64,000 nucleotides of DNA from an uncultured Candidatus Actinomarina sp. (lineage in GTDB: Bacteria; Actinomycetota; Acidimicrobiia; Actinomarinales; Actinomarinaceae), in assembly GCA_902619825.1 (NCBI GenBank), contig CACNFT010000001.1:199529-263528 (forward strand), given 5' to 3'. A program made the translations under genes and the position numbers. The notes beneath the pieces were generated by a model that did not search any database, was not told the DNA's origin, and worked only from the letters and a program-made list of their open reading frames with translations. Shown piece by piece: positions 1 through 64,000 of the stretch; the first letter of the stretch is position 1, and each line of letters begins with the position of its first letter.

Positions 1-162
1 AATTATCTTTTTAATTATTGAAGTTTTACCAGCTCCTAAACTTCCGTTGAATCCAATTACTGAAGGAATTGATAATTTTGTTACAAAATCTTTTGCGAAT
101 TCATCTAAATCTGATTCTTTAATCTCGATCTCATTCAATTTCAACCCTTTCAAGTCTTTCAT
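1..162 (-). CDS. tsaE: tRNA threonylcarbamoyladenosine biosynthesis ATPase TsaE, N-terminal part (cut by window edge)
   Basis: The first 54 codons of a minus-strand gene run off the left edge. The translation starts MKDLKGLKLNEIEIKES and reaches a P-loop reading GSLGAGKTS at about residues 40-48, in the GFNGSLGAGKT context typical of TsaE (YjeE), the small ATPase of the TsaB/TsaD/TsaE complex that makes t6A37 in ANN-decoding tRNAs. The ATG at 162 lies inside the 3' end of alr in another frame, a 32-base overlap. TTG codons slightly downstream are alternative starts. The order glmS-alr-tsaE is common in Actinobacteria and supports the call. Confidence 0.85.
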   Translation of the reverse strand, partial: MKDLKGLKLNEIEIKESDLDEFAKDFVTKLSIPSVIGFNGSLGAGKTSIIKKII

Positions 163-1213
163 TTATATTTGTAAGGATCTCCCATTCAATAGTCTTATTC
201 CATTTTGCAATATCGAAAACTGTAATTTTAAGTTCATTGTTCTCAGAGTTTCCCAAAAGAACAACTTCATCATTAATATTTGCCTCCACATCTGTGATGT
301 CATATAAAATTTGATCCATAGTTACTCTTCCTATCAAATTGCAATATGTATTGTTAACTATGACTTTTCCGTCAGGAAATGTACACCATGGATATCCATC
401 GCCATATCCAACAGGCGATACACCAACAGTTGTATCTCTTTCTAAAGTTAGTGCTTTTCCATAAGAAACGGCTTCACCCTTTTTTCTATGGTGAATGTTT
501 GATATTCTTGTTTTTATTGCCATCGTAGGTTTCAGATCTTGAACAACTTCTGCGGGTGTTATATTGCACCCATATACTGCGAGACCAACTCTTGACAGGT
601 TAAATATAGGATCAAAATTATAAAATGACGATCCGGAATTATCAGCATGTAATAATAATTTATCTGTATCTACATCCTTGATTGTTTGTTTGAACAATTC
701 GATAGATTCTTCTGTAGGCTCAATCTCTTCGTCTGCTAATGGAAAATGGGTGCATATACCAGCAAGATTTATTGTTTTAGAGCTTGTTATTTTTTCATAA
801 AGGTTTTTAAAATCTTCTGGTTCACAACCAACTCTGTGCATACCAGTATCGATTTTTATATGGGTATTGAATGCTTTACCGGATTTTGCTAGACCATCAA
901 TAAAAAAATCATTATAAATTGTTAAGTCGATATTATATTTTTCTATATTTTCAATCTCACCAAGTGATGGCTCGGTAAGTAACAATACCCTTAATTCATC
1001 AGATTGAGCTCGAACTTTTTTTGCTTCACTAATAGCTGCTACTGCGAACCATTTGATTCCAGCTTCCATAGCTGTTTTGACAGTCCATTCAATACCGTGA
1101 CCATAACCATTGGCTTTGACAACCAAGCAAAGTTCTTTGTCTGATAGTTGTTTTAATACTTCTATATTATGTAAATAATTTGTCTTATTTACATATACGT
1201 AACCTCTATCCAT
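131..1213 (-). CDS. alr: Alanine racemase
   Basis: 360 residues, the normal size of this PLP enzyme that interconverts L- and D-alanine for peptidoglycan. The PLP lysine is K33 in VVKANGYGHG, matching the family VKANAYGHG motif. The C-terminal half carries the second-base tyrosine region VGYGDGYP and the GRVTMDQ motif. It starts 5 bp after the glmS stop, and its end overlaps tsaE. Together with glmS and glmM this is a cell-wall precursor group, presumably transcribed through from glmS. The full-length sequence shows no missing motif. Confidence 0.97.
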   Translation of the reverse strand: MDRGYVYVNKTNYLHNIEVLKQLSDKELCLVVKANGYGHGIEWTVKTAMEAGIKWFAVAAISEAKKVRAQSDELRVLLLTEPSLGEIENIEKYNIDLTIYNDFFIDGLAKSGKAFNTHIKIDTGMHRVGCEPEDFKNLYEKITSSKTINLAGICTHFPLADEEIEPTEESIELFKQTIKDVDTDKLLLHADNSGSSFYNFDPIFNLSRVGLAVYGCNITPAEVVQDLKPTMAIKTRISNIHHRKKGEAVSYGKALTLERDTTVGVSPVGYGDGYPWCTFPDGKVIVNNTYCNLIGRVTMDQILYDITDVEANINDEVVLLGNSENNELKITVFDIAKWNKTIEWEILTNINERLERVEIE

Positions 1214-1218
1214 ATTAT

Positions 1219-3015
1219 TTATTCTACAGTAACTGACTTTGCAAGGTTTCTTGGTTGATCAATCGATTGGCCATTCTTGTTAGCTACGTGATAAGCAATA
1301 AATTGTAGAGGTATAATCGAGATCACAGTAGTTAGTATTTCATTACTATCTGGTAGAGTGACATAATCATCTGATATATTTTCAAGTTTTTCTGACTCAT
1401 TATCTCCAATAGCAATTACATATGCTCCCCTAGCAATAACCTCTTGTACATTACTGGTTGTCTTATCAAGTAGATGATTTTGACTGGCAGTAACTATTAC
1501 AGGTGTTCCTTTTTCTATTAAAGCTAGCGTACCGTGTTTAAGCTCTCCTGCTGCTAATGCCTCAGCATGCAGATAGGAAATTTCTTTTAATTTTAAAGCA
1601 CCTTCAGCTGCCAAAGCATAATCCAATCCTCGACCAATAAAATAGATATCATTCTTTTTATAGATTTTTTCAGATATTTCTTTTATTTGCCCTTCACAAG
1701 CCATGGTGTGGTCTATTAGCTTTGGGAGTTCTTCAATTTCATCAAATGAGACATCTAACTTATTTTCAGCGTCCCAGTGTTTTGCTATAACAAGCTGAGA
1801 AACAAGCATACCTAAATAAGCTTTGGTAGAAGCTACGCCTATCTCTGGACCTACATGTAAATAAAATACACTATCAGCCATTCTTGCTAGTGAACTACCA
1901 ACCACATTTACTAAAGCAAGAACATGTGAACCATTTTCCTTTAATAATTCTGTAGCAGCAATAGTGTCCATAGTTTCCCCAGACTGGGAAATTACAATAC
2001 CTAAATCGTTTTTTCCAACGATTGGCTCTCTATATCTGAACTCGGAAGCAAGCTCAACACTTACCGGAACTCCAAGGACTTTCTCAAATAGGTCTTTTCC
2101 AAACAAACCGGCATGATAGGCTGTTCCGCATGCAACAATCCAAATTTTTTCAAATTTTGAAGCCTCATTTAACTTAATTGGTATTTCATCTGAGGATGCT
2201 TCAAGCCTTCCAGATAAAGTTCTTTCGATTACCTCAGATTGTTCAAGGATTTCTTTATACATAAAATGGTCATACCCTGACTTCTCTGCTTCAGATACCT
2301 CCCAATCGATTTCTTGAATTTCTCTATGGATTTCATTTAATTCAGAATCGAACAACTTATATTTACCATTTTTAATTTCTACAAAATCACCATTTTCAAG
2401 AAATATCATTTTCTTTGTATGTTCCAAGATTGCTGCTGAATCAGATGCTAGAAAAACTTCATTATCACCAACTCCAAGGACTAAAGGACTCATTAATCTT
2501 CCTGCAACAATAGTGCCCTCTTCTTTAGTTGTAGTTACAACAAGGGCATATGTTCCCTCAAGTGTTTTTGCTACATTCACCACCGTTTTTAAAAGATTTT
2601 CATTCCATTTTCTACTTAACTCTACAGCTACCACCTCCGTGTCAGTGTCTGAATTAAATTTAAATCCATCGTTTATAAGATCTTTCTTGATTTCTGCATA
2701 ATTCTCAATAATGCCATTGTGAATGATTGCAAATTCATCATTGTTGTCTGAATGTGGGTGTGCATTCACATCATTAGGTACTCCATGAGTTGCCCATCTT
2801 GTATGACCAATCCCAATATTTCCTAAAATTTGCTTATTTTCTAAATGTTCTTTTAAGACATCGAGTTTACCCTCTTTTTTTTCAATCGTTATTTTGCTTC
2901 CATCAGAAATAGCAATTCCTGCTGAATCATATCCTCGATATTCCAAACGAGAAAGACCACTGATTAAGATTGGTAAAGGTTCTTTAGGGCCTGAATACCC
3001 TACAATTCCACACAT
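1219..3015 (-). CDS. glmS: Glutamine--fructose-6-phosphate aminotransferase (isomerizing)
   Basis: 598 residues. The N-terminal glutaminase nucleophile is the cysteine right after Met (MCGIVGYSG). Two SIS isomerase domains follow (for example VISQSGETMDT and the GVASTKAY region), and the C-terminus ends PRNLAKSVTVE with the sugar-binding lysine K593. It makes glucosamine-6-phosphate, the entry point to UDP-GlcNAc. The ATG at 3015 has a GGAG Shine-Dalgarno at 3021-3024. The 206-base upstream gap holds a glmS-ribozyme-like RNA, so feedback by the product through mRNA self-cleavage is likely. Confidence 0.98.
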   Translation of the reverse strand: MCGIVGYSGPKEPLPILISGLSRLEYRGYDSAGIAISDGSKITIEKKEGKLDVLKEHLENKQILGNIGIGHTRWATHGVPNDVNAHPHSDNNDEFAIIHNGIIENYAEIKKDLINDGFKFNSDTDTEVVAVELSRKWNENLLKTVVNVAKTLEGTYALVVTTTKEEGTIVAGRLMSPLVLGVGDNEVFLASDSAAILEHTKKMIFLENGDFVEIKNGKYKLFDSELNEIHREIQEIDWEVSEAEKSGYDHFMYKEILEQSEVIERTLSGRLEASSDEIPIKLNEASKFEKIWIVACGTAYHAGLFGKDLFEKVLGVPVSVELASEFRYREPIVGKNDLGIVISQSGETMDTIAATELLKENGSHVLALVNVVGSSLARMADSVFYLHVGPEIGVASTKAYLGMLVSQLVIAKHWDAENKLDVSFDEIEELPKLIDHTMACEGQIKEISEKIYKKNDIYFIGRGLDYALAAEGALKLKEISYLHAEALAAGELKHGTLALIEKGTPVIVTASQNHLLDKTTSNVQEVIARGAYVIAIGDNESEKLENISDDYVTLPDSNEILTTVISIIPLQFIAYHVANKNGQSIDQPRNLAKSVTVE

Positions 3016-3046
3016 TATATCTCCATTCCAACGAGCAGGTTAAAAT

Positions 3047-3183
3047 AAAGACTGCTTTAAATTGTCTCTGTTCAGAAATTTCTCTCTGTTTTTAAACAAT
3101 TTATATCGACTGCAGAGCCGAGTATGCATCCGCCGAATTTTTCGATAACATACTTCCTCGTCACCTCGTTAAAGGCCAGGCGC
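3047..3183 (-). ncRNA. glmS ribozyme (GlcN6P-activated self-cleaving riboswitch)
   Basis: Read on the minus strand, the RNA starts GCGCCUGG just after an A at 3184, which would be the cleavage site. It continues with GACGAGG (3162-3156), then UUAUCGA and UUCGGCGGAUGC, the conserved core known from Bacillus glmS ribozymes. Pairings visible: a short P1 GCCU/AGGU with a 6-nt loop; AGUAUG (3154-3149) with CAUACU (3126-3121), six perfect pairs; CGGC/GUCG (P3, one G-U) with a UCUGCA loop; loop CUGC with GCAG near 3053 (P3.1 pseudoknot); AAAUUGU (3102-3096) with ACAAUUU (3065-3059) as P4; and an inner CAGA/UCUG helix. It lies directly upstream of glmS in the right orientation. Confidence 0.9.
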
Positions 3184-3202
3184 TATATTGCTCGTTATAA
3201 AG

Positions 3203-3208
3203 AGTATA
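3203..3208 (-). promoter_or_regulatory. Possible glmS -10 box (TATACT)
   Basis: A TATACT hexamer on the minus strand, 20 bases upstream of the ribozyme cleavage site and after the glmM stop. It is the same -10 hexamer as at the better-supported promoters in this window. No good -35 is visible at 17 bp (CCTAAA, inside the end of glmM), so read-through from glmM is an alternative. Confidence 0.4.
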
Positions 3209-3221
3209 TCGATAAGTATGG

Positions 3222-4526
3222 TTAATTTAGGTATTTATTAATTTTTGTAATAAGCTCATTTGAAAAATCTTCCATAGCTTCATTACTTTTAGCCTCTACA
3301 AGTACACGCAATAATGGCTCGGTCCCTGAATTACGTATTAAATATCTTCCATCTAAATCTTTTTTTATTGACATATCCAAAGCTATCTGGTTGATGTATT
3401 CTAATTCTTCGTCATTTAATTTATTTTTTAATTCTAGGTTTGTCAGTTTTTGTGGGTATTCATAAAGATGCTCTCTCTTAAAATCACTCAAGGCTACACC
3501 AAAGTGTTGCATAGCTTTCAAAATATAGATTAAAGTAACTAGACCGTCACCAACTGGTAATAGGTCAGAAATAATGATGTGACCAGACTGTTCTCCCCCT
3601 AAAGCTGCATCATATTTTTTCATTGCCTCTGCAACATATTTATCACCAACTGGAGTTTCAATGAGATCAAAATTAAATTTTTCTATGGCTTGTTTAAAGC
3701 CATAATTTGACATTACCGTACTAACAACAATGTTATTGGTAAGCTGATTTACTTCTGATAAATATTTTGAAAGAATTGTTAATATCAGATCTCCATTTAC
3801 GATATCTCCATTTTCATCGACCATTATCAATCTATCGGCATCACCATCAAAAGATGCACCAATTTCACCCTTTTCAATATTTTTTTGTAGATTTTCAGGG
3901 ACTGTTGCTCCACAGTCTTTATTTATATTTAAGCCATCCGGTTGATTGTTGATAATTCTGTAATTTGCATTTTTTTTATCAAATAATTCTTTTATGACAG
4001 TTGATGCTGATCCGTTTGCTGCATCGATGAGTATTTGAAAATGACTAAAATCAATATCTGTAACCTCATCAAGAAAATTAAGATATTCAAGATGTCCATC
4101 ACTTAAATTAATAATTTCGGCATGTTGATTTGGTAGCTCTAAGCTATCAATATTTTTTTCAATTGATATTTCAACATCATCATCTAATTTTGATCCGTTT
4201 TCTTGAATTAACTTTATGCCGTTATATTCAGCAGGATTATGTGAAGCAGAAATTATAATTCCAAGATCGTAATTAAATTTATTCAAAATTATTGGCATTG
4301 AACCAGAAGGTAAAACTCCATGATTATAAATATTTACTTTGTTTGAAAATCCTATGGAAATCCAATTAAGAATTTCATCTGAGGATGAACGTGTATCTGA
4401 AATGACACCAATATTTTTAGGATTTATATGTTGCTCAACAGATGCGGATATTTTGGATATAAGATCTTTACTTAAAGTATCGTTTGGTATACCCCTAATA
4501 CCATCAGTACCAAAATACTTCTTCAA
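3222..4526 (-). CDS. glmM: Phosphoglucosamine mutase
   Basis: 434 residues, as usual for GlmM, which converts glucosamine-6-P to glucosamine-1-P, the step after GlmS. N-terminus KYFGTDGIRG, catalytic phosphoserine S95 in ISASHNP, metal loop DGDADR, and C-terminal phosphate-binding IRNSGTEPLLRV. It follows rpsI by 7 bp, continuing the rplM-rpsI operon, and is followed by the glmS ribozyme and glmS. The pathway steps are therefore adjacent while glmS keeps its own product-sensing leader. Confidence 0.98.
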   Translation of the reverse strand: MKKYFGTDGIRGIPNDTLSKDLISKISASVEQHINPKNIGVISDTRSSSDEILNWISIGFSNKVNIYNHGVLPSGSMPIILNKFNYDLGIIISASHNPAEYNGIKLIQENGSKLDDDVEISIEKNIDSLELPNQHAEIINLSDGHLEYLNFLDEVTDIDFSHFQILIDAANGSASTVIKELFDKKNANYRIINNQPDGLNINKDCGATVPENLQKNIEKGEIGASFDGDADRLIMVDENGDIVNGDLILTILSKYLSEVNQLTNNIVVSTVMSNYGFKQAIEKFNFDLIETPVGDKYVAEAMKKYDAALGGEQSGHIIISDLLPVGDGLVTLIYILKAMQHFGVALSDFKREHLYEYPQKLTNLELKNKLNDEELEYINQIALDMSIKKDLDGRYLIRNSGTEPLLRVLVEAKSNEAMEDFSNELITKINKYLN

Positions 4527-4533
4527 TGAATTA

Positions 4534-4923
4534 TTATCTTTTAGTAAATTGCTCTGCTCTACGGGCTTTCTTTAGTCCGTATTTTTTTCTTTCAACTTTA
4601 CGAGCATCTCTAGTTAGAAGACCTGCTTTTTTTAGTTTTGGTCTAAGATCTGGATCAAATTGAATTAATGCTCTGGAAATACCTAAGGCTACAGCATCAG
4701 CTTGGGCAGATAAACCACTTCCATTCACATTAACTTTTAAATCAAACTTTTTTTCCATCCCAACTACATAAAATGGTTTGTTGATTGTCATCCTCATCGA
4801 GGGGCTTGGAAAATAGTCTTCGATTGTTTTACCATTGAATTCAAAATTTCCCTCACCTTCAGTCAACATAACTCTTGCTACAGATGTTTTTCTTCTTCCA
4901 GTTCCTAAAATTGTTTTACTCAT
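4534..4923 (-). CDS. rpsI: 30S ribosomal protein S9
   Basis: 129 residues, typical length. It begins MSKTILGTGRRKTSVARV and ends with the basic tail KKARRAEQFTKR that reaches the P-site tRNA in the small subunit. It overlaps the rplM stop by one base, so the two are translationally coupled in the conserved rplM-rpsI order. Confidence 0.98.
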   Translation of the reverse strand: MSKTILGTGRRKTSVARVMLTEGEGNFEFNGKTIEDYFPSPSMRMTINKPFYVVGMEKKFDLKVNVNGSGLSAQADAVALGISRALIQFDPDLRPKLKKAGLLTRDARKVERKKYGLKKARRAEQFTKR

Positions 4924-5378
4924 TATTCAACTACTTTCTTTATATCAAAACTTAGTTCAGATGGATTTTGAGCACCATGTGGATGAGTTTCATCTCTATA
5001 AACATATAATTTCTTTAGAATTGATCTTCCTAGTCTATTTTTTGGAAGCATTCCCCAGACTGCTCGTTCTATAATTTTTTCCGGTTTTCTTTTTTTTAAG
5101 GAATTAAATGATTCTTCTTTTAAACCACCAGGATAACCTGAATGATCATAATACATTTTTTGCTCAGGTTTTTTTGAAGTAGCCTGAATTTTTGATGCAT
5201 TGATTACTACAACATAATCTCCTACATCTAAGTGAGGAGCAAATTGTGGTTTATGCTTTCCTCTTAATATTTGGGCTATCTCACTAGCTAATCTACCTAC
5301 AGGTAGTCCACTTGCATCAACTAAATGCCAATTTCTTTCAGATGACTCAACACCATCAAATGTCGTTTTTGTACTCAT
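4923..5378 (-). CDS. rplM: 50S ribosomal protein L13
   Basis: 151 residues with the family features WHLVDASGLPVGRLAS near the N-terminus and MLPKNRLGR in the C-terminal half. It is the first gene of the rplM-rpsI-glmM run and is preceded by its own predicted promoter in the 58-base gap after truA. Early 50S assembly protein. Confidence 0.98.
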   Translation of the reverse strand: MSTKTTFDGVESSERNWHLVDASGLPVGRLASEIAQILRGKHKPQFAPHLDVGDYVVVINASKIQATSKKPEQKMYYDHSGYPGGLKEESFNSLKKRKPEKIIERAVWGMLPKNRLGRSILKKLYVYRDETHPHGAQNPSELSFDIKKVVE

Positions 5379-5407
5379 AAAACCTTAAAGAATCGTAACG
5401 AGACTTA

Positions 5408-5436
5408 AGTATAAATTGTATTCATATTTATGGAAA
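5408..5436 (-). promoter_or_regulatory. Predicted rplM promoter
   Basis: Minus strand: -35 TTTCCA (5436-5431), 17-bp spacer, -10 TATACT (5413-5408), about 30 bases before the rplM ATG. It fits the -10 hexamer seen at other ribosomal promoters in this window. Confidence 0.5.
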
Positions 5437-6162
5437 CTAGTATTTGATTTTCCATAAATGTAGCCCACTACTTGGAACCATAAATCTGTGCCTGGTATCA
5501 TTTGGATTCAATAATGACTTTTTGAGGTCATTGATTGAAATTTTTCCATCGATAACTGCAAGTTGGCACCCAACAATAGATCTAACCATATTATGAAGGA
5601 ACGAGTTTCCCTCGATTGTGTATATAAATTTTGAATTCTGAATTGACCACTTGCTTAACAAAATTTTTCTCATTGGTGTCTGATAAGTTCTCAATTTAGA
5701 GAAATTTTGAAAGTTTTTTTCACCCAAGAAAATTTTTGAAATATTATTTAGGTGTTCAAGTTCAAAGTTTTTTTCAATGTAGTAGACATAATCTTTTGAA
5801 AAAGGTAATTCCTTTGAATTGTTAAGAATAAAATATCTGTAAACCCTTGATTTTGCATCAAATCTCGGATTAAATTCGTCTTTTACTTTACTCAATTTGT
5901 TCATTCTTATCTCATTTGTTATTAAGGAATTAAACGAGTGTACAAATTTACTATTTAGTTCATGTTGCGAACGAACAGATATTATTTGTGACTTTGCATG
6001 AACACCAGAATCTGTTCTTCCAGAATAATTAAGCTCATAATTATCGATAAGTATGTCAAGAACTTTTAATATTTCACCCTGTATAGTTCTATTTTTTGCC
6101 TGTTGTTGAAAACCATGAAAATTGGTTCCATTGTAGGAAATGTCTATTTTATAGGTAGGCAA
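5437..6162 (-). CDS. truA: tRNA pseudouridine(38-40) synthase
   Basis: 241 residues. Catalytic aspartate D51 lies in YSGRTDSGVHA, the TruA signature, and the N-terminus YKIDISYNGTNFHGFQQQ is the family start. The RVYRYFI and NSFLHNMVRSIVG blocks follow. It isomerises uridines 38-40 of the anticodon stem-loop. It lies one base after the Yip1-like gene, at the end of the rplQ operon, where truA often sits in Gram-positives. Confidence 0.97.
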   Translation of the reverse strand: MPTYKIDISYNGTNFHGFQQQAKNRTIQGEILKVLDILIDNYELNYSGRTDSGVHAKSQIISVRSQHELNSKFVHSFNSLITNEIRMNKLSKVKDEFNPRFDAKSRVYRYFILNNSKELPFSKDYVYYIEKNFELEHLNNISKIFLGEKNFQNFSKLRTYQTPMRKILLSKWSIQNSKFIYTIEGNSFLHNMVRSIVGCQLAVIDGKISINDLKKSLLNPNDTRHRFMVPSSGLHLWKIKY

Positions 6163-6163
6163 T

Positions 6164-6712
6164 TTAAATTATGATTTTTAATGGATCGGATGTCCAAAAA
6201 AGGATAAAAATAAATATTGCTGATGCAACTCGCGTATTTCTTTTTTCAATAAAAAATCCCGATTCAAGCGATTTTGAAACAGTCATATAAATCCAAAATA
6301 TCATCAAAAGAATAAATACTTGATTAATTCTTTCTCCAAAATTCATTAATGAACTTTGAATAACATACCAAAGTGCGACAAAACCAATTAGGCCGTGAGA
6401 GTATCCTGTAATTGTTACGACTGCGTTCAAATCTATGTTTTCTTTAAATATTCTTCCAAGGGCAAACCACATTACAAGACTTGAGAATACCCAAGAAAAT
6501 GTTCCGTCAAGAACTCCAAAAAATATTAAATCAAAAATATTACTTAAATTTGAATTTAAGAAAATTGGAGCATAAAGAGCAAGAAGGCTAATTGTGACAA
6601 CTAGAAATGCATTACCAGTCTCATATCTGTCTTGGCTTATTTTTAAAATTGTTTCAGAATCAAATCTGATAAATAGTTTGAATTGTTTCCAAACGTCTTT
6701 GAAGGTATTCAA
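6164..6712 (-). CDS. Yip1-like integral membrane protein
   Basis: 182 residues. A cytoplasmic N-terminal stretch of about 30 residues with FRFDSETILKIS is followed by about five hydrophobic segments (roughly 32-50, 60-82, 98-118, 130-146, 162-180). The overall plan and the GYSHGLIGF segment resemble Yip1-family proteins, but no catalytic motif is visible and function is unknown. It sits one base after rplQ and one before truA, so it is co-expressed with translation genes. Confidence 0.6.
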   Translation of the reverse strand: MNTFKDVWKQFKLFIRFDSETILKISQDRYETGNAFLVVTISLLALYAPIFLNSNLSNIFDLIFFGVLDGTFSWVFSSLVMWFALGRIFKENIDLNAVVTITGYSHGLIGFVALWYVIQSSLMNFGERINQVFILLMIFWIYMTVSKSLESGFFIEKRNTRVASAIFIFILFWTSDPLKIII

Positions 6713-6713
6713 G

Positions 6714-7064
6714 TTAGACTAACTCAAGTACTGCGAGTTCAGCCCCATCACCTTTTCTATAACTTGTTCTAGTTATTCTGGTATACCCACCATCTCTGTC
6801 TTGATATTTTGGACCTATCTCATCGAAGAGCTTTGCTACAACTGCTTTGTTTTGGATAAATTTTAGAACTTGTCTTCTATCATGAAGTGAGCCCTTTTTA
6901 GCTTTTGTAATTACCTTATCAGCATAAGGCTTTGTAACTTTAGCTTTTGTAAGAGTCGTCTCTATCTTCTCAAATTCAATTAATGATGCAATCAAATTGC
7001 CAATGATTTGATCTTCATGAGAAGATGACCCCCCAAGCAACTTGCCTCTTCTAGGTTTAGGCAT
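6714..7064 (-). CDS. rplQ: 50S ribosomal protein L17
   Basis: 116 residues. MPKPRRGKLLGGSSSHEDQ is a slightly diverged version of the family start, followed by the RQVLKFIQ and YTRITR blocks near the C-terminus. Its start overlaps the end of rpoA by 8 bases, the standard end of the alpha operon. Confidence 0.97.
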   Translation of the reverse strand: MPKPRRGKLLGGSSSHEDQIIGNLIASLIEFEKIETTLTKAKVTKPYADKVITKAKKGSLHDRRQVLKFIQNKAVVAKLFDEIGPKYQDRDGGYTRITRTSYRKGDGAELAVLELV

Positions 7065-8016
7065 CTGAGTTATCGTCCGAATTCAAGTCAGAGCTTGTAG
7101 GCAAGCTGAGACCAAGTTCATCTAATTTTGCTACAAGTTCATCCAAACTTTTTTGTCCAAAGTTTGTAAGGTTTAACAAGTCATCTTCTGTGTATTCTAA
7201 AATTTGACCAACTGTTGTTATATTTTCCCTACCCAAACAATTTCTAGGTCTCTCAGACAAATCTAATGCATCTACTGATAATGACAAGTCTGGTGAGCTA
7301 CCCTCTGAAATGGTAAGTTCACCTAATTCAAGTCCAACTCCTTCATCAATATCTGCAAACAGTTTCCACAATTCACCTAAAGTTTTACCGACGGAAGAAA
7401 TTGCTTCACTAGGTTCAATTGAGCCATCAGTTTCAACATCCAAGCTCAATTTATCGTAGTTGGTAACTTGACCAACTTGGGTTGGTGATACAGCGTAGCT
7501 TACTTTTACAACTGGTGAAAATATAGAATCTATTGGAATAAAACTTGAATCACTTGTTTTATTTTTATCAGCTAAGCGATACCCAACTCCATGAGCTATA
7601 GAAACTTCCATATCTAATGTCGAATCGTCTGAAAGGGTACAAATTTTTAGATCTGTGTTCACAACTTCAACACCAGCTGGACATTGAATTTGTGCAGCTT
7701 TCACCTCTCCCGGGCCTTTAGCTTTTACTGTCAATGTATGGCTTTCTTGATCGTCTACCTTCAAGACTAATCTTTTTAGGTTCAGTAAGATATCAAGGAC
7801 ATCTTCAACAACACCTGGAACAGAAGTAAATTCATGGTTCACTCCATCAATTTTTACTCCAGTTACAGCAACACCTGGGACTCTTGATAATAAAGCCCTT
7901 CTCATTGTATTACCTAGGGTTAAACCAAAACCTGGTTCGAGTGGTTCAATAACAAAATTTGCTCTTGACTTTCCAAGATCCTCTTGTGATATTTCAGGTC
8001 TTTGTAAAATTAACAC
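7057..8016 (-). CDS. rpoA: RNA polymerase subunit alpha
   Basis: 319 residues. The N-terminal domain has FVIEPLEPGFGLTLGNTMRRALLSRVPG, the dimerisation region. The C-terminal domain (about 235-310) has LSERPRNCLGRENITTVGQI and LTNFGQKSLDEL, the DNA/UP-element binding fold. An acidic tail ends the protein. It follows rpsD by 21 bases. Confidence 0.98.
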   Translation of the reverse strand: MLILQRPEISQEDLGKSRANFVIEPLEPGFGLTLGNTMRRALLSRVPGVAVTGVKIDGVNHEFTSVPGVVEDVLDILLNLKRLVLKVDDQESHTLTVKAKGPGEVKAAQIQCPAGVEVVNTDLKICTLSDDSTLDMEVSIAHGVGYRLADKNKTSDSSFIPIDSIFSPVVKVSYAVSPTQVGQVTNYDKLSLDVETDGSIEPSEAISSVGKTLGELWKLFADIDEGVGLELGELTISEGSSPDLSLSVDALDLSERPRNCLGRENITTVGQILEYTEDDLLNLTNFGQKSLDELVAKLDELGLSLPTSSDLNSDDNSDA

Positions 8017-8037
8017 TTTTTGCTCCTCTCCTATATT

Positions 8038-8652
8038 CTATTTCGAATAAAGTTCTACTATTAATTGTTCTTCAATTTGTTGACTTGCGTCATTTCTTGT
8101 AGGTTGGTTTAAAACTTCAATATTTTTCTTCTTTTCATCAACTTTTAGCCATGATGCAGGTTCTATGTCTTGTCCAGTATCAATGGTATGTTGAACAATT
8201 ATTAAATCATTGCTTTGATCTTTTAGCTGAATTTTATCTCCTGGCTTGACCTGTATAGATGGAATATCTACAAGGTTCCCATTCAATTTAAAATGCCTAT
8301 GAGAAACTAGCTGTCTAGCTTGTGGTCTAGTAGATGCAAATCCAGCTCTATAGATAACATTATCGATTCTAGATTCTAAAAGTACCAACAAGTTTTCACC
8401 GGTAATTCCTGGCATTCGAGTAGCTTCTTTATAATAATTTCTGAACTGTTTTTCCATTACACCATACATGTATCTGACTTTTTGTTTTTCCTTTAACTGA
8501 GTTCCGTAATCTGTTTCACGCATACGTTTTTTACCATTTTCACCTGGTGGGTATGGTCTATCTTGAAGTGCTTTGTCACCTTTTCTATTCTCAAAAACGT
8601 TAAATCCAATTCTTCTAGAAACTCTTACTCTAGGACCTGTATATCTAGCCAT
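8038..8652 (-). CDS. rpsD: 30S ribosomal protein S4 (cysteine-free N-terminus)
   Basis: 204 residues. The S4 RNA-binding domain (about 93-155) contains LESRIDNVIYRAGFASTRPQARQLVSH. The N-terminal 45 residues have no cysteines, so the zinc knuckle of the C+ S4 form is absent. It is a primary 16S-binding assembly protein and overlaps rpsK by one base. Confidence 0.98.
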   Translation of the reverse strand: MARYTGPRVRVSRRIGFNVFENRKGDKALQDRPYPPGENGKKRMRETDYGTQLKEKQKVRYMYGVMEKQFRNYYKEATRMPGITGENLLVLLESRIDNVIYRAGFASTRPQARQLVSHRHFKLNGNLVDIPSIQVKPGDKIQLKDQSNDLIIVQHTIDTGQDIEPASWLKVDEKKKNIEVLNQPTRNDASQQIEEQLIVELYSK

Positions 8653-9035
8653 TAGTTTCTTCTCCTCTTTTTAGGACGACATCCATTGTGTGGGGTTGGT
8701 GTTATGTCTTTGATAGTTCCTACGTCCATTCCCATATTTTGAAGAGTTCTTACTGCTGTTTCTCTACCTGCACCTGTACCACTAATGATTATATCCAATT
8801 TGTGTATACCAAATTCTGTTGCTCGTCTAACGGCCTCTTCTGCTGCAACTTGGGCAGCATATGGAGTTGATTTTCTAGAACCCTTAAATCCAACAGAACC
8901 ACCAGATGTCCATACAACTGTTTCACCGTTTGTATCAGAAATATTTATTATAGTGTTGTTAAAACTTGCTTTTATATGCGCTACGCCTGAAGGAATATTT
9001 TTTTTATTTTTTTTCTTTGATTTTTGTTCAGCCAC
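8652..9035 (-). CDS. rpsK: 30S ribosomal protein S11
   Basis: 127 residues. A lysine-rich N-terminus is followed by [18 protein letters not shown] and the C-terminal [16 protein letters not shown], the S11 signature. It is a platform protein contacting the mRNA exit path. One-base overlaps with rpsM and rpsD indicate coupling. Confidence 0.98.
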
Positions 9036-9412
9036 TATTTCATAACTTTCTTCTTACCTGCAATAGCAAATCTTGGACCTTTTCTTGTTCTTGCATTAGT
9101 GTGAGTTCTTTGACCTCTTACAGGTAATCCCGTTCTATGTCTAATACCTTGGTAAGTTCCAATTTCAGTTTTTCTTCTTATGTTTTGTGAAACATCTCTT
9201 CTCAAATCACCTTCAACTCTAAAATTTGATTCTATATATTTTCTTATTTTTGCAATCTCATCATTTGTAAGATTGTTTACTCTTGTGTCAGGATTTATTT
9301 CGAGATCATTACAAATGTCTTCTGCTCGTTTTGCGCCAATACCGTGTATGTATCTGAGTGAAGCTATAACTCTTTTTTCTCTTGGTATATCAATACCTGA
9401 AATTCTAGCCAA
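9035..9412 (-). CDS. rpsM: 30S ribosomal protein S13
   Basis: 125 residues. [15 protein letters not shown] at the start and [22 protein letters not shown] in the C-terminal half identify S13, the head protein contacting the P-site tRNA and forming bridge B1b. It starts 2 bases after the rpmJ stop. Confidence 0.98.
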
Positions 9413-9414
9413 AC

Positions 9415-9531
9415 TTAACCTTGCCTTTGCTTATGTCTTGGGTTCCTTTTATTGATAACATATAGCTTGCCTTTACGACGAACTATTTGATCGTTAGGAC
9501 CTCTTTTTTTTATACTCGCTTTTACTTTCAT
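9415..9531 (-). CDS. rpmJ: 50S ribosomal protein L36, cysteine-free (zinc-independent) form
   Basis: 38 residues, found by reading the gap between rpsM and infA. It starts [11 protein letters not shown], continues with the conserved [11 protein letters not shown] and ends NPRHKQRQG. The four zinc ligands (three Cys and a His) of the usual C+ L36 are not all present: there are no cysteines. The ATG overlaps the infA TGA (ATGA). The position infA-rpmJ-rpsM is the canonical one, so this is the main L36, not a stress paralog elsewhere. Confidence 0.96.
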
Positions 9532-9752
9532 TTATGTCTCCAAGTAATCCTACCTCTTGTAGGATCATATGGTGATACTTCCATCTCTACTACATCACCA
9601 GGTAGAATTCGAATATACTTCATTCTCATTTTTCCTGATACATGTGCTAAGATTTCTGCTCCACTCTCAAGCTTGACCTTAAATGAGGCGTTTGGAAGAG
9701 TTTCAGTTACAGTCCCCTGTACTTTAATTATGTTCTTTTCTTTTTCTACCAA
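9528..9752 (-). CDS. infA: Translation initiation factor IF-1
   Basis: 74 residues, a single S1/OB-fold protein. It contains [21 protein letters not shown] and [11 protein letters not shown], both family blocks. It occludes the A site during initiation. It is coupled to rpmJ by an ATGA overlap and preceded by a 71-base gap after map. Confidence 0.97.
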
Positions 9753-9823
9753 AATTACCTGATTTTAAGACCGATTAACTAGATTAGTCTGATTATGAAC
9801 TATTACCAACAAATTTTGAAAAA

Positions 9824-10570
9824 TTACAATTCTGAAAAAATACACACTTCATCCTCCATTATTCCTATTACGTGTTCCCAGTGAGCGGATTTTTTTCCAT
9901 CAGCAGTCCTTACAGTCCATCCATCTGCATCAACTTTTGTATCTGCGGTACCTAAATTGAACATTGGTTCAATGCAGATTGCCATACCTTTTTTTAACTT
10001 AAATCCTTTATTTTTGATACCGTAATTTGGTACTTGTGGATCTTCATGCATTTCTAGTCCAATCCCATGACCAACATATTCTCTGACAACTCCGTAAGAA
10101 TTTTTCTTACCAATTTTTTCAATTTTATTACCAATAGTCCCTAGCTTTTGACCATCCTTTACAAGTTTTATTGCCTCGTAAAGGGCTTTTTTTGTAACAT
10201 CGATTAACTTCTGATCTTCACTAGAAATTTGTCCTATTCCATAAGTGAGAGCTGCGTCTGCATGAAACCCATTTACAGTACAACCAACATCAATTGATAA
10301 TATATCACCCTCTTCTATAACAAAATTTTTTGGAATTCCATGAACAATAACATCATTGGGTGATGCACAAATGTATGAAGGAAATCCTCTGTAATTTAGG
10401 AAATTTGAGACTGCATTTGATTTTTTAATTATCTCTTCTGCCTTTTTGTCTAATGTTTCTATTTTTGTTCCGGGTAAAGAAATATTTTGTAATTCTGCAT
10501 GAATGGTGGCAACTATTTTTCCCGCTTTTTTCATATTCATAAAATCTTCATTTGATTTGTAAGTAATCAT
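9824..10570 (-). CDS. map: Methionine aminopeptidase, type I
   Basis: 248 residues with all five metal-ligand contexts: DVGCTVNGFHADAA (two Asp), GHGIGLEMHEDP (His), IEPMFN (Glu) and HWEHVIGI (Glu). It removes N-terminal Met from nascent proteins. The ATGA overlap with adk and the position after secY-adk match the standard spc operon tail. Confidence 0.97.
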   Translation of the reverse strand: MITYKSNEDFMNMKKAGKIVATIHAELQNISLPGTKIETLDKKAEEIIKKSNAVSNFLNYRGFPSYICASPNDVIVHGIPKNFVIEEGDILSIDVGCTVNGFHADAALTYGIGQISSEDQKLIDVTKKALYEAIKLVKDGQKLGTIGNKIEKIGKKNSYGVVREYVGHGIGLEMHEDPQVPNYGIKNKGFKLKKGMAICIEPMFNLGTADTKVDADGWTVRTADGKKSAHWEHVIGIMEDEVCIFSEL

Positions 10571-11112
10571 AATTTCATAAACTTTGAAATTTCATTGAAT
10601 ATGTCATCAATCTCACCAAATGCATTTACAGAATTTAGAACTCCCATGTTGCTGTAATAGTCAACCAATGGAGTAGTCTCTTTTTTATAAACTTCAAATC
10701 GTACTTTTATGGATTCTTCGGTATCATCTTCTCTTCCACGATCCAACATACGCTTAACTAATTCTTCTTCATTAACCTCAAATAAAATTACGTTTTTAAT
10801 TTTCAAGTCATCAATCTCAAGACTTTCTGCCTGAGCGATTGTCCTGGGAAATCCATCTAATATAGCTCCGTTATCACAATCAGGTTTTCCTATCCTTTCA
10901 ATCAACATTGCCGTGACTAAATCATCAGATACAAGATTACCTTTGTTTAAAATGTCTTTAGCTATGAGACCTAGTTCCGTTTCATTTTCAACATGATCTC
11001 TTAACATTACCCCAGTAGATATATGGGGAAGCTTAAAAGTTTCAGATAATTTTTCAGCCTGAGTTCCTTTTCCTGCACCTGGTGGTCCAAGAAAAATAGT
11101 GATATTTGTCAA
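10567..11112 (-). CDS. adk: Adenylate kinase (short form)
   Basis: 181 residues. P-loop GPPGAGKGTQ at about 9-18, HISTGVMLRDH substrate region, and LDGFPRT. The LID is the short type (the segment around EDDTEESIKVRF), without the inserted zinc-binding cysteine loop of long bacterial enzymes. It catalyses ATP + AMP to 2 ADP. It overlaps both secY and map by 4 bases. Confidence 0.97.
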   Translation of the reverse strand: MTNITIFLGPPGAGKGTQAEKLSETFKLPHISTGVMLRDHVENETELGLIAKDILNKGNLVSDDLVTAMLIERIGKPDCDNGAILDGFPRTIAQAESLEIDDLKIKNVILFEVNEEELVKRMLDRGREDDTEESIKVRFEVYKKETTPLVDYYSNMGVLNSVNAFGEIDDIFNEISKFMKL

Positions 11113-12422
11113 TCAATAAATCCTTCGTAGTTTCTCATACTTAATTGACTCTCTATTTGTTTCATTGTTTCTAGTGCTACACCTACGGTAATGAGTATTG
11201 ATATACCACTGAAGCCCAAAGGAATATCCCAAATCGCTGACGCAATTGATGGTAAGACAGCTACAGATGCAAGGAAAACTGATCCAGGAAGAGTAATTCT
11301 GCTAATTATGTGTGATAAATAATTTGTTGTTGATATACCTGGACGAACACCAGGAACAAAACCTCCCTGCCTTCTTATCATGTCTGATTGTCTGACTGGA
11401 TCAAATTGGATAGTGGTATAAAAATATGTAAAGAATATTATCAACATTCCTAAAAAGAAAATATAAAACCAGCTAGTACCTTGTGAATTAGCTAGGTTGA
11501 CATCAATCCAGTTTCTAATTCCTGCAGTAATTGAGTTATCTTGGGGAAGAGAAGTTGCAATAAGTGCTGGAAAGAAAAGTACACTGGTTGCAAAAATAAC
11601 AGGAATGACACCAGCACTGTTGACCTTTAAAGGTATGTATGTACTTTGACCTCCCATAACTTTTCTACCTCTTACTCTTTTAGCAAATTGAATTGGAATT
11701 CTTCTTTGACCCTGCTCTACATAAATTATTCCAACAATCATGAGGAAAAACATAAGTACTAAAAAGCTAAATTGACCTATCCTACCTTGTCCAGCAGTCA
11801 CTTGATATGCACCACCAAAGCTAGCTGGTAATTGGCTTATGATACTTGCAAAAATAATTAAAGACATTCCATTTCCTATGCCTCTTTGAGAGATTAATTC
11901 TCCCAACCACATGATGAATGCTGTTCCAGCAGTCATTGTTAGAACAATTAATCCGACCCTAGACGGCGTATAGTTTGGTATTAAAGATATACCTCCAGTT
12001 AAACTTCCACGAGAAAATATATAAGTTAAACCTGTAGATTGTAACAATGCAAGAACAACTGTAATATATCTTGTCCATTGTGTGATTACTTTTCTTCCTG
12101 ATTCTCCCTCTTCCTGAAGCTTTTGCAACCTTGGAATTACAACTGTTAATAATTGCAAAATAATACTTGAAGTGATGTAAGGCATAATACCTAATGCAAA
12201 AACTGAAAATGTCTCTAATGCTCCCCCAGAAAACAAATTTAGTAGTCCATAAATACCTGCTTGAGAACCTGAGTCGGTCAGTCTTTGAACAGCTTCTAAA
12301 TCAACCCCTGGTACAGGAACTGCTGCTCCTAATCGATAAACTCCGAACATTAACAAAGTGAAAATAATTCTTTTTCTTAGATCAGGAATTTTAAACATGT
12401 ATTTGAAAATCGAAAGCTTCAT
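11109..12422 (-). CDS. secY: Protein translocase subunit SecY
   Basis: 437 residues with about ten membrane segments. The family signatures GVYRLGAAVPVPGVD (TM1 region), GIMPYITSSIILQLL (TM2) and the FVPGVRPG cytoplasmic loop are present. It is the central channel of the Sec translocon, with secE near 36.2 kb. It starts one base after rplO. Confidence 0.98.
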   Translation of the reverse strand: MKLSIFKYMFKIPDLRKRIIFTLLMFGVYRLGAAVPVPGVDLEAVQRLTDSGSQAGIYGLLNLFSGGALETFSVFALGIMPYITSSIILQLLTVVIPRLQKLQEEGESGRKVITQWTRYITVVLALLQSTGLTYIFSRGSLTGGISLIPNYTPSRVGLIVLTMTAGTAFIMWLGELISQRGIGNGMSLIIFASIISQLPASFGGAYQVTAGQGRIGQFSFLVLMFFLMIVGIIYVEQGQRRIPIQFAKRVRGRKVMGGQSTYIPLKVNSAGVIPVIFATSVLFFPALIATSLPQDNSITAGIRNWIDVNLANSQGTSWFYIFFLGMLIIFFTYFYTTIQFDPVRQSDMIRRQGGFVPGVRPGISTTNYLSHIISRITLPGSVFLASVAVLPSIASAIWDIPLGFSGISILITVGVALETMKQIESQLSMRNYEGFID

Positions 12423-12423
12423 A

Positions 12424-12873
12424 TTAAATCTCTATAACTTCTACAGTACCACCAGCATCTTCAATTTTCTTCTTCGCAGATTCACTTACAGCGTGTGCTT
12501 TTACGTTGACACTATTTGTAATTTCACCGTTACCAAGAATTTTTACAAAACCCTTTTTTCTTGTTAATCCATTTTTCTGAAGTATTTCTGGATCAATATC
12601 ACCTTTAAGGTTTTTATCTTGTAAATCAGAAACATTTACAACCACATACGACATTTTAGGAGTATTTTTTAGTCCCTTAAGTTTTGGGATTCTTCTATAG
12701 AGTGGAATTTGTCCGCCTTCAAAGTATGCAGGTACTGTTTTTCTTGCTCCTGTTCCTTTTGTCCCTCTTCCAGCAGTTTTTCCTCTTTTTCCAGCTTCTC
12801 CTCTTCCTTTGCGAATTTTTGATTTAGTTGAACCTGGGGTTGGCTTTAAATGATGAAATTTAATTTTACTCAT
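12424..12873 (-). CDS. rplO: 50S ribosomal protein L15
   Basis: 149 residues. Basic glycine-rich N-terminus (STKSKIRKGRGEAGKRGKT...), then FEGGQIPLYRRIPKLKG, then a globular C-terminus ending AGGTVEVIEI. ATGA-type 4-base overlap with rpmD. Confidence 0.98.
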   Translation of the reverse strand: MSKIKFHHLKPTPGSTKSKIRKGRGEAGKRGKTAGRGTKGTGARKTVPAYFEGGQIPLYRRIPKLKGLKNTPKMSYVVVNVSDLQDKNLKGDIDPEILQKNGLTRKKGFVKILGNGEITNSVNVKAHAVSESAKKKIEDAGGTVEVIEI

Positions 12874-13052
12874 TTAATTTCCTCTGTTTCTACAAGGTGT
12901 GCAACTTTATTAAGCATCCCTGTAAGACTTTCGTCAACCTCTCTTTCAACTGAAGAATTGATTTTTTTTAATCCAAGAGACTTTATAGTTTCTTTTGCTT
13001 TAAAACCTTGTCCAATAAGTGACCTTCTAAGTGTAATTTTAACCTTTGGCAT
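12870..13052 (-). CDS. rpmD: 50S ribosomal protein L30
   Basis: 60 residues. [29 protein letters not shown] is the L30 fold signature. The gene starts within the last 14 bases of rpsE and overlaps rplO. L30 is absent from some bacteria; it is kept here. Confidence 0.97.
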
Positions 13053-13590
13053 CTTCCTTTAACTTTCTTTCGGCTTTTGTATTTTCATATGCATCAACTA
13101 AACCTTTTGGAGCAATTTCCATAACATTCTTACCTCTTAATTTAGCTACTTCATCTGGTGTTCTTTGACCTAATAATCCATTAAGAGTTGCTTTCGCAAC
13201 ATTCAAATGAGTAGGAGATCCTAAAGACTTAGCAAGAATATCTTTAATTCCTGCTGCCTCAAGAACTTGTCGAACTGCACCACCAGCAATTACACCTGTA
13301 CCGGGAGCAGCTGGTTTTAATAAAACCTTAGAAGAGCCATGTTCTCCAGTAGTAGTATGTACTATCGTTGATCCAGCCATAGGTATAGGATGAATGTTCT
13401 TTTTTGCGTTTTCAATAGCTTTCTGTATTGCAAGCGGAACTTCCGAACCTTTTCCGTAACCTATTCCAGCATTACCGTTTCCATCACCAACAGCAACTAA
13501 AGCAGTAAATGCAAAGTTTCGACCACCTTTAACAACTTTTGCTACTCTATTTATGTGAATAACGTTTTCTTGTAATTCTATTTCAGCCAT
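13039..13590 (-). CDS. rpsE: 30S ribosomal protein S5
   Basis: 183 residues. The family block [21 protein letters not shown] begins the double-stranded RNA-binding domain, and [21 protein letters not shown] marks the C-terminal domain. It acts in decoding fidelity and the mRNA entry channel. One-base overlap with rplR. Confidence 0.98.
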
Positions 13591-13937
13591 TAGAACTTTA
13601 TACCTTTTTCTCTTACACCATCAGCTAAAGCTTTGACTCTACCATGGTAAATATATCCTCCACGATCAAAAACTGCTTCTTTGATGTTGTTCTTGTTAAG
13701 AATGTCGCCCATTAATTCTCCAACTTTTTTTGCAGTATCAATACTTAAATTATCACTCTTAAGCTCTTTTGATAATGTACTTGCTGATCCAATAGTTCTT
13801 TGATTTAAATCATCAATTGCTTGTACATATATATTTTTATTGCTCTTATATACAGCTAAACGCGGCTTACTTGCATCACCATACACTTTCTTTCTGATTC
13901 TAATTTTTCTTTTTGATCTTGAATCTAAACTTTTCAC
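13590..13937 (-). CDS. rplR: 50S ribosomal protein L18
   Basis: 115 residues. [20 protein letters not shown] and the C-terminal [23 protein letters not shown] are the L18 signature. It binds 5S rRNA together with L5 (rplE, same operon). Confidence 0.98.
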
Positions 13938-13938
13938 T

Positions 13939-14493
13939 CTACGCTCCTGTAGTTGCTACTGCTGCTTTACCAGCTTTTCTTCTTACATATTCGTCTTGAT
14001 ATCTGATGCCTTTACCTTTATAAGGTTCAGGTGGTTTAATTGATCTAATATCCGCTGCGACTTGCCCAACCAAAGCTTTATCAATGCCCGAGACATTGAT
14101 TGTATTTTGATCTGGTACATCAAATGTAATATTTTCTACTTTTTTAAATATAACTGGATGTGAAAAGCCACAAAGTATCTCTAGATCATTACCTTTTAAT
14201 GTAACCCTGTGTCCAACACCTTGTAGTGTAAGAGTCTTTGAATATCCTTCGCTAACCCCGACAATATTATTTGCTACTAATGATCTATATAAACCATGTA
14301 AACTTTTTACTTGCTTCTCATCTGACTCTCTTGTGAATTGAAGAACATTATCAGATATTTCAAACTTTATTTTTTCTTCAAGAACCTCAGTAACCAATTC
14401 ACCTTTTGGACCTTTGACGTTGATTTTGTTTCCATCAATATTGATTTCAACTTTCTCGGGTATCTCAATTGGTTTATTGCCAATCCTGCTCAT
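13939..14493 (-). CDS. rplF: 50S ribosomal protein L6
   Basis: 184 residues from the ATG at 14493 (MSRIGNKPIEIPEKV), which overlaps the rpsH TGA as ATGA. A TTG two codons earlier is possible but gives the unusual start MVMSRIG. The C-terminal PEPYKGKGIRYQDEYVRRKAGKA is the family signature near the factor-binding site. Confidence 0.98.
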   Translation of the reverse strand: MSRIGNKPIEIPEKVEINIDGNKINVKGPKGELVTEVLEEKIKFEISDNVLQFTRESDEKQVKSLHGLYRSLVANNIVGVSEGYSKTLTLQGVGHRVTLKGNDLEILCGFSHPVIFKKVENITFDVPDQNTINVSGIDKALVGQVAADIRSIKPPEPYKGKGIRYQDEYVRRKAGKAAVATTGA

Positions 14494-14888
14494 GACCAAA
14501 CCTCACAAATAAGTTCTCCCCCAAGCTTTCTTTTTCTTGCTTCTGAATCAGATAATAAACCTCTAGAAGTAGAAACTACAACAGTACCTAAGCCTCCGTT
14601 GTTTCTTGGGAGTTTGTCAAAAGAAGAATAAACCCTTCTCCCTGGTTTAGATAATCTATTTAAACCAGCAATTACAGATTTTCCTTCATCTGAAAATTTG
14701 ATAGTCAAATTTAAAACTTTTTTTGCTCCATCGCCTTTTACTTGTACGTCACTAATATAACCTTCATCTTTAAAAAGTTTTGCGAGCTCAAATTTGAAAT
14801 TTGAGTGTGGAATCTCAACATTTGATTTTGACACAAGTGTTGCGTTTCTAACCCTTGTTAAAAAATCTGAAATAGGATCATTTACCAT
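14490..14888 (-). CDS. rpsH: 30S ribosomal protein S8
   Basis: 132 residues from the ATG at 14888 (MVNDPISDFLTRVRNA), two bases after the rpsN stop. A TTG start three codons upstream, overlapping rpsN, is possible. The C-terminal STSRGLLSDSEARKRKLGGEL region is the S8 signature. It binds the central domain of 16S rRNA and in many bacteria regulates this operon. Confidence 0.97.
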   Translation of the reverse strand: MVNDPISDFLTRVRNATLVSKSNVEIPHSNFKFELAKLFKDEGYISDVQVKGDGAKKVLNLTIKFSDEGKSVIAGLNRLSKPGRRVYSSFDKLPRNNGGLGTVVVSTSRGLLSDSEARKRKLGGELICEVWS

Positions 14889-14890
14889 CT

Positions 14891-15196
14891 TTACCAAGAA
14901 GCTTTCTTTATGCCTGGAAGCTCTCCTTTGAGTGCCAAGTCGCGAAAAGTATTTCGTGACATTCCAAATTTTCTTAAATTACCCCTAGGTCGTCCTGTTA
15001 CTTGGCACCTATTACGATGACGTGTTGCGGATGCATCTCTAGGCATCTTTGCAATCTTTTTTTGTGCTTCCCTTTTCTCATCATAAGTAGATTCAGGGTC
15101 ACGGATTACAGCTAATAATTCTTTTCTCTTTGATGAATAAAAATTTGCTGTTTCTTCTCTTTTATTATTTTTAACTATTTTACTTTTTTTAGCCAT
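14891..15196 (-). CDS. rpsN: 30S ribosomal protein S14, long cysteine-poor (zinc-independent) form
   Basis: 101 residues, the long form. The C-terminal block is [23 protein letters not shown] with a single cysteine (C64) instead of the two CxxC pairs of the short zinc-binding S14. In many high-GC Actinobacteria the short zinc form sits in this operon and the long form is a zinc-starvation paralog; here the zinc-free form holds the main operon position. Confidence 0.97.
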
Positions 15197-15198
15197 AA

Positions 15199-15744
15199 TT
15201 AATTCTCCCTAAACGGAAAGCCAAGTGAGTTAAGTAGCTCATATCCGCCTGAATTATCTTTTGCAGTAGTACAAATTGTTATATTCATTCCTCTGATATC
15301 TCTGACTTTATCATATTCAACTTCTGGAAATACCAGTTGCTCGTTCAGCCCAAGAGAGAAATTACCATTACCATCAAATGATTTTTTACTAAATCCTCTG
15401 AAATCTCGAATTCTTGGGACAACTACCTGTACAAACCGATCATAAAATTCCCACATTCTATTTCCTCTAAGTGTCACAGAAACCCCTATTGGCATTCCTT
15501 CACGAATTTTAAAACCCGCGATTGATTTTTTAGCTCTTTTTATAACTGGTTTCTGACCTGATATTGCAGTTAGTTCATCAACCATTGATTCAAGTGCTCT
15601 ACCATCTGTAGCAGCTTTTCCATCACCGATATTTATAACAATTTTTTCTAGTTTTGGAACAGCATTAGTGTTTTCAATATTTAATTGTTTCTTTAGTTCG
15701 TCAATTAATTGAGTTCTATATTGATCTTTAAGCCTCGGAATCAT
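15199..15744 (-). CDS. rplE: 50S ribosomal protein L5
   Basis: 181 residues. [34 protein letters not shown] and [20 protein letters not shown] are all L5 blocks. It binds 5S rRNA and contacts the P-site tRNA. ATGA overlap with rplX. Confidence 0.98.
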
Positions 15745-16043
15745 GCTTCATCTCCAGTTTGTGCTAAAACCCTAAATTTATTTCCATTTTTATCAAACTT
15801 ATATCTTACTCTTCCACTCTTTTTTTTGACAACCAGTGCAACATTTGAGGCATCTATTGGCATACTTTTATCAATAACTCCTCCTTGCATCGTTTGGCCT
15901 TGAGGTTTTTGATGTTTTTTATTTACATTTATCCCTTCAACTAAAACTTGATTCTTTTTTGGAAATACTTGCAAAACTTTACCTTCTTTACCATTGTCTT
16001 TTCCAGAAATAATTTTTACTGTATCACCTTTTTGTATTTTCAT
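15741..16043 (-). CDS. rplX: 50S ribosomal protein L24
   Basis: 100 residues. KOW motif at the N-terminus (IQKGDTVKIISGKDNGKEGKVLQVF) and GVNVNKKHQKP, the L24 signature. It is an early assembly initiator located near the exit tunnel. One-base overlap with rplN. Confidence 0.98.
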   Translation of the reverse strand: MKIQKGDTVKIISGKDNGKEGKVLQVFPKKNQVLVEGINVNKKHQKPQGQTMQGGVIDKSMPIDASNVALVVKKKSGRVRYKFDKNGNKFRVLAQTGDEA

Positions 16044-16411
16044 TACAAAACCTCCGGTGCAAGTGATACTATTCTCATAAATTTCTTCTCTCTTAATTCT
16101 CTACCAACTGGTCCAAAGATTCTTGTTCCTCTTGGTTGATCTTGATCGTTTAAAATCACGCATGCATTTTCATCAAACCTAATATAGGTACCATCTTTAC
16201 GTCTTGTTTCTTTACTAGTTCTGACAACAACAGCTTGTACAATATCACCTTTTTTTATCTGGCCACCAGGAACAGCATCTTTTACGGTTGCTGTAAAAAC
16301 ATCTCCCAAACCTGCATATCTAATTTTTGAACTGCCTTTTACCTTTATGCATAACACCTCTTTTGCGCCAGAGTTGTCAGCAACTTTTAATCTTGATTCT
16401 TTTTGTATCAT
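16043..16411 (-). CDS. rplN: 50S ribosomal protein L14
   Basis: 122 residues, invariant length. [22 protein letters not shown] at the start and [14 protein letters not shown] in the C-terminal half identify it. It contributes to intersubunit bridges. ATGA overlap with rpsQ. Confidence 0.98.
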
Positions 16412-16671
16412 CTTGCTCTCTCAACAATCTCAGTAACTCTCCACATTTTTGTTTTAGATATTGGCTTAGTTTCAGTTATTTTTACAGTGTCCCCAACTTT
16501 TGCATCAAAACTCTCATCATGGGCATGAAGCTTTCTTGTTTTTTTAACAATTTTTCCATACTTTGGATGTTGAAATTGTAATTCAATAGACACGGTAACT
16601 GTTTTGTCTCTTTTATCAGAAACAACGACTCCTGTTCTTACTTTTCGAGATGTTCTTGGTTCATTACTCAT
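16408..16671 (-). CDS. rpsQ: 30S ribosomal protein S17
   Basis: 87 residues. [18 protein letters not shown] and the central [11 protein letters not shown] block are the S17 OB-fold signature. It is a primary 16S rRNA binder. 8-base overlap with rpmC. Confidence 0.98.
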
Positions 16672-16879
16672 TATTCATTTCCGCATTCATGTCATTGATT
16701 TTTTGATTTAATATTGTGTTTGCTTGTGCAATTTCTTTCTTTATTTTTTTAAATACTGAAGTGTCTTCGATTTGACTCGTTGCTAACGCAAATCTTGAGT
16801 CCATTAATTCTTTTTTAAGATCTAAAATTTTATTTTCAAGTTCCATAATGGATAATTCTCTCAAATCATTTATGCTCAT
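16664..16879 (-). CDS. rpmC: 50S ribosomal protein L29
   Basis: 71 residues, two helices. [34 protein letters not shown] is the L29 signature. It sits at the tunnel exit, contacting SRP and trigger factor in other bacteria. It overlaps rplP and rpsQ. Confidence 0.97.
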
Positions 16880-17286
16880 ATATTCCTCTTTACAAATTTT
16901 GTTTTAATTGGCAATTTATGTCCTGCTTTTCTCATTGCTTCTTTTGCAATTTCTTCAGAAACACCAGAGATTTCAAAAATTATTTTTCCTGGTTTTACAA
17001 CTGCGACATAGTACTCAACGTTACCTTTACCTGATCCCATACGAACTTCAGCGGGTTTTTTTGTAATTGGTTTATGAGGAAAAATGTTTATCCAAACCTT
17101 TCCCCCTCTTTTCATTGTTCTTGTAATCGTTATTCTTGCAGCCTCAATTTGACGTGCTGTTATATATGAAGTCTCAACAGCTTGAAGTCCATAATCACCA
17201 AATGTCACTTCATTACCACCTTTTGAAAGACCTCTTCTTCTACCTCTATGTGATTTTCTATGTTTTGTCTTTTTTGGCATTAACAT
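16876..17286 (-). CDS. rplP: 50S ribosomal protein L16
   Basis: 136 residues. [19 protein letters not shown] start, [24 protein letters not shown] in the middle. It lies near the A-site tRNA elbow. Two bases separate it from rpsC. Confidence 0.98.
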
Positions 17287-17288
17287 AT

Positions 17289-18179
17289 TTATTCTTCTTC
17301 CATTATTGATTTTTCTTGTTCGAATTGTTCTGTTGCCTCATTAGGTCTAATGCGATTACCCCCACCTGCTTCAACAATCTGTGAAGATGATTCGTTTGTT
17401 TTTTTACCACCACCAGCTTCAAGAATTCGTGATTTTTTAGTCTCACCTACGGCAGCTTCAACACGAGATTTAACAGATTTAACTCTTCCAGTAGCAGGTC
17501 CTCCGCTTGCTAAATTAGCTTCAGCTGCAATTTTATCTTGTCTTAGTTTGTTTGATCCTACAACATCACCTTTGTAAACCCAAACTTTTACTCCAATTGA
17601 ACCTACGGTTGTTTGCGCTGCTGCTCTTCCAAAATCAATATCAGCACGTAAAGTATGTAATGGGACTCTGCCTTCGCGGTACCATTCTCTTCTACCCATC
17701 TCTGCTCCACCAAGTCGTCCAGAACATTCAACTCTTACACCTTCTGCTCCAGCTTTAAGAGCACCCGTTACAGCTCTTTTCATAGCTCTTCTAAATGCAA
17801 CTCTGTTTTCTAATTGGTCTGCAACAGCTCTTGCTAATAATTGGGCGTCAAGTTCAGGCTCTCTAACTTCAATGATATTTAGTTTTACAGGTTGGCTGGA
17901 CAATTCTTCGAGTCCTTTTCTCAACCTATCTGCTTCTGCACCTTTTCTACCAATTACAACACCGGGTCTAGCTGTATGAATGTCAACTTGGACCTTGTCC
18001 CTTGTTCTTTCTATATCTATTCGAGAAACTGCACCTTTAATCAACTGTGAAGACAAGAACTCTCTAATTCTATAATCCTGATTAACCAGTTTTGTGTATT
18101 CTTTATCACTAAACCAACGTGACTTCCAGTCATTAACAATTCCAATTCTAAATGCGTAAGGATGTGTCTTTTGTCCCAT
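17289..18179 (-). CDS. rpsC: 30S ribosomal protein S3 with repeated C-terminal tail
   Basis: 296 residues. N-terminal [14 protein letters not shown] domain with [16 protein letters not shown], and the C-terminal domain [21 protein letters not shown]. The body ends near residue 215; about 70 further residues contain an imperfect duplication ([15 protein letters not shown] and [15 protein letters not shown]) and an acidic end. The tail is longer than in minimal S3 proteins of about 210-220 residues. It forms the mRNA entry site. Confidence 0.97.
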
Positions 18180-18532
18180 TACAATTCTCCATCTGCTGTG
18201 GTTAGTTCGATTACTAAGTGAGATGTTCTTTTGTTTATCCTTCCGGCTCTACCTCTAGCCCTTGGTCTAAATCTTTTTAAAATAGGTCCTTCATCTGCAG
18301 TAGCTTTTGAAATATAAAGATCACTTGAGCTTAAACCAAAATTATTCTCAGCATTTGCGATTGCGCTTTCAACAACTTGTGATATCTCATCAGCTGCTCT
18401 TCGTTTTGTAAATTTAAGGATATCCATGGCTTCTGAAACGGGTAGTCCTCTTATTAAATTTAATACTAACCTCAATTTGTAAGGTGATTGCCTTACATAT
18501 TTACTCTTTGCAGTAACTGTTTGATTTTCCAT
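18179..18532 (-). CDS. rplV: 50S ribosomal protein L22
   Basis: 117 residues. [22 protein letters not shown] and the tunnel-lining hairpin ending [17 protein letters not shown] identify it. One-base overlaps with rpsS and rpsC. Confidence 0.98.
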
Positions 18533-18795
18533 TAGCTTTGTCCTGGGTGTCCTTTAAATGTTCTTGTCGGAGCAAATTCTCCTAGTTTATGACCAACCAT
18601 TGCTTCCGTTACAAAAACTGGAATGTGTTGTCGACCATTATGAACTGCAATTGTTAAACCTACCATCTCAGGGACTATTGTAGATCTTCTACTCCATGTT
18701 TTGATTACACTTTTGTTTCCACTGTTTTGTGCTTCTTCAACCTTCACTAAGAGATGATTGTCTACAAATGGACCTTTTCTTAAGCTTCTTGACAT
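18532..18795 (-). CDS. rpsS: 30S ribosomal protein S19
   Basis: 87 residues. [16 protein letters not shown], then [21 protein letters not shown], then [14 protein letters not shown], the complete S19 pattern. Head protein forming a bridge with the large subunit. Confidence 0.98.
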
Positions 18796-18797
18796 AA

Positions 18798-19631
18798 TTA
18801 ATTTCTACCTTTTTGAGATCTTCCTCTAACAATTGATTTATTGCTATATTTTTTCTTTTTTCTTGTTTTTGCTTCCGGCTTTCCCCATGGGCTTACAGGA
18901 GTTCTACCACCAGATGACTTTCCTTCTCCACCTCCGAGTGGGTGATCAACTGGATTCATGGCAACACCCCTTGTTTGAGGCCTAACACCTTTCCATCTTT
19001 TTCTTCCAGCTTTTCCAAGCTTTGTTAATTCAGCTTCTGCGTTTCCAACGCTTCCAACTGTTGCTCTACAATCCATTGAGACTGTTCTCATCTCTCCAGA
19101 TGGGAGTCTTAACAGTGCCAGACCCGATTCTTTACTCATAAGTTGAACTGATGATCCAGCAGACCTTGCCATCTTAGCTCCACCACCAGGTCTTAGCTCA
19201 ACTGCATGTACAAATGTACCTGCAGGAATGTTCCTTAATGGTAAACAATTTCCATCTTTAATCTCAGCTTTAGGTCCAGACTCTACCATGCTGCCTTCAT
19301 AAACCCCTTCAGGTGCAATAATGTAACTTTTTTCGCCATCAACATAATGTAGTAAAGCAATTCTAGAATTTCTGTTTGGGTCATATTCTATTCCAGCAAC
19401 CTTTGCCGGTATACCGTCTTTGACTCTCTTAAAATCGACCACTCTATATTTTTGTTTATGTCCACCACCTCTGTGTCGAGATGTAATTCTTCCTTTATTG
19501 TTTCTACCACCGGTTGACTTTTTTGATTGTAAAAGTTTTTTTTCAGGTTTTGATTTAGTAATTTCACTAAAATCACCTGTTACATGTCCTCTCATTCCTG
19601 GAGTAATTGGTCTAATTTTTTTTGATCCCAT
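18798..19631 (-). CDS. rplB: 50S ribosomal protein L2
   Basis: 277 residues. [17 protein letters not shown] in the N-terminal third and [22 protein letters not shown] near the peptidyl-transferase centre, including the conserved histidine of that loop. It is required for subunit joining. Two bases from rplW and rpsS. Confidence 0.98.
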
Positions 19632-19633
19632 AC

Positions 19634-19921
19634 CTATACTCCAAATGCCTCAATAGTTTGTCCATCTTGTAAAGTAACAATTGCTACTTTTCTTGTACTT
19701 TGTTGACCAATAACATAACCAAATCTTTTCTTTTTTCCTTTTTTATACATTGTGTTGACAGATAGAACTTCAACATCAAAAATTTCTTCTACTGCTTTCT
19801 TAATTTCAGGCTTAGTCGCACTTGTGTGCACAAAAAAAGTGTATGAATTTGAGTTAGCAATTCTGTCATATGACTTTTCAGAGATAAGAGGAGATATAAG
19901 TATATCTTCTAAATACTTCAT
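19634..19921 (-). CDS. rplW: 50S ribosomal protein L23
   Basis: 95 residues. [14 protein letters not shown] and [25 protein letters not shown] are the L23 pattern. It is the trigger factor and SRP docking site at the tunnel exit. ATGA overlap with rplD. Confidence 0.97.
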
Positions 19922-20538
19922 CTTTGCTCCAAAAATGTATTTATAGCGTTTTCACTAAAAACTAAGGCTTCATTTGAAATAACATCATAAGTTGAAAGTT
20001 TTGTCACGGAAGTAAGCTTTGAATTTGAAAGATTTCTGAATGACTTTACAAGGGAATCGTCATTTTCTCCGTAAACAAAAACAAAGGATTTGGAAATTGA
20101 TAATTCTTTAATTGCATTTGATGCTGCTTTTGTTGAAGGTGTATCAAGTCCAGCTCCATCTACAACAAAAACTGACTCTTCTAATACTCTGTTTGATATA
20201 GACATATATAATGATTTCTTTTTCATTTTCTTTGGTGTTCTGTCTTTGTACACTCTTCCGCCTGGACCGTGCGCTATTCCTCCACCTACAAAAATAGGAG
20301 ATCTTAAAGACCCGTGTCTTGCTCTACCAGTTCCTTTCTGTACCCAAGGTTTTGCACCTGTTCCAGAGACTTGTGATCTTGTTTTAACACTCGCAGTGTT
20401 ATTTCTTGCATTTGTTCTGTTAGCTTTAGTAACCTGGTGTAAAAGACCTGTATTCATCTCTTCGTTTAGTTCAAATTCATATTGTTTATTTGAGGTCTTG
20501 TTATCTTTTAAAGAAAATGATTTCAACTTAATACTCAT
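19918..20538 (-). CDS. rplD: 50S ribosomal protein L4
   Basis: 206 residues. The tunnel loop reads NTASVKTRSQVSGTGAKPWVQKGTGRARHGS, the L4 hallmark, followed by a globular Rossmann-like part. In E. coli L4 also represses the S10 operon; no L4 target hairpin was recognised upstream here. 4-base overlap with rplC. Confidence 0.98.
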   Translation of the reverse strand: MSIKLKSFSLKDNKTSNKQYEFELNEEMNTGLLHQVTKANRTNARNNTASVKTRSQVSGTGAKPWVQKGTGRARHGSLRSPIFVGGGIAHGPGGRVYKDRTPKKMKKKSLYMSISNRVLEESVFVVDGAGLDTPSTKAASNAIKELSISKSFVFVYGENDDSLVKSFRNLSNSKLTSVTKLSTYDVISNEALVFSENAINTFLEQR

Positions 20539-21167
20539 GACGAAACCTTTATAGCTGAGCTGATTTGAACGATATTTCCTTTGTTACCTGGTACTGATCC
20601 GTTCACAAGTAAATAATTTTTTTCTTCATTTATTGCAACTACGGTTACTGATTGAATAGTTCTTTTCTGATTACCCATTCTTCCTGACATTTTTGTTCCT
20701 TTAAATACATGGCCTGGGTAAGAGGCATTACCAATTGACCCTCCAGCTCTGTGAACTTTATGAACACCATGGCTTGCTTTTTGTCCTGAAAAATTATGTC
20801 TTTTCATAACACCTGAGTAACCTTTTCCTTTTGAAAATCCCGTTATGTCTACTTTTTGACCAACTTCAAAAAAATCATTAATTTTTATTTCTTTACCTGA
20901 TTCAAGTGGGGATTCTTCATCAAAAGGTACTTCGAAAAGTCCTTCCCCCGGTTCAACATTGTACTTTTTATAATGTTCTGCAAGAGGTTTGGCTACATTT
21001 TTTGCAGAACCAATAGTTAATTGTGCGGCACTATATCCATCTTTCTCGTTAGATTTTATTTGAACCACTCTGCAACCTGAAACATCAAGCACAGTTACAC
21101 CCATTGAAATTGAATTTTCATCAAATAGCTGGGTCATACCTACTTTTTTTGCAATAATTGATTTCAT
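20535..21167 (-). CDS. rplC: 50S ribosomal protein L3
   Basis: 210 residues. [18 protein letters not shown] start, [16 protein letters not shown] and [17 protein letters not shown]-type central block, and [12 protein letters not shown]. Early assembly protein near the peptidyl-transferase centre. 4-base overlap with rpsJ. Confidence 0.98.
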
Positions 21168-21478
21168 AATTTGATCTCAACTTCTACACCAGCTGGTAAA
21201 TCTAACCTCATAAGAGAATCAACGGTCTTAGGTGTTGGTTCGACGATATCAATTAACCTTTTATGAATTCTCATTTCAAAATGTTCTCTCGATTTTTTAT
21301 CTACATGGGGAGAACGAATAACACAATAACGATGGATTTGAGTAGGTAAAGGGATCGGCCCTTTCACTTTTGCTTGTGTTTTCATCACTGTTTCGGCAAT
21401 TTTACGAGCAGACTCGTCTACAACATAATTGTCATATGCTTTTAACTTTATCCTTATCTGCTGTTCTTGCTTTGCCAT
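21164..21478 (-). CDS. rpsJ: 30S ribosomal protein S10
   Basis: 104 residues. [20 protein letters not shown] and the conserved loop GPIPLPT with [18 protein letters not shown]. First gene of the S10 operon and also the NusB partner in antitermination in other bacteria. It is separated from tuf by 52 bases that hold a strong terminator, leaving little room for a separate promoter. Confidence 0.98.
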
Positions 21479-21487
21479 TTTTTCCCC

Positions 21488-21521
21488 AAAAAAAACCGGG
21501 AGTAGAATTCTACTCCCGGTT
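21488..21521 (-). terminator. Rho-independent terminator after tuf
   Basis: On the minus strand a perfect 14-bp inverted repeat (AACCGGGAGTAGAA / TTCTACTCCCGGTT, 21521-21494) is followed by eight T (21495-21488). It lies 10 bases after the tuf stop and 10 bases before the rpsJ start. It should end or attenuate the str operon transcript before the S10 operon. Confidence 0.9.
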
Positions 21522-21530
21522 AAGTTTTAA

Positions 21531-22715
21531 TTACTCTATAACTTTTGTCACCTGTCCTGCTCCAACAGTTCTTCCACCTTCTCTAATCGCAAATTTTACG
21601 CCCTCTTCCATTGCAATTGGAGATATAAGTTCTACAGAAATTGGAACATTATCACCAGGCATGACCATTTCAGTACCATCAGCTAGAGAAACTTCTCCCG
21701 TAACATCAGTGGTTCTAAAATAGAACTGTGGCCTATATCCTTTAAAAAATGGATTGTGTCTTCCACCTTCTTCTTTTGTAAGAACATATACCTCAGCCTC
21801 AAATTTTGTATGAGGTGTTATGGAGCCAGGAACAGCAATAACCTGTCCTCTTTCCACATCATCTTTATCAATACCTCTTAAAAGTAAACCAACGTTATCT
21901 CCAGCTCTACCCTCATCAAGGAGTTTCCTGAACATTTCAACACCAGTACAAACTGATTTGGTAGTTTCACGAATACCAACAATTTCTACTTCATCGTTTA
22001 CATTTACAATACCTTGTTCAATCCTTCCAGTAACAACTGTTCCTCTACCAGTAATTGAAAAGACGTCTTCAACTGGCATTAAGAAAGGCTTGTCTACTAC
22101 TCTCACAGGCTCTTCTATATATGAATCAACCTGTTCCATTAATTGAAGAACAGCATTTACACCATCTTCTTTTCCTTCAAGAGCTGCTAACGCAGAACCT
22201 TTCACGACTGGAACATCATCTCCTGGGAAATCATACTCATTTAAAAGTTCTCTAACTTCCATTTCGACAAGGTCTAATAATTCATCGTCGTCTACTTGAT
22301 CAACTTTGTTGAGGAAAACAGCAATTGCTGGTACACCAACTTGTCGCGCAAGTAGAACGTGCTCTCTTGTCTGCGGCATAGGTCCATCAGCTGCTGAAAC
22401 CACAAGAATAGCTCCATCAACCTGGGCAGCACCAGTGATCATGTTTTTAACATAATCTGCGTGACCAGGCATATCTACGTGAGCATAGTGACGGTTTTCT
22501 GTCTCGTACTCAACGTGTGCTATCTGAATGGTGATTCCTCTTTCTTTTTCTTCTGGTGCTTTATCAATTTCATCGAAAGCAGTTGCCTCACCCGCACCAG
22601 CATCAGCCAAAACTTTTGTTATTGCGGCCGTCAATGTTGTTTTTCCATGGTCAATGTGGCCCATTGTACCAATGTTCACATGAGGCTTGCTTCGGTCAAA
22701 TTTCTCTTTTGACAT
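21531..22715 (-). CDS. tuf: Elongation factor Tu
   Basis: 394 residues. P-loop GHIDHGKTT at about 19-27, switch [25 protein letters not shown] guanine motif, then domains II and III ending [16 protein letters not shown]. It delivers aminoacyl-tRNA to the ribosome. A GGAG Shine-Dalgarno precedes the ATG. It follows fusA by 40 bases and is followed by a strong terminator. Confidence 0.98.
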
Positions 22716-22731
22716 ATTTTCTCCTTCTTTA

Positions 22732-22762
22732 AAAGTTTAAACTCTGAAACAAAGTTTAAACT
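22732..22762 (-). repeat. Direct repeat AGTTTAAACTTT x2 between fusA and tuf
   Basis: Two copies of AGTTTAAACTTT (22762-22751 and 22743-22732 on the minus strand) separated by 7 bases; each copy is near-palindromic. The first overlaps the fusA stop codon. Role unknown; RNA processing or a protein site are both possible, as is chance in AT-rich DNA. Confidence 0.5.
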
Positions 22763-24846
22763 TCAACCTCTACTCCACGAACACTTGCAGTTATCTCTTT
22801 TGTTATAGCGTCTGGGACGTCCTCATAACTATCAAACTGCATCGTGAATGTTGCACGGCCTTGTGTTCTCGAACGCAAATCTGTTGCGTAACCGAACATT
22901 TCTGATAATGGAACCTTTGCACTGACAACTTTTGCCGATCCTCTTTGTCCCATTTCAGCTATCTTTCCTCTTCTTGAAGAAAGATCTCCGACAACATCTC
23001 CCATAAAATCTTCAGGGGTTACTACTTCTACAGTCATAATAGGCTCCAGTAGTTTTACTCCAGCTTTTTTTGCTCCATCTTTTAACGCCATGGACCCTGC
23101 GATTTTAAAAGCCATTTCTGAAGAGTCAACATCATGATATGTCCCATCTTTTAGTGTTGCTCTCATATTTACAAGTGGATATCCAGCTAGAACACCTGAT
23201 TCCATTGCAGCTTCAACTCCTGCATTTACTGATGGAATATACTCCTTAGGAATTCTTCCACTTTTAATTAAGTCTACAAATTCGTATCCATCTTCAATAG
23301 GTTCAAGTTCCATAATTACATGTCCATATTGACCTCGACCACCACTTTGTCTAATATATTTTGCCTCAATATCAGTCTTCTTTTTGAGTGCCTCTCTATA
23401 TGCCACTTGAGGTTTACCAATATTTGCCTCTACTTTAAATTCCCTTTTTAGACGATCTACAAGAATATCAAGATGCAATTCTCCCATTCCTGAAATGATT
23501 GTTTGACCAGTCTCTTCATCAGAGTTAACTTTGAAGGTAGGGTCTTCTTCAGCTAACTTTTGTAAACCCTCTGATAACTTTTCTTCATCAGCTTTTGATT
23601 TTGGTTCGATTGCAACTGAGATAACAGGTTCAGGGAACGTCATTGATTCTAGTTGAATAGGGCTTCCTGAATCAGATAATGTATCTCCTGTTTTTGCATT
23701 TTTAAGACCTACTCCTGCAACAATATCCCCAGTAGAAATAAAATCTATGTCCTCTCTTGAGTTTGAATGCATTCTCAATATTCTTCCAAGTCTTTCGTCT
23801 TTGCCTGTTGTCGTATTAACAACTTTGTCACCTTTATTTAAGGTACCGGAATAAACCCTAAAATAAGTTAACTTTCCTACATGTGGATCACTTACAACCT
23901 TAAATGCAAGTGCAGAAAATGGTTCTTCGTCAGAATGCTCTCTGCTAATTTCATCTTCTTCTTTACCAGGTGTAAATCCTGATACTGGTTCTATATCTAG
24001 AGGTGAGGGAAGATAATCAACAACTGCATCCAATAGAAGTTGTACACCTTTGTTTTTAAAAGCACTACCGGCAAGAACTGGTACAAATAATCCTGTAAGA
24101 GTTCCTGTTCTAATTGCTTTTTTTATTTCAGAAACTGAAAGCTCTTCATCTCCAAGATATTTCTCAAGTACTTCATCATCTGCTTCAGCTACGACATCCA
24201 AAAGTTCTGCACGTTTTGTATTTGCTTCTTCAAGTCGATCCTTTGGTATATCTGCAATATCCCATTCAGATCCGTCATCTTTTGTCCAGGTGTGTGCTTT
24301 CATTTCAACAAGATCAATTACTCCAACAAAATCTGCTTCAGATCCTATAGGAATTTGAAGAACAGCTGGTTTTGCTTCAAGTCTTTCGATGATTGACTGT
24401 ACGTCATCATCAAAGTTTGCACCCGTTCTATCAAGTTTGTTGATAAAACAAATTCTTGGTACGTTATATTTGTCAGCTTGTCTCCAAACTGTCTCTGACT
24501 GTGGTTCAACTCCTGCAACACCATCAAATACAGCTACAGCACCATCTAATACTCTAAGAGACCTTTCAACCTCAACTGTAAAATCAACGTGACCGGGAGT
24601 ATCAATAATATTAATTGTGTGGTCATTCCAGCTACATGTAGTAGCAGCAGATGTAATAGTTATTCCACGCTCTTGCTCTTGTTCCATCCAGTCCATAACA
24701 GCTGCTCCATCATGAACTTCACCAATCTTGTATGTTTTACCTGTGTAATACAAAATTCTCTCTGTTAAGGTAGTTTTTCCAGCGTCTATATGAGCCATAA
24801 TTCCAATATTTCTTAGGTTTTTGAGATCTACTGTTCTAGTTGACAT
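22756..24846 (-). CDS. fusA: Elongation factor G
   Basis: 696 residues from the ATG at 24846 ([27 protein letters not shown]). An open frame extends 37 codons further into rpsG, but the ATG chosen has an AGGTGG Shine-Dalgarno and gives the family N-terminus. G motifs: [25 protein letters not shown]. The C-terminal domain V has [11 protein letters not shown]. It drives tRNA-mRNA translocation. Four bases separate it from rpsG. Confidence 0.98.
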
Positions 24847-24850
24847 ATTG

Positions 24851-25318
24851 TTACCACCTGTAATGAGCGAAAGCTCTGTTCGATTCAGCCATTTTATGTA
24901 CATCTTCTTTTTTCTTGACTGCGGCTCCAGTATTGTTACTTGCATCCAAAAGTTCACGTCCTAATCTATCAGACATTGACTTTTCTCCTCTTTTTCGAGC
25001 AGCATCAACAATCCACCTTATTGCAAGTGTGGTACTTCTTCTATGTGGAACTTCCATCGGAACTTGATAGTTAGTACCACCGACCCTTCTGGATTTTGTT
25101 TCAATTTGAGGTTTAACATTTTCAAATGCAGCTTTTAATACATTCAATGGATCTCCACCAGCTTGTTTTTCAACAAGTTCTAGTGATTTATATACAATAC
25201 TTCGTGCAACGTCTTTTTTTCCATCTAGTAAAACTTGATTTGTTAATTGTGATACAAGAACGCTATTGAAAAGAGGGTCTGCTTCAGGCTTTCTTTTAAG
25301 TGATGGTCCTCTTCTCAT
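24851..25318 (-). CDS. rpsG: 30S ribosomal protein S7
   Basis: 155 residues. [19 protein letters not shown] start, [18 protein letters not shown], and the C-terminal [16 protein letters not shown]. Head assembly organiser and, in E. coli, str operon repressor. Five bases after rpsL. Confidence 0.98.
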
Positions 25319-25323
25319 GATGA

Positions 25324-25692
25324 TTAGCCTCTCTTACTTCCATATCTAGATCTTGCTTGTTTTCTGTCAGTCACACCTGCTGTATCTAGAGCACCCCTAA
25401 TCACTTTATATCTAACACCAGGAAGATCTTTTACCCTTCCACCTCTTACTAAAACAATTGAATGCTCTTGTAAATTGTGTCCTTCTCCTGGAATGTATGC
25501 TGTAACTTCAGTACCAGTTGATAGCCTCACTCTGCAAACTTTTCTTAAAGCTGAGTTTGGTTTTTTTGGTGTAACTGTATATACACGCGTACAAACGCCC
25601 CTCCTTTGTGGAGACCCCTTGAGACCAGGTGTTTTCTCTTTCATCACCTTGGACTTACGTCCTTTTCTCACTAGTTGCTGTGTTGTAGGCAT
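25324..25692 (-). CDS. rpsL: 30S ribosomal protein S12
   Basis: 122 residues. [38 protein letters not shown] (with the lysine of the TPKKPNSA streptomycin region intact) and YGSKRG end. Decoding-centre protein. First gene of the str operon, preceded by a predicted promoter. Confidence 0.98.
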
Positions 25693-25737
25693 AAAAATTC
25701 CAATCTAAAAAAGTTAATTTTTTATTACCGAAAAAGA

Positions 25738-25766
25738 AGTATATGACAGATTTGAACTTACAACAA
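25738..25766 (-). promoter_or_regulatory. Predicted str operon (rpsL) promoter
   Basis: In the 92-base gap between rpoC and rpsL, the minus strand has -35 TTGTTG (25766-25761), a 17-bp spacer and -10 TATACT (25743-25738), about 46 bases before the rpsL ATG. Confidence 0.55.
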
Positions 25767-25784
25767 TGAATTCTTTATAAGTTT

Positions 25785-28700
25785 TTACTCTGTATCTTCA
25801 TCTCCCTCTTCGCCTAACATAGCTAGCCATTGTGCTGGATTTGGTAAACCATCGTTATCTGATTCTTCTGATTCTGATGGTGCTGTCGCAAATCCTATTT
25901 CAGATACTTCTTGAGCGCCCGGTAAGGTAGGAGCTAATTTTTGATAAGCTTCTGAACCAGTACCAGCAGGAATTAAAGTACCTATGATTACATTCTCTTT
26001 TAATCCTGACAATGCATCAGTACTCTTTTTCATTGCTGCCTCAGTTAATACCCTTGTTGTTTCTTGAAAAGATGCTGCAGATAACCATGAATCTGTCGCT
26101 AAGCTAGCTTTTGTGATACCCATCAGTTCAGGTCTACCTTCGGCAGGTGTTTTACCATCTTTTACAAGTCCTTGATTGATGGTTCTAAATAAAGTTGCAT
26201 CAATCAATTCGTTTGGTAAGAAGTCTGAATCGTTAGGTCTAACAATTCTTACCCTTCTTAACATTTGTCTTACAATCATTTCAACGTGTTTATCATGAAC
26301 TTCAACTCCTTGATCACGATAAGTTTTTTGTACTTCGTCTACCAAATATTCTTGGCATGTACGAACTCCGTTGATTTGTAAGACTTCTTTTGGATCTTTT
26401 GGACCAGTTGTTAAAGCTTGTCCAGCTTCAACACTGTCTCCTTGATTAACGAGAAGAGTTTGTCTTCTCAAAACTAATAATTCAATTTCTTCTTTCTCAT
26501 TTTGAATAGTAAGGATTCTGTTGCCTTCTTCGGTTTGATCAATAGATTTAATCTTTCCATTAATGAGTGATAAAACAGATTTACCTTTTGGTGTTCTAGC
26601 TTCAAAAAGCTCTACAATTCTTGGAAGACCAGAGGTTATATCTAAACCAACAACCCCACCTGTGTGAAAAGTTCTCATCGTAAGCTGAGTTCCAGGCTCT
26701 CCAATTGATTGAGCAGAAATTATGCCTACAGCTTCACCTTCTTCAACAGGTTTTCCAGTTGCAAGGCTGAAACCATAACATAGTGGATCCATAGATTCAG
26801 GATCTAGTGAATTGAAAGGTGTAAGAACATTTACTGATTCAACTCCTGACTTACCAATTACATCTAGAGCTTCTGCATCAATATAAGTACCTTTAGTTAG
26901 CTTTTTACCATCTCCAAACTCTATTGCTTTTTTATCCTTTTTAACGTCCTCGCTAAGCACTCTTCCAAATAATGTTGAATGTAAGTACTTGCTAGGCTTT
27001 CCTTCATTATCGACGGTAGATTTGGTTGTTCCTCGCCAATCAATATTTTCATCACCCTTATTTTGTACAACAATGCCTGCAGCAACATCTACCAGTCTTC
27101 TTGTTAAATAACCGGAGTCTGCAGTTCTTAACGCTGTATCCGCAAGTCCTTTTCTAGCACCGTGTGTGGAAATGAAATATTCAAGAACAGACATTCCTTC
27201 TCTAAAATTACTTTTTATTGGTCTTTCAATGATGTCACCTTTTGGATTAGCAACAAGACCTCTCATGCCTGCAAGCTGTCTTACTTGCATCATATTACCT
27301 CTAGCTCCAGATTTAACCATCATATCAACGGGATTGAATCTTTCAGATTCTAATTCTGCACTCATTGCATACTGAACCTGGTCTGTAGCTTCATTCCATA
27401 TTTCGATAATTTTTTGTTTTCTTTCGGTTTCAGTAATAATGTCATCTGTATAAAGTTTTTCTACTTTTTCAGCTTCATTTTCATACTTTTCAAGAATTTG
27501 ATTTTTTGTTGGTGGTGTTTTGACATCTGTCATTGCGACAGACAAGCCAGCCTTTGCACCAAAATTAAAGCCAACTTTTTTCATTGAATCTAAAAACTGT
27601 CTCAACTCAGCTTTGTTATATGTTTCTATTACCTCAGATATGATTTTTTTCATTTCCGGTTTTCTTACTGATGCCTCAATATATGGAAAGTCATCAGGCA
27701 ATATAGAGTTAAAATGCATTCTTCCTAATGTTGTGTTAGTTAACGTGTCACCAGAAACATATTCTGGAGTAAGTAGTTCAGAAAATCTATTTTTTATCTT
27801 TTTATATATGTCTTCTGATCCAGCTAAATTTCCAACCCTTACTTTGATTGGTGTTTGTAAAGAAATATGACCTGCTTCATAAGCTAGTTGCGCTTCGTTT
27901 AAGTCAGCAAATGCATACTTAGCAGTATCTAGCTCGTCATGACACTCAGTAATATAATATAGACCTATTACCATATCCTGACTTGGAGATACTATAGGAT
28001 TACCCGAAGCTGGTGATAAAACGTTATTTGTTGCTAGCATCAAAACTCTGGCTTCAGCTTGAGCTTCAGCTGATAAAGGAACATGAACTGCCATTTGGTC
28101 ACCGTCAAAATCAGCATTAAATGCTTCACAAACTAACGGATGGACTTGAATAGCTTTACCTTCTACAAGTATTGGTTCAAATGCTTGAATTCCAAGCCTA
28201 TGTAAAGTAGGTGCTCTGTTTAGTAATACCGGGTGCTCTTCAATTACTTCTGCAAGGACATCCCAAACTTGAGCACGTGATCTTTCAACCATTCTTTTTG
28301 CAGATTTAATATTTTGAGCAAGTCCAAGTTCAACTAGCCTTTTCATAACAAATGGTTTGAATAGCTCAAGTGCCATCATTTTAGGCAATCCACATTGTTG
28401 TAAATCTAAATGCGGACCAACTACAATAACTGACCTTGCGGAGTAATCAACTCTCTTTCCAAGAAGGTTTTGTCTAAATCTTCCTTGCTTCCCTTTCAAC
28501 ATATCAGAGAGTGATTTCAAACCTCGTCCACCTGCACCTGCCACTGCTCTACCTCTTCTTCCATTATCAAAAAGAGCATCAACAGATTCTTGTAGCATTC
28601 TTTTTTCGTTGCTAATGATTATGTCTGGGGCGCCCAGTTCAATTAATTTTTTTAATCTGTTGTTACGATTAATTAATCTTCGATATAAATCGTTGAGATC

Positions 28701-29708
28701 AGAAGTAGCAAATCTACCACCATCTAGTTGAACCATTGGACGCAACTCTGGAGGTATAACTGGTATCACTTCTAAAATCATTGCTTCTGGTGGGTTTTTT
28801 CCGTCAGCGAAAGGTTTTATAACTTTCATTCTTTGTATAGCTCTTTGTCTACGTTGTGCTGATTTTGAATCTAGATCACTTTTAAGTTTTTCCATTTCAG
28901 CTTTAAGATCTACTAATTGGACAAGCTCTCTAACTGCTTCGGCTCCCATTCCACCTGTAAAATACTCATCATATTTATCAATCATTTCACGCCAAAGAGT
29001 ATCATTTTCAATTAAGGTTTTTGGCTTTAAAGTTTTCAAGGTAGAAAATGCTTCTTGGATAACTTTTATTTCAGCGTCAGATTTTGCTTGCTTTTGTTTG
29101 ATCTCTTTTTCAATCTCTTTAGTTCTTAACTGGATCTCAGCCTCAGGAACTTTTGCGTTCTCCATAGCTTTAATCTCAACTTTCATTTGCTTAAGTCTTT
29201 TAACTTCCCATTCAGTAAACTCTTCTTCTACAATTTCTACTTCTGCTTCAACAGCTTCTTCAATCTCAGATAAATCTTTTGTTCTCTTTTTGTCGTCGAC
29301 AGATACAACAAGATAAGCTGCAAAGTAAATTACTTTTTCTAATTCTTTTGGTGACATGTCAAGAAAGTAACCTAATCTGCTAGGAACACCTTTGAAGTAC
29401 CAAATATGAGTTACAGGTGCAGCTAACTCTATATGCCCCATTCTTTCTCTGCGAACTTCACGTCTTGTAACTTCAACACCACATCTTTCGCAGACAATAC
29501 CTCTATATCGAATTCTTTTATATCTTCCACAAGAACATTCCCAATCTTTAGTTGGACCAAAAATTCTTTCATCAAAAAGACCTTCTTTTTCAGGTTTTAA
29601 AGTTCTGTAATTTATTGTTTCAGGTTTTTTTACTTCTCCAAAAGACCAACTTCTCATTTGATCAGATGTTGCAAGACTAATGCTTAATTCGTCAAAAATT
29701 TTATCCAT
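25785..29708 (-). CDS. rpoC: RNA polymerase subunit beta-prime (second zinc site degenerate)
   Basis: 1307 residues. The first zinc ribbon is intact (C58, C60, C73, C76 in [19 protein letters not shown]). Active-site [12 protein letters not shown] at about 527-538. The trigger-loop region follows [28 protein letters not shown]. At the second zinc site only C977 (CYG) remains: the segment normally reading LTC...VCxxCYG is [18 protein letters not shown], and the upstream cysteine near residues 878-886 is replaced (VQNKGDEN). The protein otherwise looks complete. It overlaps the rpoB stop by one base. Confidence 0.98.
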
Positions 29709-32700
29709 TATACTTCAGCCTCATCTTCCTCGGGTCTTGTCATATCGATACCTAATGTTTCAGCTGTTTTGACATATTCATCACTGATATCTTTCATAGA
29801 AATTTCTTCACCAGCGGATAGAATTTCAACATTTAGACATAAACTTTGCATCTCTTTTAATAAAACTTTAAATGACTCTGGTATTCCTGGTTCTGGAATA
29901 TTGTCACCTTTTACAATAGATTCGTAAACCTTTACTCTTCCGACTGTATCGTCAGATTTTATTGTTAAAAGTTCTTGAAGTGCGTAACTTGCTCCATAAG
30001 CTTCAAGGGCCCACACTTCCATTTCTCCAAATCTTTGACCTCCAAATTGAGCTTTTCCTCCAAGTGGTTGTTGAGTAATCATTGAATAAGGCCCAGTTGA
30101 ACGAGCATGAATCTTTTCATCTACTAAATGAATAAGTTTTAATATATATGTGTATCCAACTGTGATTTTAGAATCAAACTTTTCACCAGTTCGACCGTCA
30201 TATAAATCAGCTTTTCCATTTTCATCAACTAGTAATTTACCATCTCTATTTGGATTTACATTTCTCAAAATTTCATGAATTTCATTTTCATCTGCCCCAT
30301 CAAAAACTGGAGTTGACACTAGGGTTCCTGGTTTAGCTCCATCTGATGCCTTAGACTTTCCTTTAAAATCTTGCCAACCTTCGTTTGCTGCCCAACCAAG
30401 ATGTGTTTCTAAAATTTGACCAAGATTCATTCTGCTTGGTACACCTAAAGGTGATAACAATATATCTACAGGTGTTCCATCTTCTAAAAATGGCATATCT
30501 TCTACTGGATTTATTTTTGAAATTACTCCTTTGTTACCATGACGTCCTGAAAGCTTGTCCCCAACCTGAATTTTTCTTTGTATAGCAACGTAGACTCTTA
30601 CTTTTTGATTTACGCCAGGTGGAAGGTCTGCTCCATCATCTCTTCTTAATATCTGTACATCGATAACCTTTCCTCTTTCACCATGAGGAACTCTTAAAGA
30701 AGTATCTCTCACTTCTCTTGCTTTTTCACCGAATATTGCTCTTAACAGTCTTTCTTCAGGAGTTAACTCTGTTTCTCCTTTTGGAGTAACTTTTCCTACC
30801 AAATAATCACCAGGTGTTACTTCTGCACCAATCCTAACGATTCCCATTTCATCAAGATCCATCAATACTTCTTCTGCAACGTTTGGAATGTCTCTAGTGA
30901 TCTCCTCTTCTCCAAGTTTTGTATCTCTGGCTTCAATTTCATGTTCTGCAATATGTACAGAAGTTAATACGTCCTCTTTGACTAAACGCTCTGAAATAAC
31001 TATTGAATCTTCAAAGTTATATCCATCCCATGGCATATATGCAACTAGTAAATTTTTACCTAATGCAAGTTCTCCACCTTGAGTGCTTGGACCATCAGCT
31101 AGTACATCACCTGGTTTTACTTTTAGACCGGCTTTTACCAATGGTTTTTGATTTACGGAAGTAGCTTGATTTGATCTTTTAAATTTTCTGACTTCAAAAG
31201 TATGTTTTTTATTTGTCTCTTGTTCTTTAACAACTATTTCATCACCAGTTACTGACATTACTTCACCAGAAATTGGAGATATTAAAGCTTCACCTGAATC
31301 TCGTGCAACGTTCTCTTCCATACCAGTTCCAACATATGGTGCTTCTGTGGTTACCAATGGCACGGCTTGTCTCTGCATATTGGAACCCATCAAAGCTCTA
31401 TTTGCATCATCATGTTCAAGGAAAGGGATTAATGCAGTTGTAACAGAACAAATTTGTTTCGGACTCACATCCATGTACTCAATTTCTTTGTCACTAACGA
31501 AAGAGACTTGTCCCCCATTTTGTCTTGATAAGACTCTTTTGTTTTTGAAAGTTCCATCATCATTTAAAGGAGCATTTGCTTGAGCAATTGTATATTCATC
31601 TTCTTGAGAAGCAGTGAGATAAACTGCTTTGTTAGTTTTTACGACTCCATTCTCTACTTTCCAATAAGGAGTTTCGATAAATCCAAATCTGTTAACCCTG
31701 CCATATGTAGCAAGGGTACCTATAAGCCCAATATTTGGTCCTTCAGGTGTTTCAATAGGACACATTCTTCCATAGTGAGAAGGGTGAACATCTCTAACTT
31801 CAAAACCTGCTCGTTCTCTAGATAACCCACCTGGACCCAAAGCTGAAAGCCTTCTTCTGTGAGTTAAAGCTGCAATTGGATTAGGTTGATCCATAAATTG
31901 ACTCAATTGACTTGTACCAAAGAATTCTTTCAAAGAGGCTTGGATTGGTCTTATGTTAATTAATGATTGAGGTGTTATTGCTTCTGGTTCCTGAGTAGTC
32001 ATTCTCTCCCTAACTACTCTTTCTAATCGACTTAGGCCAACTCTAACTTGATTTTGAACAAGTTCTCCAACTGTTCTAATTCTTCTATTTCCAAAATGAT
32101 CAATATCATCAAGCCTTACAGGAATTGTTCTTCCAAGTTTGTTTTCAAATGACTCTTCCCCTGCATGTAAAGCTATAACATATTTGATGGTGTCGATAAT
32201 ATCTTCGATCTGTAACATACCTTCAACCTCAGTCGAGTAGGTTTCAGCATCCTTTTCTCCATAATCTCTTCCAAGCTTTTGCTCAACTTTATACCTACCA
32301 ACTTTTGTGAGATCATATCTCTTTGGTGTGTAGAACATTTGCTTTACAAGATTTCTTGCAGATTCAACAGTAGCTGGCTCACCAGGTCTTAGTTTTCTAT
32401 AAAGATCAATTAAGGCAGCTTCGGAAGTAGTATCTGGGTCCCTTTCAATTGTATTTTGAATTGATGGGTAATCGCCAAAAAGTTCAATAGCTTCTTCTTT
32501 TGTTTCAATGACTCCTAAAGCTCTTAAGAAAGCAGTAATATGTTGTCTTCTTTTTCTGTCAACTCTTACGCCAACAGTGTCTCTTTTATCTGTATCAAAT
32601 TCAAGCCAGGCACCTCTTCCAGGGATCATTTTTCCTATGAATATCTCTTTATCTGAAGTTTTATCTATTTCTTGGGAGAAATAAACACCTGGTGATCTCA

Positions 32701-33100
32701 CAAGTTGACTTACAATTACCCTTTCAGTTCCATTTATAATAAATGTTCCTGTGTCTGACATTATTGGAAAATCTCCAAGAAAAACAGTTTGTTGTTTAAT
32801 CTGACCAGTTTCACGATCCAAAAATTGTGCAGTCACATATAAGGGTTGTGAATAAGTAGAGTCTGTTATTTTACATTCGTCAAGACTTTTAAGTGGTTCT
32901 TCAAAGAAATGGTTTAAAAATTCAAGTGAAAATCTCCCAGAAAAATCTTCAATAGGAGAAATTTCATCTAAAATTTCTTTTAATCCTTCTTCAATAAACC
33001 ATTTAAACGAATCTTTTTGGACAATTAATAAATCTGGAATATCTAGAACTTTGGGAATTTTTGCAAACGAAAGCCTAGAATTCTGAACAGCGGACAACAA
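29708..33100 (-). CDS. rpoB: RNA polymerase subunit beta
   Basis: 1130 residues. The rifampicin-pocket region [16 protein letters not shown]...[13 protein letters not shown] is of susceptible type at the usual His and Ser positions. GMNLGQ-type and [10 protein letters not shown] blocks and the C-terminal [24 protein letters not shown] are present. The start used is TTG ([14 protein letters not shown]); a second TTG is next to it, and GGAGG lies just upstream. An own promoter is predicted in the 82-base gap after rplL. Confidence 0.97.
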
Positions 33101-33138
33101 GCCTCCTCAAAAATGTTAAATGTGTTACCGAAAGATTC

Positions 33139-33167
33139 AGTATATTAGTACTTAATATTTAAGTAAA
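33139..33167 (-). promoter_or_regulatory. Predicted rpoB promoter
   Basis: Minus strand: -35 TTTACT (33167-33162), 17-bp spacer, -10 TATACT (33144-33139). The start point would be about 30 bases before rpoB. The -35/spacer contains a 7-bp inverted repeat TACTTAA/TTAAGTA with a 3-base loop (33149-33165), which could be an RNA processing or attenuation element or a protein site. Confidence 0.5.
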
Positions 33168-33182
33168 CAAATAAGTTAAAAA

Positions 33183-33569
33183 TTATTTAAGTTCTACAGT
33201 TGCGCCAGCACCCTCAAGGGCTTCTTTAGCTTTTTCAGCATCTTCTTTAGAAGCACCTGTGAGAATATCTGATGGAGCACCATCAACAAGTTCTTTTGCC
33301 TCTTTTAGGCCAAGGCTAGTTAATCCTCTAACTTCCTTGATAACTTGTATTTTTTGCCCACCAGCATCTGCTAAAACAACATCAAAAGAATCTTTTGCTT
33401 CGTCTCCTCCAGCAGCTTCACCACCACCTGCAGGTGCTGCAGCAACCGCAACTGGTGCAGCAGCAGTGACATCAAATTTCTCTTCAAAAGCATCCAAGAA
33501 CTCTTTGAGTTCAAGAACAGACATTTCTTCAAAAACGCCTAATATTTCTTCTGTTGTCATTTTTGCCAT
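33183..33569 (-). CDS. rplL: 50S ribosomal protein L7/L12
   Basis: 128 residues. N-terminal dimerisation helices ([28 protein letters not shown]), an Ala/Gly hinge (about 35-55), and C-terminal domain with [21 protein letters not shown]. Stalk protein recruiting translation GTPases. AGGAGG Shine-Dalgarno; one-base overlap with rplJ. Confidence 0.98.
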
Positions 33570-34114
33570 TATTCCTCCTCTTTACTAATTTCTTCGCCAG
33601 ACTCTTTTTTTTCAATAAGAGCCTGTAAAGCAAAACTTGTTTTGTTTGTAAGACTTTTTAGTGCATATGCAAATTTGTTCAATGGAGCATTAAATCCCCC
33701 AGCAATTTTTGCAAGTAAAACTTCTTTTGGTTCAATTGATGCCAGTACATTAAGCTGATCAATAGATAGTGGTTTTTGATCCATTAACCCACCTTTGACA
33801 ACAAATGACTCATTGTCACTTGAAAACTCTTTTAATACTTTTGCTGCTTCAACTGGGTCTGACTCAATAACAGTAACTGCCGTTGGTCCTGAAAAATAAT
33901 CTAAGATATCATCGAACCCAACATTAGACGCAGCTCTCTTTGCAAGACTCATCTTGACAACATTAAAAGTGGCACCAGCTTTTTTCAGGTTTCTTCTTAA
34001 TTGTGTTTGTTGACTTACAGTCAGTCCTCTATATTCTGATAACACAAGAGTGTTTGCTTCCTGAAATAAGGCCTCAAGCTCTTTTACTTTATCTTTTTTA
34101 TCTTTTCTTACCAT
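33569..34114 (-). CDS. rplJ: 50S ribosomal protein L10
   Basis: 181 residues from the ATG at 34114 ([17 protein letters not shown]). An open frame begins nine codons earlier but runs through the predicted L10 leader RNA, so the downstream ATG is preferred. [17 protein letters not shown] is the family block. It anchors the L7/L12 stalk. Likely controlled by L10 binding to its leader. Confidence 0.96.
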
Positions 34115-34128
34115 AAAAAAATCCTTGC

Positions 34129-34190
34129 AACCAAGGACCATCTTTTTACCTGCGATAGAAATTAAGGCAAGCCACTATCGGTCTTTGGTT
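34129..34190 (-). promoter_or_regulatory. Ribosomal L10 leader RNA
   Basis: On the minus strand AACCAAAGACC (34190-34180) pairs with GGUCCUUGGUU (34139-34129) with one mismatch. Inside, CGAUAG (34180-34175) pairs perfectly with CUAUCG (34158-34153), followed by an AGGU-containing bulge segment. Position directly before rplJ and this nested-stem shape match the L10 leader, where free L10-L12 represses rplJL. The G at 34180 can serve only one stem. Confidence 0.7.
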
Positions 34191-34204
34191 TTAATTGTTA
34201 TTGA

Positions 34205-34233
34205 AGTATATATGTTAATGCAAAATAGTGAAA
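34205..34233 (-). promoter_or_regulatory. Predicted rplJL promoter
   Basis: Minus strand -35 TTTCAC (34233-34228), 17-bp spacer, -10 TATACT (34210-34205). Transcription would start near 34198, placing the L10 leader at the 5' end of the mRNA. Confidence 0.5.
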
Positions 34234-34238
34234 GTGAA

Positions 34239-34925
34239 TTATGAATTTATCTCAATAGGGATCGATGGACCCATTGTTGAGGATATAAATACTGATTTAA
34301 TATAATCACCTTTTGCGGAGGCTGGCTTTGCTTTATTGACTTCAGCAATAACCTCATTTAAATTCTCGAGAAGACTTGATTCTTCAAATGAGACTTTTCC
34401 AACGCTTAAATGTATATTCCCTAACTTATCGTTTTTAATCTCGACTTTTCCTTTTTTAAAATCCTCAACTGCCTTTGCGACATTTGGGGTAACTGTCCCA
34501 GTTTTTGGATTTGGCATTAATCCCTGGGGTCCAAGGATTTTACCAAGTTGTCCTACCTCAGCCATCATTTCAGGAGTGGAAATCACAATATCAGCATCGA
34601 GTTTTTCTTCAGACGAAACTTTAGTTGCTAAATCTTTACCTCCAACAATATCTGCACCAGCTTTTTCTGCTTCAGTTAAAGCCTCTCCTCCTGCAAAAAC
34701 AGCAATCCTTACATCTTTACCAGTTCCATTTGGTAGTGATACAGTTGTTCTAATATTCTGTTCTGGATCTTTTGTGTCTAAATTTAAAGAAAAGACAACA
34801 TCAATGGACTCATCAAACTTTGCATTAGCAGTTTCTTTACAAATTTTTAAAGCATTGGAAATTTCCTGTTTTTCCTCAGGAATTTGGTTTTTTATAGCTT
34901 TATATCTTTTACCTTGTTTTTTCAT
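34239..34925 (-). CDS. rplA: 50S ribosomal protein L1
   Basis: 228 residues. Two-domain L1 with [34 protein letters not shown] and the C-terminal [12 protein letters not shown]. Stalk protein controlling E-site tRNA release, and operon repressor in other bacteria. An AAGGAG Shine-Dalgarno precedes it. Confidence 0.98.
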
Positions 34926-34966
34926 TTTTCTCCTTTTGGTACAGTCGACTTTTGTCTCCCAAAATA

Positions 34967-35392
34967 TTAGTTTTCTACAGTGACTCCCATTGATCTGGCT
35001 GTTCCTGCAATAATTTTTACTGCTGCTTCTAAATCGTTCGCATTTAAATCTTTCATTTTTGTTTCCGCGATTGTTTCAAGTTGTGATTTAGTAATTGATG
35101 CAACTTTTTCTTTATGTGGTTCAGGAGACCCAGACTCTAAACCAATTGCTTTTTTTATTAAATAAGATGCAGGAGCAGTTTTTGTTTCAAATGAAAATGA
35201 ATTATCTTCATATATAACAATTTCAACAGGAACAGTTTCACCTTGTCTGCTTGATGTATCATTGTTAAAAGCTTGAACAAAGTCCATTATGTTTACACCA
35301 TATTGTCCCAATGCTGAGCCTACAGGTGGTGCAGGAGTTGCTCCGCCACCAGGAATCTGTAGTTTTAATTTTGCTTTAACTTCTTTTGCCAT
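34967..35392 (-). CDS. rplK: 50S ribosomal protein L11
   Basis: 141 residues, standard length. [29 protein letters not shown] is the thiostrepton-region N-terminal domain; the C-terminal domain ends in [12 protein letters not shown]. GTPase-centre protein. Six bases after nusG. Confidence 0.98.
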
Positions 35393-35398
35393 AATTTA

Positions 35399-36031
35399 TT
35401 AATTTTTAACTATATCTGTAAAGCCTAGCTCTACAGGTGTTTCTCTTCCAAATATATTAACTAATACTGTGACTTTTGATTGGTCTAAATTTATTTCCTC
35501 TATGATTCCATTGAAATCTGCAAATGGTCCTGTAGTCACACGAACAGTTTCACCAACCTCAAAATCTGGTTTGAATTTTGGACTTTCCTTCTTAACTTCG
35601 ATTTCTTCATTGGTTCCAAGAATTCTTTCAACTTCTCTTTTTGAAAGTGGGATAGGAACTTTACCAGAACCTACAAAGCCAATTACAGAAGGAGTGTTTC
35701 TAATTTCGTACCATGTTGTGTCATCTAAATCCATTCTGACAAGGACATACCCTGGAAAGGTTTTTTTCTCAATATTGACTTTTTTTCCGTTTCTAATTTC
35801 TACCACTTCATCAGTGGGAATGATAACTTCGTAAACTTTTTCTTCGAGATGTAAATTCTTAATTCTTGTAAGTATGTTTGTTTGAACTTTTTTTTCGTGA
35901 CCAGACTGGGCGTTTAATACAAACCATTCTCCTGGAAGATCATAAGGATGTACTGAAACTTCTCGATCTTCTACTTCTTGATCTTCTACTTCTTGATCTT
36001 CTACTTCTTCTACAACTGTATCTTCGCTCAT
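35399..36031 (-). CDS. nusG: Transcription termination/antitermination protein NusG
   Basis: 210 residues. An acidic N-terminal extension of about 25 residues with three EVEDQ-type repeats precedes the NGN domain (EWFVLNAQSGHEKKV, FPGYVLVRM) and the C-terminal KOW domain (GETVRVTTGPFADFNGIIEEI). It binds RNA polymerase and couples it to Rho or to the ribosome through S10. Acidic N-terminal extensions are usual in actinobacterial NusG. Confidence 0.98.
   Translation of the reverse strand: MSEDTVVEEVEDQEVEDQEVEDREVSVHPYDLPGEWFVLNAQSGHEKKVQTNILTRIKNLHLEEKVYEVIIPTDEVVEIRNGKKVNIEKKTFPGYVLVRMDLDDTTWYEIRNTPSVIGFVGSGKVPIPLSKREVERILGTNEEIEVKKESPKFKPDFEVGETVRVTTGPFADFNGIIEEINLDQSKVTVLVNIFGRETPVELGFTDIVKN
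35965..36009 (-). repeat. Three 15-bp tandem repeats inside nusG
   Basis: Three perfect contiguous copies (plus-strand unit GATCTTCTACTTCTT at 35965, 35980 and 35995) encode the EVEDQ/EVEDR repeats at the NusG N-terminus. The unit is a multiple of three, so copy-number change would keep the frame. Confidence 0.9.
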
Positions 36032-36034
36032 AAT

Positions 36035-36334
36035 TTATCCTCCAAGAGATAACATGCTAATTAGAGTATTTTTAAAACCAAAATCCATTCCAAAAATAAG
36101 TAAGGTCATTGTAATTATTGTGACAATAGTAACAATGGTAAATGTTGAAAGGATTTGAGTTGAGGGCCAATTTACTCTCTTTAATTCAGTTCTCACTTCA
36201 CCCATATAATTAGAGATTCTTTTAAATCGAGAAACTTTTTCATTGTTGTATTTTCCAATATTTCTATCAGCTTTTTTTGCCAAGCGTTCCTCACGCTCAG
36301 ACATTCTTCTCATTTCTCTATTCATTTCATTCAT
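36035..36334 (-). CDS. secE: Protein translocase subunit SecE
   Basis: 99 residues. A charged N-terminal region of about 40 residues, then the SecE block GEVRTELKRVNWPS and one C-terminal membrane segment (about 65-87). Partner of SecY. It lies between tRNA-Trp and nusG, the canonical place. Confidence 0.97.
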   Translation of the reverse strand: MNEMNREMRRMSEREERLAKKADRNIGKYNNEKVSRFKRISNYMGEVRTELKRVNWPSTQILSTFTIVTIVTIITMTLLIFGMDFGFKNTLISMLSLGG

Positions 36335-36347
36335 AATTACCTCTTAG

Positions 36348-36421
36348 CAGGGGCGGTGAGATTCGAACTCACAACCTCCGGTTTTGGAGACCGGCGCTCT
36401 GCCAGTTAGAGCTACACCCCT
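36348..36421 (-). tRNA. tRNA-Trp (CCA anticodon)
   Basis: 74 nt cloverleaf on the minus strand. Acceptor AGGGGTG/CGCCCCT, anticodon stem CCGGT/ACCGG with loop CTCCAAA (anticodon CCA), T-arm with GTTCGAATC. No encoded CCA end. The 5' end overlaps by two bases the TAG stop of the upstream anti-sigma gene. The place before secE is typical. Confidence 0.97.
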
Positions 36422-36800
36422 AATCTTTTTCAATATCATTAGTTTCGTCAGAAGAGCGCTTTATTCCAAAAACTAAAATTAGTAATGATATTAAACCAAT
36501 TAAAGACAATAGTATTATTTTTGTACCCTTATTAGTAGTCGTTTTTATTTTTTTATCTAAAGAGTCAATTACTTTGGATGCAAAATCATTTGGCACTTCA
36601 ACTTCTTTATTTATCTCAGATTCTAGTTCCTCTCTAAACACTTTATATCTTTTTCCAGCAACCTGGCATTTTGGACAATAAGAAATATGATTATCTGAAT
36701 CGAACATGAAATATTTGCCGCTCAAATAAGTTCTCATCATAAGACTTCTTTTTCTTCTACAAATTAAATTATCTCTTAAATTGTCAAATAGATCTTTCAT
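36420..36800 (-). CDS. Zinc-associated anti-sigma factor (putative), single membrane segment
   Basis: 126 residues. The cytoplasmic N-terminus has the ZAS ligand pattern: C14, then H38-x3-C42-x2-C45 (HISYCPKC). One hydrophobic segment lies at about 95-113, followed by a short charged tail. Such proteins hold the partner ECF sigma at the membrane until a signal, often redox through the zinc thiols. It overlaps the sigma gene by 4 bases. Its stop codon falls inside the 5' end of tRNA-Trp. Confidence 0.8.
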   Translation of the reverse strand: MKDLFDNLRDNLICRRKRSLMMRTYLSGKYFMFDSDNHISYCPKCQVAGKRYKVFREELESEINKEVEVPNDFASKVIDSLDKKIKTTTNKGTKIILLSLIGLISLLILVFGIKRSSDETNDIEKD

Positions 36801-37384
36801 GCTTCTATTTCCTCAAGTATATTTCTTAATTTTTGGTGAGCTCTGTGCAGTCTTACTTTTGCAGCCGTGACACTAATATCTAAATAATCTGCAATCTCTT
36901 TATGTGATCGGCCTTCGATATTTTTTAGTTCAACAATAATTCTTTGTTCCAAAGGGATTTGATTTAATGCCTTCCTCAAAACTAACGATAAGTCAGAATT
37001 AATAGCGACAAGTTCAGGATCTTTTTTCTCATCAACGACGACTGGTTCTTGAGTGTCTTCAATATTAAGTGAGTAGTGTTTCTTTGCTTTTTTTCTTAAA
37101 GTCCAAGCTGTATTTACTGTAATCCTGTAAATCCATGTTCCAAAAGTTGAGTCACCTCTAAATTTTCCTATTGCTTTCCATGCTCTAATAAATGCCTCTT
37201 GGGCGACATCATTAGCTAGTTCTCGATTTCCAGTTAATTTGAAGGAAAGTGAAAAAACTAATTCTTGATGACGCTTTACAAGTTCTTCAAAAGCACTTTT
37301 ATCTCCAAGTTGTGATTTTTTCACAAGTTCGGAATTTGAGACGTCTTCACCAAAGTGATTTAGTTTTGCGATATTTTCCATCAA
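36797..37384 (-). CDS. ECF-family RNA polymerase sigma factor
   Basis: 195 residues. Region 2 (about 25-95) with AFEELVKRHQELVFSLSFKLTGNRELANDVAQEAFIRAWK and FRGDSTFGTWIYRITVNTA. Region 4 (about 130-190) has LEQRIIVELKNIEGRSHKEIADYLDISVTAAKVRLHRA. It redirects RNA polymerase to a small regulon. It is translationally coupled to the anti-sigma gene. The signal is not evident from sequence. Confidence 0.93.
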   Translation of the reverse strand: MMENIAKLNHFGEDVSNSELVKKSQLGDKSAFEELVKRHQELVFSLSFKLTGNRELANDVAQEAFIRAWKAIGKFRGDSTFGTWIYRITVNTAWTLRKKAKKHYSLNIEDTQEPVVVDEKKDPELVAINSDLSLVLRKALNQIPLEQRIIVELKNIEGRSHKEIADYLDISVTAAKVRLHRAHQKLRNILEEIEA

Positions 37385-37414
37385 TATTAAGAATAAAGTA
37401 AATTTCTAGTTTTT

Positions 37415-37576
37415 CTATCTTTTTTCTCGATGCAAAGTGTGTTTTCTCAATCTTGGGCTATATTTCATTAACTCCAGTCTATCTGGCGTATTTGTTTTAT
37501 TTTTAGTAGTCACATAATTGTGATCTCCAGTTTCAGTACAGACCAATGTAATTGGTGGTCTCTTATCTGATGCCAT
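37415..37576 (-). CDS. rpmG: 50S ribosomal protein L33, cysteine-poor (zinc-independent) form
   Basis: 53 residues, read from the gap between the sigma gene and tRNA-Met. It starts [17 protein letters not shown], continues [16 protein letters not shown] and ends [16 protein letters not shown]. Only the first of four zinc cysteines (C13) remains; the usual KxCPxCRKH is KYSPRLRKH. Its place next to the tRNA-Met/Thr cluster and secE is the standard actinobacterial one. Confidence 0.96.
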
Positions 37577-37598
37577 TATTTGCTCCTTTATTTTGTTG

Positions 37599-37672
37599 TA
37601 GCGGCGGGCAGACTTGAACTGCCGACCTCACGATTATGAGTCGTGCGCTCTTACCAACTGAGCTACGCCGCC
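37599..37672 (-). tRNA. tRNA-Met (CAT anticodon)
   Basis: 74 nt. Acceptor GGCGGCG/CGCCGCT with a terminal G-U, anticodon stem CACGA/TCGTG with loop CTCATAA. It has the elongator-type first pair (G-U), not the mismatched initiator end. A tRNA-Ile with modified CAT cannot be fully excluded, but the rpmG-adjacent position favours Met. Confidence 0.9.
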
Positions 37673-37699
37673 AAATCTAAAATTAATTATAGACTTGTG

Positions 37700-37772
37700 A
37701 GCCCTCTTCCGGGATTGAACCGGAGACCTCTTCCTTACCATGGAAGTGCTCTACCAACTGAGCTAAGAGGGC
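37700..37772 (-). tRNA. tRNA-Thr (GGT anticodon)
   Basis: 73 nt. Acceptor GCCCTCT/AGAGGGC, anticodon stem CTTCC/GGAAG with loop ATGGTAA, T-arm GGTTCAATC. No encoded CCA. Clustered with tRNA-Tyr and tRNA-Met. Confidence 0.96.
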
Positions 37773-37775
37773 GTG

Positions 37776-37857
37776 TGCCGGGAGAAGGATTCGAACCTAC
37801 GTAGGCATAGCCGGCAGATTTACAGTCTGCTCCCTTTGGCCGCTCGGGCATCCCGGC
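37776..37857 (-). tRNA. tRNA-Tyr (GTA anticodon)
   Basis: 82 nt class II tRNA. Acceptor GCCGGGA/TCCCGGC, anticodon stem GCAGA/TCTGC with loop CTGTAAA, a long variable arm (CGGCTATGCCTACG region), and T-arm GGTTCGAATCC. First of three minus-strand tRNAs. Confidence 0.96.
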
Positions 37858-37934
37858 AAAAATTAGTCATTTTTAAAGTTTAGATTAAATAAGAATTTTC
37901 GTAAGAGGTAATTTAATTTGATTAGGATAAGTTT

Positions 37935-38879
37935 GTGGATAAAAAAATTCAAAAAAAACTAAATACATGGCTTGATAATGATTTAATTACTCAAGATATT
38001 TTTTCTTCGATTGAAAATTTTGAAAGTAGTGAGCCACAAAAAACAGAGAAAGGAACACTTTCTAAAACAATAATTTTAATTGGAGGACTTTTAGTATTTA
38101 GTGGAATAACTCCTCTTATCGGGGAAATTCCAGATTGGGCTCAATTAATATTATTAATTTTATTTACAATTGTGCTTTTTTATTCAGCTTTTTATATTGA
38201 AAAAAAATATCAAGGAAACTCATTTTTATTTGATTCAAATGAAACTCTAAGAAACTTTTTATTTTTATTAGCTACAGGAGCTTCTGGTTTTACATTCTTA
38301 TTTATTTTTGAATTTTTCAACGCTACAGAAGAAATTTCAAATACAATAACCTCTTTTTTAGTTTTTATTTTGTCTATATATTTATTCAATAAGACAAAAT
38401 ATTTATATCAACAATTTACACTCTTTGTTAGTTCACAAGTACTTTTATTTAACCTATTGGAATTATTATCCTCAGATACTTTTAATGATTTACTTTATGG
38501 TGCTTCTCAGTTATTAATTGGTTCATATTTTTTAAGGTATACATTTAGAGTATTTGAACCAAAATGGTTAGGATATTTACTTTCAAGTATCTCATTAGTG
38601 ACTGGTATGGGAATTATTGATTCATACCTTGGCAGTGATGAATTAATCGGAAAAATGCTCAATATTTTACTCTCAACAGTTTTGATATGGTTAAGCGTTC
38701 GATTAACGAGTCAAACTATTCTTTTTGTAGGATCAATTGATTTATTAGTTAATCTTTCATTTTTAATTTATGAAATATTTCCTGAACTTGGTGCTTTACT
38801 CTATCTTGTGATTGGAACACTTTTTATTTTTGCTGGTCTTTATCTCAATAGGCTTCGAGAAGATATAAAAAAAATTTAA
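37935..38879 (+). CDS. DUF2157-like integral membrane protein
   Basis: 314 residues from a GTG at 37935, which has AGGATAA 5-11 bases upstream. The N-terminal KLNTWLDNDLITQDIFSSI is the short soluble block typical of DUF2157 proteins, and about nine hydrophobic segments follow from residue 44. Function unknown. It converges with the PfkB kinase gene (4-base overlap at the 3' ends) and is divergent from the tRNA cluster. Confidence 0.65.
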   Translation: MDKKIQKKLNTWLDNDLITQDIFSSIENFESSEPQKTEKGTLSKTIILIGGLLVFSGITPLIGEIPDWAQLILLILFTIVLFYSAFYIEKKYQGNSFLFDSNETLRNFLFLLATGASGFTFLFIFEFFNATEEISNTITSFLVFILSIYLFNKTKYLYQQFTLFVSSQVLLFNLLELLSSDTFNDLLYGASQLLIGSYFLRYTFRVFEPKWLGYLLSSISLVTGMGIIDSYLGSDELIGKMLNILLSTVLIWLSVRLTSQTILFVGSIDLLVNLSFLIYEIFPELGALLYLVIGTLFIFAGLYLNRLREDIKKI

Positions 38880-39835
38880 AGACTGAATGGATTTTCTGGC
38901 CTTACTCCAATTTCACTAATTACATGGGCAGCACTTTTATTTGCAATTAATGCGGTCTCTTCCATGGATAATTTTTCTTCTATTCCAAATAAATATCCTG
39001 CTGCAAAATAATCCCCTGCACCTGTTTTATCAATAACCTTTGCTTCTGTAGCTTCAAATAAATACTGTTTATTTTCTTTCATAACTATGGCCCCTTTAGC
39101 TCCTAATGTGCATATAAGTTGATCAAGTTTAGGAAAATTTTTACTTATAAAGTCTAAAGATTTTTCTGTTGAGTCCTGTTCTGTAAGGGCTTTTATTTCA
39201 TCTTCGTTACAAAATACATAGTCTATATTTTCTTTTATTAGATCAATAAAACTGTCCCTATGTGCATCAACACAAAAAACATCTGACAAAGATAAAGCAT
39301 TTTTTCCACCAGATTGTTTATTTATTGATGATGCATACATAAATGCTTCCTTGCTTGGTAATCTGTCCCACAAATAACCTTCCATATATAAAATATTGCA
39401 ATTTTTTATAGACACCTCATCAAGATCTCCCATTGATAATTGGGCACCAGCTCCTAAATATGTATTCATTGTTCGTTCACCATCTGGTGTTATAAAAATT
39501 GCACACAATCCAGTTTGTTCATTTTCTTCTCCAAGGACTGTAAAGTCACTGAGTCCATGCTCAGATAAGCTTGACCTGAACTGTTTTCCAAGATCATCAT
39601 CTGAGATTTTACCAATAAATCCTACGGAGCCTCCTAAGGCCGCTATCCAATAAGCAGTATTTGCTGCAGAGCCTCCTGCAGCATAAGTTGGATTTGGCAT
39701 ATTGCTGAGTAAAAAGTTTGATCTCTCTTTATCCACAAGAGTCATTCTTGCTTTGTTAAGGTTTAGTTTATCAATAACATCTTCTTCGATTTGTTGAAGT
39801 GAGTCAACAAGTGCGTTTCCAATACAAATAATCAC
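38876..39835 (-). CDS. PfkB-family carbohydrate/nucleoside kinase
   Basis: 319 residues. The N-terminal MIICIGNALVD, the GG substrate-lid motif GGSAANTAYWI (54-64) and the C-terminal anion hole DKTGAGDYFAAGY with catalytic D275 define the family. The overall pattern (IGNALVD, ALGGSVGFIGKISDD, MNTYLGAG) resembles adenosine-kinase-like sugar kinases, but the substrate cannot be fixed from sequence. Confidence 0.88.
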   Translation of the reverse strand: MIICIGNALVDSLQQIEEDVIDKLNLNKARMTLVDKERSNFLLSNMPNPTYAAGGSAANTAYWIAALGGSVGFIGKISDDDLGKQFRSSLSEHGLSDFTVLGEENEQTGLCAIFITPDGERTMNTYLGAGAQLSMGDLDEVSIKNCNILYMEGYLWDRLPSKEAFMYASSINKQSGGKNALSLSDVFCVDAHRDSFIDLIKENIDYVFCNEDEIKALTEQDSTEKSLDFISKNFPKLDQLICTLGAKGAIVMKENKQYLFEATEAKVIDKTGAGDYFAAGYLFGIEEKLSMEETALIANKSAAHVISEIGVRPENPFSL

Positions 39836-39844
39836 AAATTGATT

Positions 39845-40204
39845 TTAAATGATAATACCTGGATTTCCATCAGAACCGATAATTTTATTTGATTCATTTG
39901 AAAGCTTTTTCATTCCACCAATAAGATTATATGATTGATAACCAATCGAATTTAAATACTCTGAAACCTTGCCTGATCTGTGACCTGATCTACATACAAT
40001 AATATAAGAAGATTCCTGATCAAATAATTCTAAGCTTTCTGGTACTTCACTCATCCTTACATGTTTTGCTTCTTCATGATGTCCATATGTCCATTCATCA
40101 TCTTCCCTAACATCTATCAAACTCCATCCTGATGATAATTTAGAATCTAGTTCATTTGGAAAAACACCTGTTGAGTCTCCGGTATTATCTATATCTAATT
40201 CCAC
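39845..40204 (-). CDS. Rhodanese-domain protein
   Basis: 119 residues from a GTG at 40204 with AGGAAG upstream, overlapping the htpX end by 20 bases. The single rhodanese domain has LIDVREDDEW and the catalytic loop CRSGHRS with C71. Such proteins transfer sulfane sulfur; acceptor unknown. Co-transcribed with htpX. Confidence 0.88.
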   Translation of the reverse strand: MELDIDNTGDSTGVFPNELDSKLSSGWSLIDVREDDEWTYGHHEEAKHVRMSEVPESLELFDQESSYIIVCRSGHRSGKVSEYLNSIGYQSYNLIGGMKKLSNESNKIIGSDGNPGIII

Positions 40205-41024
40205 TAGCTTCCTCTCTGAGCCTTCTTACTCTTTCTTTAGTTGGTGGGTGAGTAGAAAATAATTTTCTCAATCCAGAACCAGCAAATGATTTTAAAGGAT
40301 CAGATATAAACAACTGACTAACCGCCGGATTAACATTCAATGGGTTTTTTGAATACATCTCAATCTTTTCAAGAGCTGAGGCTAATGCTAGTGGATTGCC
40401 AGATATGGAAGAACCTGTTTTGTCTGCGCCATATTCTCTAGTTCTTGATATTGCCAATCTAATTATTAAAGATGCAATAGGCGCTGCGATAAATGCTATC
40501 AAGATAATAACTGGATGTGTTCCTCTATCTCTTTGTCCACCGCCCCAAAAAGCCATTCTTGACATGAATGAAATTGCAGCTGCAAGCATCGCTGCAATAC
40601 TTGATACCAAGATATCTCTATTTTTGATATGTGATAATTCATGTGCTAGAACACCCTCAAGCTCATCTCTGTTTAGAACTTTCATTATCCCTGTTGTAAC
40701 AGCAACAGCAGAATTTTTTGGATTTCTTCCTGTAGCGAATGCATTTGGTTGGTCACTTTCAATTACATAGAGTTCAGGCATTGGCATTTTCTCTTTTTGT
40801 GCAAGAAAAGAAATTATTTCTCTAATCTCATCGTATTCTCCATCTTCAAGTTTTCTTGCTCTAGTTGAAGCAAGTGCTATTCGAGATGAATAGAAATACA
40901 TTATGAAATTAAAGATAAAAGCTAAGAATAAGGAAAAGATAAGATCAAAACCCAATGCTTGTGCAGTAAATATTACTAAAACAGTCATAAGCGTTAATAA
41001 AGTTGTAGTTTTTAAAACATTCAT
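40185..41024 (-). CDS. htpX: Membrane zinc metalloprotease HtpX
   Basis: 279 residues, M48 family. Two N-terminal membrane segments (about 5-45), then HEXXH as HELSH (H128, E129, H132), two further hydrophobic segments, and the TREYGADKTG motif carrying the third zinc ligand. It degrades misfolded membrane proteins. It keeps a full zinc site, unlike several proteins in this window. Confidence 0.94.
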   Translation of the reverse strand: MNVLKTTTLLTLMTVLVIFTAQALGFDLIFSLFLAFIFNFIMYFYSSRIALASTRARKLEDGEYDEIREIISFLAQKEKMPMPELYVIESDQPNAFATGRNPKNSAVAVTTGIMKVLNRDELEGVLAHELSHIKNRDILVSSIAAMLAAAISFMSRMAFWGGGQRDRGTHPVIILIAFIAAPIASLIIRLAISRTREYGADKTGSSISGNPLALASALEKIEMYSKNPLNVNPAVSQLFISDPLKSFAGSGLRKLFSTHPPTKERVRRLREEASGIRYR

Positions 41025-41048
41025 ATTTTTAATTATAATTTATCTGGC

Positions 41049-42083
41049 TTATAGTTTTTTGGCCTCAATACAGTAAAAACCTCCTAAACCACGATCATTA
41101 TGTATTGCCTCTAACCCAACAATATCTGATTTTAATTTAAGTTGGTCTACGCCATAAGTTTCTACAAATTGGTTTTTTAAACTTGAATAAATTTCCTGAT
41201 AACCATATTTATCAAGAAATTCATATTGTTTCATAATCTTGTATTCAAAATTATTTTCTTCAAAATATTGTTTTAAAAAGGAAAAATTTACATCGTACGT
41301 GATATCGGTCTCCGTAGGCATTTCTATTGGATCACTTGAAAGATGGTGTTCTTTATAAGTTCTAATTAATGATTTATATGGTTTTAGATTTCTCTCTTCG
41401 TATTCGAATCCATAATCAAAAATTAGTAGATGATTTGGGTCAACTTTTTTGATGAGTTCGTCTAAAAATTGTTCTGTATTGTATTGAATTTCAAGCTCAT
41501 TATCTTGGTTATCTAAAAAATTATATTTTTTAATCCATTTAAGATTTGATTCACGCATTTCTACTTTTCCATATCTAAGTTCATTATCTTTTGTAAATTC
41601 AATTGTTTTTTCATACCAAGTATTGTCTACTTCTATACCGACAGAACAAGGTATATTATCTAACACTTCATTCATATAAATAGTTTTTATCTGAGATGAA
41701 CCATAGTTATCTAAATTGCTATCAACCAAAAAATTTTTACTTTTAAGTGCTTTTAGGGCATTTAACGAAATTTCGGAAACATAGATTTCTTTTTCAAGAT
41801 ACTTTGACACCTGATTCGCAAGTGAACCTGTTCCTGCACCAACTTCAAGTATATTTGAATCGCTATTGATTCTATTTTCTTTAATCCAATTTGAAATAAA
41901 TAATCCAAAATAATTAGATACTTCTGGTGAGGTTAGAAAATCACCAGATTTACTGGAGCGGACTTCGCCCTTTGCAAAAAATCCATAATCAGAATAAAGA
42001 CATTCCTGCATGAATTCATCAAAGTATAAATAGTTTTTACTGTATTTATTTTTGAGATAATCAATAAATTTTTTTTCTACCAC
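41049..42083 (-). CDS. MidA/NDUFAF7-like SAM-dependent methyltransferase
   Basis: 344 residues. YLYFDEFMQECLYSDYGFF and the SGDFLTSPEVSNYFG block are hallmarks of the COG1565/NDUFAF7 family; SAM site ILEVGAGTGSLA at about 79-90. NDUFAF7 methylates an arginine of the 49-kDa complex I subunit (NuoD homologue) in mitochondria. Here the gene follows nuoN by 4 bases, in the nuo operon, which supports a complex I assembly role. Confidence 0.85.
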   Translation of the reverse strand: MVEKKFIDYLKNKYSKNYLYFDEFMQECLYSDYGFFAKGEVRSSKSGDFLTSPEVSNYFGLFISNWIKENRINSDSNILEVGAGTGSLANQVSKYLEKEIYVSEISLNALKALKSKNFLVDSNLDNYGSSQIKTIYMNEVLDNIPCSVGIEVDNTWYEKTIEFTKDNELRYGKVEMRESNLKWIKKYNFLDNQDNELEIQYNTEQFLDELIKKVDPNHLLIFDYGFEYEERNLKPYKSLIRTYKEHHLSSDPIEMPTETDITYDVNFSFLKQYFEENNFEYKIMKQYEFLDKYGYQEIYSSLKNQFVETYGVDQLKLKSDIVGLEAIHNDRGLGGFYCIEAKKL

Positions 42084-42087
42084 TTAA

Positions 42088-43569
42088 TTAGCTATTAAAA
42101 AATATTGATGAAGCTTCACCTAGATTGCTGAATATGCCTGGAAAAATTCCAGAGACAATTGTCAAAATTAAACTTACAAAACCAACAACTTTGAGTGGGC
42201 TTGGGATGATTGAATTTTCAGTCTTTTGAACATCTTCTTTTGGACTATCCATCCATATAATTTTTGAAATTCTTGAATAATACACCAAACCTATCACAGC
42301 ATTAATAGCACCAACTATAGCTAGAGATAATCCAAAAATTTCACCTGTGCTTAGTAAGCTTCTGAAAACTACAAATTTTGCAAACCATCCTCCAAGAGGC
42401 GGAATCCCTGCAAGAGAGAAGAAAAATATTACTGCAAAGATTCCTGCTAATGGTGTTTCTTTTGCAAGACCTCCCCAGTCATACATATTTTCTGAGTCAA
42501 TATTTCTTTGTAACAAATTAATCACTAAAAATGCACCTATATTCATAAATGCATAAATAATTAGATACGTAACACTTGCATAAACACCATCTTCAAAATT
42601 ATTTGTTATGTTTGCAACAGCTATCGGCGCAAGAATAAACCCTGCCTGTGCAATCGATGAATATGCCAGAAGTCTTACTGGATTTGTTTGTTGTAAAGCT
42701 GATAAATTACCAACAAACATTGTTATTCCAGAAATGAATACAAGTACTATCCCTAATCCATCTCCAGATTCAAAAAATATTTTTGACATCAAAATAATTA
42801 ATGCAACAAAGCCAGTCGCTTTGGAGCTAACAGATAGATAAGCCGTTACTGGTAAAGGTGCTCCTTCATAAGTATCAGGTGCCCAAGAGTGAAATGGAAC
42901 AATTGATATCTTGAAGCCTATACCCGCCAAAATAAGTATTGCGCTTAGTAAAGCAACAGGTGATTGGGCAAGATCTTGCTGAATTAAAATATTAGCTATA
43001 TCTGAAAAAACTAGCTTTCCAGTTACTCCATAAAGTAGTGAAAAGCCATAAAGAATTAAAGATGCTGATAGTACTCCCAGTAAAAAGAATTTAATTGAAC
43101 CTTCATTTGATTTTTGATCGCCTTTTTTCCAGCCAGATAAAAGAAACATTGGCGTTGAAGCTAATTCAATTCCAATAAACATTGTTAGTAAATCTCTTGA
43201 AGAGGTTACCACTAATGCTCCAAGCAGAGAACTTAACAGAAGAAAATAATATTCTCCCTGGTAATATTCATCACTTTCCACAAAATTTACGGACAATAAA
43301 AATGTCAGATACGTAACCAAGATAAATAGGCCTTTTAGAATCAAGGAAAATTTATCAATTACATAACTTCCCTCAAACATAATTTCTGGAGTTGTATAGT
43401 TGGCAAATTGAAAAATAATTGGGAGGAATGCAAATAGCGATCCAAGAATTGATACCATTGCAATGATGAATTTAAATTTTCTTGGTAAAAGTATATCTAA
43501 TGTTATAGCAGCCACAATCGTTAGGATTACTATTAATTCACTTGATATAGCGAAATAATTAATATTAAT
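42088..43569 (-). CDS. nuoN: NADH-quinone oxidoreductase subunit N, probable ATT start
   Basis: 493 residues if translation begins at an ATT at 43569, which lies 6 bases after a GGAGG embedded in the last codons of nuoM. The frame is open from there and encodes INYFAISSELIVILTIVAA, completing the first membrane helix. The nearest canonical start, GTG at 43515, would cut this helix and has no Shine-Dalgarno. Antiporter-like subunit with about 14 membrane segments; conserved SLAGIPPLGGWFAKF near the C-terminus. It pumps protons. Confidence 0.93.
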   Translation of the reverse strand: MNINYFAISSELIVILTIVAAITLDILLPRKFKFIIAMVSILGSLFAFLPIIFQFANYTTPEIMFEGSYVIDKFSLILKGLFILVTYLTFLLSVNFVESDEYYQGEYYFLLLSSLLGALVVTSSRDLLTMFIGIELASTPMFLLSGWKKGDQKSNEGSIKFFLLGVLSASLILYGFSLLYGVTGKLVFSDIANILIQQDLAQSPVALLSAILILAGIGFKISIVPFHSWAPDTYEGAPLPVTAYLSVSSKATGFVALIILMSKIFFESGDGLGIVLVFISGITMFVGNLSALQQTNPVRLLAYSSIAQAGFILAPIAVANITNNFEDGVYASVTYLIIYAFMNIGAFLVINLLQRNIDSENMYDWGGLAKETPLAGIFAVIFFFSLAGIPPLGGWFAKFVVFRSLLSTGEIFGLSLAIVGAINAVIGLVYYSRISKIIWMDSPKEDVQKTENSIIPSPLKVVGFVSLILTIVSGIFPGIFSNLGEASSIFFNS

Positions 43570-43571
43570 TT

Positions 43572-45149
43572 TTAGCCTCCGAACGCTTTAGATACCAAAG
43601 CAATAACTGCATCATTAGTTGCTCCAAATATAAGTTTTGGAAATACTCCTATCAGAACAGTGAGTATTACTAAAGGTATCCAAGCAACAAGTTCATAATT
43701 GTCTGCATCATGAAGCTCTTTATCTAACCATTCTTCTTTAGGTTCACCAAGATTAACTCTTTGAAGCATCCATAGTAGATAACCTGCTGTTAAAACAGTT
43801 CCAATTGCACCTGCAACCATGGAGGATCTAAAAATTGTAATATTTAAACCAGGTAATGGATTATATGCTCCAAGGAGAGCCATAAATTCTCCCCAAAATC
43901 CTGCCAATCCAGGTAAGCCAAGTGACGCCATAGCTGTAAAAGCTAAAATAGCTCCAGTCTTTGGAAGAAGTTTCATATTTCCACCTAATCTTCCCATGTC
44001 TCTAGTGTGATAAGTATGTGCCATAGAACCAGAAACAAAGAATAATAAACCAGTAATTATTCCGTGGGCAACCATTCCAATCATTGCAGCATTAATACCT
44101 ATTGAGGTTAGTGAAGATATTCCAAGCATTACAAAGCCCATATGTCCTACTGAAGAAAATGCAATCAATCTTTTAAGGTCTGTTTGTGCCAAGCAAGCAA
44201 GAGAGCCGTATATTATTCCAATTGCTGATAGCACTGCAATAGCTGGAGCCCAAGCAACAGCCTGTTCTGGAAGAATAGGTAAAGCAATTCTTACAAAACC
44301 ATAGGATCCAAGTTTTAATAAAATTGCAGCTAATAAAACAGATCCAACAGTTGGTGCAGCTGTGTGTGCATCAGGCAACCATGTATGTAGTGGCCACATT
44401 GGTACTTTTACTGCAAAACCCAAGAATAAAACAGCAAAAACTAACGTTGCAAATGTACCTGTGAATGCTCCACTAGAACCAAGCTCAATTAGTTCGGGAA
44501 TACTAAATGTTCTATTTCCCCTGAAATATAAACCTAGGAATCCTAAGAGCATGAAAGCAGATCCAAATAAAGTAAATACAAAAAACTTAATACTTGCATA
44601 AAGTCTTGTTTCAATATCATTCTTAAGTCCAGAAACACTTCTGACAGTTTTATCTCCCCAAATACCAATCATGAAATACATTGGTAGTAAAACAAGTTCA
44701 AAGAACACAAAAAATAAAATTAGATCTAATGCCACAAATGTACCATTCATTCCAGTTTCTAAAATTAAAATCAAAGACATCATTCCTTTTGCATTTTTTG
44801 GTTCAGGTAAATGTTCAAAAGAATAAATAATTGCTAATACAGAAATGAAAGTAGATAAAAGTAATAAAGGTAAAGAAATACCATCTATACCTATTTCATA
44901 ATTTGAATTAATACTACTAATCCATGAGACCTTAGTACCAAGCTGAAGGTCACCGGCATTATAAAAATCAAATTGCAAGGCAACAATTAAACTTACTCCA
45001 AAAGTAAGAAGTGCAGATCCAAGAGTTACTAATTTAATTAGCATCTCTTGTTTCTTAGGTATTAAGAATATAAAAATTGCAGATACAAGCGGAAGAAAAA
45101 CTACTATGGTTAAACCTAATCCACTCTCCAAAAAAGAAAAACTACTCAA
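43572..45149 (-). CDS. nuoM: NADH-quinone oxidoreductase subunit M
   Basis: 525 residues, about 14 membrane segments. FAVKVPMWPLHTWLPDAHTAAPTVGSVLLA and SVGHMGFVMLGI are the antiporter-subunit signatures, with the conserved Glu (FFFELVLLPMYFMIG) and Lys residues in place. Its last codons (AFGG) form the Shine-Dalgarno for nuoN. Confidence 0.97.
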   Translation of the reverse strand: MSSFSFLESGLGLTIVVFLPLVSAIFIFLIPKKQEMLIKLVTLGSALLTFGVSLIVALQFDFYNAGDLQLGTKVSWISSINSNYEIGIDGISLPLLLLSTFISVLAIIYSFEHLPEPKNAKGMMSLILILETGMNGTFVALDLILFFVFFELVLLPMYFMIGIWGDKTVRSVSGLKNDIETRLYASIKFFVFTLFGSAFMLLGFLGLYFRGNRTFSIPELIELGSSGAFTGTFATLVFAVLFLGFAVKVPMWPLHTWLPDAHTAAPTVGSVLLAAILLKLGSYGFVRIALPILPEQAVAWAPAIAVLSAIGIIYGSLACLAQTDLKRLIAFSSVGHMGFVMLGISSLTSIGINAAMIGMVAHGIITGLLFFVSGSMAHTYHTRDMGRLGGNMKLLPKTGAILAFTAMASLGLPGLAGFWGEFMALLGAYNPLPGLNITIFRSSMVAGAIGTVLTAGYLLWMLQRVNLGEPKEEWLDKELHDADNYELVAWIPLVILTVLIGVFPKLIFGATNDAVIALVSKAFGG

Positions 45150-45163
45150 TATTTACCACTCTC

Positions 45164-47182
45164 TCATAACACTAACAAAATTATTAAGCTAATAACTATC
45201 ACTCCTATTAAAAAATACATTAAGTATTGTTGAGTTTTACCAGTTTGAATTAATTTGACTTTACTACCAATAGTGTCTGTACCTGTTGAGGATAAATTAA
45301 GTACCTTGTCAATACCTCCTTGGTCAAGATTTGTATATACAATTCCTCCTGCTTTTGAAGCAGTTGTCCCAACACCATTAACAAACCGATCAAGGACATT
45401 TGAATTAAATGAGTCAACAAATTTAGCAAAAGTTATTTTTACTGGATCAATTATGAATTTGAAGTAGAAAAAATCTAAGTAGTATTTATTTTCCAATAAA
45501 TTCCATATTGGTTTTATTTTAATTTTTTCATCGCCGTCAGTTGCATTTCCTGACATTTGATAGACGTAGTAGGCAAGTCCAATACCCAAAAGTCCGGATG
45601 TAAGACCACTGAACATAGCAACCAAATCAAATGATTCAGGATGATATTCTACAATGTAATTTTTCCTGGTTGTAACCCATTTTGTAAATCCTGTATAAAC
45701 ACCAGGTATGTTTGCCCATCCTGCAACAATGGCAAAGCCTGATAATATTATCAAAGGAATTGTCATCATTTTGTCAGATTCGTGAGGGTGTCCATCACCC
45801 CGATAGTCACCAAAAAATGTTAAAAGAACTGCTCTTGTCATATAAAACGCAGTGATAAAGGCTCCAAGAACTGAAATAATAAAATATAAATTATGCCCTT
45901 CATGATTGAGTGATGCGAGTATTTCATCTTTTGAGAAGAATCCAGCTAATGGAGGAAGTCCAGCAAGAGCTACAGTTCCAATAATGAAGGTTGAAAATGT
46001 TCTGGGCATTTCTTTCCTTAGGCCACCCATTTCAGACATGTTATTTGTGTGCACTGCATGAATTACCGAGCCAGCACCTAAAAATAATAAAGCTTTAAAA
46101 AATGCATGAGTCCATAAGTGAAAAAGACCCGCAGTGTATGCACCTGAACCCATTGCCGTAACCATGTAACCAAGTTGACTTACTGTTGAATATGCAAGAA
46201 CTTTTTTGAGATCATCCTGAACTACAGCAACTAATCCTGCTCCAAGAAGTGTTATTACTCCAAATAAAAGAACTATATCTAAGGCTTGTGAAGCCATTCC
46301 TTGGTAGAAAGGAAACATGCGGCCAAGAAGATAGACACCCGCGGTGACCATAGTTGCTGCATGCATTAGAGCAGATACTGGTGTTGGTCCTGCCATTGCA
46401 TCAGGTAACCATACATGAAGTGGAAATTGGGCACTCTTTCCCATTGCACCTATAAACAGAAGTACTCCACCTAAATATGCTACGGTTTTGATATCTGCAT
46501 AATCATGAGTTGATTGATACAATATCTCAGAAATTCTCAAGGTTTTTGTTGATAATGCAAGAACAATGATTCCAATCATTAACCCAACATCAGCAATTTT
46601 ATTAGTTATAAATGCTTTCATCGCTGCGGAAGAATTTTCCTTTTTTTCCCAGTAATGACCAATTAGTAGATAAGAACAAACTCCAACTAATTCCCAACCA
46701 ATCAACAATTGCAAAAGTGTTGGAGAAGAGACTAAAACTAACATACTCCCAGCAAATAATGTGAGTGATGTAAAAAAGAAAGTATATCTTATTTCACCTT
46801 GCATATAATTTGTTGCATATATAAAAACTAAAGATGAAACAGTACCAACTACGAAGTACATCATAATTGACAATCCATCTACGACCCAGCCAAACTCAAG
46901 ATCATAAGAACCAATACTTCCTACGTTGATAAAAAATTCATTGGCGATTCCTTTTGTCGCATGCTCATAAAGTAAAGCTGCGCTATATGAAAATATGAAT
47001 AAAACTGTTCCTAAAGCAAGCTCTGCACCTTGTAATGGGAGATATTTTCCAAAAAAAGTAATCAAAATTGCAGCTAAAAAAGGAAGTACAACAATCAACC
47101 AAGTAAATTCAGCGAGTACACCGCCATCAGTATATTCTGGCTTACCTTCAGCGAGTAAATTTATAAAATTCTGATTCACCAT
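45164..47182 (-). CDS. nuoL: NADH-quinone oxidoreductase subunit L
   Basis: 672 residues. QLLIGWELVGVCSYLLIGHYW, AQFPLHVWLPDAMAGPTPVSALMHAATMV and STVSQLGYM identify NuoL, the distal proton pump with the long lateral helix in its C-terminal region. Overlaps nuoK by 7 bases. Confidence 0.97.
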   Translation of the reverse strand: MVNQNFINLLAEGKPEYTDGGVLAEFTWLIVVLPFLAAILITFFGKYLPLQGAELALGTVLFIFSYSAALLYEHATKGIANEFFINVGSIGSYDLEFGWVVDGLSIMMYFVVGTVSSLVFIYATNYMQGEIRYTFFFTSLTLFAGSMLVLVSSPTLLQLLIGWELVGVCSYLLIGHYWEKKENSSAAMKAFITNKIADVGLMIGIIVLALSTKTLRISEILYQSTHDYADIKTVAYLGGVLLFIGAMGKSAQFPLHVWLPDAMAGPTPVSALMHAATMVTAGVYLLGRMFPFYQGMASQALDIVLLFGVITLLGAGLVAVVQDDLKKVLAYSTVSQLGYMVTAMGSGAYTAGLFHLWTHAFFKALLFLGAGSVIHAVHTNNMSEMGGLRKEMPRTFSTFIIGTVALAGLPPLAGFFSKDEILASLNHEGHNLYFIISVLGAFITAFYMTRAVLLTFFGDYRGDGHPHESDKMMTIPLIILSGFAIVAGWANIPGVYTGFTKWVTTRKNYIVEYHPESFDLVAMFSGLTSGLLGIGLAYYVYQMSGNATDGDEKIKIKPIWNLLENKYYLDFFYFKFIIDPVKITFAKFVDSFNSNVLDRFVNGVGTTASKAGGIVYTNLDQGGIDKVLNLSSTGTDTIGSKVKLIQTGKTQQYLMYFLIGVIVISLIILLVL

Positions 47183-47481
47183 TTCATTAAATCAAATTCA
47201 TTAATATTGGCTGTTTCTCGATTTCTGAAAAGCATTAGAACAATAGCTAATCCAATACCAACTTCTGCTGCTGCAATTGTGATAATAAATATTGAAAAAA
47301 TCTGGCCATTTAAAAAAACATCTGAAAGCATAGCATTGAATGCAACAAAATTTATATTTACTGAATTGAGAATCAGCTCAATTGAAAGTAAAACCATTAC
47401 TGCGTTTCTTCTGACAAGAATTCCATAGATACCTATCGAGAACAAAGCTGCTGCTGCAATTAGTAATGGTTGAATGCTCAT
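47176..47481 (-). CDS. nuoK: NADH-quinone oxidoreductase subunit K
   Basis: 101 residues, three membrane helices. GILVRRNAVMVLLSIELILNSVN with the conserved membrane glutamate, then a second Glu in AAAEVGIGLAI. MrpC-like subunit. ATGA overlap with nuoJ. Confidence 0.97.
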   Translation of the reverse strand: MSIQPLLIAAAALFSIGIYGILVRRNAVMVLLSIELILNSVNINFVAFNAMLSDVFLNGQIFSIFIITIAAAEVGIGLAIVLMLFRNRETANINEFDLMKW

Positions 47482-47996
47482 ATTTGGTCTTCGTCCATTA
47501 ATGCATTATCTTTTCTCGCTAGTGTAATGCCACCAATTAAAGCTCCCAACAAAACAAATGAAACTAGCTCAAAAGGAAAGACAAATCTACTCAGTAAAAT
47601 TTCTCCTAATAATTTAGTAGATGTTCCTTCACTAATAACAACTGTAGAGTCAAATGTTTGTAGAAGAATATATGTAAATATTCCAAAAATTGATAGCGAT
47701 ATAACAGCAGCCAATAATTTATTTTGATCATTATCTAGCTCAGCGTTTGGACCTAAAGGAGCCCTTGTGATCATCACACCAAATAAAAACAGAACAATAA
47801 CTGCTCCTATATATACAAGTATTAGGACTAAAGCTACAAATTCAGCGGATAATAATATAAATAAAACAGCAGTAGTAGCAAGAGTAAAAACTAAAAATAT
47901 TGCAGCGTGTATAACATTTGATGTGGTGACAACTTTTACTCCGCTTAGTAAGAGTAACAGCAAAAGAAAATATGAAAATATGTCTATTGCTTCCAT
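47478..47996 (-). CDS. nuoJ: NADH-quinone oxidoreductase subunit J
   Basis: 172 residues, five membrane helices. SNVIHAAIFLVFTLATTAVLFILL and LVYIGAVIVLFLFGVMI, the second containing the conserved pi-bulge tyrosine region of helix 3. One-base overlap with nuoI. Confidence 0.97.
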   Translation of the reverse strand: MEAIDIFSYFLLLLLLLSGVKVVTTSNVIHAAIFLVFTLATTAVLFILLSAEFVALVLILVYIGAVIVLFLFGVMITRAPLGPNAELDNDQNKLLAAVISLSIFGIFTYILLQTFDSTVVISEGTSTKLLGEILLSRFVFPFELVSFVLLGALIGGITLARKDNALMDEDQI

Positions 47997-48481
47997 CAGC
48001 TCTCTAAACCTGGACCTTCAGGAACAGTCTTTAACCATTCGTCAAGCCTGTCTTTGTCATGGAGCATATCTCCCATAGAAAATTCTGAATATTCGTATTC
48101 CGGTGACCAGAATAATGCATCAAATGGGCATACTTCAACACATATTCCACAATACATACAAAGTGCATAATCAATATCAAATCGATCGAGTACTGCTCTA
48201 CTTCTCTGACGTCCTCCTGGTTTTGAGGGAGGTTGTAGTTCTTTGTGACCCTCTATGTAAATACACCAGTCAGGACAAGATCTTGCACACAACATGCAAC
48301 TTGTACATGCTTCAGAATCTAAAGCAATGACACCTCTAGTTCTGGGTGCGAGTATTTCTTTTTCAAAAGGATAATTAACATTAGGATTTTCAAAAAAAGG
48401 AAGAAGGGTTTTAAACATATTGCCAATAACAATTTTTAGTCCAGTTAAAAATCCAGGAATCCTTGGTTTGAATTTTTGCAT
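47996..48481 (-). CDS. nuoI: NADH-quinone oxidoreductase subunit I (2x[4Fe-4S])
   Basis: 161 residues from the ATG at 48481 (MQKFKPRIPGFLTGLK), which overlaps the nuoH TAA as TAATG. An open frame extends 38 codons further into nuoH but is not NuoI-like. Two CxxCxxCxxxC motifs (CTSCMLCARSC and CMYCGICVEVC) hold clusters N6a and N6b. Confidence 0.97.
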   Translation of the reverse strand: MQKFKPRIPGFLTGLKIVIGNMFKTLLPFFENPNVNYPFEKEILAPRTRGVIALDSEACTSCMLCARSCPDWCIYIEGHKELQPPSKPGGRQRSRAVLDRFDIDYALCMYCGICVEVCPFDALFWSPEYEYSEFSMGDMLHDKDRLDEWLKTVPEGPGLES

Positions 48482-49461
48482 TAAAAAACAACTTTCATGA
48501 TTGCTGTAGCCATTATATTCAATAGAGATAGAGGTATAAGGACTTTCCAAGCAAGAGTCTGAAGTTGATCCTCCCTGAATCGTGGAAAAGACCATCTGAT
48601 AGCAATGAGGATAAATGCTAGTAAAAATGTCTTTCCAATTAGAACCAATGGACCATAAAAATTAACCCATTCTGTCGGTAAAAGTGGAACATGATAACCC
48701 CCTAAAAAAAGCGTTGAGGCAATCGCACACATTACAAATAAATTTATGTATTCAGAAATATAAAAAATAAGAAATCTAATCCCAGAATATTCTGTAAAAA
48801 AGCCCATAGTTAATTCTGATTCTCCAATTGGCATATCAAAAGGTGTTCTCATCATTTCAGCAGTTGCAGCAATCATAAAAATAATAAAAGCAATACCCTG
48901 TCCTGCTATTACAAAAGGAAACCCAAATTCAATCTGTTTTTCAACTATTCCAACTGTTGACATTGTTTCAGCTTGTATAACGACACCGACTACAGATAAA
49001 ATTAGTGGCAATTCATATGCAATAAGTTGTCCTGCTGCTCTCAAGCCACCCATTAGGGAAAATTTGTTTGCAGAGGACCACCCAGCGGTAAGGACTCCGA
49101 TTGTGGAGATCGAGCTGATTGCAAGTAAAAAGAAAACACCCAGTTCCAGATCACGAACAATTAATGTGGGACTTAATGGAATAATTGTGAATAGACCTAC
49201 TACCGCAGCTATAACCCAAGCTGGCGCCCATTTAAATACAGGCTCATCAACATCATTTGGGATGATTGTTTCCTTTTGTAAATATTTTGCAGCTGTTGCT
49301 AGTGGAAATATAAATCCTCTTAAACCAACATGAAGAGGACCTGGTCTCCTTTGCATCCAGGCAGAACCTTTAACCTCTAGCAATGTAAGTCCCAAAGCCA
49401 TAACTGGAGCTGTAGCTAAAACAACTAAAACTTTGATAAGTAACTCGGTACTAAAACTCAT
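48481..49461 (-). CDS. nuoH: NADH-quinone oxidoreductase subunit H
   Basis: 326 residues, about eight membrane helices. MQRRPGPLHVGLRG and ELPLILSVVG with FDMPIGESELTMGFFTEYSG, the acidic quinone-chamber loop. It forms the quinone site with NuoB and NuoD. Here nuoD is directly upstream, with no nuoEFG in between. Confidence 0.97.
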   Translation of the reverse strand: MSFSTELLIKVLVVLATAPVMALGLTLLEVKGSAWMQRRPGPLHVGLRGFIFPLATAAKYLQKETIIPNDVDEPVFKWAPAWVIAAVVGLFTIIPLSPTLIVRDLELGVFFLLAISSISTIGVLTAGWSSANKFSLMGGLRAAGQLIAYELPLILSVVGVVIQAETMSTVGIVEKQIEFGFPFVIAGQGIAFIIFMIAATAEMMRTPFDMPIGESELTMGFFTEYSGIRFLIFYISEYINLFVMCAIASTLFLGGYHVPLLPTEWVNFYGPLVLIGKTFLLAFILIAIRWSFPRFREDQLQTLAWKVLIPLSLLNIMATAIMKVVF

Positions 49462-50654
49462 CTGTCTACATCTCCAAGAACAAAATCTAAGCTACCCATT
49501 ATTGCTATCAAATCAGGAAGCAAGGCCCCCTCAAGCATGATTGGTAAAATTGAAATGTTACTAAATGAAGCTGTTCTTATTTTTAATCTATATGGTCCTA
49601 AACCACCTTCAGAAATAATGTAATATCCCATTTCACCCTTTGGATTTTCTGCTCTTACATATGTTTGTCCTTTAGGAACTTTTATAACTTTTGGTACCTT
49701 TGCTTGGATTGGTCCAGAAGGCATATCATCAATTGCTTGTAAAATAATTTTTGCAGATTCTCTCATTTCGGATGTTCTTACAGACCATCTGTCAAAACAA
49801 TCACCATTTTCACCTATTGGAATTTCAAAATCAAATTTGTCATATGGTAAGTAATTTGATTGTTTTCTCAAATCAAACTCAACACCTGATGCTCTCAATA
49901 TTGGACCAGATACTCCATACTCTTCGGCTACTTCTTTTGGTAATACACCAACATTCTTTGTTCTAATTTGAAATACTTCATTTCCACCTATTAAATCTTC
50001 AAATCTATCAACAGCTTCAAGAACTTTTTGCATTGCAACTTTGGTATCGTGATAAAAACCTGCTGGTAAATCCTGTATGTCTTTTTTTGTTGTTGGCCCA
50101 GCACCTGCGGCAGGTTTTACTCCACCGATTCGATTAAAGTTTGGATGAAACCTTCCACCGGTAACTGATTCAAGCAAATCAAGAACCCTTTCTCGATCTT
50201 CCATAGCTAAAAATATAGGTGTAAGCGCACCAATCTCAAGCGGGAAGGCACCATTAAAAACAAAGTGTGAACTTATTCTTGCCATTTCAGTCAAAATCAG
50301 TCTGATGTATTGTGCTCTTTCAGGTACTTCTATTTCCATTAATTTTTCTGCACCAGCGATAAATGGAATCTCATTCGCAAAACCTGAAACCCAGTCAATT
50401 CTATTTACTAATGTTGTTACTTGAGGATAAGTTCTGACCTCTGCAAGCTTCTCATATCCTCTATGCATATATCCAAGTACAGGTTCAACACTGGATATTT
50501 TTTCGCCATTAATTTTAGCTACTAACCTCAAAACACCGTGAGTCGATGGATGTTGAGGACCAATATTTAAAGTCATATCTTCTGTTTCTATTTCAACAGA
50601 AACTGATGCTTCAGATAAAATTGGCATATTGTTTGGATCCATTGTTTGAGCCAT
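49458..50654 (-). CDS. nuoD: NADH-quinone oxidoreductase subunit D
   Basis: 398 residues. NIGPQHPSTHGVLRLV with the quinone-site histidines, the GYMHRGYEKLAE loop (the region whose Arg is methylated by NDUFAF7 in mitochondria), and GGRFHPNFNRIGG. C-terminus ends DFVLGDVDR, the NiFe-hydrogenase-like end. Overlaps nuoH by 4 bases. Confidence 0.97.
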   Translation of the reverse strand: MAQTMDPNNMPILSEASVSVEIETEDMTLNIGPQHPSTHGVLRLVAKINGEKISSVEPVLGYMHRGYEKLAEVRTYPQVTTLVNRIDWVSGFANEIPFIAGAEKLMEIEVPERAQYIRLILTEMARISSHFVFNGAFPLEIGALTPIFLAMEDRERVLDLLESVTGGRFHPNFNRIGGVKPAAGAGPTTKKDIQDLPAGFYHDTKVAMQKVLEAVDRFEDLIGGNEVFQIRTKNVGVLPKEVAEEYGVSGPILRASGVEFDLRKQSNYLPYDKFDFEIPIGENGDCFDRWSVRTSEMRESAKIILQAIDDMPSGPIQAKVPKVIKVPKGQTYVRAENPKGEMGYYIISEGGLGPYRLKIRTASFSNISILPIMLEGALLPDLIAIMGSLDFVLGDVDR

Positions 50655-51214
50655 TAGCTGCCCTCTTCTGAGACTACGATGTTATCTTCTGGCATACCTT
50701 CTACATCAACATCACCTGGCCAAGGTTTAACTTCCCTACTTATCAACTCAAATGATTTGAGTAGAGGATTTCCTTCATAAGCATCAGGAAGATAGAGTTT
50801 CTTTAAATTTGGATGGTTCAAGAAATTAATACCAAACATTTCATAAGCTTCTCTTTCATGCCAGTTCGCTCCACCAAAAACTTCAACTAATGAATCAATC
50901 TGCGGATCCTCTTTTGAAATCTTTGTAGATGATATGACTAAGTCATCAGAATTTGTTTTTGATAAACAACTTATTATTTCAAAACTTGGGGTTACTGGTT
51001 CTTTTGGTGCGTCACCAATTTTTACATCGTTATCCCAGTCAACAGCAGATAGCCAATTAAAAAATTTTAAGTTAAATTCTGCTTTCAATGTTTTATGCGT
51101 ATCAATCCAAGAATGAGAATCTACTTCAATTTTTAATGTATCAAATTCAACTGATGAATTTTGAAATTTACTTTGAATTGAATTTACGAATTCGTTTTGA
51201 TCAGACTGGTTCAA
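50654..51214 (-). CDS. nuoC: NADH-quinone oxidoreductase subunit C
   Basis: 186 residues. [10 protein letters not shown], then [31 protein letters not shown], the NuoC signature, and a C-terminal acidic tail. It is a separate protein, not fused to NuoD. Overlaps nuoB by 14 bases. Confidence 0.97.
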
Positions 51215-51698
51215 TGTCTTTCTCTCTCCACTTTTCTTTCATATCTTCACCTTTTATTTTTTTCTGTAATAAAACTATTCCCTCTTGCAAAGCTTCCGGT
51301 CTTGGTGGGCATCCGGGAACATAAACGTCTACTGGAATTAATTGATCTACTCCTTTTGTGACAGAGTAAGAATCCCAATACGGTCCCCCACTGTTTGAAC
51401 ATGAACCCATTGAAATTACATACTTTGGTTCCGGCATTTGATCATATAATCTTTTAACTGCTGGGGCCATTTTGTCGGTCACGGTACCTGCAACTACCAT
51501 TAGGTCAGCTTGCCTTGGCGATGCAGGAAGTGGAATTATACCTAATCTCATAAAATCGTGTCTCGGCCCACTTGCTGCCATAACTTCAATGGCACAGCAT
51601 GCCAAACCAAATTGAAAATACCACATATCATATGCTCTTGCCCAATTCAATATTTTAGAAATAGGCTTGGGGATTCCAAACTTTTCAATTACTCCCAT
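51201..51698 (-). CDS. nuoB: NADH-quinone oxidoreductase subunit B ([4Fe-4S] N2)
   Basis: 165 residues. The N2 ligands are visible in [12 protein letters not shown] (tandem Cys), MGSCSNSGG and [11 protein letters not shown]. It passes electrons to quinone. 10-base overlap with nuoA. Confidence 0.97.
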
Positions 51699-52054
51699 TT
51701 GAGGACATCCTTTCTAATGGCATATATCAAACCAAGTAAGAGAATAAAAATAAAGATAAACATTTCAACCAAGCCAAAGTATCCAAGATTTTCTAGATTC
51801 AGTGCCCAAGGAAAAATAAATACTGCCTCAACGTCAAAAATTACAAATAATAAACCAAATATATAGTATCTAACATAAGTTTGGCTCCATCCCCCACCTA
51901 CTGGATCTACTCCACACTCGTATGTTTTAACTTTTTCTGGAGTTGGTTTTTTGGGACTAAGTAATGCAGATACAGATATAAAAACTAGAAACAAGACAAG
52001 TCCGAGACCTATCATTGCCCCAACAGTAACGTAATCCTGAAAATAAGAAATCAT
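51689..52054 (-). CDS. nuoA: NADH-quinone oxidoreductase subunit A
   Basis: 121 residues, three membrane helices, with the loop [13 protein letters not shown] containing the conserved cysteine and [12 protein letters not shown]. First gene of the nuo cluster, divergent from the phosphodiesterase gene across a 76-base gap in which no convincing promoter boxes were seen. Confidence 0.97.
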
Positions 52055-52130
52055 ATAATAACCTTAGTATGCTTTTAAAAAGTTTAGTTTTATTTCAAAC
52101 TTCAGAGGAATTCTTTTGTAAAATTTTTTT

Positions 52131-53216
52131 ATGGATAAAAATAATTTTTTTCTAGATTCTCCAAATTTAACTGATCTTGTTCAGGTATTAATCAATAACA
52201 TTTGTTCAGAAAAGATATTTAGTGTTAATCCAAAATTAGTTCTAAAGAAGTACGATAAATCAATCAAAAAAATAAATTTCATTTTAGTTGATGGCTTAGG
52301 TAGCAAAAATATCGAAAATTTAGATAATTTATTTACCAATAATCAAACCGATGAGATTGTCTCTACGTTTCCTAGTTCTACAAGTGTTGCCTTAAGTTCA
52401 ATTAATTTTGCTTCTAAACCAATAGATAATGGTTTGATTGGATATTTTCATTTTGCTAAACAGGAAAATAAATTAATCAATACCTTAAATTGGAAAGGTT
52501 CTGAAACTTACCTAAAAAATAATGATTTCTTCTCTTCCCAAAAAACTATTTGGAATATATTGAGTCAAAATAAAATTAATTTCAATGTTATTCAACCTAA
52601 AAATTTGATTGGTAGCCCTCTATCTGATCACATATATATGGGTGCGAATCAAATAGGCTATGAAAATTTACGTGAGCTTGAAAATATTTTATCTTTACCC
52701 GAAATATTAGATAATCACTTTAATTACATATATTATCCAGTGATTGATGTTGCAGCACATATATATGGAACGAATAGTGACGAATGGCAAAATGAAGTTA
52801 ACATCTTTTCGGATTTTTTATCAAGAATGCTAAAGATAGATTCAAATAGATATACATGTATAACTGCTGACCATGGAGTTGTAAATATTGAAGACCAAAA
52901 CAAATACAGACTTAAATATGATGAATCTGTAAAAATTTATGGCGATCAAAGAGCAGTGTATATAAATGGTGAGGTTGAAAAAATTGAAAAAGTATTCAAG
53001 AACGTTCCAGGGTATTTTTTAGAAAAAGAAGAAATAATCTCTTTATTAGGTACACCTACTAATGAAGAAATAAAGAATTTTTATCCAGAGCAAATTTTTC
53101 TTCTTGATAATGGAAACATAATTTTTCCAAATCATCTAAGTGCAAACTTAAAAGGCTATCACGGAGGAATTTCTAAGACAGAGGTCTCTATACCTTTGAT
53201 TGAAATAATAAATTAA
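52131..53216 (+). CDS. Alkaline-phosphatase superfamily nucleotide pyrophosphatase/phosphodiesterase
   Basis: 361 residues. Metal and nucleophile positions of the type I phosphodiesterase family are visible: ILVDGLG (D54), the nucleophile region FPSSTSVALSS (T84), DVAAHIYG (Asp and His), TADHGVV (Asp-His) and the C-terminal YHGG histidine. No signal peptide is seen, so it is probably cytoplasmic. The substrate is unknown. A single plus-strand gene between nuoA and the heliorhodopsin. Confidence 0.8.
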   Translation: MDKNNFFLDSPNLTDLVQVLINNICSEKIFSVNPKLVLKKYDKSIKKINFILVDGLGSKNIENLDNLFTNNQTDEIVSTFPSSTSVALSSINFASKPIDNGLIGYFHFAKQENKLINTLNWKGSETYLKNNDFFSSQKTIWNILSQNKINFNVIQPKNLIGSPLSDHIYMGANQIGYENLRELENILSLPEILDNHFNYIYYPVIDVAAHIYGTNSDEWQNEVNIFSDFLSRMLKIDSNRYTCITADHGVVNIEDQNKYRLKYDESVKIYGDQRAVYINGEVEKIEKVFKNVPGYFLEKEEIISLLGTPTNEEIKNFYPEQIFLLDNGNIIFPNHLSANLKGYHGGISKTEVSIPLIEIIN

Positions 53217-53218
53217 AT

Positions 53219-53290
53219 ATGGTCTTGTCTTATATAGGTATGGTGTTTGTCTTAATTATGATGATTTTTCTATTTAGAAAAATAAAGTAA
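53219..53290 (+). CDS. Possible 23-residue membrane microprotein
   Basis: ATG at 53219, two bases after the phosphodiesterase stop, encodes MVLSYIGMVFVLIMMIFLFRKIK, one hydrophobic segment with a basic end, and stops at 53290 directly against the heliorhodopsin stop codon. The composition is that of small membrane proteins, but a frame this short could be open by chance. Confidence 0.3.
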   Translation: MVLSYIGMVFVLIMMIFLFRKIK

Positions 53291-54115
53291 TTAGTTTGGT
53301 TGGTAAGTCCCAAAGAAGACTTGCCAGGCAAGAGCTGTCTTTGCTAATAAGCTAAGCCATATATATGCCCTCTCACCGTAAAGATAATCTTTCCATTTGC
53401 CTACACCTTTGTATTGGAGAACCATGTTTATTGAAAAAGTGTTAAAGAATAAAAATATACTTACAAAAATCCAGACAACAAACTGAGGTACACCTTGTGG
53501 GTTTGAATCTGTTGCAACACCATCCCCAATTAAATTAATAAATATGAAAATCCATGGTGCAACACCTACAAGACAACCCATAATGTAACTTGTCCAGTCT
53601 GCTTTTTCAGTATATTGATTGTTGACTTCCATCATCCACCCAAACCAACACATTGCAGCATTCATAAAAAATATACCAAGTAATGCCCAGATATCATAAA
53701 TTCCAACTAGTAAGGCAATTAAAACTATCATGACAGAAGCACTTATAGAGTATTCAATCCAACGAACTTTATTGATTCCTTTTCCAAGGTCTTCTTGGTA
53801 TTTTTCGTAAAATGGACCCGATATCAAAAAATGTGCAACTGCAGATGCTAACAAGAATGTTGCAACAGCAGGTCCAAAGTTTGTTACTTCTCTCCATATT
53901 TCTAGTTTTGGTACTAAAGCAAATGATGATGGATCATTTGGACTGCCCTCTCCGACCAATTGTGTAAGAGTTATTGGGACTACAAAATCGGAATTTACTA
54001 CAGTTCCTAACCAAAATAATGCTGATCCTTGGACGAGGTGCATAAAGCCCATAATGATATTAAAACGCCTTAATTTTCGGATTTTTTCAGATATCAAATT
54101 TCCCCCCTTTGACAC
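53291..54115 (-). CDS. Heliorhodopsin
   Basis: 274 residues, seven membrane segments. Family residues are all present: H26 (MHLVQ), H95 (AHFLIS), counterion E121 in RWIEYSISASVMI, the GVAPWI motif, and the retinal lysine K259 in LLAKTALAWQVF. The N-terminus is expected in the cytoplasm, inverted relative to other rhodopsins. Known heliorhodopsins are slow-photocycle light sensors or transporters of uncertain function. The frame starts with GTG at 54115; TTG at 54097, with GGGGGG just upstream, is an equally plausible start. No retinal synthesis gene is in the window. Confidence 0.95.
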   Translation of the reverse strand: MSKGGNLISEKIRKLRRFNIIMGFMHLVQGSALFWLGTVVNSDFVVPITLTQLVGEGSPNDPSSFALVPKLEIWREVTNFGPAVATFLLASAVAHFLISGPFYEKYQEDLGKGINKVRWIEYSISASVMIVLIALLVGIYDIWALLGIFFMNAAMCWFGWMMEVNNQYTEKADWTSYIMGCLVGVAPWIFIFINLIGDGVATDSNPQGVPQFVVWIFVSIFLFFNTFSINMVLQYKGVGKWKDYLYGERAYIWLSLLAKTALAWQVFFGTYQPN

Positions 54116-54153
54116 TCATATATTAATATGGAATTTACAAACATCTACCAAAA

Positions 54154-54348
54154 ATGAATAAACAAGAAATTTATCAAGAAATTCAAAAAATTCTTCACGA
54201 AATTAACGATATTTCAAAGTCTTTATCTTCTTCAAGAGAGTTTATATCTGAAGATTCCAATAAAAGAGCTCAAGTAAGACTGGCAGAGATCGAAAGTGAC
54301 TTGCAAACTATTGCTGGAAGAATAGCAAAAATTAATTCAGTTCTTTGA
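54154..54348 (+). CDS. Small coiled-coil hypothetical protein
   Basis: 64 residues, almost all helical and charged: EIQKILHEINDISKSLSSSREF then KRAQVRLAEIESDLQTIAGRIAKIN, heptad-like hydrophobics, no membrane segment. It is divergent from the heliorhodopsin across 38 bases, so the two may share a control region. Its end overlaps the fbpC end by 12 bases. Not recognised. Confidence 0.55.
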   Translation: MNKQEIYQEIQKILHEINDISKSLSSSREFISEDSNKRAQVRLAEIESDLQTIAGRIAKINSVL

Positions 54349-55362
54349 AGGAAAGGTAGTGACTTCAGTCACATCTATACAAACTATGTCACCTGGTTCA
54401 AAAATCATAGATGGCAGAGATCTTGCTCTAAATATCTCACCGTTTTTATTTTCAAATGAAATTACTTGATCATGCCCATAAAAAATACATTCTTTAACGA
54501 CATAATCCCCGTTGGAATCTAGGTTGACTTCAATACATTCAGGTCTTATCGAAACATCTAATTCTCCATCATAAGCAGAATTGAATGTTCCTAATGATGT
54601 TTTAACTCTTCCGTTTGTTGATATTCCTTTTATGATATTTGGGTCTCCAACAGAGTTTGCAACAGTTTGGCTTATTGGATTGAGATATATTTCCTGAGGA
54701 GTAGCACTTTGGATCACTTTACCATTTTCAAGAACACTGACAATATCACAAACTGATAGTGCTTCTTCCTGATCATGAGTAACGATGATTCCAGTTGTTT
54801 TTGTGGCTCGTAATAATGAAACTACTTCTTCTCTTAAGTCTCTTGCCATCTGTGCATCTAAACTTGTAAAAGGTTCGTCTAGCAAAACCACTTCTGGCTT
54901 TGGAGCCAATGCTCTTGCAAGCGCTACTCTTTGTTGTTGACCTCCTGAAATATCTTGTGGAAATTTTTTTTTGTACGAACTTAAGTTTGTCATACTTATT
55001 ACCTCATCGAGTCTTCCGTTTTTAATTTCTTCTTTACTTAAACCAAAAGCAATATTTTTTTCAACTGTTAAATGAGGGAATAGTGCATAATCTTGAAATA
55101 CCATACCAATTTTTCTTTTTTCAGGTGGTACATTTGTTTTCTCATCAAATATGACTTTGTTATGCATTTCGATTGTTCCTTGATCTGGGTTTTCAAAACC
55201 AGCTAGAAGCCTTAATGCTGTTGTTTTACCAGAACCAGAGACACCTAAAATTCCAAATATTGAACCGTACCAAATGTCAATATTGAAGTCCGTCAAAACA
55301 TCTTCACTACCATAAGATTTTGAAAGTGACCTTGCTCTTATAATTAAATTATCGAATACCAT
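54337..55362 (-). CDS. fbpC: Fe(III) ABC transporter ATP-binding protein
   Basis: 341 residues from the ATG at 55362, two bases after the fbpB stop; the frame extends 39 codons upstream inside fbpB but the extension is not ABC-like. Walker A GVSGSGKTT (40-48), Q-loop MVFQDYALFP, signature DISGGQQQRVA (137-147), Walker B VVLLDEP, then a regulatory TOBE-like C-terminus with IRPECIEV. This layout matches the FbpC/CysA/PotA group; iron is inferred from the FbpA partner. Confidence 0.9.
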   Translation of the reverse strand: MVFDNLIIRARSLSKSYGSEDVLTDFNIDIWYGSIFGILGVSGSGKTTALRLLAGFENPDQGTIEMHNKVIFDEKTNVPPEKRKIGMVFQDYALFPHLTVEKNIAFGLSKEEIKNGRLDEVISMTNLSSYKKKFPQDISGGQQQRVALARALAPKPEVVLLDEPFTSLDAQMARDLREEVVSLLRATKTTGIIVTHDQEEALSVCDIVSVLENGKVIQSATPQEIYLNPISQTVANSVGDPNIIKGISTNGRVKTSLGTFNSAYDGELDVSIRPECIEVNLDSNGDYVVKECIFYGHDQVISFENKNGEIFRARSLPSMIFEPGDIVCIDVTEVTTFPSKN

Positions 55363-55364
55363 AT

Positions 55365-56921
55365 TTAAACTGTTAAATTCCTTGTACTTAATATATAAGT
55401 AGGGATTGCGCTTATTGCCAACAATATAAAGGCAGAAAATGCAGCTTGTGTAAAGAGTGCTTCTGAAGCAAAAGACCATACATCAACAGCCATCGTACTA
55501 AATTCTGTTGGTCTTAATAAAAGTGTTTGTGGAAGTTCTTTCATAGTTGAAAGAAATACCAGTGCTCCACCAGCAAATAATCCTCTATAAATTAATGGAA
55601 ATGTAATCTTTTGAAAAGTTTCAATCTTAGACAAACCCAGGCCAAGACTTGCCTCAATATATGACGATTTTACTTGTTCCATTGAGGCCTGGCCACCTCC
55701 TATCGCTTGTGGAATAAATACAATTAAATAGGAAACAACCAGTGCAAAAAAACTTTGATATATACTTGGAAATATTTTTACAGAAATAAACAGTATTGAA
55801 ACTCCAACAGCAATATGTGGCAACCCATAAAGTGATAACATTAATTTTTCAATAATGTCCCCAAATTTTGATTTATATTGAGAAATCAAAATCACAATTG
55901 GCATTGAAATAATGATGGCAAATATGGAAGTTACTATCGCCGCAGAAAATGAACCAAATATTCCGGGCAACGATGAGCTGACATCATTTCCGTAATAGAT
56001 TCCACGTAATAACCAAAAACTTAATACAGATATTGGAATAATCAGTCCAAGCATGATCACAAAGCCAAGAAAGCCATATGTAAGAATTTTTCCACCACGC
56101 TCTAATTTTATTTTTTTTGGAACTTTTGGTGTTCCCGATACTTTCGCAGATCTAGAGGTTGCTGAACCTCTTTGAACAAAACTGATAATCAAGGCCAACA
56201 CAATAAGAAGACTTGAGTAAAAAATAACAGGATCACCTAGAATACTAAATTCGTAATATGCATATATTGCTTTTGTTACAGTTGAATATCTCATCAAAGA
56301 AACAGCACCAAAATCAGATATGACATAAAGGCCTACTAACAGACCTGAATATATTATCGGTTTCTTTAACCTCGGTATTACAACATTTGTATAGACTTTG
56401 AGCTGACTCACTCCTAGTGATCTAGCAGCATCTTCAACTGTTGAGTCAAGATTTCTCAGTGCGCTACTACAAATTAGTTGAACATATGGATATGTGAATA
56501 AAGTTAGAACTAGCCAACTACCTAAAAATCCATCTAGACCTGCGATTTCTTCTAATCCGAAACTATTAAAAAGTTGTACAAACAAACCTTTTGGAGAGAA
56601 TGCAGAAATATAAGTTAATGCTCCTATATATGATGGAATTACTAACGGTAGAGCACATAGGGTAAATAAAATTTTTGACCCTGCAAACTCAAACCTAATT
56701 GTCACAATCGATATCAATAAACCAACAATAAGACTTGAAATTACAACTGCAATAAATACTGCAATTGTATTAAATATTAATCCAAAAACATCCCATGATT
56801 GAAAGAAACTTGACAGTGATCTTGAAAAATTAATAAATCGCCAAAGCATATAAATTACAGGCATTAGAAAAGTAATTAAAATAAACGAATTTATCGAAAT
56901 TAGACTTTTTGGGATCTTCAC
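55365..56921 (-). CDS. fbpB: Fe(III) ABC transporter permease (two fused permease domains)
   Basis: 518 residues, about 12 membrane segments. Two permease modules are visible, each with an EAA-like loop: DAARSLGVSQLKVYTNVVIPRLKKP (about 165-190) and EASLGLGLSKIETFQKITFPLIYRG (about 420-445). Such fusion is the rule for FbpB-type iron permeases. Separated from fbpA by a terminator hairpin. Confidence 0.92.
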   Translation of the reverse strand: MKIPKSLISINSFILITFLMPVIYMLWRFINFSRSLSSFFQSWDVFGLIFNTIAVFIAVVISSLIVGLLISIVTIRFEFAGSKILFTLCALPLVIPSYIGALTYISAFSPKGLFVQLFNSFGLEEIAGLDGFLGSWLVLTLFTYPYVQLICSSALRNLDSTVEDAARSLGVSQLKVYTNVVIPRLKKPIIYSGLLVGLYVISDFGAVSLMRYSTVTKAIYAYYEFSILGDPVIFYSSLLIVLALIISFVQRGSATSRSAKVSGTPKVPKKIKLERGGKILTYGFLGFVIMLGLIIPISVLSFWLLRGIYYGNDVSSSLPGIFGSFSAAIVTSIFAIIISMPIVILISQYKSKFGDIIEKLMLSLYGLPHIAVGVSILFISVKIFPSIYQSFFALVVSYLIVFIPQAIGGGQASMEQVKSSYIEASLGLGLSKIETFQKITFPLIYRGLFAGGALVFLSTMKELPQTLLLRPTEFSTMAVDVWSFASEALFTQAAFSAFILLAISAIPTYILSTRNLTV

Positions 56922-56956
56922 AATACTAAGAATATCTTTGATTTTGACTTATTAAA

Positions 56957-56994
56957 AGAAAAATTCTGGCCAAAGAAACCCTTGGCCAGAATTC
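56957..56994 (-). terminator. Hairpin terminator between fbpA and fbpB
   Basis: On the minus strand a perfect 12-bp inverted repeat AATTCTGGCCAA/TTGGCCAGAATT with an 8-base loop (56994-56963) is followed by TTTTTCTTTT-like sequence. It lies about 37 bases after the fbpA stop. Partial read-through would give more fbpA than fbpBC mRNA. Confidence 0.85.
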
Positions 56995-57031
56995 ATTTTT
57001 GTTTCGAGCTTACTAGTTAATTAATGACTGA

Positions 57032-58132
57032 CTAGAAACCTGCTTGCGCAATCAGCTCGACAGCTTTTTCCTGCCAAAGTGATAGCGCTGACCAGTTCAA
57101 ATTTGATGGAGAATTTAAACTGTCAATATCTGGGAGTAAAACGTTTGGTGTTACACCTGCAGCGAGAGGGAACTCATAAACAGAATTAGTAAAATGCTCT
57201 TGGGCACTTGTTGAGTGTAAAAACTCAATAAATGCTAAAGCAGCAGGTTTGTTTTGACATGTAGCCAAAATACCTGCACCCGCTGGCATAACCATTGCAC
57301 CACAACCACCATCTAAGTAAACATTTTTAACAGGACTATCTCCGTTTTCAGCAACTACCCTCAATGTGTAATAGTGATTAATCATTCCAATGTCTAATTC
57401 ACCAGCATCTGCTGCAGCAACTTGTGGAGAGTTCTTTGGATATTCTGTATATCCAAGTCCATTAATAGCGGTTAGCCAATCTAGAACTTTTTCTTCACCA
57501 TCAGATTCAATCATGCAAGCAATCATTGCAATGAATGATGAGTTTGTTGGCGCTAGTCCTAATCTATTTCTAAACTTTTCATCTGCAAGACCATAAATAT
57601 CACTTGGCATCTCTGCATCACTTACATCTCTAGTATCAATTACTAATGATCTTGATCTTCCTGATGTACCAACCCAAAAACTATTTTTATCAATAGCCCA
57701 AGTTGGAACATTGTCTAATATGTCAGCTGGTAATTTATCAAATAGGCCTGCTTTTGCAACAACACCAAGGCTTACCGGGTCTTGTGAAAAGAATACGTCA
57801 GCTGGGCTAATTGCTCCTTCAAGTTCTAATGTTCCGGCAAGGGCAGCACTCTTTGCATATCTAACTTCAACATCAACACCAAATTTAGATTCAAATTCTG
57901 CGATTAAATCAGAAACTAAACTTTCTTTTCTACCACTGTATACCACAAGCGTTCCACCAACTTCTGCCTCTGGTTCTGCTAGAGCTGCTTCTACAGCAGA
58001 GTCAATATTCTCTTGAGATACTTCGCCCGGTGGACCTGCTTCGCCAGGTGGGCCTTGTTCTCCATCTTGACCAGCACACCCTATAAATACCAACACAAGT
58101 AAAGAAAATAATACAACAGATTGTTTTTTCAT
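57032..58132 (-). CDS. fbpA: Fe(III)-binding lipoprotein of ABC transporter, with collagen-like linker
   Basis: 366 residues. Lipoprotein signal with lipobox LVFIGC (C19). Residues 21-38 are six Gly-X-Y triplets (GQD GEQ GPP GEA GPP GEV). The periplasmic-binding fold starts near 58 (GGTLVVYSGRKESLV) and contains the tandem iron-ligand tyrosines in NHYYTLRV, as in FbpA/FutA proteins. It captures Fe(III) for FbpBC. AAGGA Shine-Dalgarno. Promoter and operator upstream suggest iron control by the DtxR-family protein nearby. Confidence 0.93.
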   Translation of the reverse strand: MKKQSVVLFSLLVLVFIGCAGQDGEQGPPGEAGPPGEVSQENIDSAVEAALAEPEAEVGGTLVVYSGRKESLVSDLIAEFESKFGVDVEVRYAKSAALAGTLELEGAISPADVFFSQDPVSLGVVAKAGLFDKLPADILDNVPTWAIDKNSFWVGTSGRSRSLVIDTRDVSDAEMPSDIYGLADEKFRNRLGLAPTNSSFIAMIACMIESDGEEKVLDWLTAINGLGYTEYPKNSPQVAAADAGELDIGMINHYYTLRVVAENGDSPVKNVYLDGGCGAMVMPAGAGILATCQNKPAALAFIEFLHSTSAQEHFTNSVYEFPLAAGVTPNVLLPDIDSLNSPSNLNWSALSLWQEKAVELIAQAGF

Positions 58133-58152
58133 TTTTATCCTTCTTAAATATG

Positions 58153-58187
58153 TTGTTAATAGTAGTTAACAAAATTCGTTAAGTAAA
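58153..58187 (-). promoter_or_regulatory. fbpA promoter with overlapping palindromic operator
   Basis: Minus strand: -35 TTTACT (58187-58182), 17-bp spacer, -10 TACTAT (58164-58159). A 7-bp inverted repeat TTGTTAA-N6-TTAACAA (58153-58172) covers the -10. Its core TGTTAA-N6-TTAACA is identical in half-sites and spacing to the palindrome before the DtxR-family gene at 58.6 kb. Repression by that protein is inferred. Confidence 0.7.
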
Positions 58188-58301
58188 GTTAAAAATATAA
58201 ACTGTAATGACAAAAAAATTTTTAATATTTTTTTCTATAGATCAGATTTAAAAACTTTTAAGAATTTAACTTTAAAATATAAGACGTAAGAAATTTAAGA
58301 C

Positions 58302-58406
58302 TTAAGCTTTTGTGAACTGCTTAATTAATGCACGAGGGAATATTTTTCCACCGTTACGCACAACCCACATAAAGGCAACTAATAAATATGCAAAAGGACA
58401 TGCCAT
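58302..58406 (-). CDS. Possible 34-residue small membrane protein
   Basis: ATG at 58406, protein MACPFAYLLVAFMWVVRNGG then KIFPRALIKQFTKA: one hydrophobic segment and a basic tail. It lies in the 471-base stretch (58133-58603) between fbpA and the DtxR-family gene that has no larger gene. Divergent from the next small frame across 34 bases containing an AT-rich inverted repeat. Not recognised; a chance frame cannot be excluded. Confidence 0.4.
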   Translation of the reverse strand: MACPFAYLLVAFMWVVRNGGKIFPRALIKQFTKA

Positions 58407-58440
58407 ATTTTTATTTTACAGCAATGTTAAAATAAAAGAA

Positions 58441-58557
58441 ATGGATAATAACATAAAAGAAATTAACAATAATCCAAAAATTATAACAAAATTTGAACCT
58501 CTGCTTTGGATTGCATTTGTAGCATTAACTGCTGTAGTCGGTTGTCCAATTTTTTGA
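58441..58557 (+). CDS. Possible 38-residue small membrane protein
   Basis: ATG at 58441, protein starting MDNNIKEINNNPKI with a hydrophobic C-terminal half (LLWIAFVALTAVVGCPIF). An upstream in-frame ATG at 58312 exists, but that extension is low-complexity shadow of the opposite-strand frame. The stop lies just before the DtxR-gene promoter. Not recognised. Confidence 0.35.
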   Translation: MDNNIKEINNNPKIITKFEPLLWIAFVALTAVVGCPIF

Positions 58558-58600
58558 AATATTATTAAATAGCTAATATGTTAACACCTGTTAACATATT
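58554..58600 (+). promoter_or_regulatory. DtxR-family gene promoter with palindromic operator
   Basis: -35 TTGAAA (58554-58559), 17-bp spacer, -10 TATGTT (58577-58582). A perfect 11-bp inverted repeat AATATGTTAAC-ACCT-GTTAACATATT (58575-58600) covers the -10 and start point and ends 3 bases before the ATG. Probable autoregulation. The predicted mRNA leader is only about 14 bases and has no Shine-Dalgarno. Confidence 0.75.
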
Positions 58601-58603
58601 TAT

Positions 58604-59314
58604 ATGGGTAAACCTCAGAACATACTATCTCATGAACGAGAAGGTCAAGAGCTAATTGAAAACTTCCCAGTTTCATTTTTTTCTCATGCTGAAGCAATCT
58701 ATCATTTACAAGAAGTTGGTATAGATTTAAAAAAGACTAGGGTTGCTGACTGGCTGCAAACTAGTCGTGCAAATGTTTCTCAAGTCATTGGAAGAATGCA
58801 AAATAGTGGTTTGGTAGATTTTGGAGAAAATTTAAAGCTTACTGAAAGTGGAGATTGTCTTGCAAAGATTGTTATTAGACGACATCGAATTACTGAAAGA
58901 TTCTTATCAGAGGTTTTAAATCTTCCTTGGGCTGATGTTTATAAAGAAGCATCCAAATGGGAAAATGTGCTTAGTCCTCTTACTGAAAAAGCAATGCTAG
59001 AAATCTTGGGAAATCCAACTACAGGTCCCTTTGGGAATCCAATTCCTTACTCAAATTACAAGGAAAAAAAAATGTATCCAATCTTAGATGCTAAAGCAGA
59101 TAACAATTACTTTATTGAAAAGATTACAGAGGAATTAAAAAGAGATAATGAAACAATCTCTTTTTTACAAAACCACGATATGACACCAGGGAAAAAAATA
59201 AAGGTTGCAGATTCTGGAGATTATTCAATAACGATAAGTACTGACGACAAAAAATATTTTGGAATAGACAAATTTCTAGCAAAAAGAGTCTTTGTAAGCT
59301 CTACCAATTTATGA
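58604..59314 (+). CDS. DtxR-family metal-dependent transcriptional regulator (altered metal ligands)
   Basis: 236 residues. Winged helix at about 25-85 (TRVADWLQTSRANVSQVIGRM), dimerisation/metal domain with RRHRITERFLSEVLNLPW and the family end block NPTTGPFGNPIP, then an SH3-like FeoA domain (about 165-236). Compared with DtxR, H79 and E83 are kept (H94, E98) and E105 is kept (E120), but H98, C102 and H106 correspond to Y113, S117 and N121. It probably controls its own gene and fbpA. Confidence 0.9.
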   Translation: MGKPQNILSHEREGQELIENFPVSFFSHAEAIYHLQEVGIDLKKTRVADWLQTSRANVSQVIGRMQNSGLVDFGENLKLTESGDCLAKIVIRRHRITERFLSEVLNLPWADVYKEASKWENVLSPLTEKAMLEILGNPTTGPFGNPIPYSNYKEKKMYPILDAKADNNYFIEKITEELKRDNETISFLQNHDMTPGKKIKVADSGDYSITISTDDKKYFGIDKFLAKRVFVSSTNL

Positions 59315-59342
59315 TTAATTTAAATATGTTCAATAATTAAGT

Positions 59343-59822
59343 ATGGAAGTTTTTTTACAACAATTACCAAGAAATCTATTTCTCTATATAGGTGCTGGTA
59401 TTTTTGCATTAATTATTACCTATAGGTTCTTTCCAAAAGTATTCTTGAAAATTCACAAACCTTTCTTTTTCACTTTAGGAATTTTGTCTTTATCTCTAGG
59501 ATATGTAGGGATTTTAATACCTGGCCTTCCAACAACTGTATTTATTCTTATTGCAGCATGGGCATTTTCAAAATGTTCTGATAGATTTACTGCTTGGCTT
59601 GAAAATCACAGACTTTTTGGACCAATGATATTAAATTGGAAGACTTATAGAGGATTGTCAAGAAGAGCTAAAAAACTTGCTATTTTGATGATAATTCCTA
59701 CTTTTGTCTTAACTATATTTTTAGTATTTTCATTAGTTGGGGACTTAATATTTGGATCTTTTGGAATTGCTCTTTGTGTATGGTTGGCAACGAGACCTGA
59801 ACCCCCACTAGAACAAAATTAA
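59343..59822 (+). CDS. DUF454 (YbaN-like) membrane protein
   Basis: 159 residues, about four membrane segments. SLGYVGILIPGLPTTVFILIAAWAFSKCSDRFTAWLENHRLFGPMILNW is the DUF454 signature. Function unknown. It follows the regulator gene by 28 bases, so could be read from the same transcript; converges on tdk. Confidence 0.85.
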   Translation: MEVFLQQLPRNLFLYIGAGIFALIITYRFFPKVFLKIHKPFFFTLGILSLSLGYVGILIPGLPTTVFILIAAWAFSKCSDRFTAWLENHRLFGPMILNWKTYRGLSRRAKKLAILMIIPTFVLTIFLVFSLVGDLIFGSFGIALCVWLATRPEPPLEQN

Positions 59823-59823
59823 A

Positions 59824-60426
59824 CTAATTAGCTTCTGGAATTTGATAATCTATTGGTGAAACTTTATCTAGTTCAAAAACATCTCTTGCCTGTGCCTCAT
59901 AATTCAAACCAATAGAAATTTGATCACCTTCAGTTACTCTATTTCCATTTTCATCAAGACGAGCGTTAAAAGTTGCTTTCTTTCCTGATTTACATATAGT
60001 TTTGAGTTCGATTAACTCATCGGCCCACCCAAGAAGATAGATACTACCGGGAAATGGCTCTCCCCTAAAGTCAGTTCTTAAACCATAGCAAAGAACGGGT
60101 ATTTTCAATTTATCAACTACAAGAGACAACTGTAATACTTGTTTAGGTGTTAAAAACTGGGCTTCATCAACTAAAATGCATGAAACTTTTTCTCTCTGAT
60201 GTTCATGTGCTGTCCAGACATATAAATCGTCTTCTCCCTCGAATCTCTCTACATCTCTTTCTAAACCAATTCTTGATGTAACTTTGCCTTCTCCAAATCG
60301 ATCATCTAATTTAGGTGTAAAAATTAATGTTTTCATATTTCTTTCTTCGTAGTTATGAGCCGATTGAAGAAGGTTTGTACTTTTTCCAGCATTCATTGCT
60401 GCGTAATAAAAATAAAGTTTTGCCAT
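59824..60426 (-). CDS. tdk: Thymidine kinase (type II, TK1-like), zinc site degenerate
   Basis: 200 residues. P-loop MNAGKST, catalytic DEAQF (Glu 88 region), [14 protein letters not shown], and the lasso YEAQAR. It phosphorylates thymidine to dTMP. The structural zinc site usually has four Cys/His; here C145 remains but its partner is S147, and the C-terminal ligands are A180 and V183. AAAAGG Shine-Dalgarno. No sign of other damage. Confidence 0.95.
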
Positions 60427-60478
60427 ATTTTTATATTACCTTTTTATTTTTATCTTTATCCTTTTGTAAGATATAAAT

Positions 60479-60859
60479 ATGGAAAATATTTTAAAATTTT
60501 CTCACATGCTTGGACTCTCAATATGGTTGGGGTCAATGGTAATGTGGGCAATGTTTGCGCCAAAATTATACAAAATTGATCCAACAAAAAATACAACTAA
60601 TACCTTAAGAAAAACATTTAGCACTCTTTCTTGGAGCTCTTATTCTTTATCTTTATTAAGTGGTGTAGGAATTTTTCTAATCATTGACAATGATATGTCA
60701 ACGTGGGGAACTGAACTATTAGTTCTTATTTTTGCAGGAATTGTTATAGGGCTACATAGCTTTGCTTCAAAATTAAGTTCTGCATTAAGAGGTATGTTGA
60801 ATGGGGTAATGTTATTAAGTGCTTTAGTAGTTATTTATTTGGCAACAATTAATATCTAA
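60479..60859 (+). CDS. Small four-helix membrane protein
   Basis: 126 residues with about four membrane segments. The N-terminal KFSHMLGLSIWLGSMVMWAMFAPKLY resembles the H-x-L-x-x-x-x-W-x-G start of CopD/heme-type membrane proteins, but no other ligand motif is clear. Function unknown. Divergent from tdk, converges on the lipoprotein. Confidence 0.6.
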   Translation: MENILKFSHMLGLSIWLGSMVMWAMFAPKLYKIDPTKNTTNTLRKTFSTLSWSSYSLSLLSGVGIFLIIDNDMSTWGTELLVLIFAGIVIGLHSFASKLSSALRGMLNGVMLLSALVVIYLATINI

Positions 60860-61398
60860 TAAGATTGAATTAGTTCTAATTCTTTCTCAGTGATAATCCC
60901 TTCACCTTGGATCAAAATATTGCTGGTTCCCTCTTTTATTAAAAACCAATAAATTGTTTCTTCATTTGGTATATCAAGATCTTCCTTAAATTCTTCTTTA
61001 TTTAAATAAGCAGTTATAGTGCGATTTCTAATTCTATCGTCTCTAATACCAGCTCTCATTACACCATCTAAATATATTTCGTTTAACTTATTTGTTTTTC
61101 TAATTGTTGGAACTTCAATAATATTGTGAGTTAAATCCATTTCATTATTTTCAAGAAAATTAATTGATTCATCAACTAGGCCTTGATGCCATTGTTGAAA
61201 GGCAACAATGATTATTAGATCTTTATCCACAAAATCGTCTGGAACAACTTTTTTTTCTTTATTTAAATTGTTTCCTTCAATTGAAGGAAATTCATTAATT
61301 TCTCCACTCATATACATATTCTCGCTTGATTGGCAGCTTATTGTAAGAAGAAATACTATTAAAAAAACTAATTTAGGCCGGACCAAGAACTGCCTCAA
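60856..61398 (-). CDS. Hypothetical lipoprotein
   Basis: 180 residues from a TTG at 61398; a TTG four codons later gives a tighter signal peptide (MVRPKLVFLIVFLLTISC). Lipobox LLTISC. The mature part is acidic, with FIVAFQQWHQGLV-like central segment (VAFQQWHQG) and no recognisable domain. It overlaps the end of the SRPBCC gene by 26 bases in another frame. Confidence 0.65.
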   Translation of the reverse strand: MRQFLVRPKLVFLIVFLLTISCQSSENMYMSGEINEFPSIEGNNLNKEKKVVPDDFVDKDLIIIVAFQQWHQGLVDESINFLENNEMDLTHNIIEVPTIRKTNKLNEIYLDGVMRAGIRDDRIRNRTITAYLNKEEFKEDLDIPNEETIYWFLIKEGTSNILIQGEGIITEKELELIQSY

Positions 61399-61807
61399 GG
61401 TTTTTGATTTGTGTATTCATTAATTTTGTCCATATAGGACCAAAAAATAATCCAACTATTATAAAAATCCCTTTATATTTAACGTTCACAGTATAAGTAA
61501 GTTCAGTACCTCTTGAGTTTGCTGATAAAAATATTGTATCGATTAGCGTAAAGTTTTTAGTATCTGCTTTTAATGAGGCTCTCAATGGTGCGCCCCATTC
61601 AATTACCTCGTAATCGATAATCATTTCTCTATCATTAAAAAAAGATGTTTTTGCTTTGAATATTGATCCTTCTCTAATTGGCTCATTAGTAATTAGCTGA
61701 GCTGTACTAGCTGTATCCCATTGATCAAGATTTCTAAAATCAGCAACAAAATTGAAAGCAGACTCAATATCTCCTTTTACAGTAATTGTTCTTGAATAAA
61801 TCGGCAT
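61373..61807 (-). CDS. SRPBCC (START-like) ligand-binding protein
   Basis: 144 residues. IESAFNFVADFRNLDQWDTAS at the N-terminus and the long C-terminal helix around IWTKLMNTQIKNLEAVLGP are the SRPBCC fold; the alternating strands between fit. It probably binds a hydrophobic ligand. It sits 40 bases after the ABC-2 permease. Confidence 0.8.
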   Translation of the reverse strand: MPIYSRTITVKGDIESAFNFVADFRNLDQWDTASTAQLITNEPIREGSIFKAKTSFFNDREMIIDYEVIEWGAPLRASLKADTKNFTLIDTIFLSANSRGTELTYTVNVKYKGIFIIVGLFFGPIWTKLMNTQIKNLEAVLGPA

Positions 61808-61847
61808 ATTTTTATTTTAAGCTATTGAAAGTTTAGTATGTAAAAAT

Positions 61848-62672
61848 TTATCGAAGATTTAACGACCTATTTCTAAAACCAATAAATCCAATTGCCAAAA
61901 ATATTAAAGTTTTTCCAACTACAAGAAATATATCTTCACCAACTAAACCATCTTGATAAGGATTTCCGTATGCTCCAAACGATGAGAGATTATCATCGAA
62001 CCATTGAAAGAAATCATTTGTCCCAGCTAATGAGTTTGTTAAATATTCAAATGCCATTAAGCCACCTCCAAAAGCCCATGCCATTGAGGACCTTCCTGTG
62101 AAAGTTCCAAGAGCAAATCCTAATGCTCCAAAACTAACACCAGCTAATGCAGCTTGTAGCGTTGCTTTCATTAGAGGTCCATAATCAAGTGTCTGGCTAA
62201 GTTCCATGGTTGCTATTGGAATAAACATAATGTTTGTCCATGCAAAAGTAACAAATAAACCAAAGAGGACTGTAAGAATGGCTTGTGACAAATAAACAGT
62301 TGATCTTGTCATTGGTAATGCTGCAACAAATTCAAACGTTCCATCTTCTTCAGCTTTTGAACCTAGTTTATTTAAAAGTATGATCGTAGCTGTACCAATT
62401 AAAAGCGGTACGAATGGAACTAGGAAATAAGTTGTTACCATTCCCTCTAGCGTAAAAACATTATCCCAATCTTGTATTCCGAGCAAATTCATAACTGTAT
62501 CATTCTCAGACATGCCTCTAAATGCTTCTCTTTGTGTATCTATAAGGAGGCTCTCTACGCTTGAATTTGCAAAAGCCAATGGAAGTATCAATAGATAAAC
62601 TCCTCCTGATATTGCCCAATTTAAGATGAATTTTCTTGGTACAGTGATCATATATTTAAGATAATTAAGCAT
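61848..62672 (-). CDS. ABC-2 type transporter permease
   Basis: 274 residues from the ATG at 62672 (MLNYLKYMITVPRKFI), overlapping the ATPase stop by 8 bases; an earlier in-frame start at 62708 would lie inside the ATPase. About six membrane segments. FEFVAALPMTRSTVYLSQAI is the family loop. Exporter with the ATPase upstream; substrate unknown. Confidence 0.85.
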   Translation of the reverse strand: MLNYLKYMITVPRKFILNWAISGGVYLLILPLAFANSSVESLLIDTQREAFRGMSENDTVMNLLGIQDWDNVFTLEGMVTTYFLVPFVPLLIGTATIILLNKLGSKAEEDGTFEFVAALPMTRSTVYLSQAILTVLFGLFVTFAWTNIMFIPIATMELSQTLDYGPLMKATLQAALAGVSFGALGFALGTFTGRSSMAWAFGGGLMAFEYLTNSLAGTNDFFQWFDDNLSSFGAYGNPYQDGLVGEDIFLVVGKTLIFLAIGFIGFRNRSLNLR

Positions 62673-63384
62673 TTGATTCCTTTCTGTCATAAAACGAAAA
62701 GAAAGCATCTTCTAAATCTTTTCCATCTTCTTGTGCCTTATTTAAAAATGTTTCATAAGTTTCATCATAAACTTTGGCTCCATCTCTCAAAACAGCCATT
62801 GACTTAGCAACTTTTTCAACTTCAGAGATTATATGAGATGACAAAAGTATGGAAGCGCCATTATCAGAAAATTCTTCAATTATTTCAAAAAATGACCTTT
62901 GGTGAAAAGGGTCTAAACCAGAAGTTGGCTCATCCAAAATTAAAGCCTTCGGTTTATGCTGAACAGCTAGGATTATGGCAACTTTTTGTCTGTTTCCTTT
63001 AGATAATTCTTTTAAAGATTGATCTACTTCAAGTTCGAACTTCTCTGCTAATTCCATTGCATATTCAGTAGTTTGACCTCTCATGTCAGCACCAAGTTTA
63101 AACAATGATTTAGGACTAAGATTTTGTGGAAGTTGTGGATCTCCAGGTAAATATCCAATTATTTTTTTTGCTTTAACAGGATTTTCGATTGTGTTAATAT
63201 CCTCTACTGAAAGTGAGCCTTCTGAGGGTTTCAAAAAGCCCATTAAACTTCTCATCGTTGTTGATTTTCCTGCACCGTTAGGACCAAGTAAGCCTTTTAC
63301 TTCACCATTATCAACAGAAATACTGATGTCTGAAACACCTTTACCATTTTTGTATTTCATTGTTAGGTTTTTAATTTCAATCAT
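62665..63384 (-). CDS. ABC transporter ATP-binding protein (exporter)
   Basis: 239 residues. Walker A GPNGAGKST (34-42), signature LSKGNRQKVAI, Walker B ALILDEPTSGLDP and H-loop LLSSHIISEVE. The LSKGN form and size match the CcmA/NatA-like group paired with ABC-2 permeases. It follows the 46-residue frame by 18 bases. Confidence 0.93.
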   Translation of the reverse strand: MIEIKNLTMKYKNGKGVSDISISVDNGEVKGLLGPNGAGKSTTMRSLMGFLKPSEGSLSVEDINTIENPVKAKKIIGYLPGDPQLPQNLSPKSLFKLGADMRGQTTEYAMELAEKFELEVDQSLKELSKGNRQKVAIILAVQHKPKALILDEPTSGLDPFHQRSFFEIIEEFSDNGASILLSSHIISEVEKVAKSMAVLRDGAKVYDETYETFLNKAQEDGKDLEDAFFSFYDRKESNA

Positions 63385-63402
63385 AATTTTATTATATAGG
63401 TA

Positions 63403-63543
63403 TTAGTCATTTTCGACATTATCGGAATTTTGTTTTTTTCTTAGCCATGTAAGTAAAAGAGCTGGAATTAAAAACATAAGCATCTCATCCCATCCGCCTT
63501 GATGATGAAAAACTGGTGGACTATTTGTAAAAATTAGGTTCAT
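63403..63543 (-). CDS. Hypothetical 46-residue protein coupled to the NuoN-like gene
   Basis: ATG at 63543 overlaps the TGA of the NuoN-like gene (ATGA). The protein runs MNLIFTNSPPVFHHQGGWDE, then one hydrophobic segment (MLMFLIPALLLTWL), then a charged tail RKKQNSDNVEND. The HHQGGWDE block at the membrane entry is distinctive. Not recognised. Tight coupling and membrane character suggest a small partner of the upstream subunit. Confidence 0.65.
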   Translation of the reverse strand: MNLIFTNSPPVFHHQGGWDEMLMFLIPALLLTWLRKKQNSDNVEND

Positions 63544-64000
63544 AGGTAACTCTGTACTACCCATCTTGAAATATTAATCAAAGAGCTAGGAACAAGGCCA
63601 AAAAATATTGTCATTGTTGCTAAAGAACTAATTAATAAATATTCTGATCTTTTTATTTTGAAATTCTCAACTGGTGTCTCTGTTTTTTCAATTGTTGCAA
63701 TCCAAATTGGTTTCAAATAGAAATAAAATCCAGCAACCGTTGACAGAAGAAGAATTGAAACTAAGAGATATTTTTGATAGGCCCATAAGTTAGTTAATAA
63801 AATAAATTTTGAGACAAATCCGCTCGTAAGTGGAATACCAGCCAAACCAAGCATAAAAGTACAAAATGTAACTGCGAGGAATTTATTGTTAATTATTAAT
63901 CCCTGAATGTCTTGAATGTTGAAATTAGATGACATTTTTCCATTGATAATTGAAAAGATTACAAAAATTCCAATTAACTGGATGATATAAGCAAAAAGAT
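63540..64000 (-). CDS. Second NuoN/antiporter-like subunit, C-terminal part (cut by window edge)
   Basis: 152 residues, open to the right edge. A first helix LFAYIIQLIGIFVIFSII, then FCTFMLGLAGIPLTSGFVSKFILL, the counterpart of SLAGIPPLGGWFAKF in NuoN, and two more hydrophobic segments. It differs clearly from the nuoN at 42-43.6 kb. It could be a second NuoN or an Mrp/Hyc-type antiporter subunit; the missing N-terminal part and upstream genes would decide. Confidence 0.8.
   Translation of the reverse strand, partial: LFAYIIQLIGIFVIFSIINGKMSSNFNIQDIQGLIINNKFLAVTFCTFMLGLAGIPLTSGFVSKFILLTNLWAYQKYLLVSILLLSTVAGFYFYLKPIWIATIEKTETPVENFKIKRSEYLLISSLATMTIFFGLVPSSLINISRWVVQSYL

Follow-up and report, generated by a model that had tools for sequence, protein, structure and literature searches.

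A Short Gene at the End of a nuo Operon

The gene analyzed here lies on the minus strand of a 64,000-nucleotide stretch of Candidatus Actinomarina DNA (the window) and comprises 46 codons, with the product MNLIFTNSPPVFHHQGGWDEMLMFLIPALLLTWLRKKQNSDNVEND (Table 1); the plus strand of the same interval is interrupted by stop codons. The 46-residue frame had been noticed in a first-pass annotation that gave no strand, and the HHQGGWDE block, the single membrane helix, the charged tail and the ATGA overlap described there were all recovered. An alternative in-frame ATG at 63564 would give a protein of 53 aa; because many relatives have no ATG or no open frame at this position, the overlapping ATG was taken as the conserved start.

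Table 1. Features of the small gene and its surroundings, in window coordinates.
Feature	Position	Strand	Basis
Gene for a 46-aa single-pass membrane protein	63403..63543	minus	ATG 63543-63541, stop 63405-63403; in frame in 30 genus genomes
ATGA overlap of small-gene start and nuoN stop	63540..63543	minus	Sequence; overlap or +3 spacing in 36/36 named relatives
HQGGWDE motif codons, residues 14-20	63484..63504	minus	Alignments A1 and A5; variants found by profile search
Hydrophobic core of the predicted helix, residues 21-34, with invariant Pro27	63442..63483	minus	AlphaFold2, hydropathy
Charged tail, residues 35-46, beginning RKK	63406..63441	minus	Sequence, alignment A5
3′ part of nuoN of the NADH-type nuo operon	63540..64000, runs past the window	minus	Pfam, NCBIfam, locus L002

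The upstream gene is nuoN. Its part inside the window matched Proton_antipo_M of Pfam (E 2e-13) and NDH_I_N of NCBIfam (E 1e-23), and the full gene (L002:1069-2541, minus strand) encodes a 490-aa NuoN. Upstream of the small gene in this locus, nuoA to nuoN, including EFG, were recognizable in order, and NuoF matched TIGR01959 over its full length with an E-value of 2e-166, yet below the curated cut-off of that family. The small gene closes a complete NADH-type nuo operon as its final cistron. The "second NuoN-like gene" of the first-pass annotation is thus indeed a NuoN, one that belongs to a full nuo operon, and what had been proposed to be an antiporter module is an ordinary NADH-type complex I. 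An Mrp-type Na+/H+ antiporter module as host is ruled out by the presence of nuoA to nuoN, EFG among them.

A second nuo cluster, of 11 genes and lacking E, F, and G, occupies 42088-52054 of the window. Directly after its nuoN, at 41049-42083 on the minus strand, a Methyltransf_28 protein is encoded (Pfam E 3e-23), which belongs to the family of MidA/NDUFAF7, a complex I assembly methyltransferase. Between both nuo clusters lies a heliorhodopsin gene (53291-54115, minus strand, Pfam E 1e-89), matching the arrangement reported for 'Candidatus Actinomarinales', in which heliorhodopsin separates two nuo clusters, one of them without EFG (PMC7771536).

Conservation of the Small Gene in the Genus

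The small gene was located directly after nuoN in all 30 same-genus genomes that carry it. Its frame is free of stops in every one of the 30 sequences, and each of the other five frames is stopped in 21-30 of them. Protein identity (80%) exceeded nucleotide identity (76%), the median pairwise dN/dS was 0.10, and the variable columns were distributed 15/8/30 over the three codon positions, that is, change falls mostly at third positions. The small gene is under purifying selection and is a real conserved coding gene, beyond what chance would produce. Among the 36 named Actinomarinales-type loci, its start relative to the nuoN stop was at −4 in nine, at −1 in 23, and at +3 in four.

Seven genus genomes gave no match to the small gene. 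In two of them a contig end truncates the nuoN of the NADH-type operon; in the other five the 3′ end of this nuoN is absent from the assembly. nuoF was found in six of the seven. Among the genus genomes checked, none clearly combined a complete nuoN with absence of the small gene.

A Family of Small Membrane Proteins With an HQGGWDE-Type Motif

The small protein and its relatives gave only sub-threshold noise against Pfam and NCBIfam, matching no family. A family profile built from 18 sequences detected the small gene in 127 of 296 Acidimicrobiia genomes, nearly always as a single copy, although this class-wide scan may overlook members where G+C content is high. At the level of the phylum, 33 of 297 genomes gave matches at E ≤ 0.01, about 18 of which were strong. 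A pattern-seeded scan of GTDB contigs confirmed 206 stretches, with Amycolatopsis and Actinokineospora among them. Family members are 45–60 aa long. Their N-terminus is short and leads into an HQGGWDE-type motif; the single helix that follows contains an invariant proline, and beyond it lie a basic stretch and a variable tail. This size, motif, proline-containing helix and basic tail were found in alignment A5 (48 rows), and the single copy in the class-wide search. The invariance of HQGGWDE in A5 is partly a product of the pattern that seeded the GTDB scan, and the profile matches vary the motif, with HYWGVDE, HYWGIDE, HQYGWDE, HQSGWDD, HDGGWDE, HAGGWDE, and others.

AlphaFold2 modeled the small protein as one helix spanning residues 18-44, with a pLDDT of about 93 in residues 21-40. 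Basic residues follow this helix and none precede it, which by the positive-inside rule suggests an N-out, C-in topology. A PDB profile search with the small protein returned nothing convincing, the best matches (E 0.17-0.2) being weak helix similarities. No description of the family and no paper printing its motif were found in the open-licence literature. We define it here as an unnamed family of HQGGWDE small membrane proteins and, with moderate confidence, place it among the small respiratory accessory proteins.

Several single loci deserve mention. In L235, a divergent small ORF (MTTIAHILGGGSTDEWVASGVVLIGLVWLLRRSERRARQRR...) overlaps an HGxGG gene (see below) and directly follows it, suggesting that the family is wider than the profile finds. 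In L202, the frame of the HQGGWDE protein continues into a zinc-ribbon and a thioredoxin-like lipoprotein, which may be a natural fusion or a merely open frame in G+C-rich DNA. Actinomarina-type or Acidimicrobiia-type loci were also met in contigs titled as Chloroflexi, Neomarinimicrobiota, and Bifidobacterium breve MAGs (L069, L071, L092, and L122), bins that look mislabelled or contaminated.

Gene Contexts Inside and Outside Actinomarinales

The first-pass annotation had coupled the gene to nuoN and held that a lack of conservation beside nuoN-like genes in relatives would speak against this. The coupling was found in 36/36 Actinomarinales-type loci, so that it stands within the order, but in none of 93 loci elsewhere (some of which come from the same genomes), and linkage to nuo therefore does not extend across the range of the family. 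Occurrence gave a similar picture: NuoF is present in 287 of the 296 class genomes vs. the 127 in which the small gene was detected by a scan that may overlook members in G+C-rich DNA, indicating that its product is not a general complex I subunit. As a heme-copper oxidase was likewise found in 278/296, both complexes are almost universal in the class, and presence or absence does not discriminate between complex I and oxidase as the partner.

Outside Actinomarinales, three kinds of neighborhood were observed. In many Acidimicrobiales the small gene is on its own: nfu (NifU) and meaB diverge from it on one side, murA converges on the other, and no respiratory gene is near. In 22 loci a gene for a membrane protein with an HGxGG motif lies directly upstream of the small gene, often itself preceded by a cupredoxin-like gene, and the genes overlap or nearly overlap; in L089 and L103 the cupredoxin gene is directly upstream of the small gene. 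These two arrangements are linked by L185, L186, and L191, in which the HGxGG gene separates the small gene from its nfu/meaB flank.

The third neighborhood is that of cytochrome c oxidase. In L182, a single strand carries the HGxGG gene, the small gene, ctaB (UbiA, E 1e-66), a gene for a thioredoxin-like lipoprotein, ctaC (COX2), and ctaD (COX1); in L205, ctaC and ctaD lie downstream of the small gene; and in L032, L033, L036, and L080, ctaG, cox3, and cox1 are on the other strand, 1–4 kb from it. With L181 and L207 included, the small gene is in or near oxidase operons in eight loci, none of them in the nfu–murA context or in Actinomarinales. A cox1 gene was within 6 kb of the small gene in 9 of 44 testable genomes vs. 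about 0.3 expected, from few lineages and mostly from one family.

The HGxGG Protein and Its Cupredoxin-Like Neighbor

The HGxGG protein is a multi-helix protein of about 410–430 aa with an N-terminal HGxGGRxDLPxP motif. It matched no Pfam family and, in a profile search, nothing in the PDB, and its AlphaFold2 model, built from five sequences, was poor (pLDDT 41). The cupredoxin-like lipoprotein carries HxHxYD and ExE motifs; its profile resembles the CuA domains of COX2 and nitrosocyanin (E about 1e-4), and no recognized copper family was matched in Pfam. The cupredoxin gene was directly upstream in 23 of 30 HGxGG loci, and the HGxGG and cupredoxin pair without the small gene is common in the phylum (58/297 genomes).

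In the class outside the genus, 35 genomes carried both the small gene and the HGxGG gene, 50 the small gene only, 32 the HGxGG gene only, and 137 neither, an association (odds ratio 3.0, p 3e-4) that is uncorrected for kinship and comes from a scan in which each G+C-rich genome had few candidates scored. When divergent small genes downstream of HGxGG were sought with a strict pattern detector, few turned up, and the antisense control itself gave one match; the HGxGG module therefore does not universally include the small gene as its third member.

The HGxGG protein is encoded in 39 of 42 Actinomarina genomes, including that of the window (G000, C7:1204-2412), which also encodes a heme-copper oxidase. 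In the latter genome (L228:506-2421) the HGxGG gene follows that of a Fur-family regulator and is divergent from the gene of a metal-binding ABC lipoprotein, with no oxidase genes beside it. A search of 34 same-genus relatives gave a cupredoxin of the same profile in 7, mostly within a few kb of the HGxGG gene; none was detected in the genome of the window. In one relative (L243:166-1752), a single open frame of 528 aa apparently joins a cupredoxin-like domain to a ZIP-like metal transporter.

Discussion

Reading function from gene neighborhood, we tentatively favor, over the alternatives below, the view that the small protein is an accessory or assembly protein of aerobic respiration, with older ties to an oxidase/cupredoxin module and co-expression with complex I in Actinomarinales. 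The gene product would be a single-pass inner-membrane protein, with the short N-terminus and HQGGWDE motif probably exposed on the outer side of that membrane and the basic tail on its cytoplasmic side, acting as an accessory or assembly factor for aerobic respiratory complexes. Its older association in Actinomycetota would be with a module of the cupredoxin-like lipoprotein and the HGxGGRxDLPxP multi-helix membrane protein; where this module lies inside a cytochrome c oxidase operon, as in some lineages, the small protein would most likely assist in assembling the oxidase or supplying its metal. Within Actinomarinales it is the nuo operon that the small gene would have joined as last, translationally coupled cistron, its product thereby being made together with complex I, and the HGxGG partner would be supplied from elsewhere in the genome. 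The oxidase/cupredoxin link is the wider, and probably the older, of the two associations, and complex I co-expression is specific to Actinomarinales. Against this account stand the 32 class genomes with the HGxGG gene and no detected small gene and the 50 with the reverse, the many Acidimicrobiales copies alone between nfu and murA, the cupredoxin that matches no recognized copper family of Pfam, and the Actinomarina HGxGG gene that adjoins a Fur-family regulator and an ABC lipoprotein rather than oxidase genes.

Three other explanations were weighed. That the ORF is spurious, or a leader-type peptide without protein function, might be thought of for merely 46 codons unnamed in the Pfam and NCBIfam libraries; it is scarcely credible and already refuted by conservation, given the low dN/dS, the frame kept in 30/30 genomes and the homologues that conserve the motif across families. 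A role dedicated to the NADH-type complex I of Actinomarinales, whether as accessory subunit or as assembly factor, with the protein packing on NuoN or NuoM at the distal end of the membrane arm, would fit the strict coupling to nuoN by translational overlap or near-overlap in all 36 loci, the strong conservation of motif and helix within the genus, and the absence of the assembled nuoN end, not of the small gene alone, in the genomes without a match. It is nevertheless rather unlikely, as none of the 93 loci beyond the order has a homologue beside nuo genes, nearly every genome of the class has complex I but far fewer the small gene, and no convincing complex I chain was matched in the PDB (best E 0.2). 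The small protein resembles the supernumerary small subunits of complex I in being a one-helix small protein made from the nuo operon, but differs from them in lacking a homologue among the complex I chains of the PDB or in the Pfam and NCBIfam families, in not being encoded beside nuo outside Actinomarinales, and in going undetected in most genomes with complex I.

The small protein may instead be a metal-handling partner of the cupredoxin-like and HGxGG proteins, not specific to respiration, whose gene came to lie after nuoN through a neutral relocation, gaining a steady promoter in this way. Such a role would agree with the wide spread of cupredoxin–HGxGG pairs, with the regulator and metal-binding lipoprotein adjoining the Actinomarina HGxGG gene and the cupredoxin nearby in some relatives, and with the copies standing alone beside nfu and murA. 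The oxidase operon contexts in several lineages and the strict retention after nuoN throughout the order argue against it, and we regard it as doubtful.

Compared with the known oxidase assembly proteins, namely Sco, PCuAC, Cox11-type CtaG, Caa3_CtaG, and CtaM (PMC9145763), the small protein differs in size and sequence. With CtaM/DUF420 and Cox11-type CtaG it shares a membrane anchor and, in some lineages, a gene in or near oxidase operons, and with Cox11-type CtaG also the single membrane pass and a predicted outward motif. However, at 45–60 aa it is far smaller than these, no sequence relation to them was found, and it has one helix where CtaM has 4–5 helices and Cox11-type CtaG a large outer domain (PMC9145763). 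The likeness to the Sco and PCuAC copper chaperones of CuA assembly is that cupredoxin-like lipoproteins and the thioredoxin-like lipoprotein of L182 sit in the same kind of operon (PMC9145763), which concerns the neighbors and not the small protein, and the cupredoxin-like protein has HxHxYD and ExE instead of the PCuAC pattern. A bolder proposal, which we consider quite improbable, sees in the HQGGWDE proteins a new class of tiny membrane proteins that face outward and bind metal. In Actinomycetota they would help, together with the cupredoxin and the HGxGG protein, in heme-copper oxidase assembly, and Actinomarinales would have put them to new use as a partner co-translated with complex I.

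The finding brings forward a conserved small-protein family that is absent from the protein libraries searched, and an uncharacterised pair of cupredoxin and HGxGG genes that extends into cytochrome c oxidase operons. Together they supply a handful of testable candidates for respiratory assembly factors in Actinomycetota, with the same trio present in cultured genera such as Amycolatopsis, and add an overlooked last cistron to the nuo operon of an abundant marine lineage of small actinobacteria.
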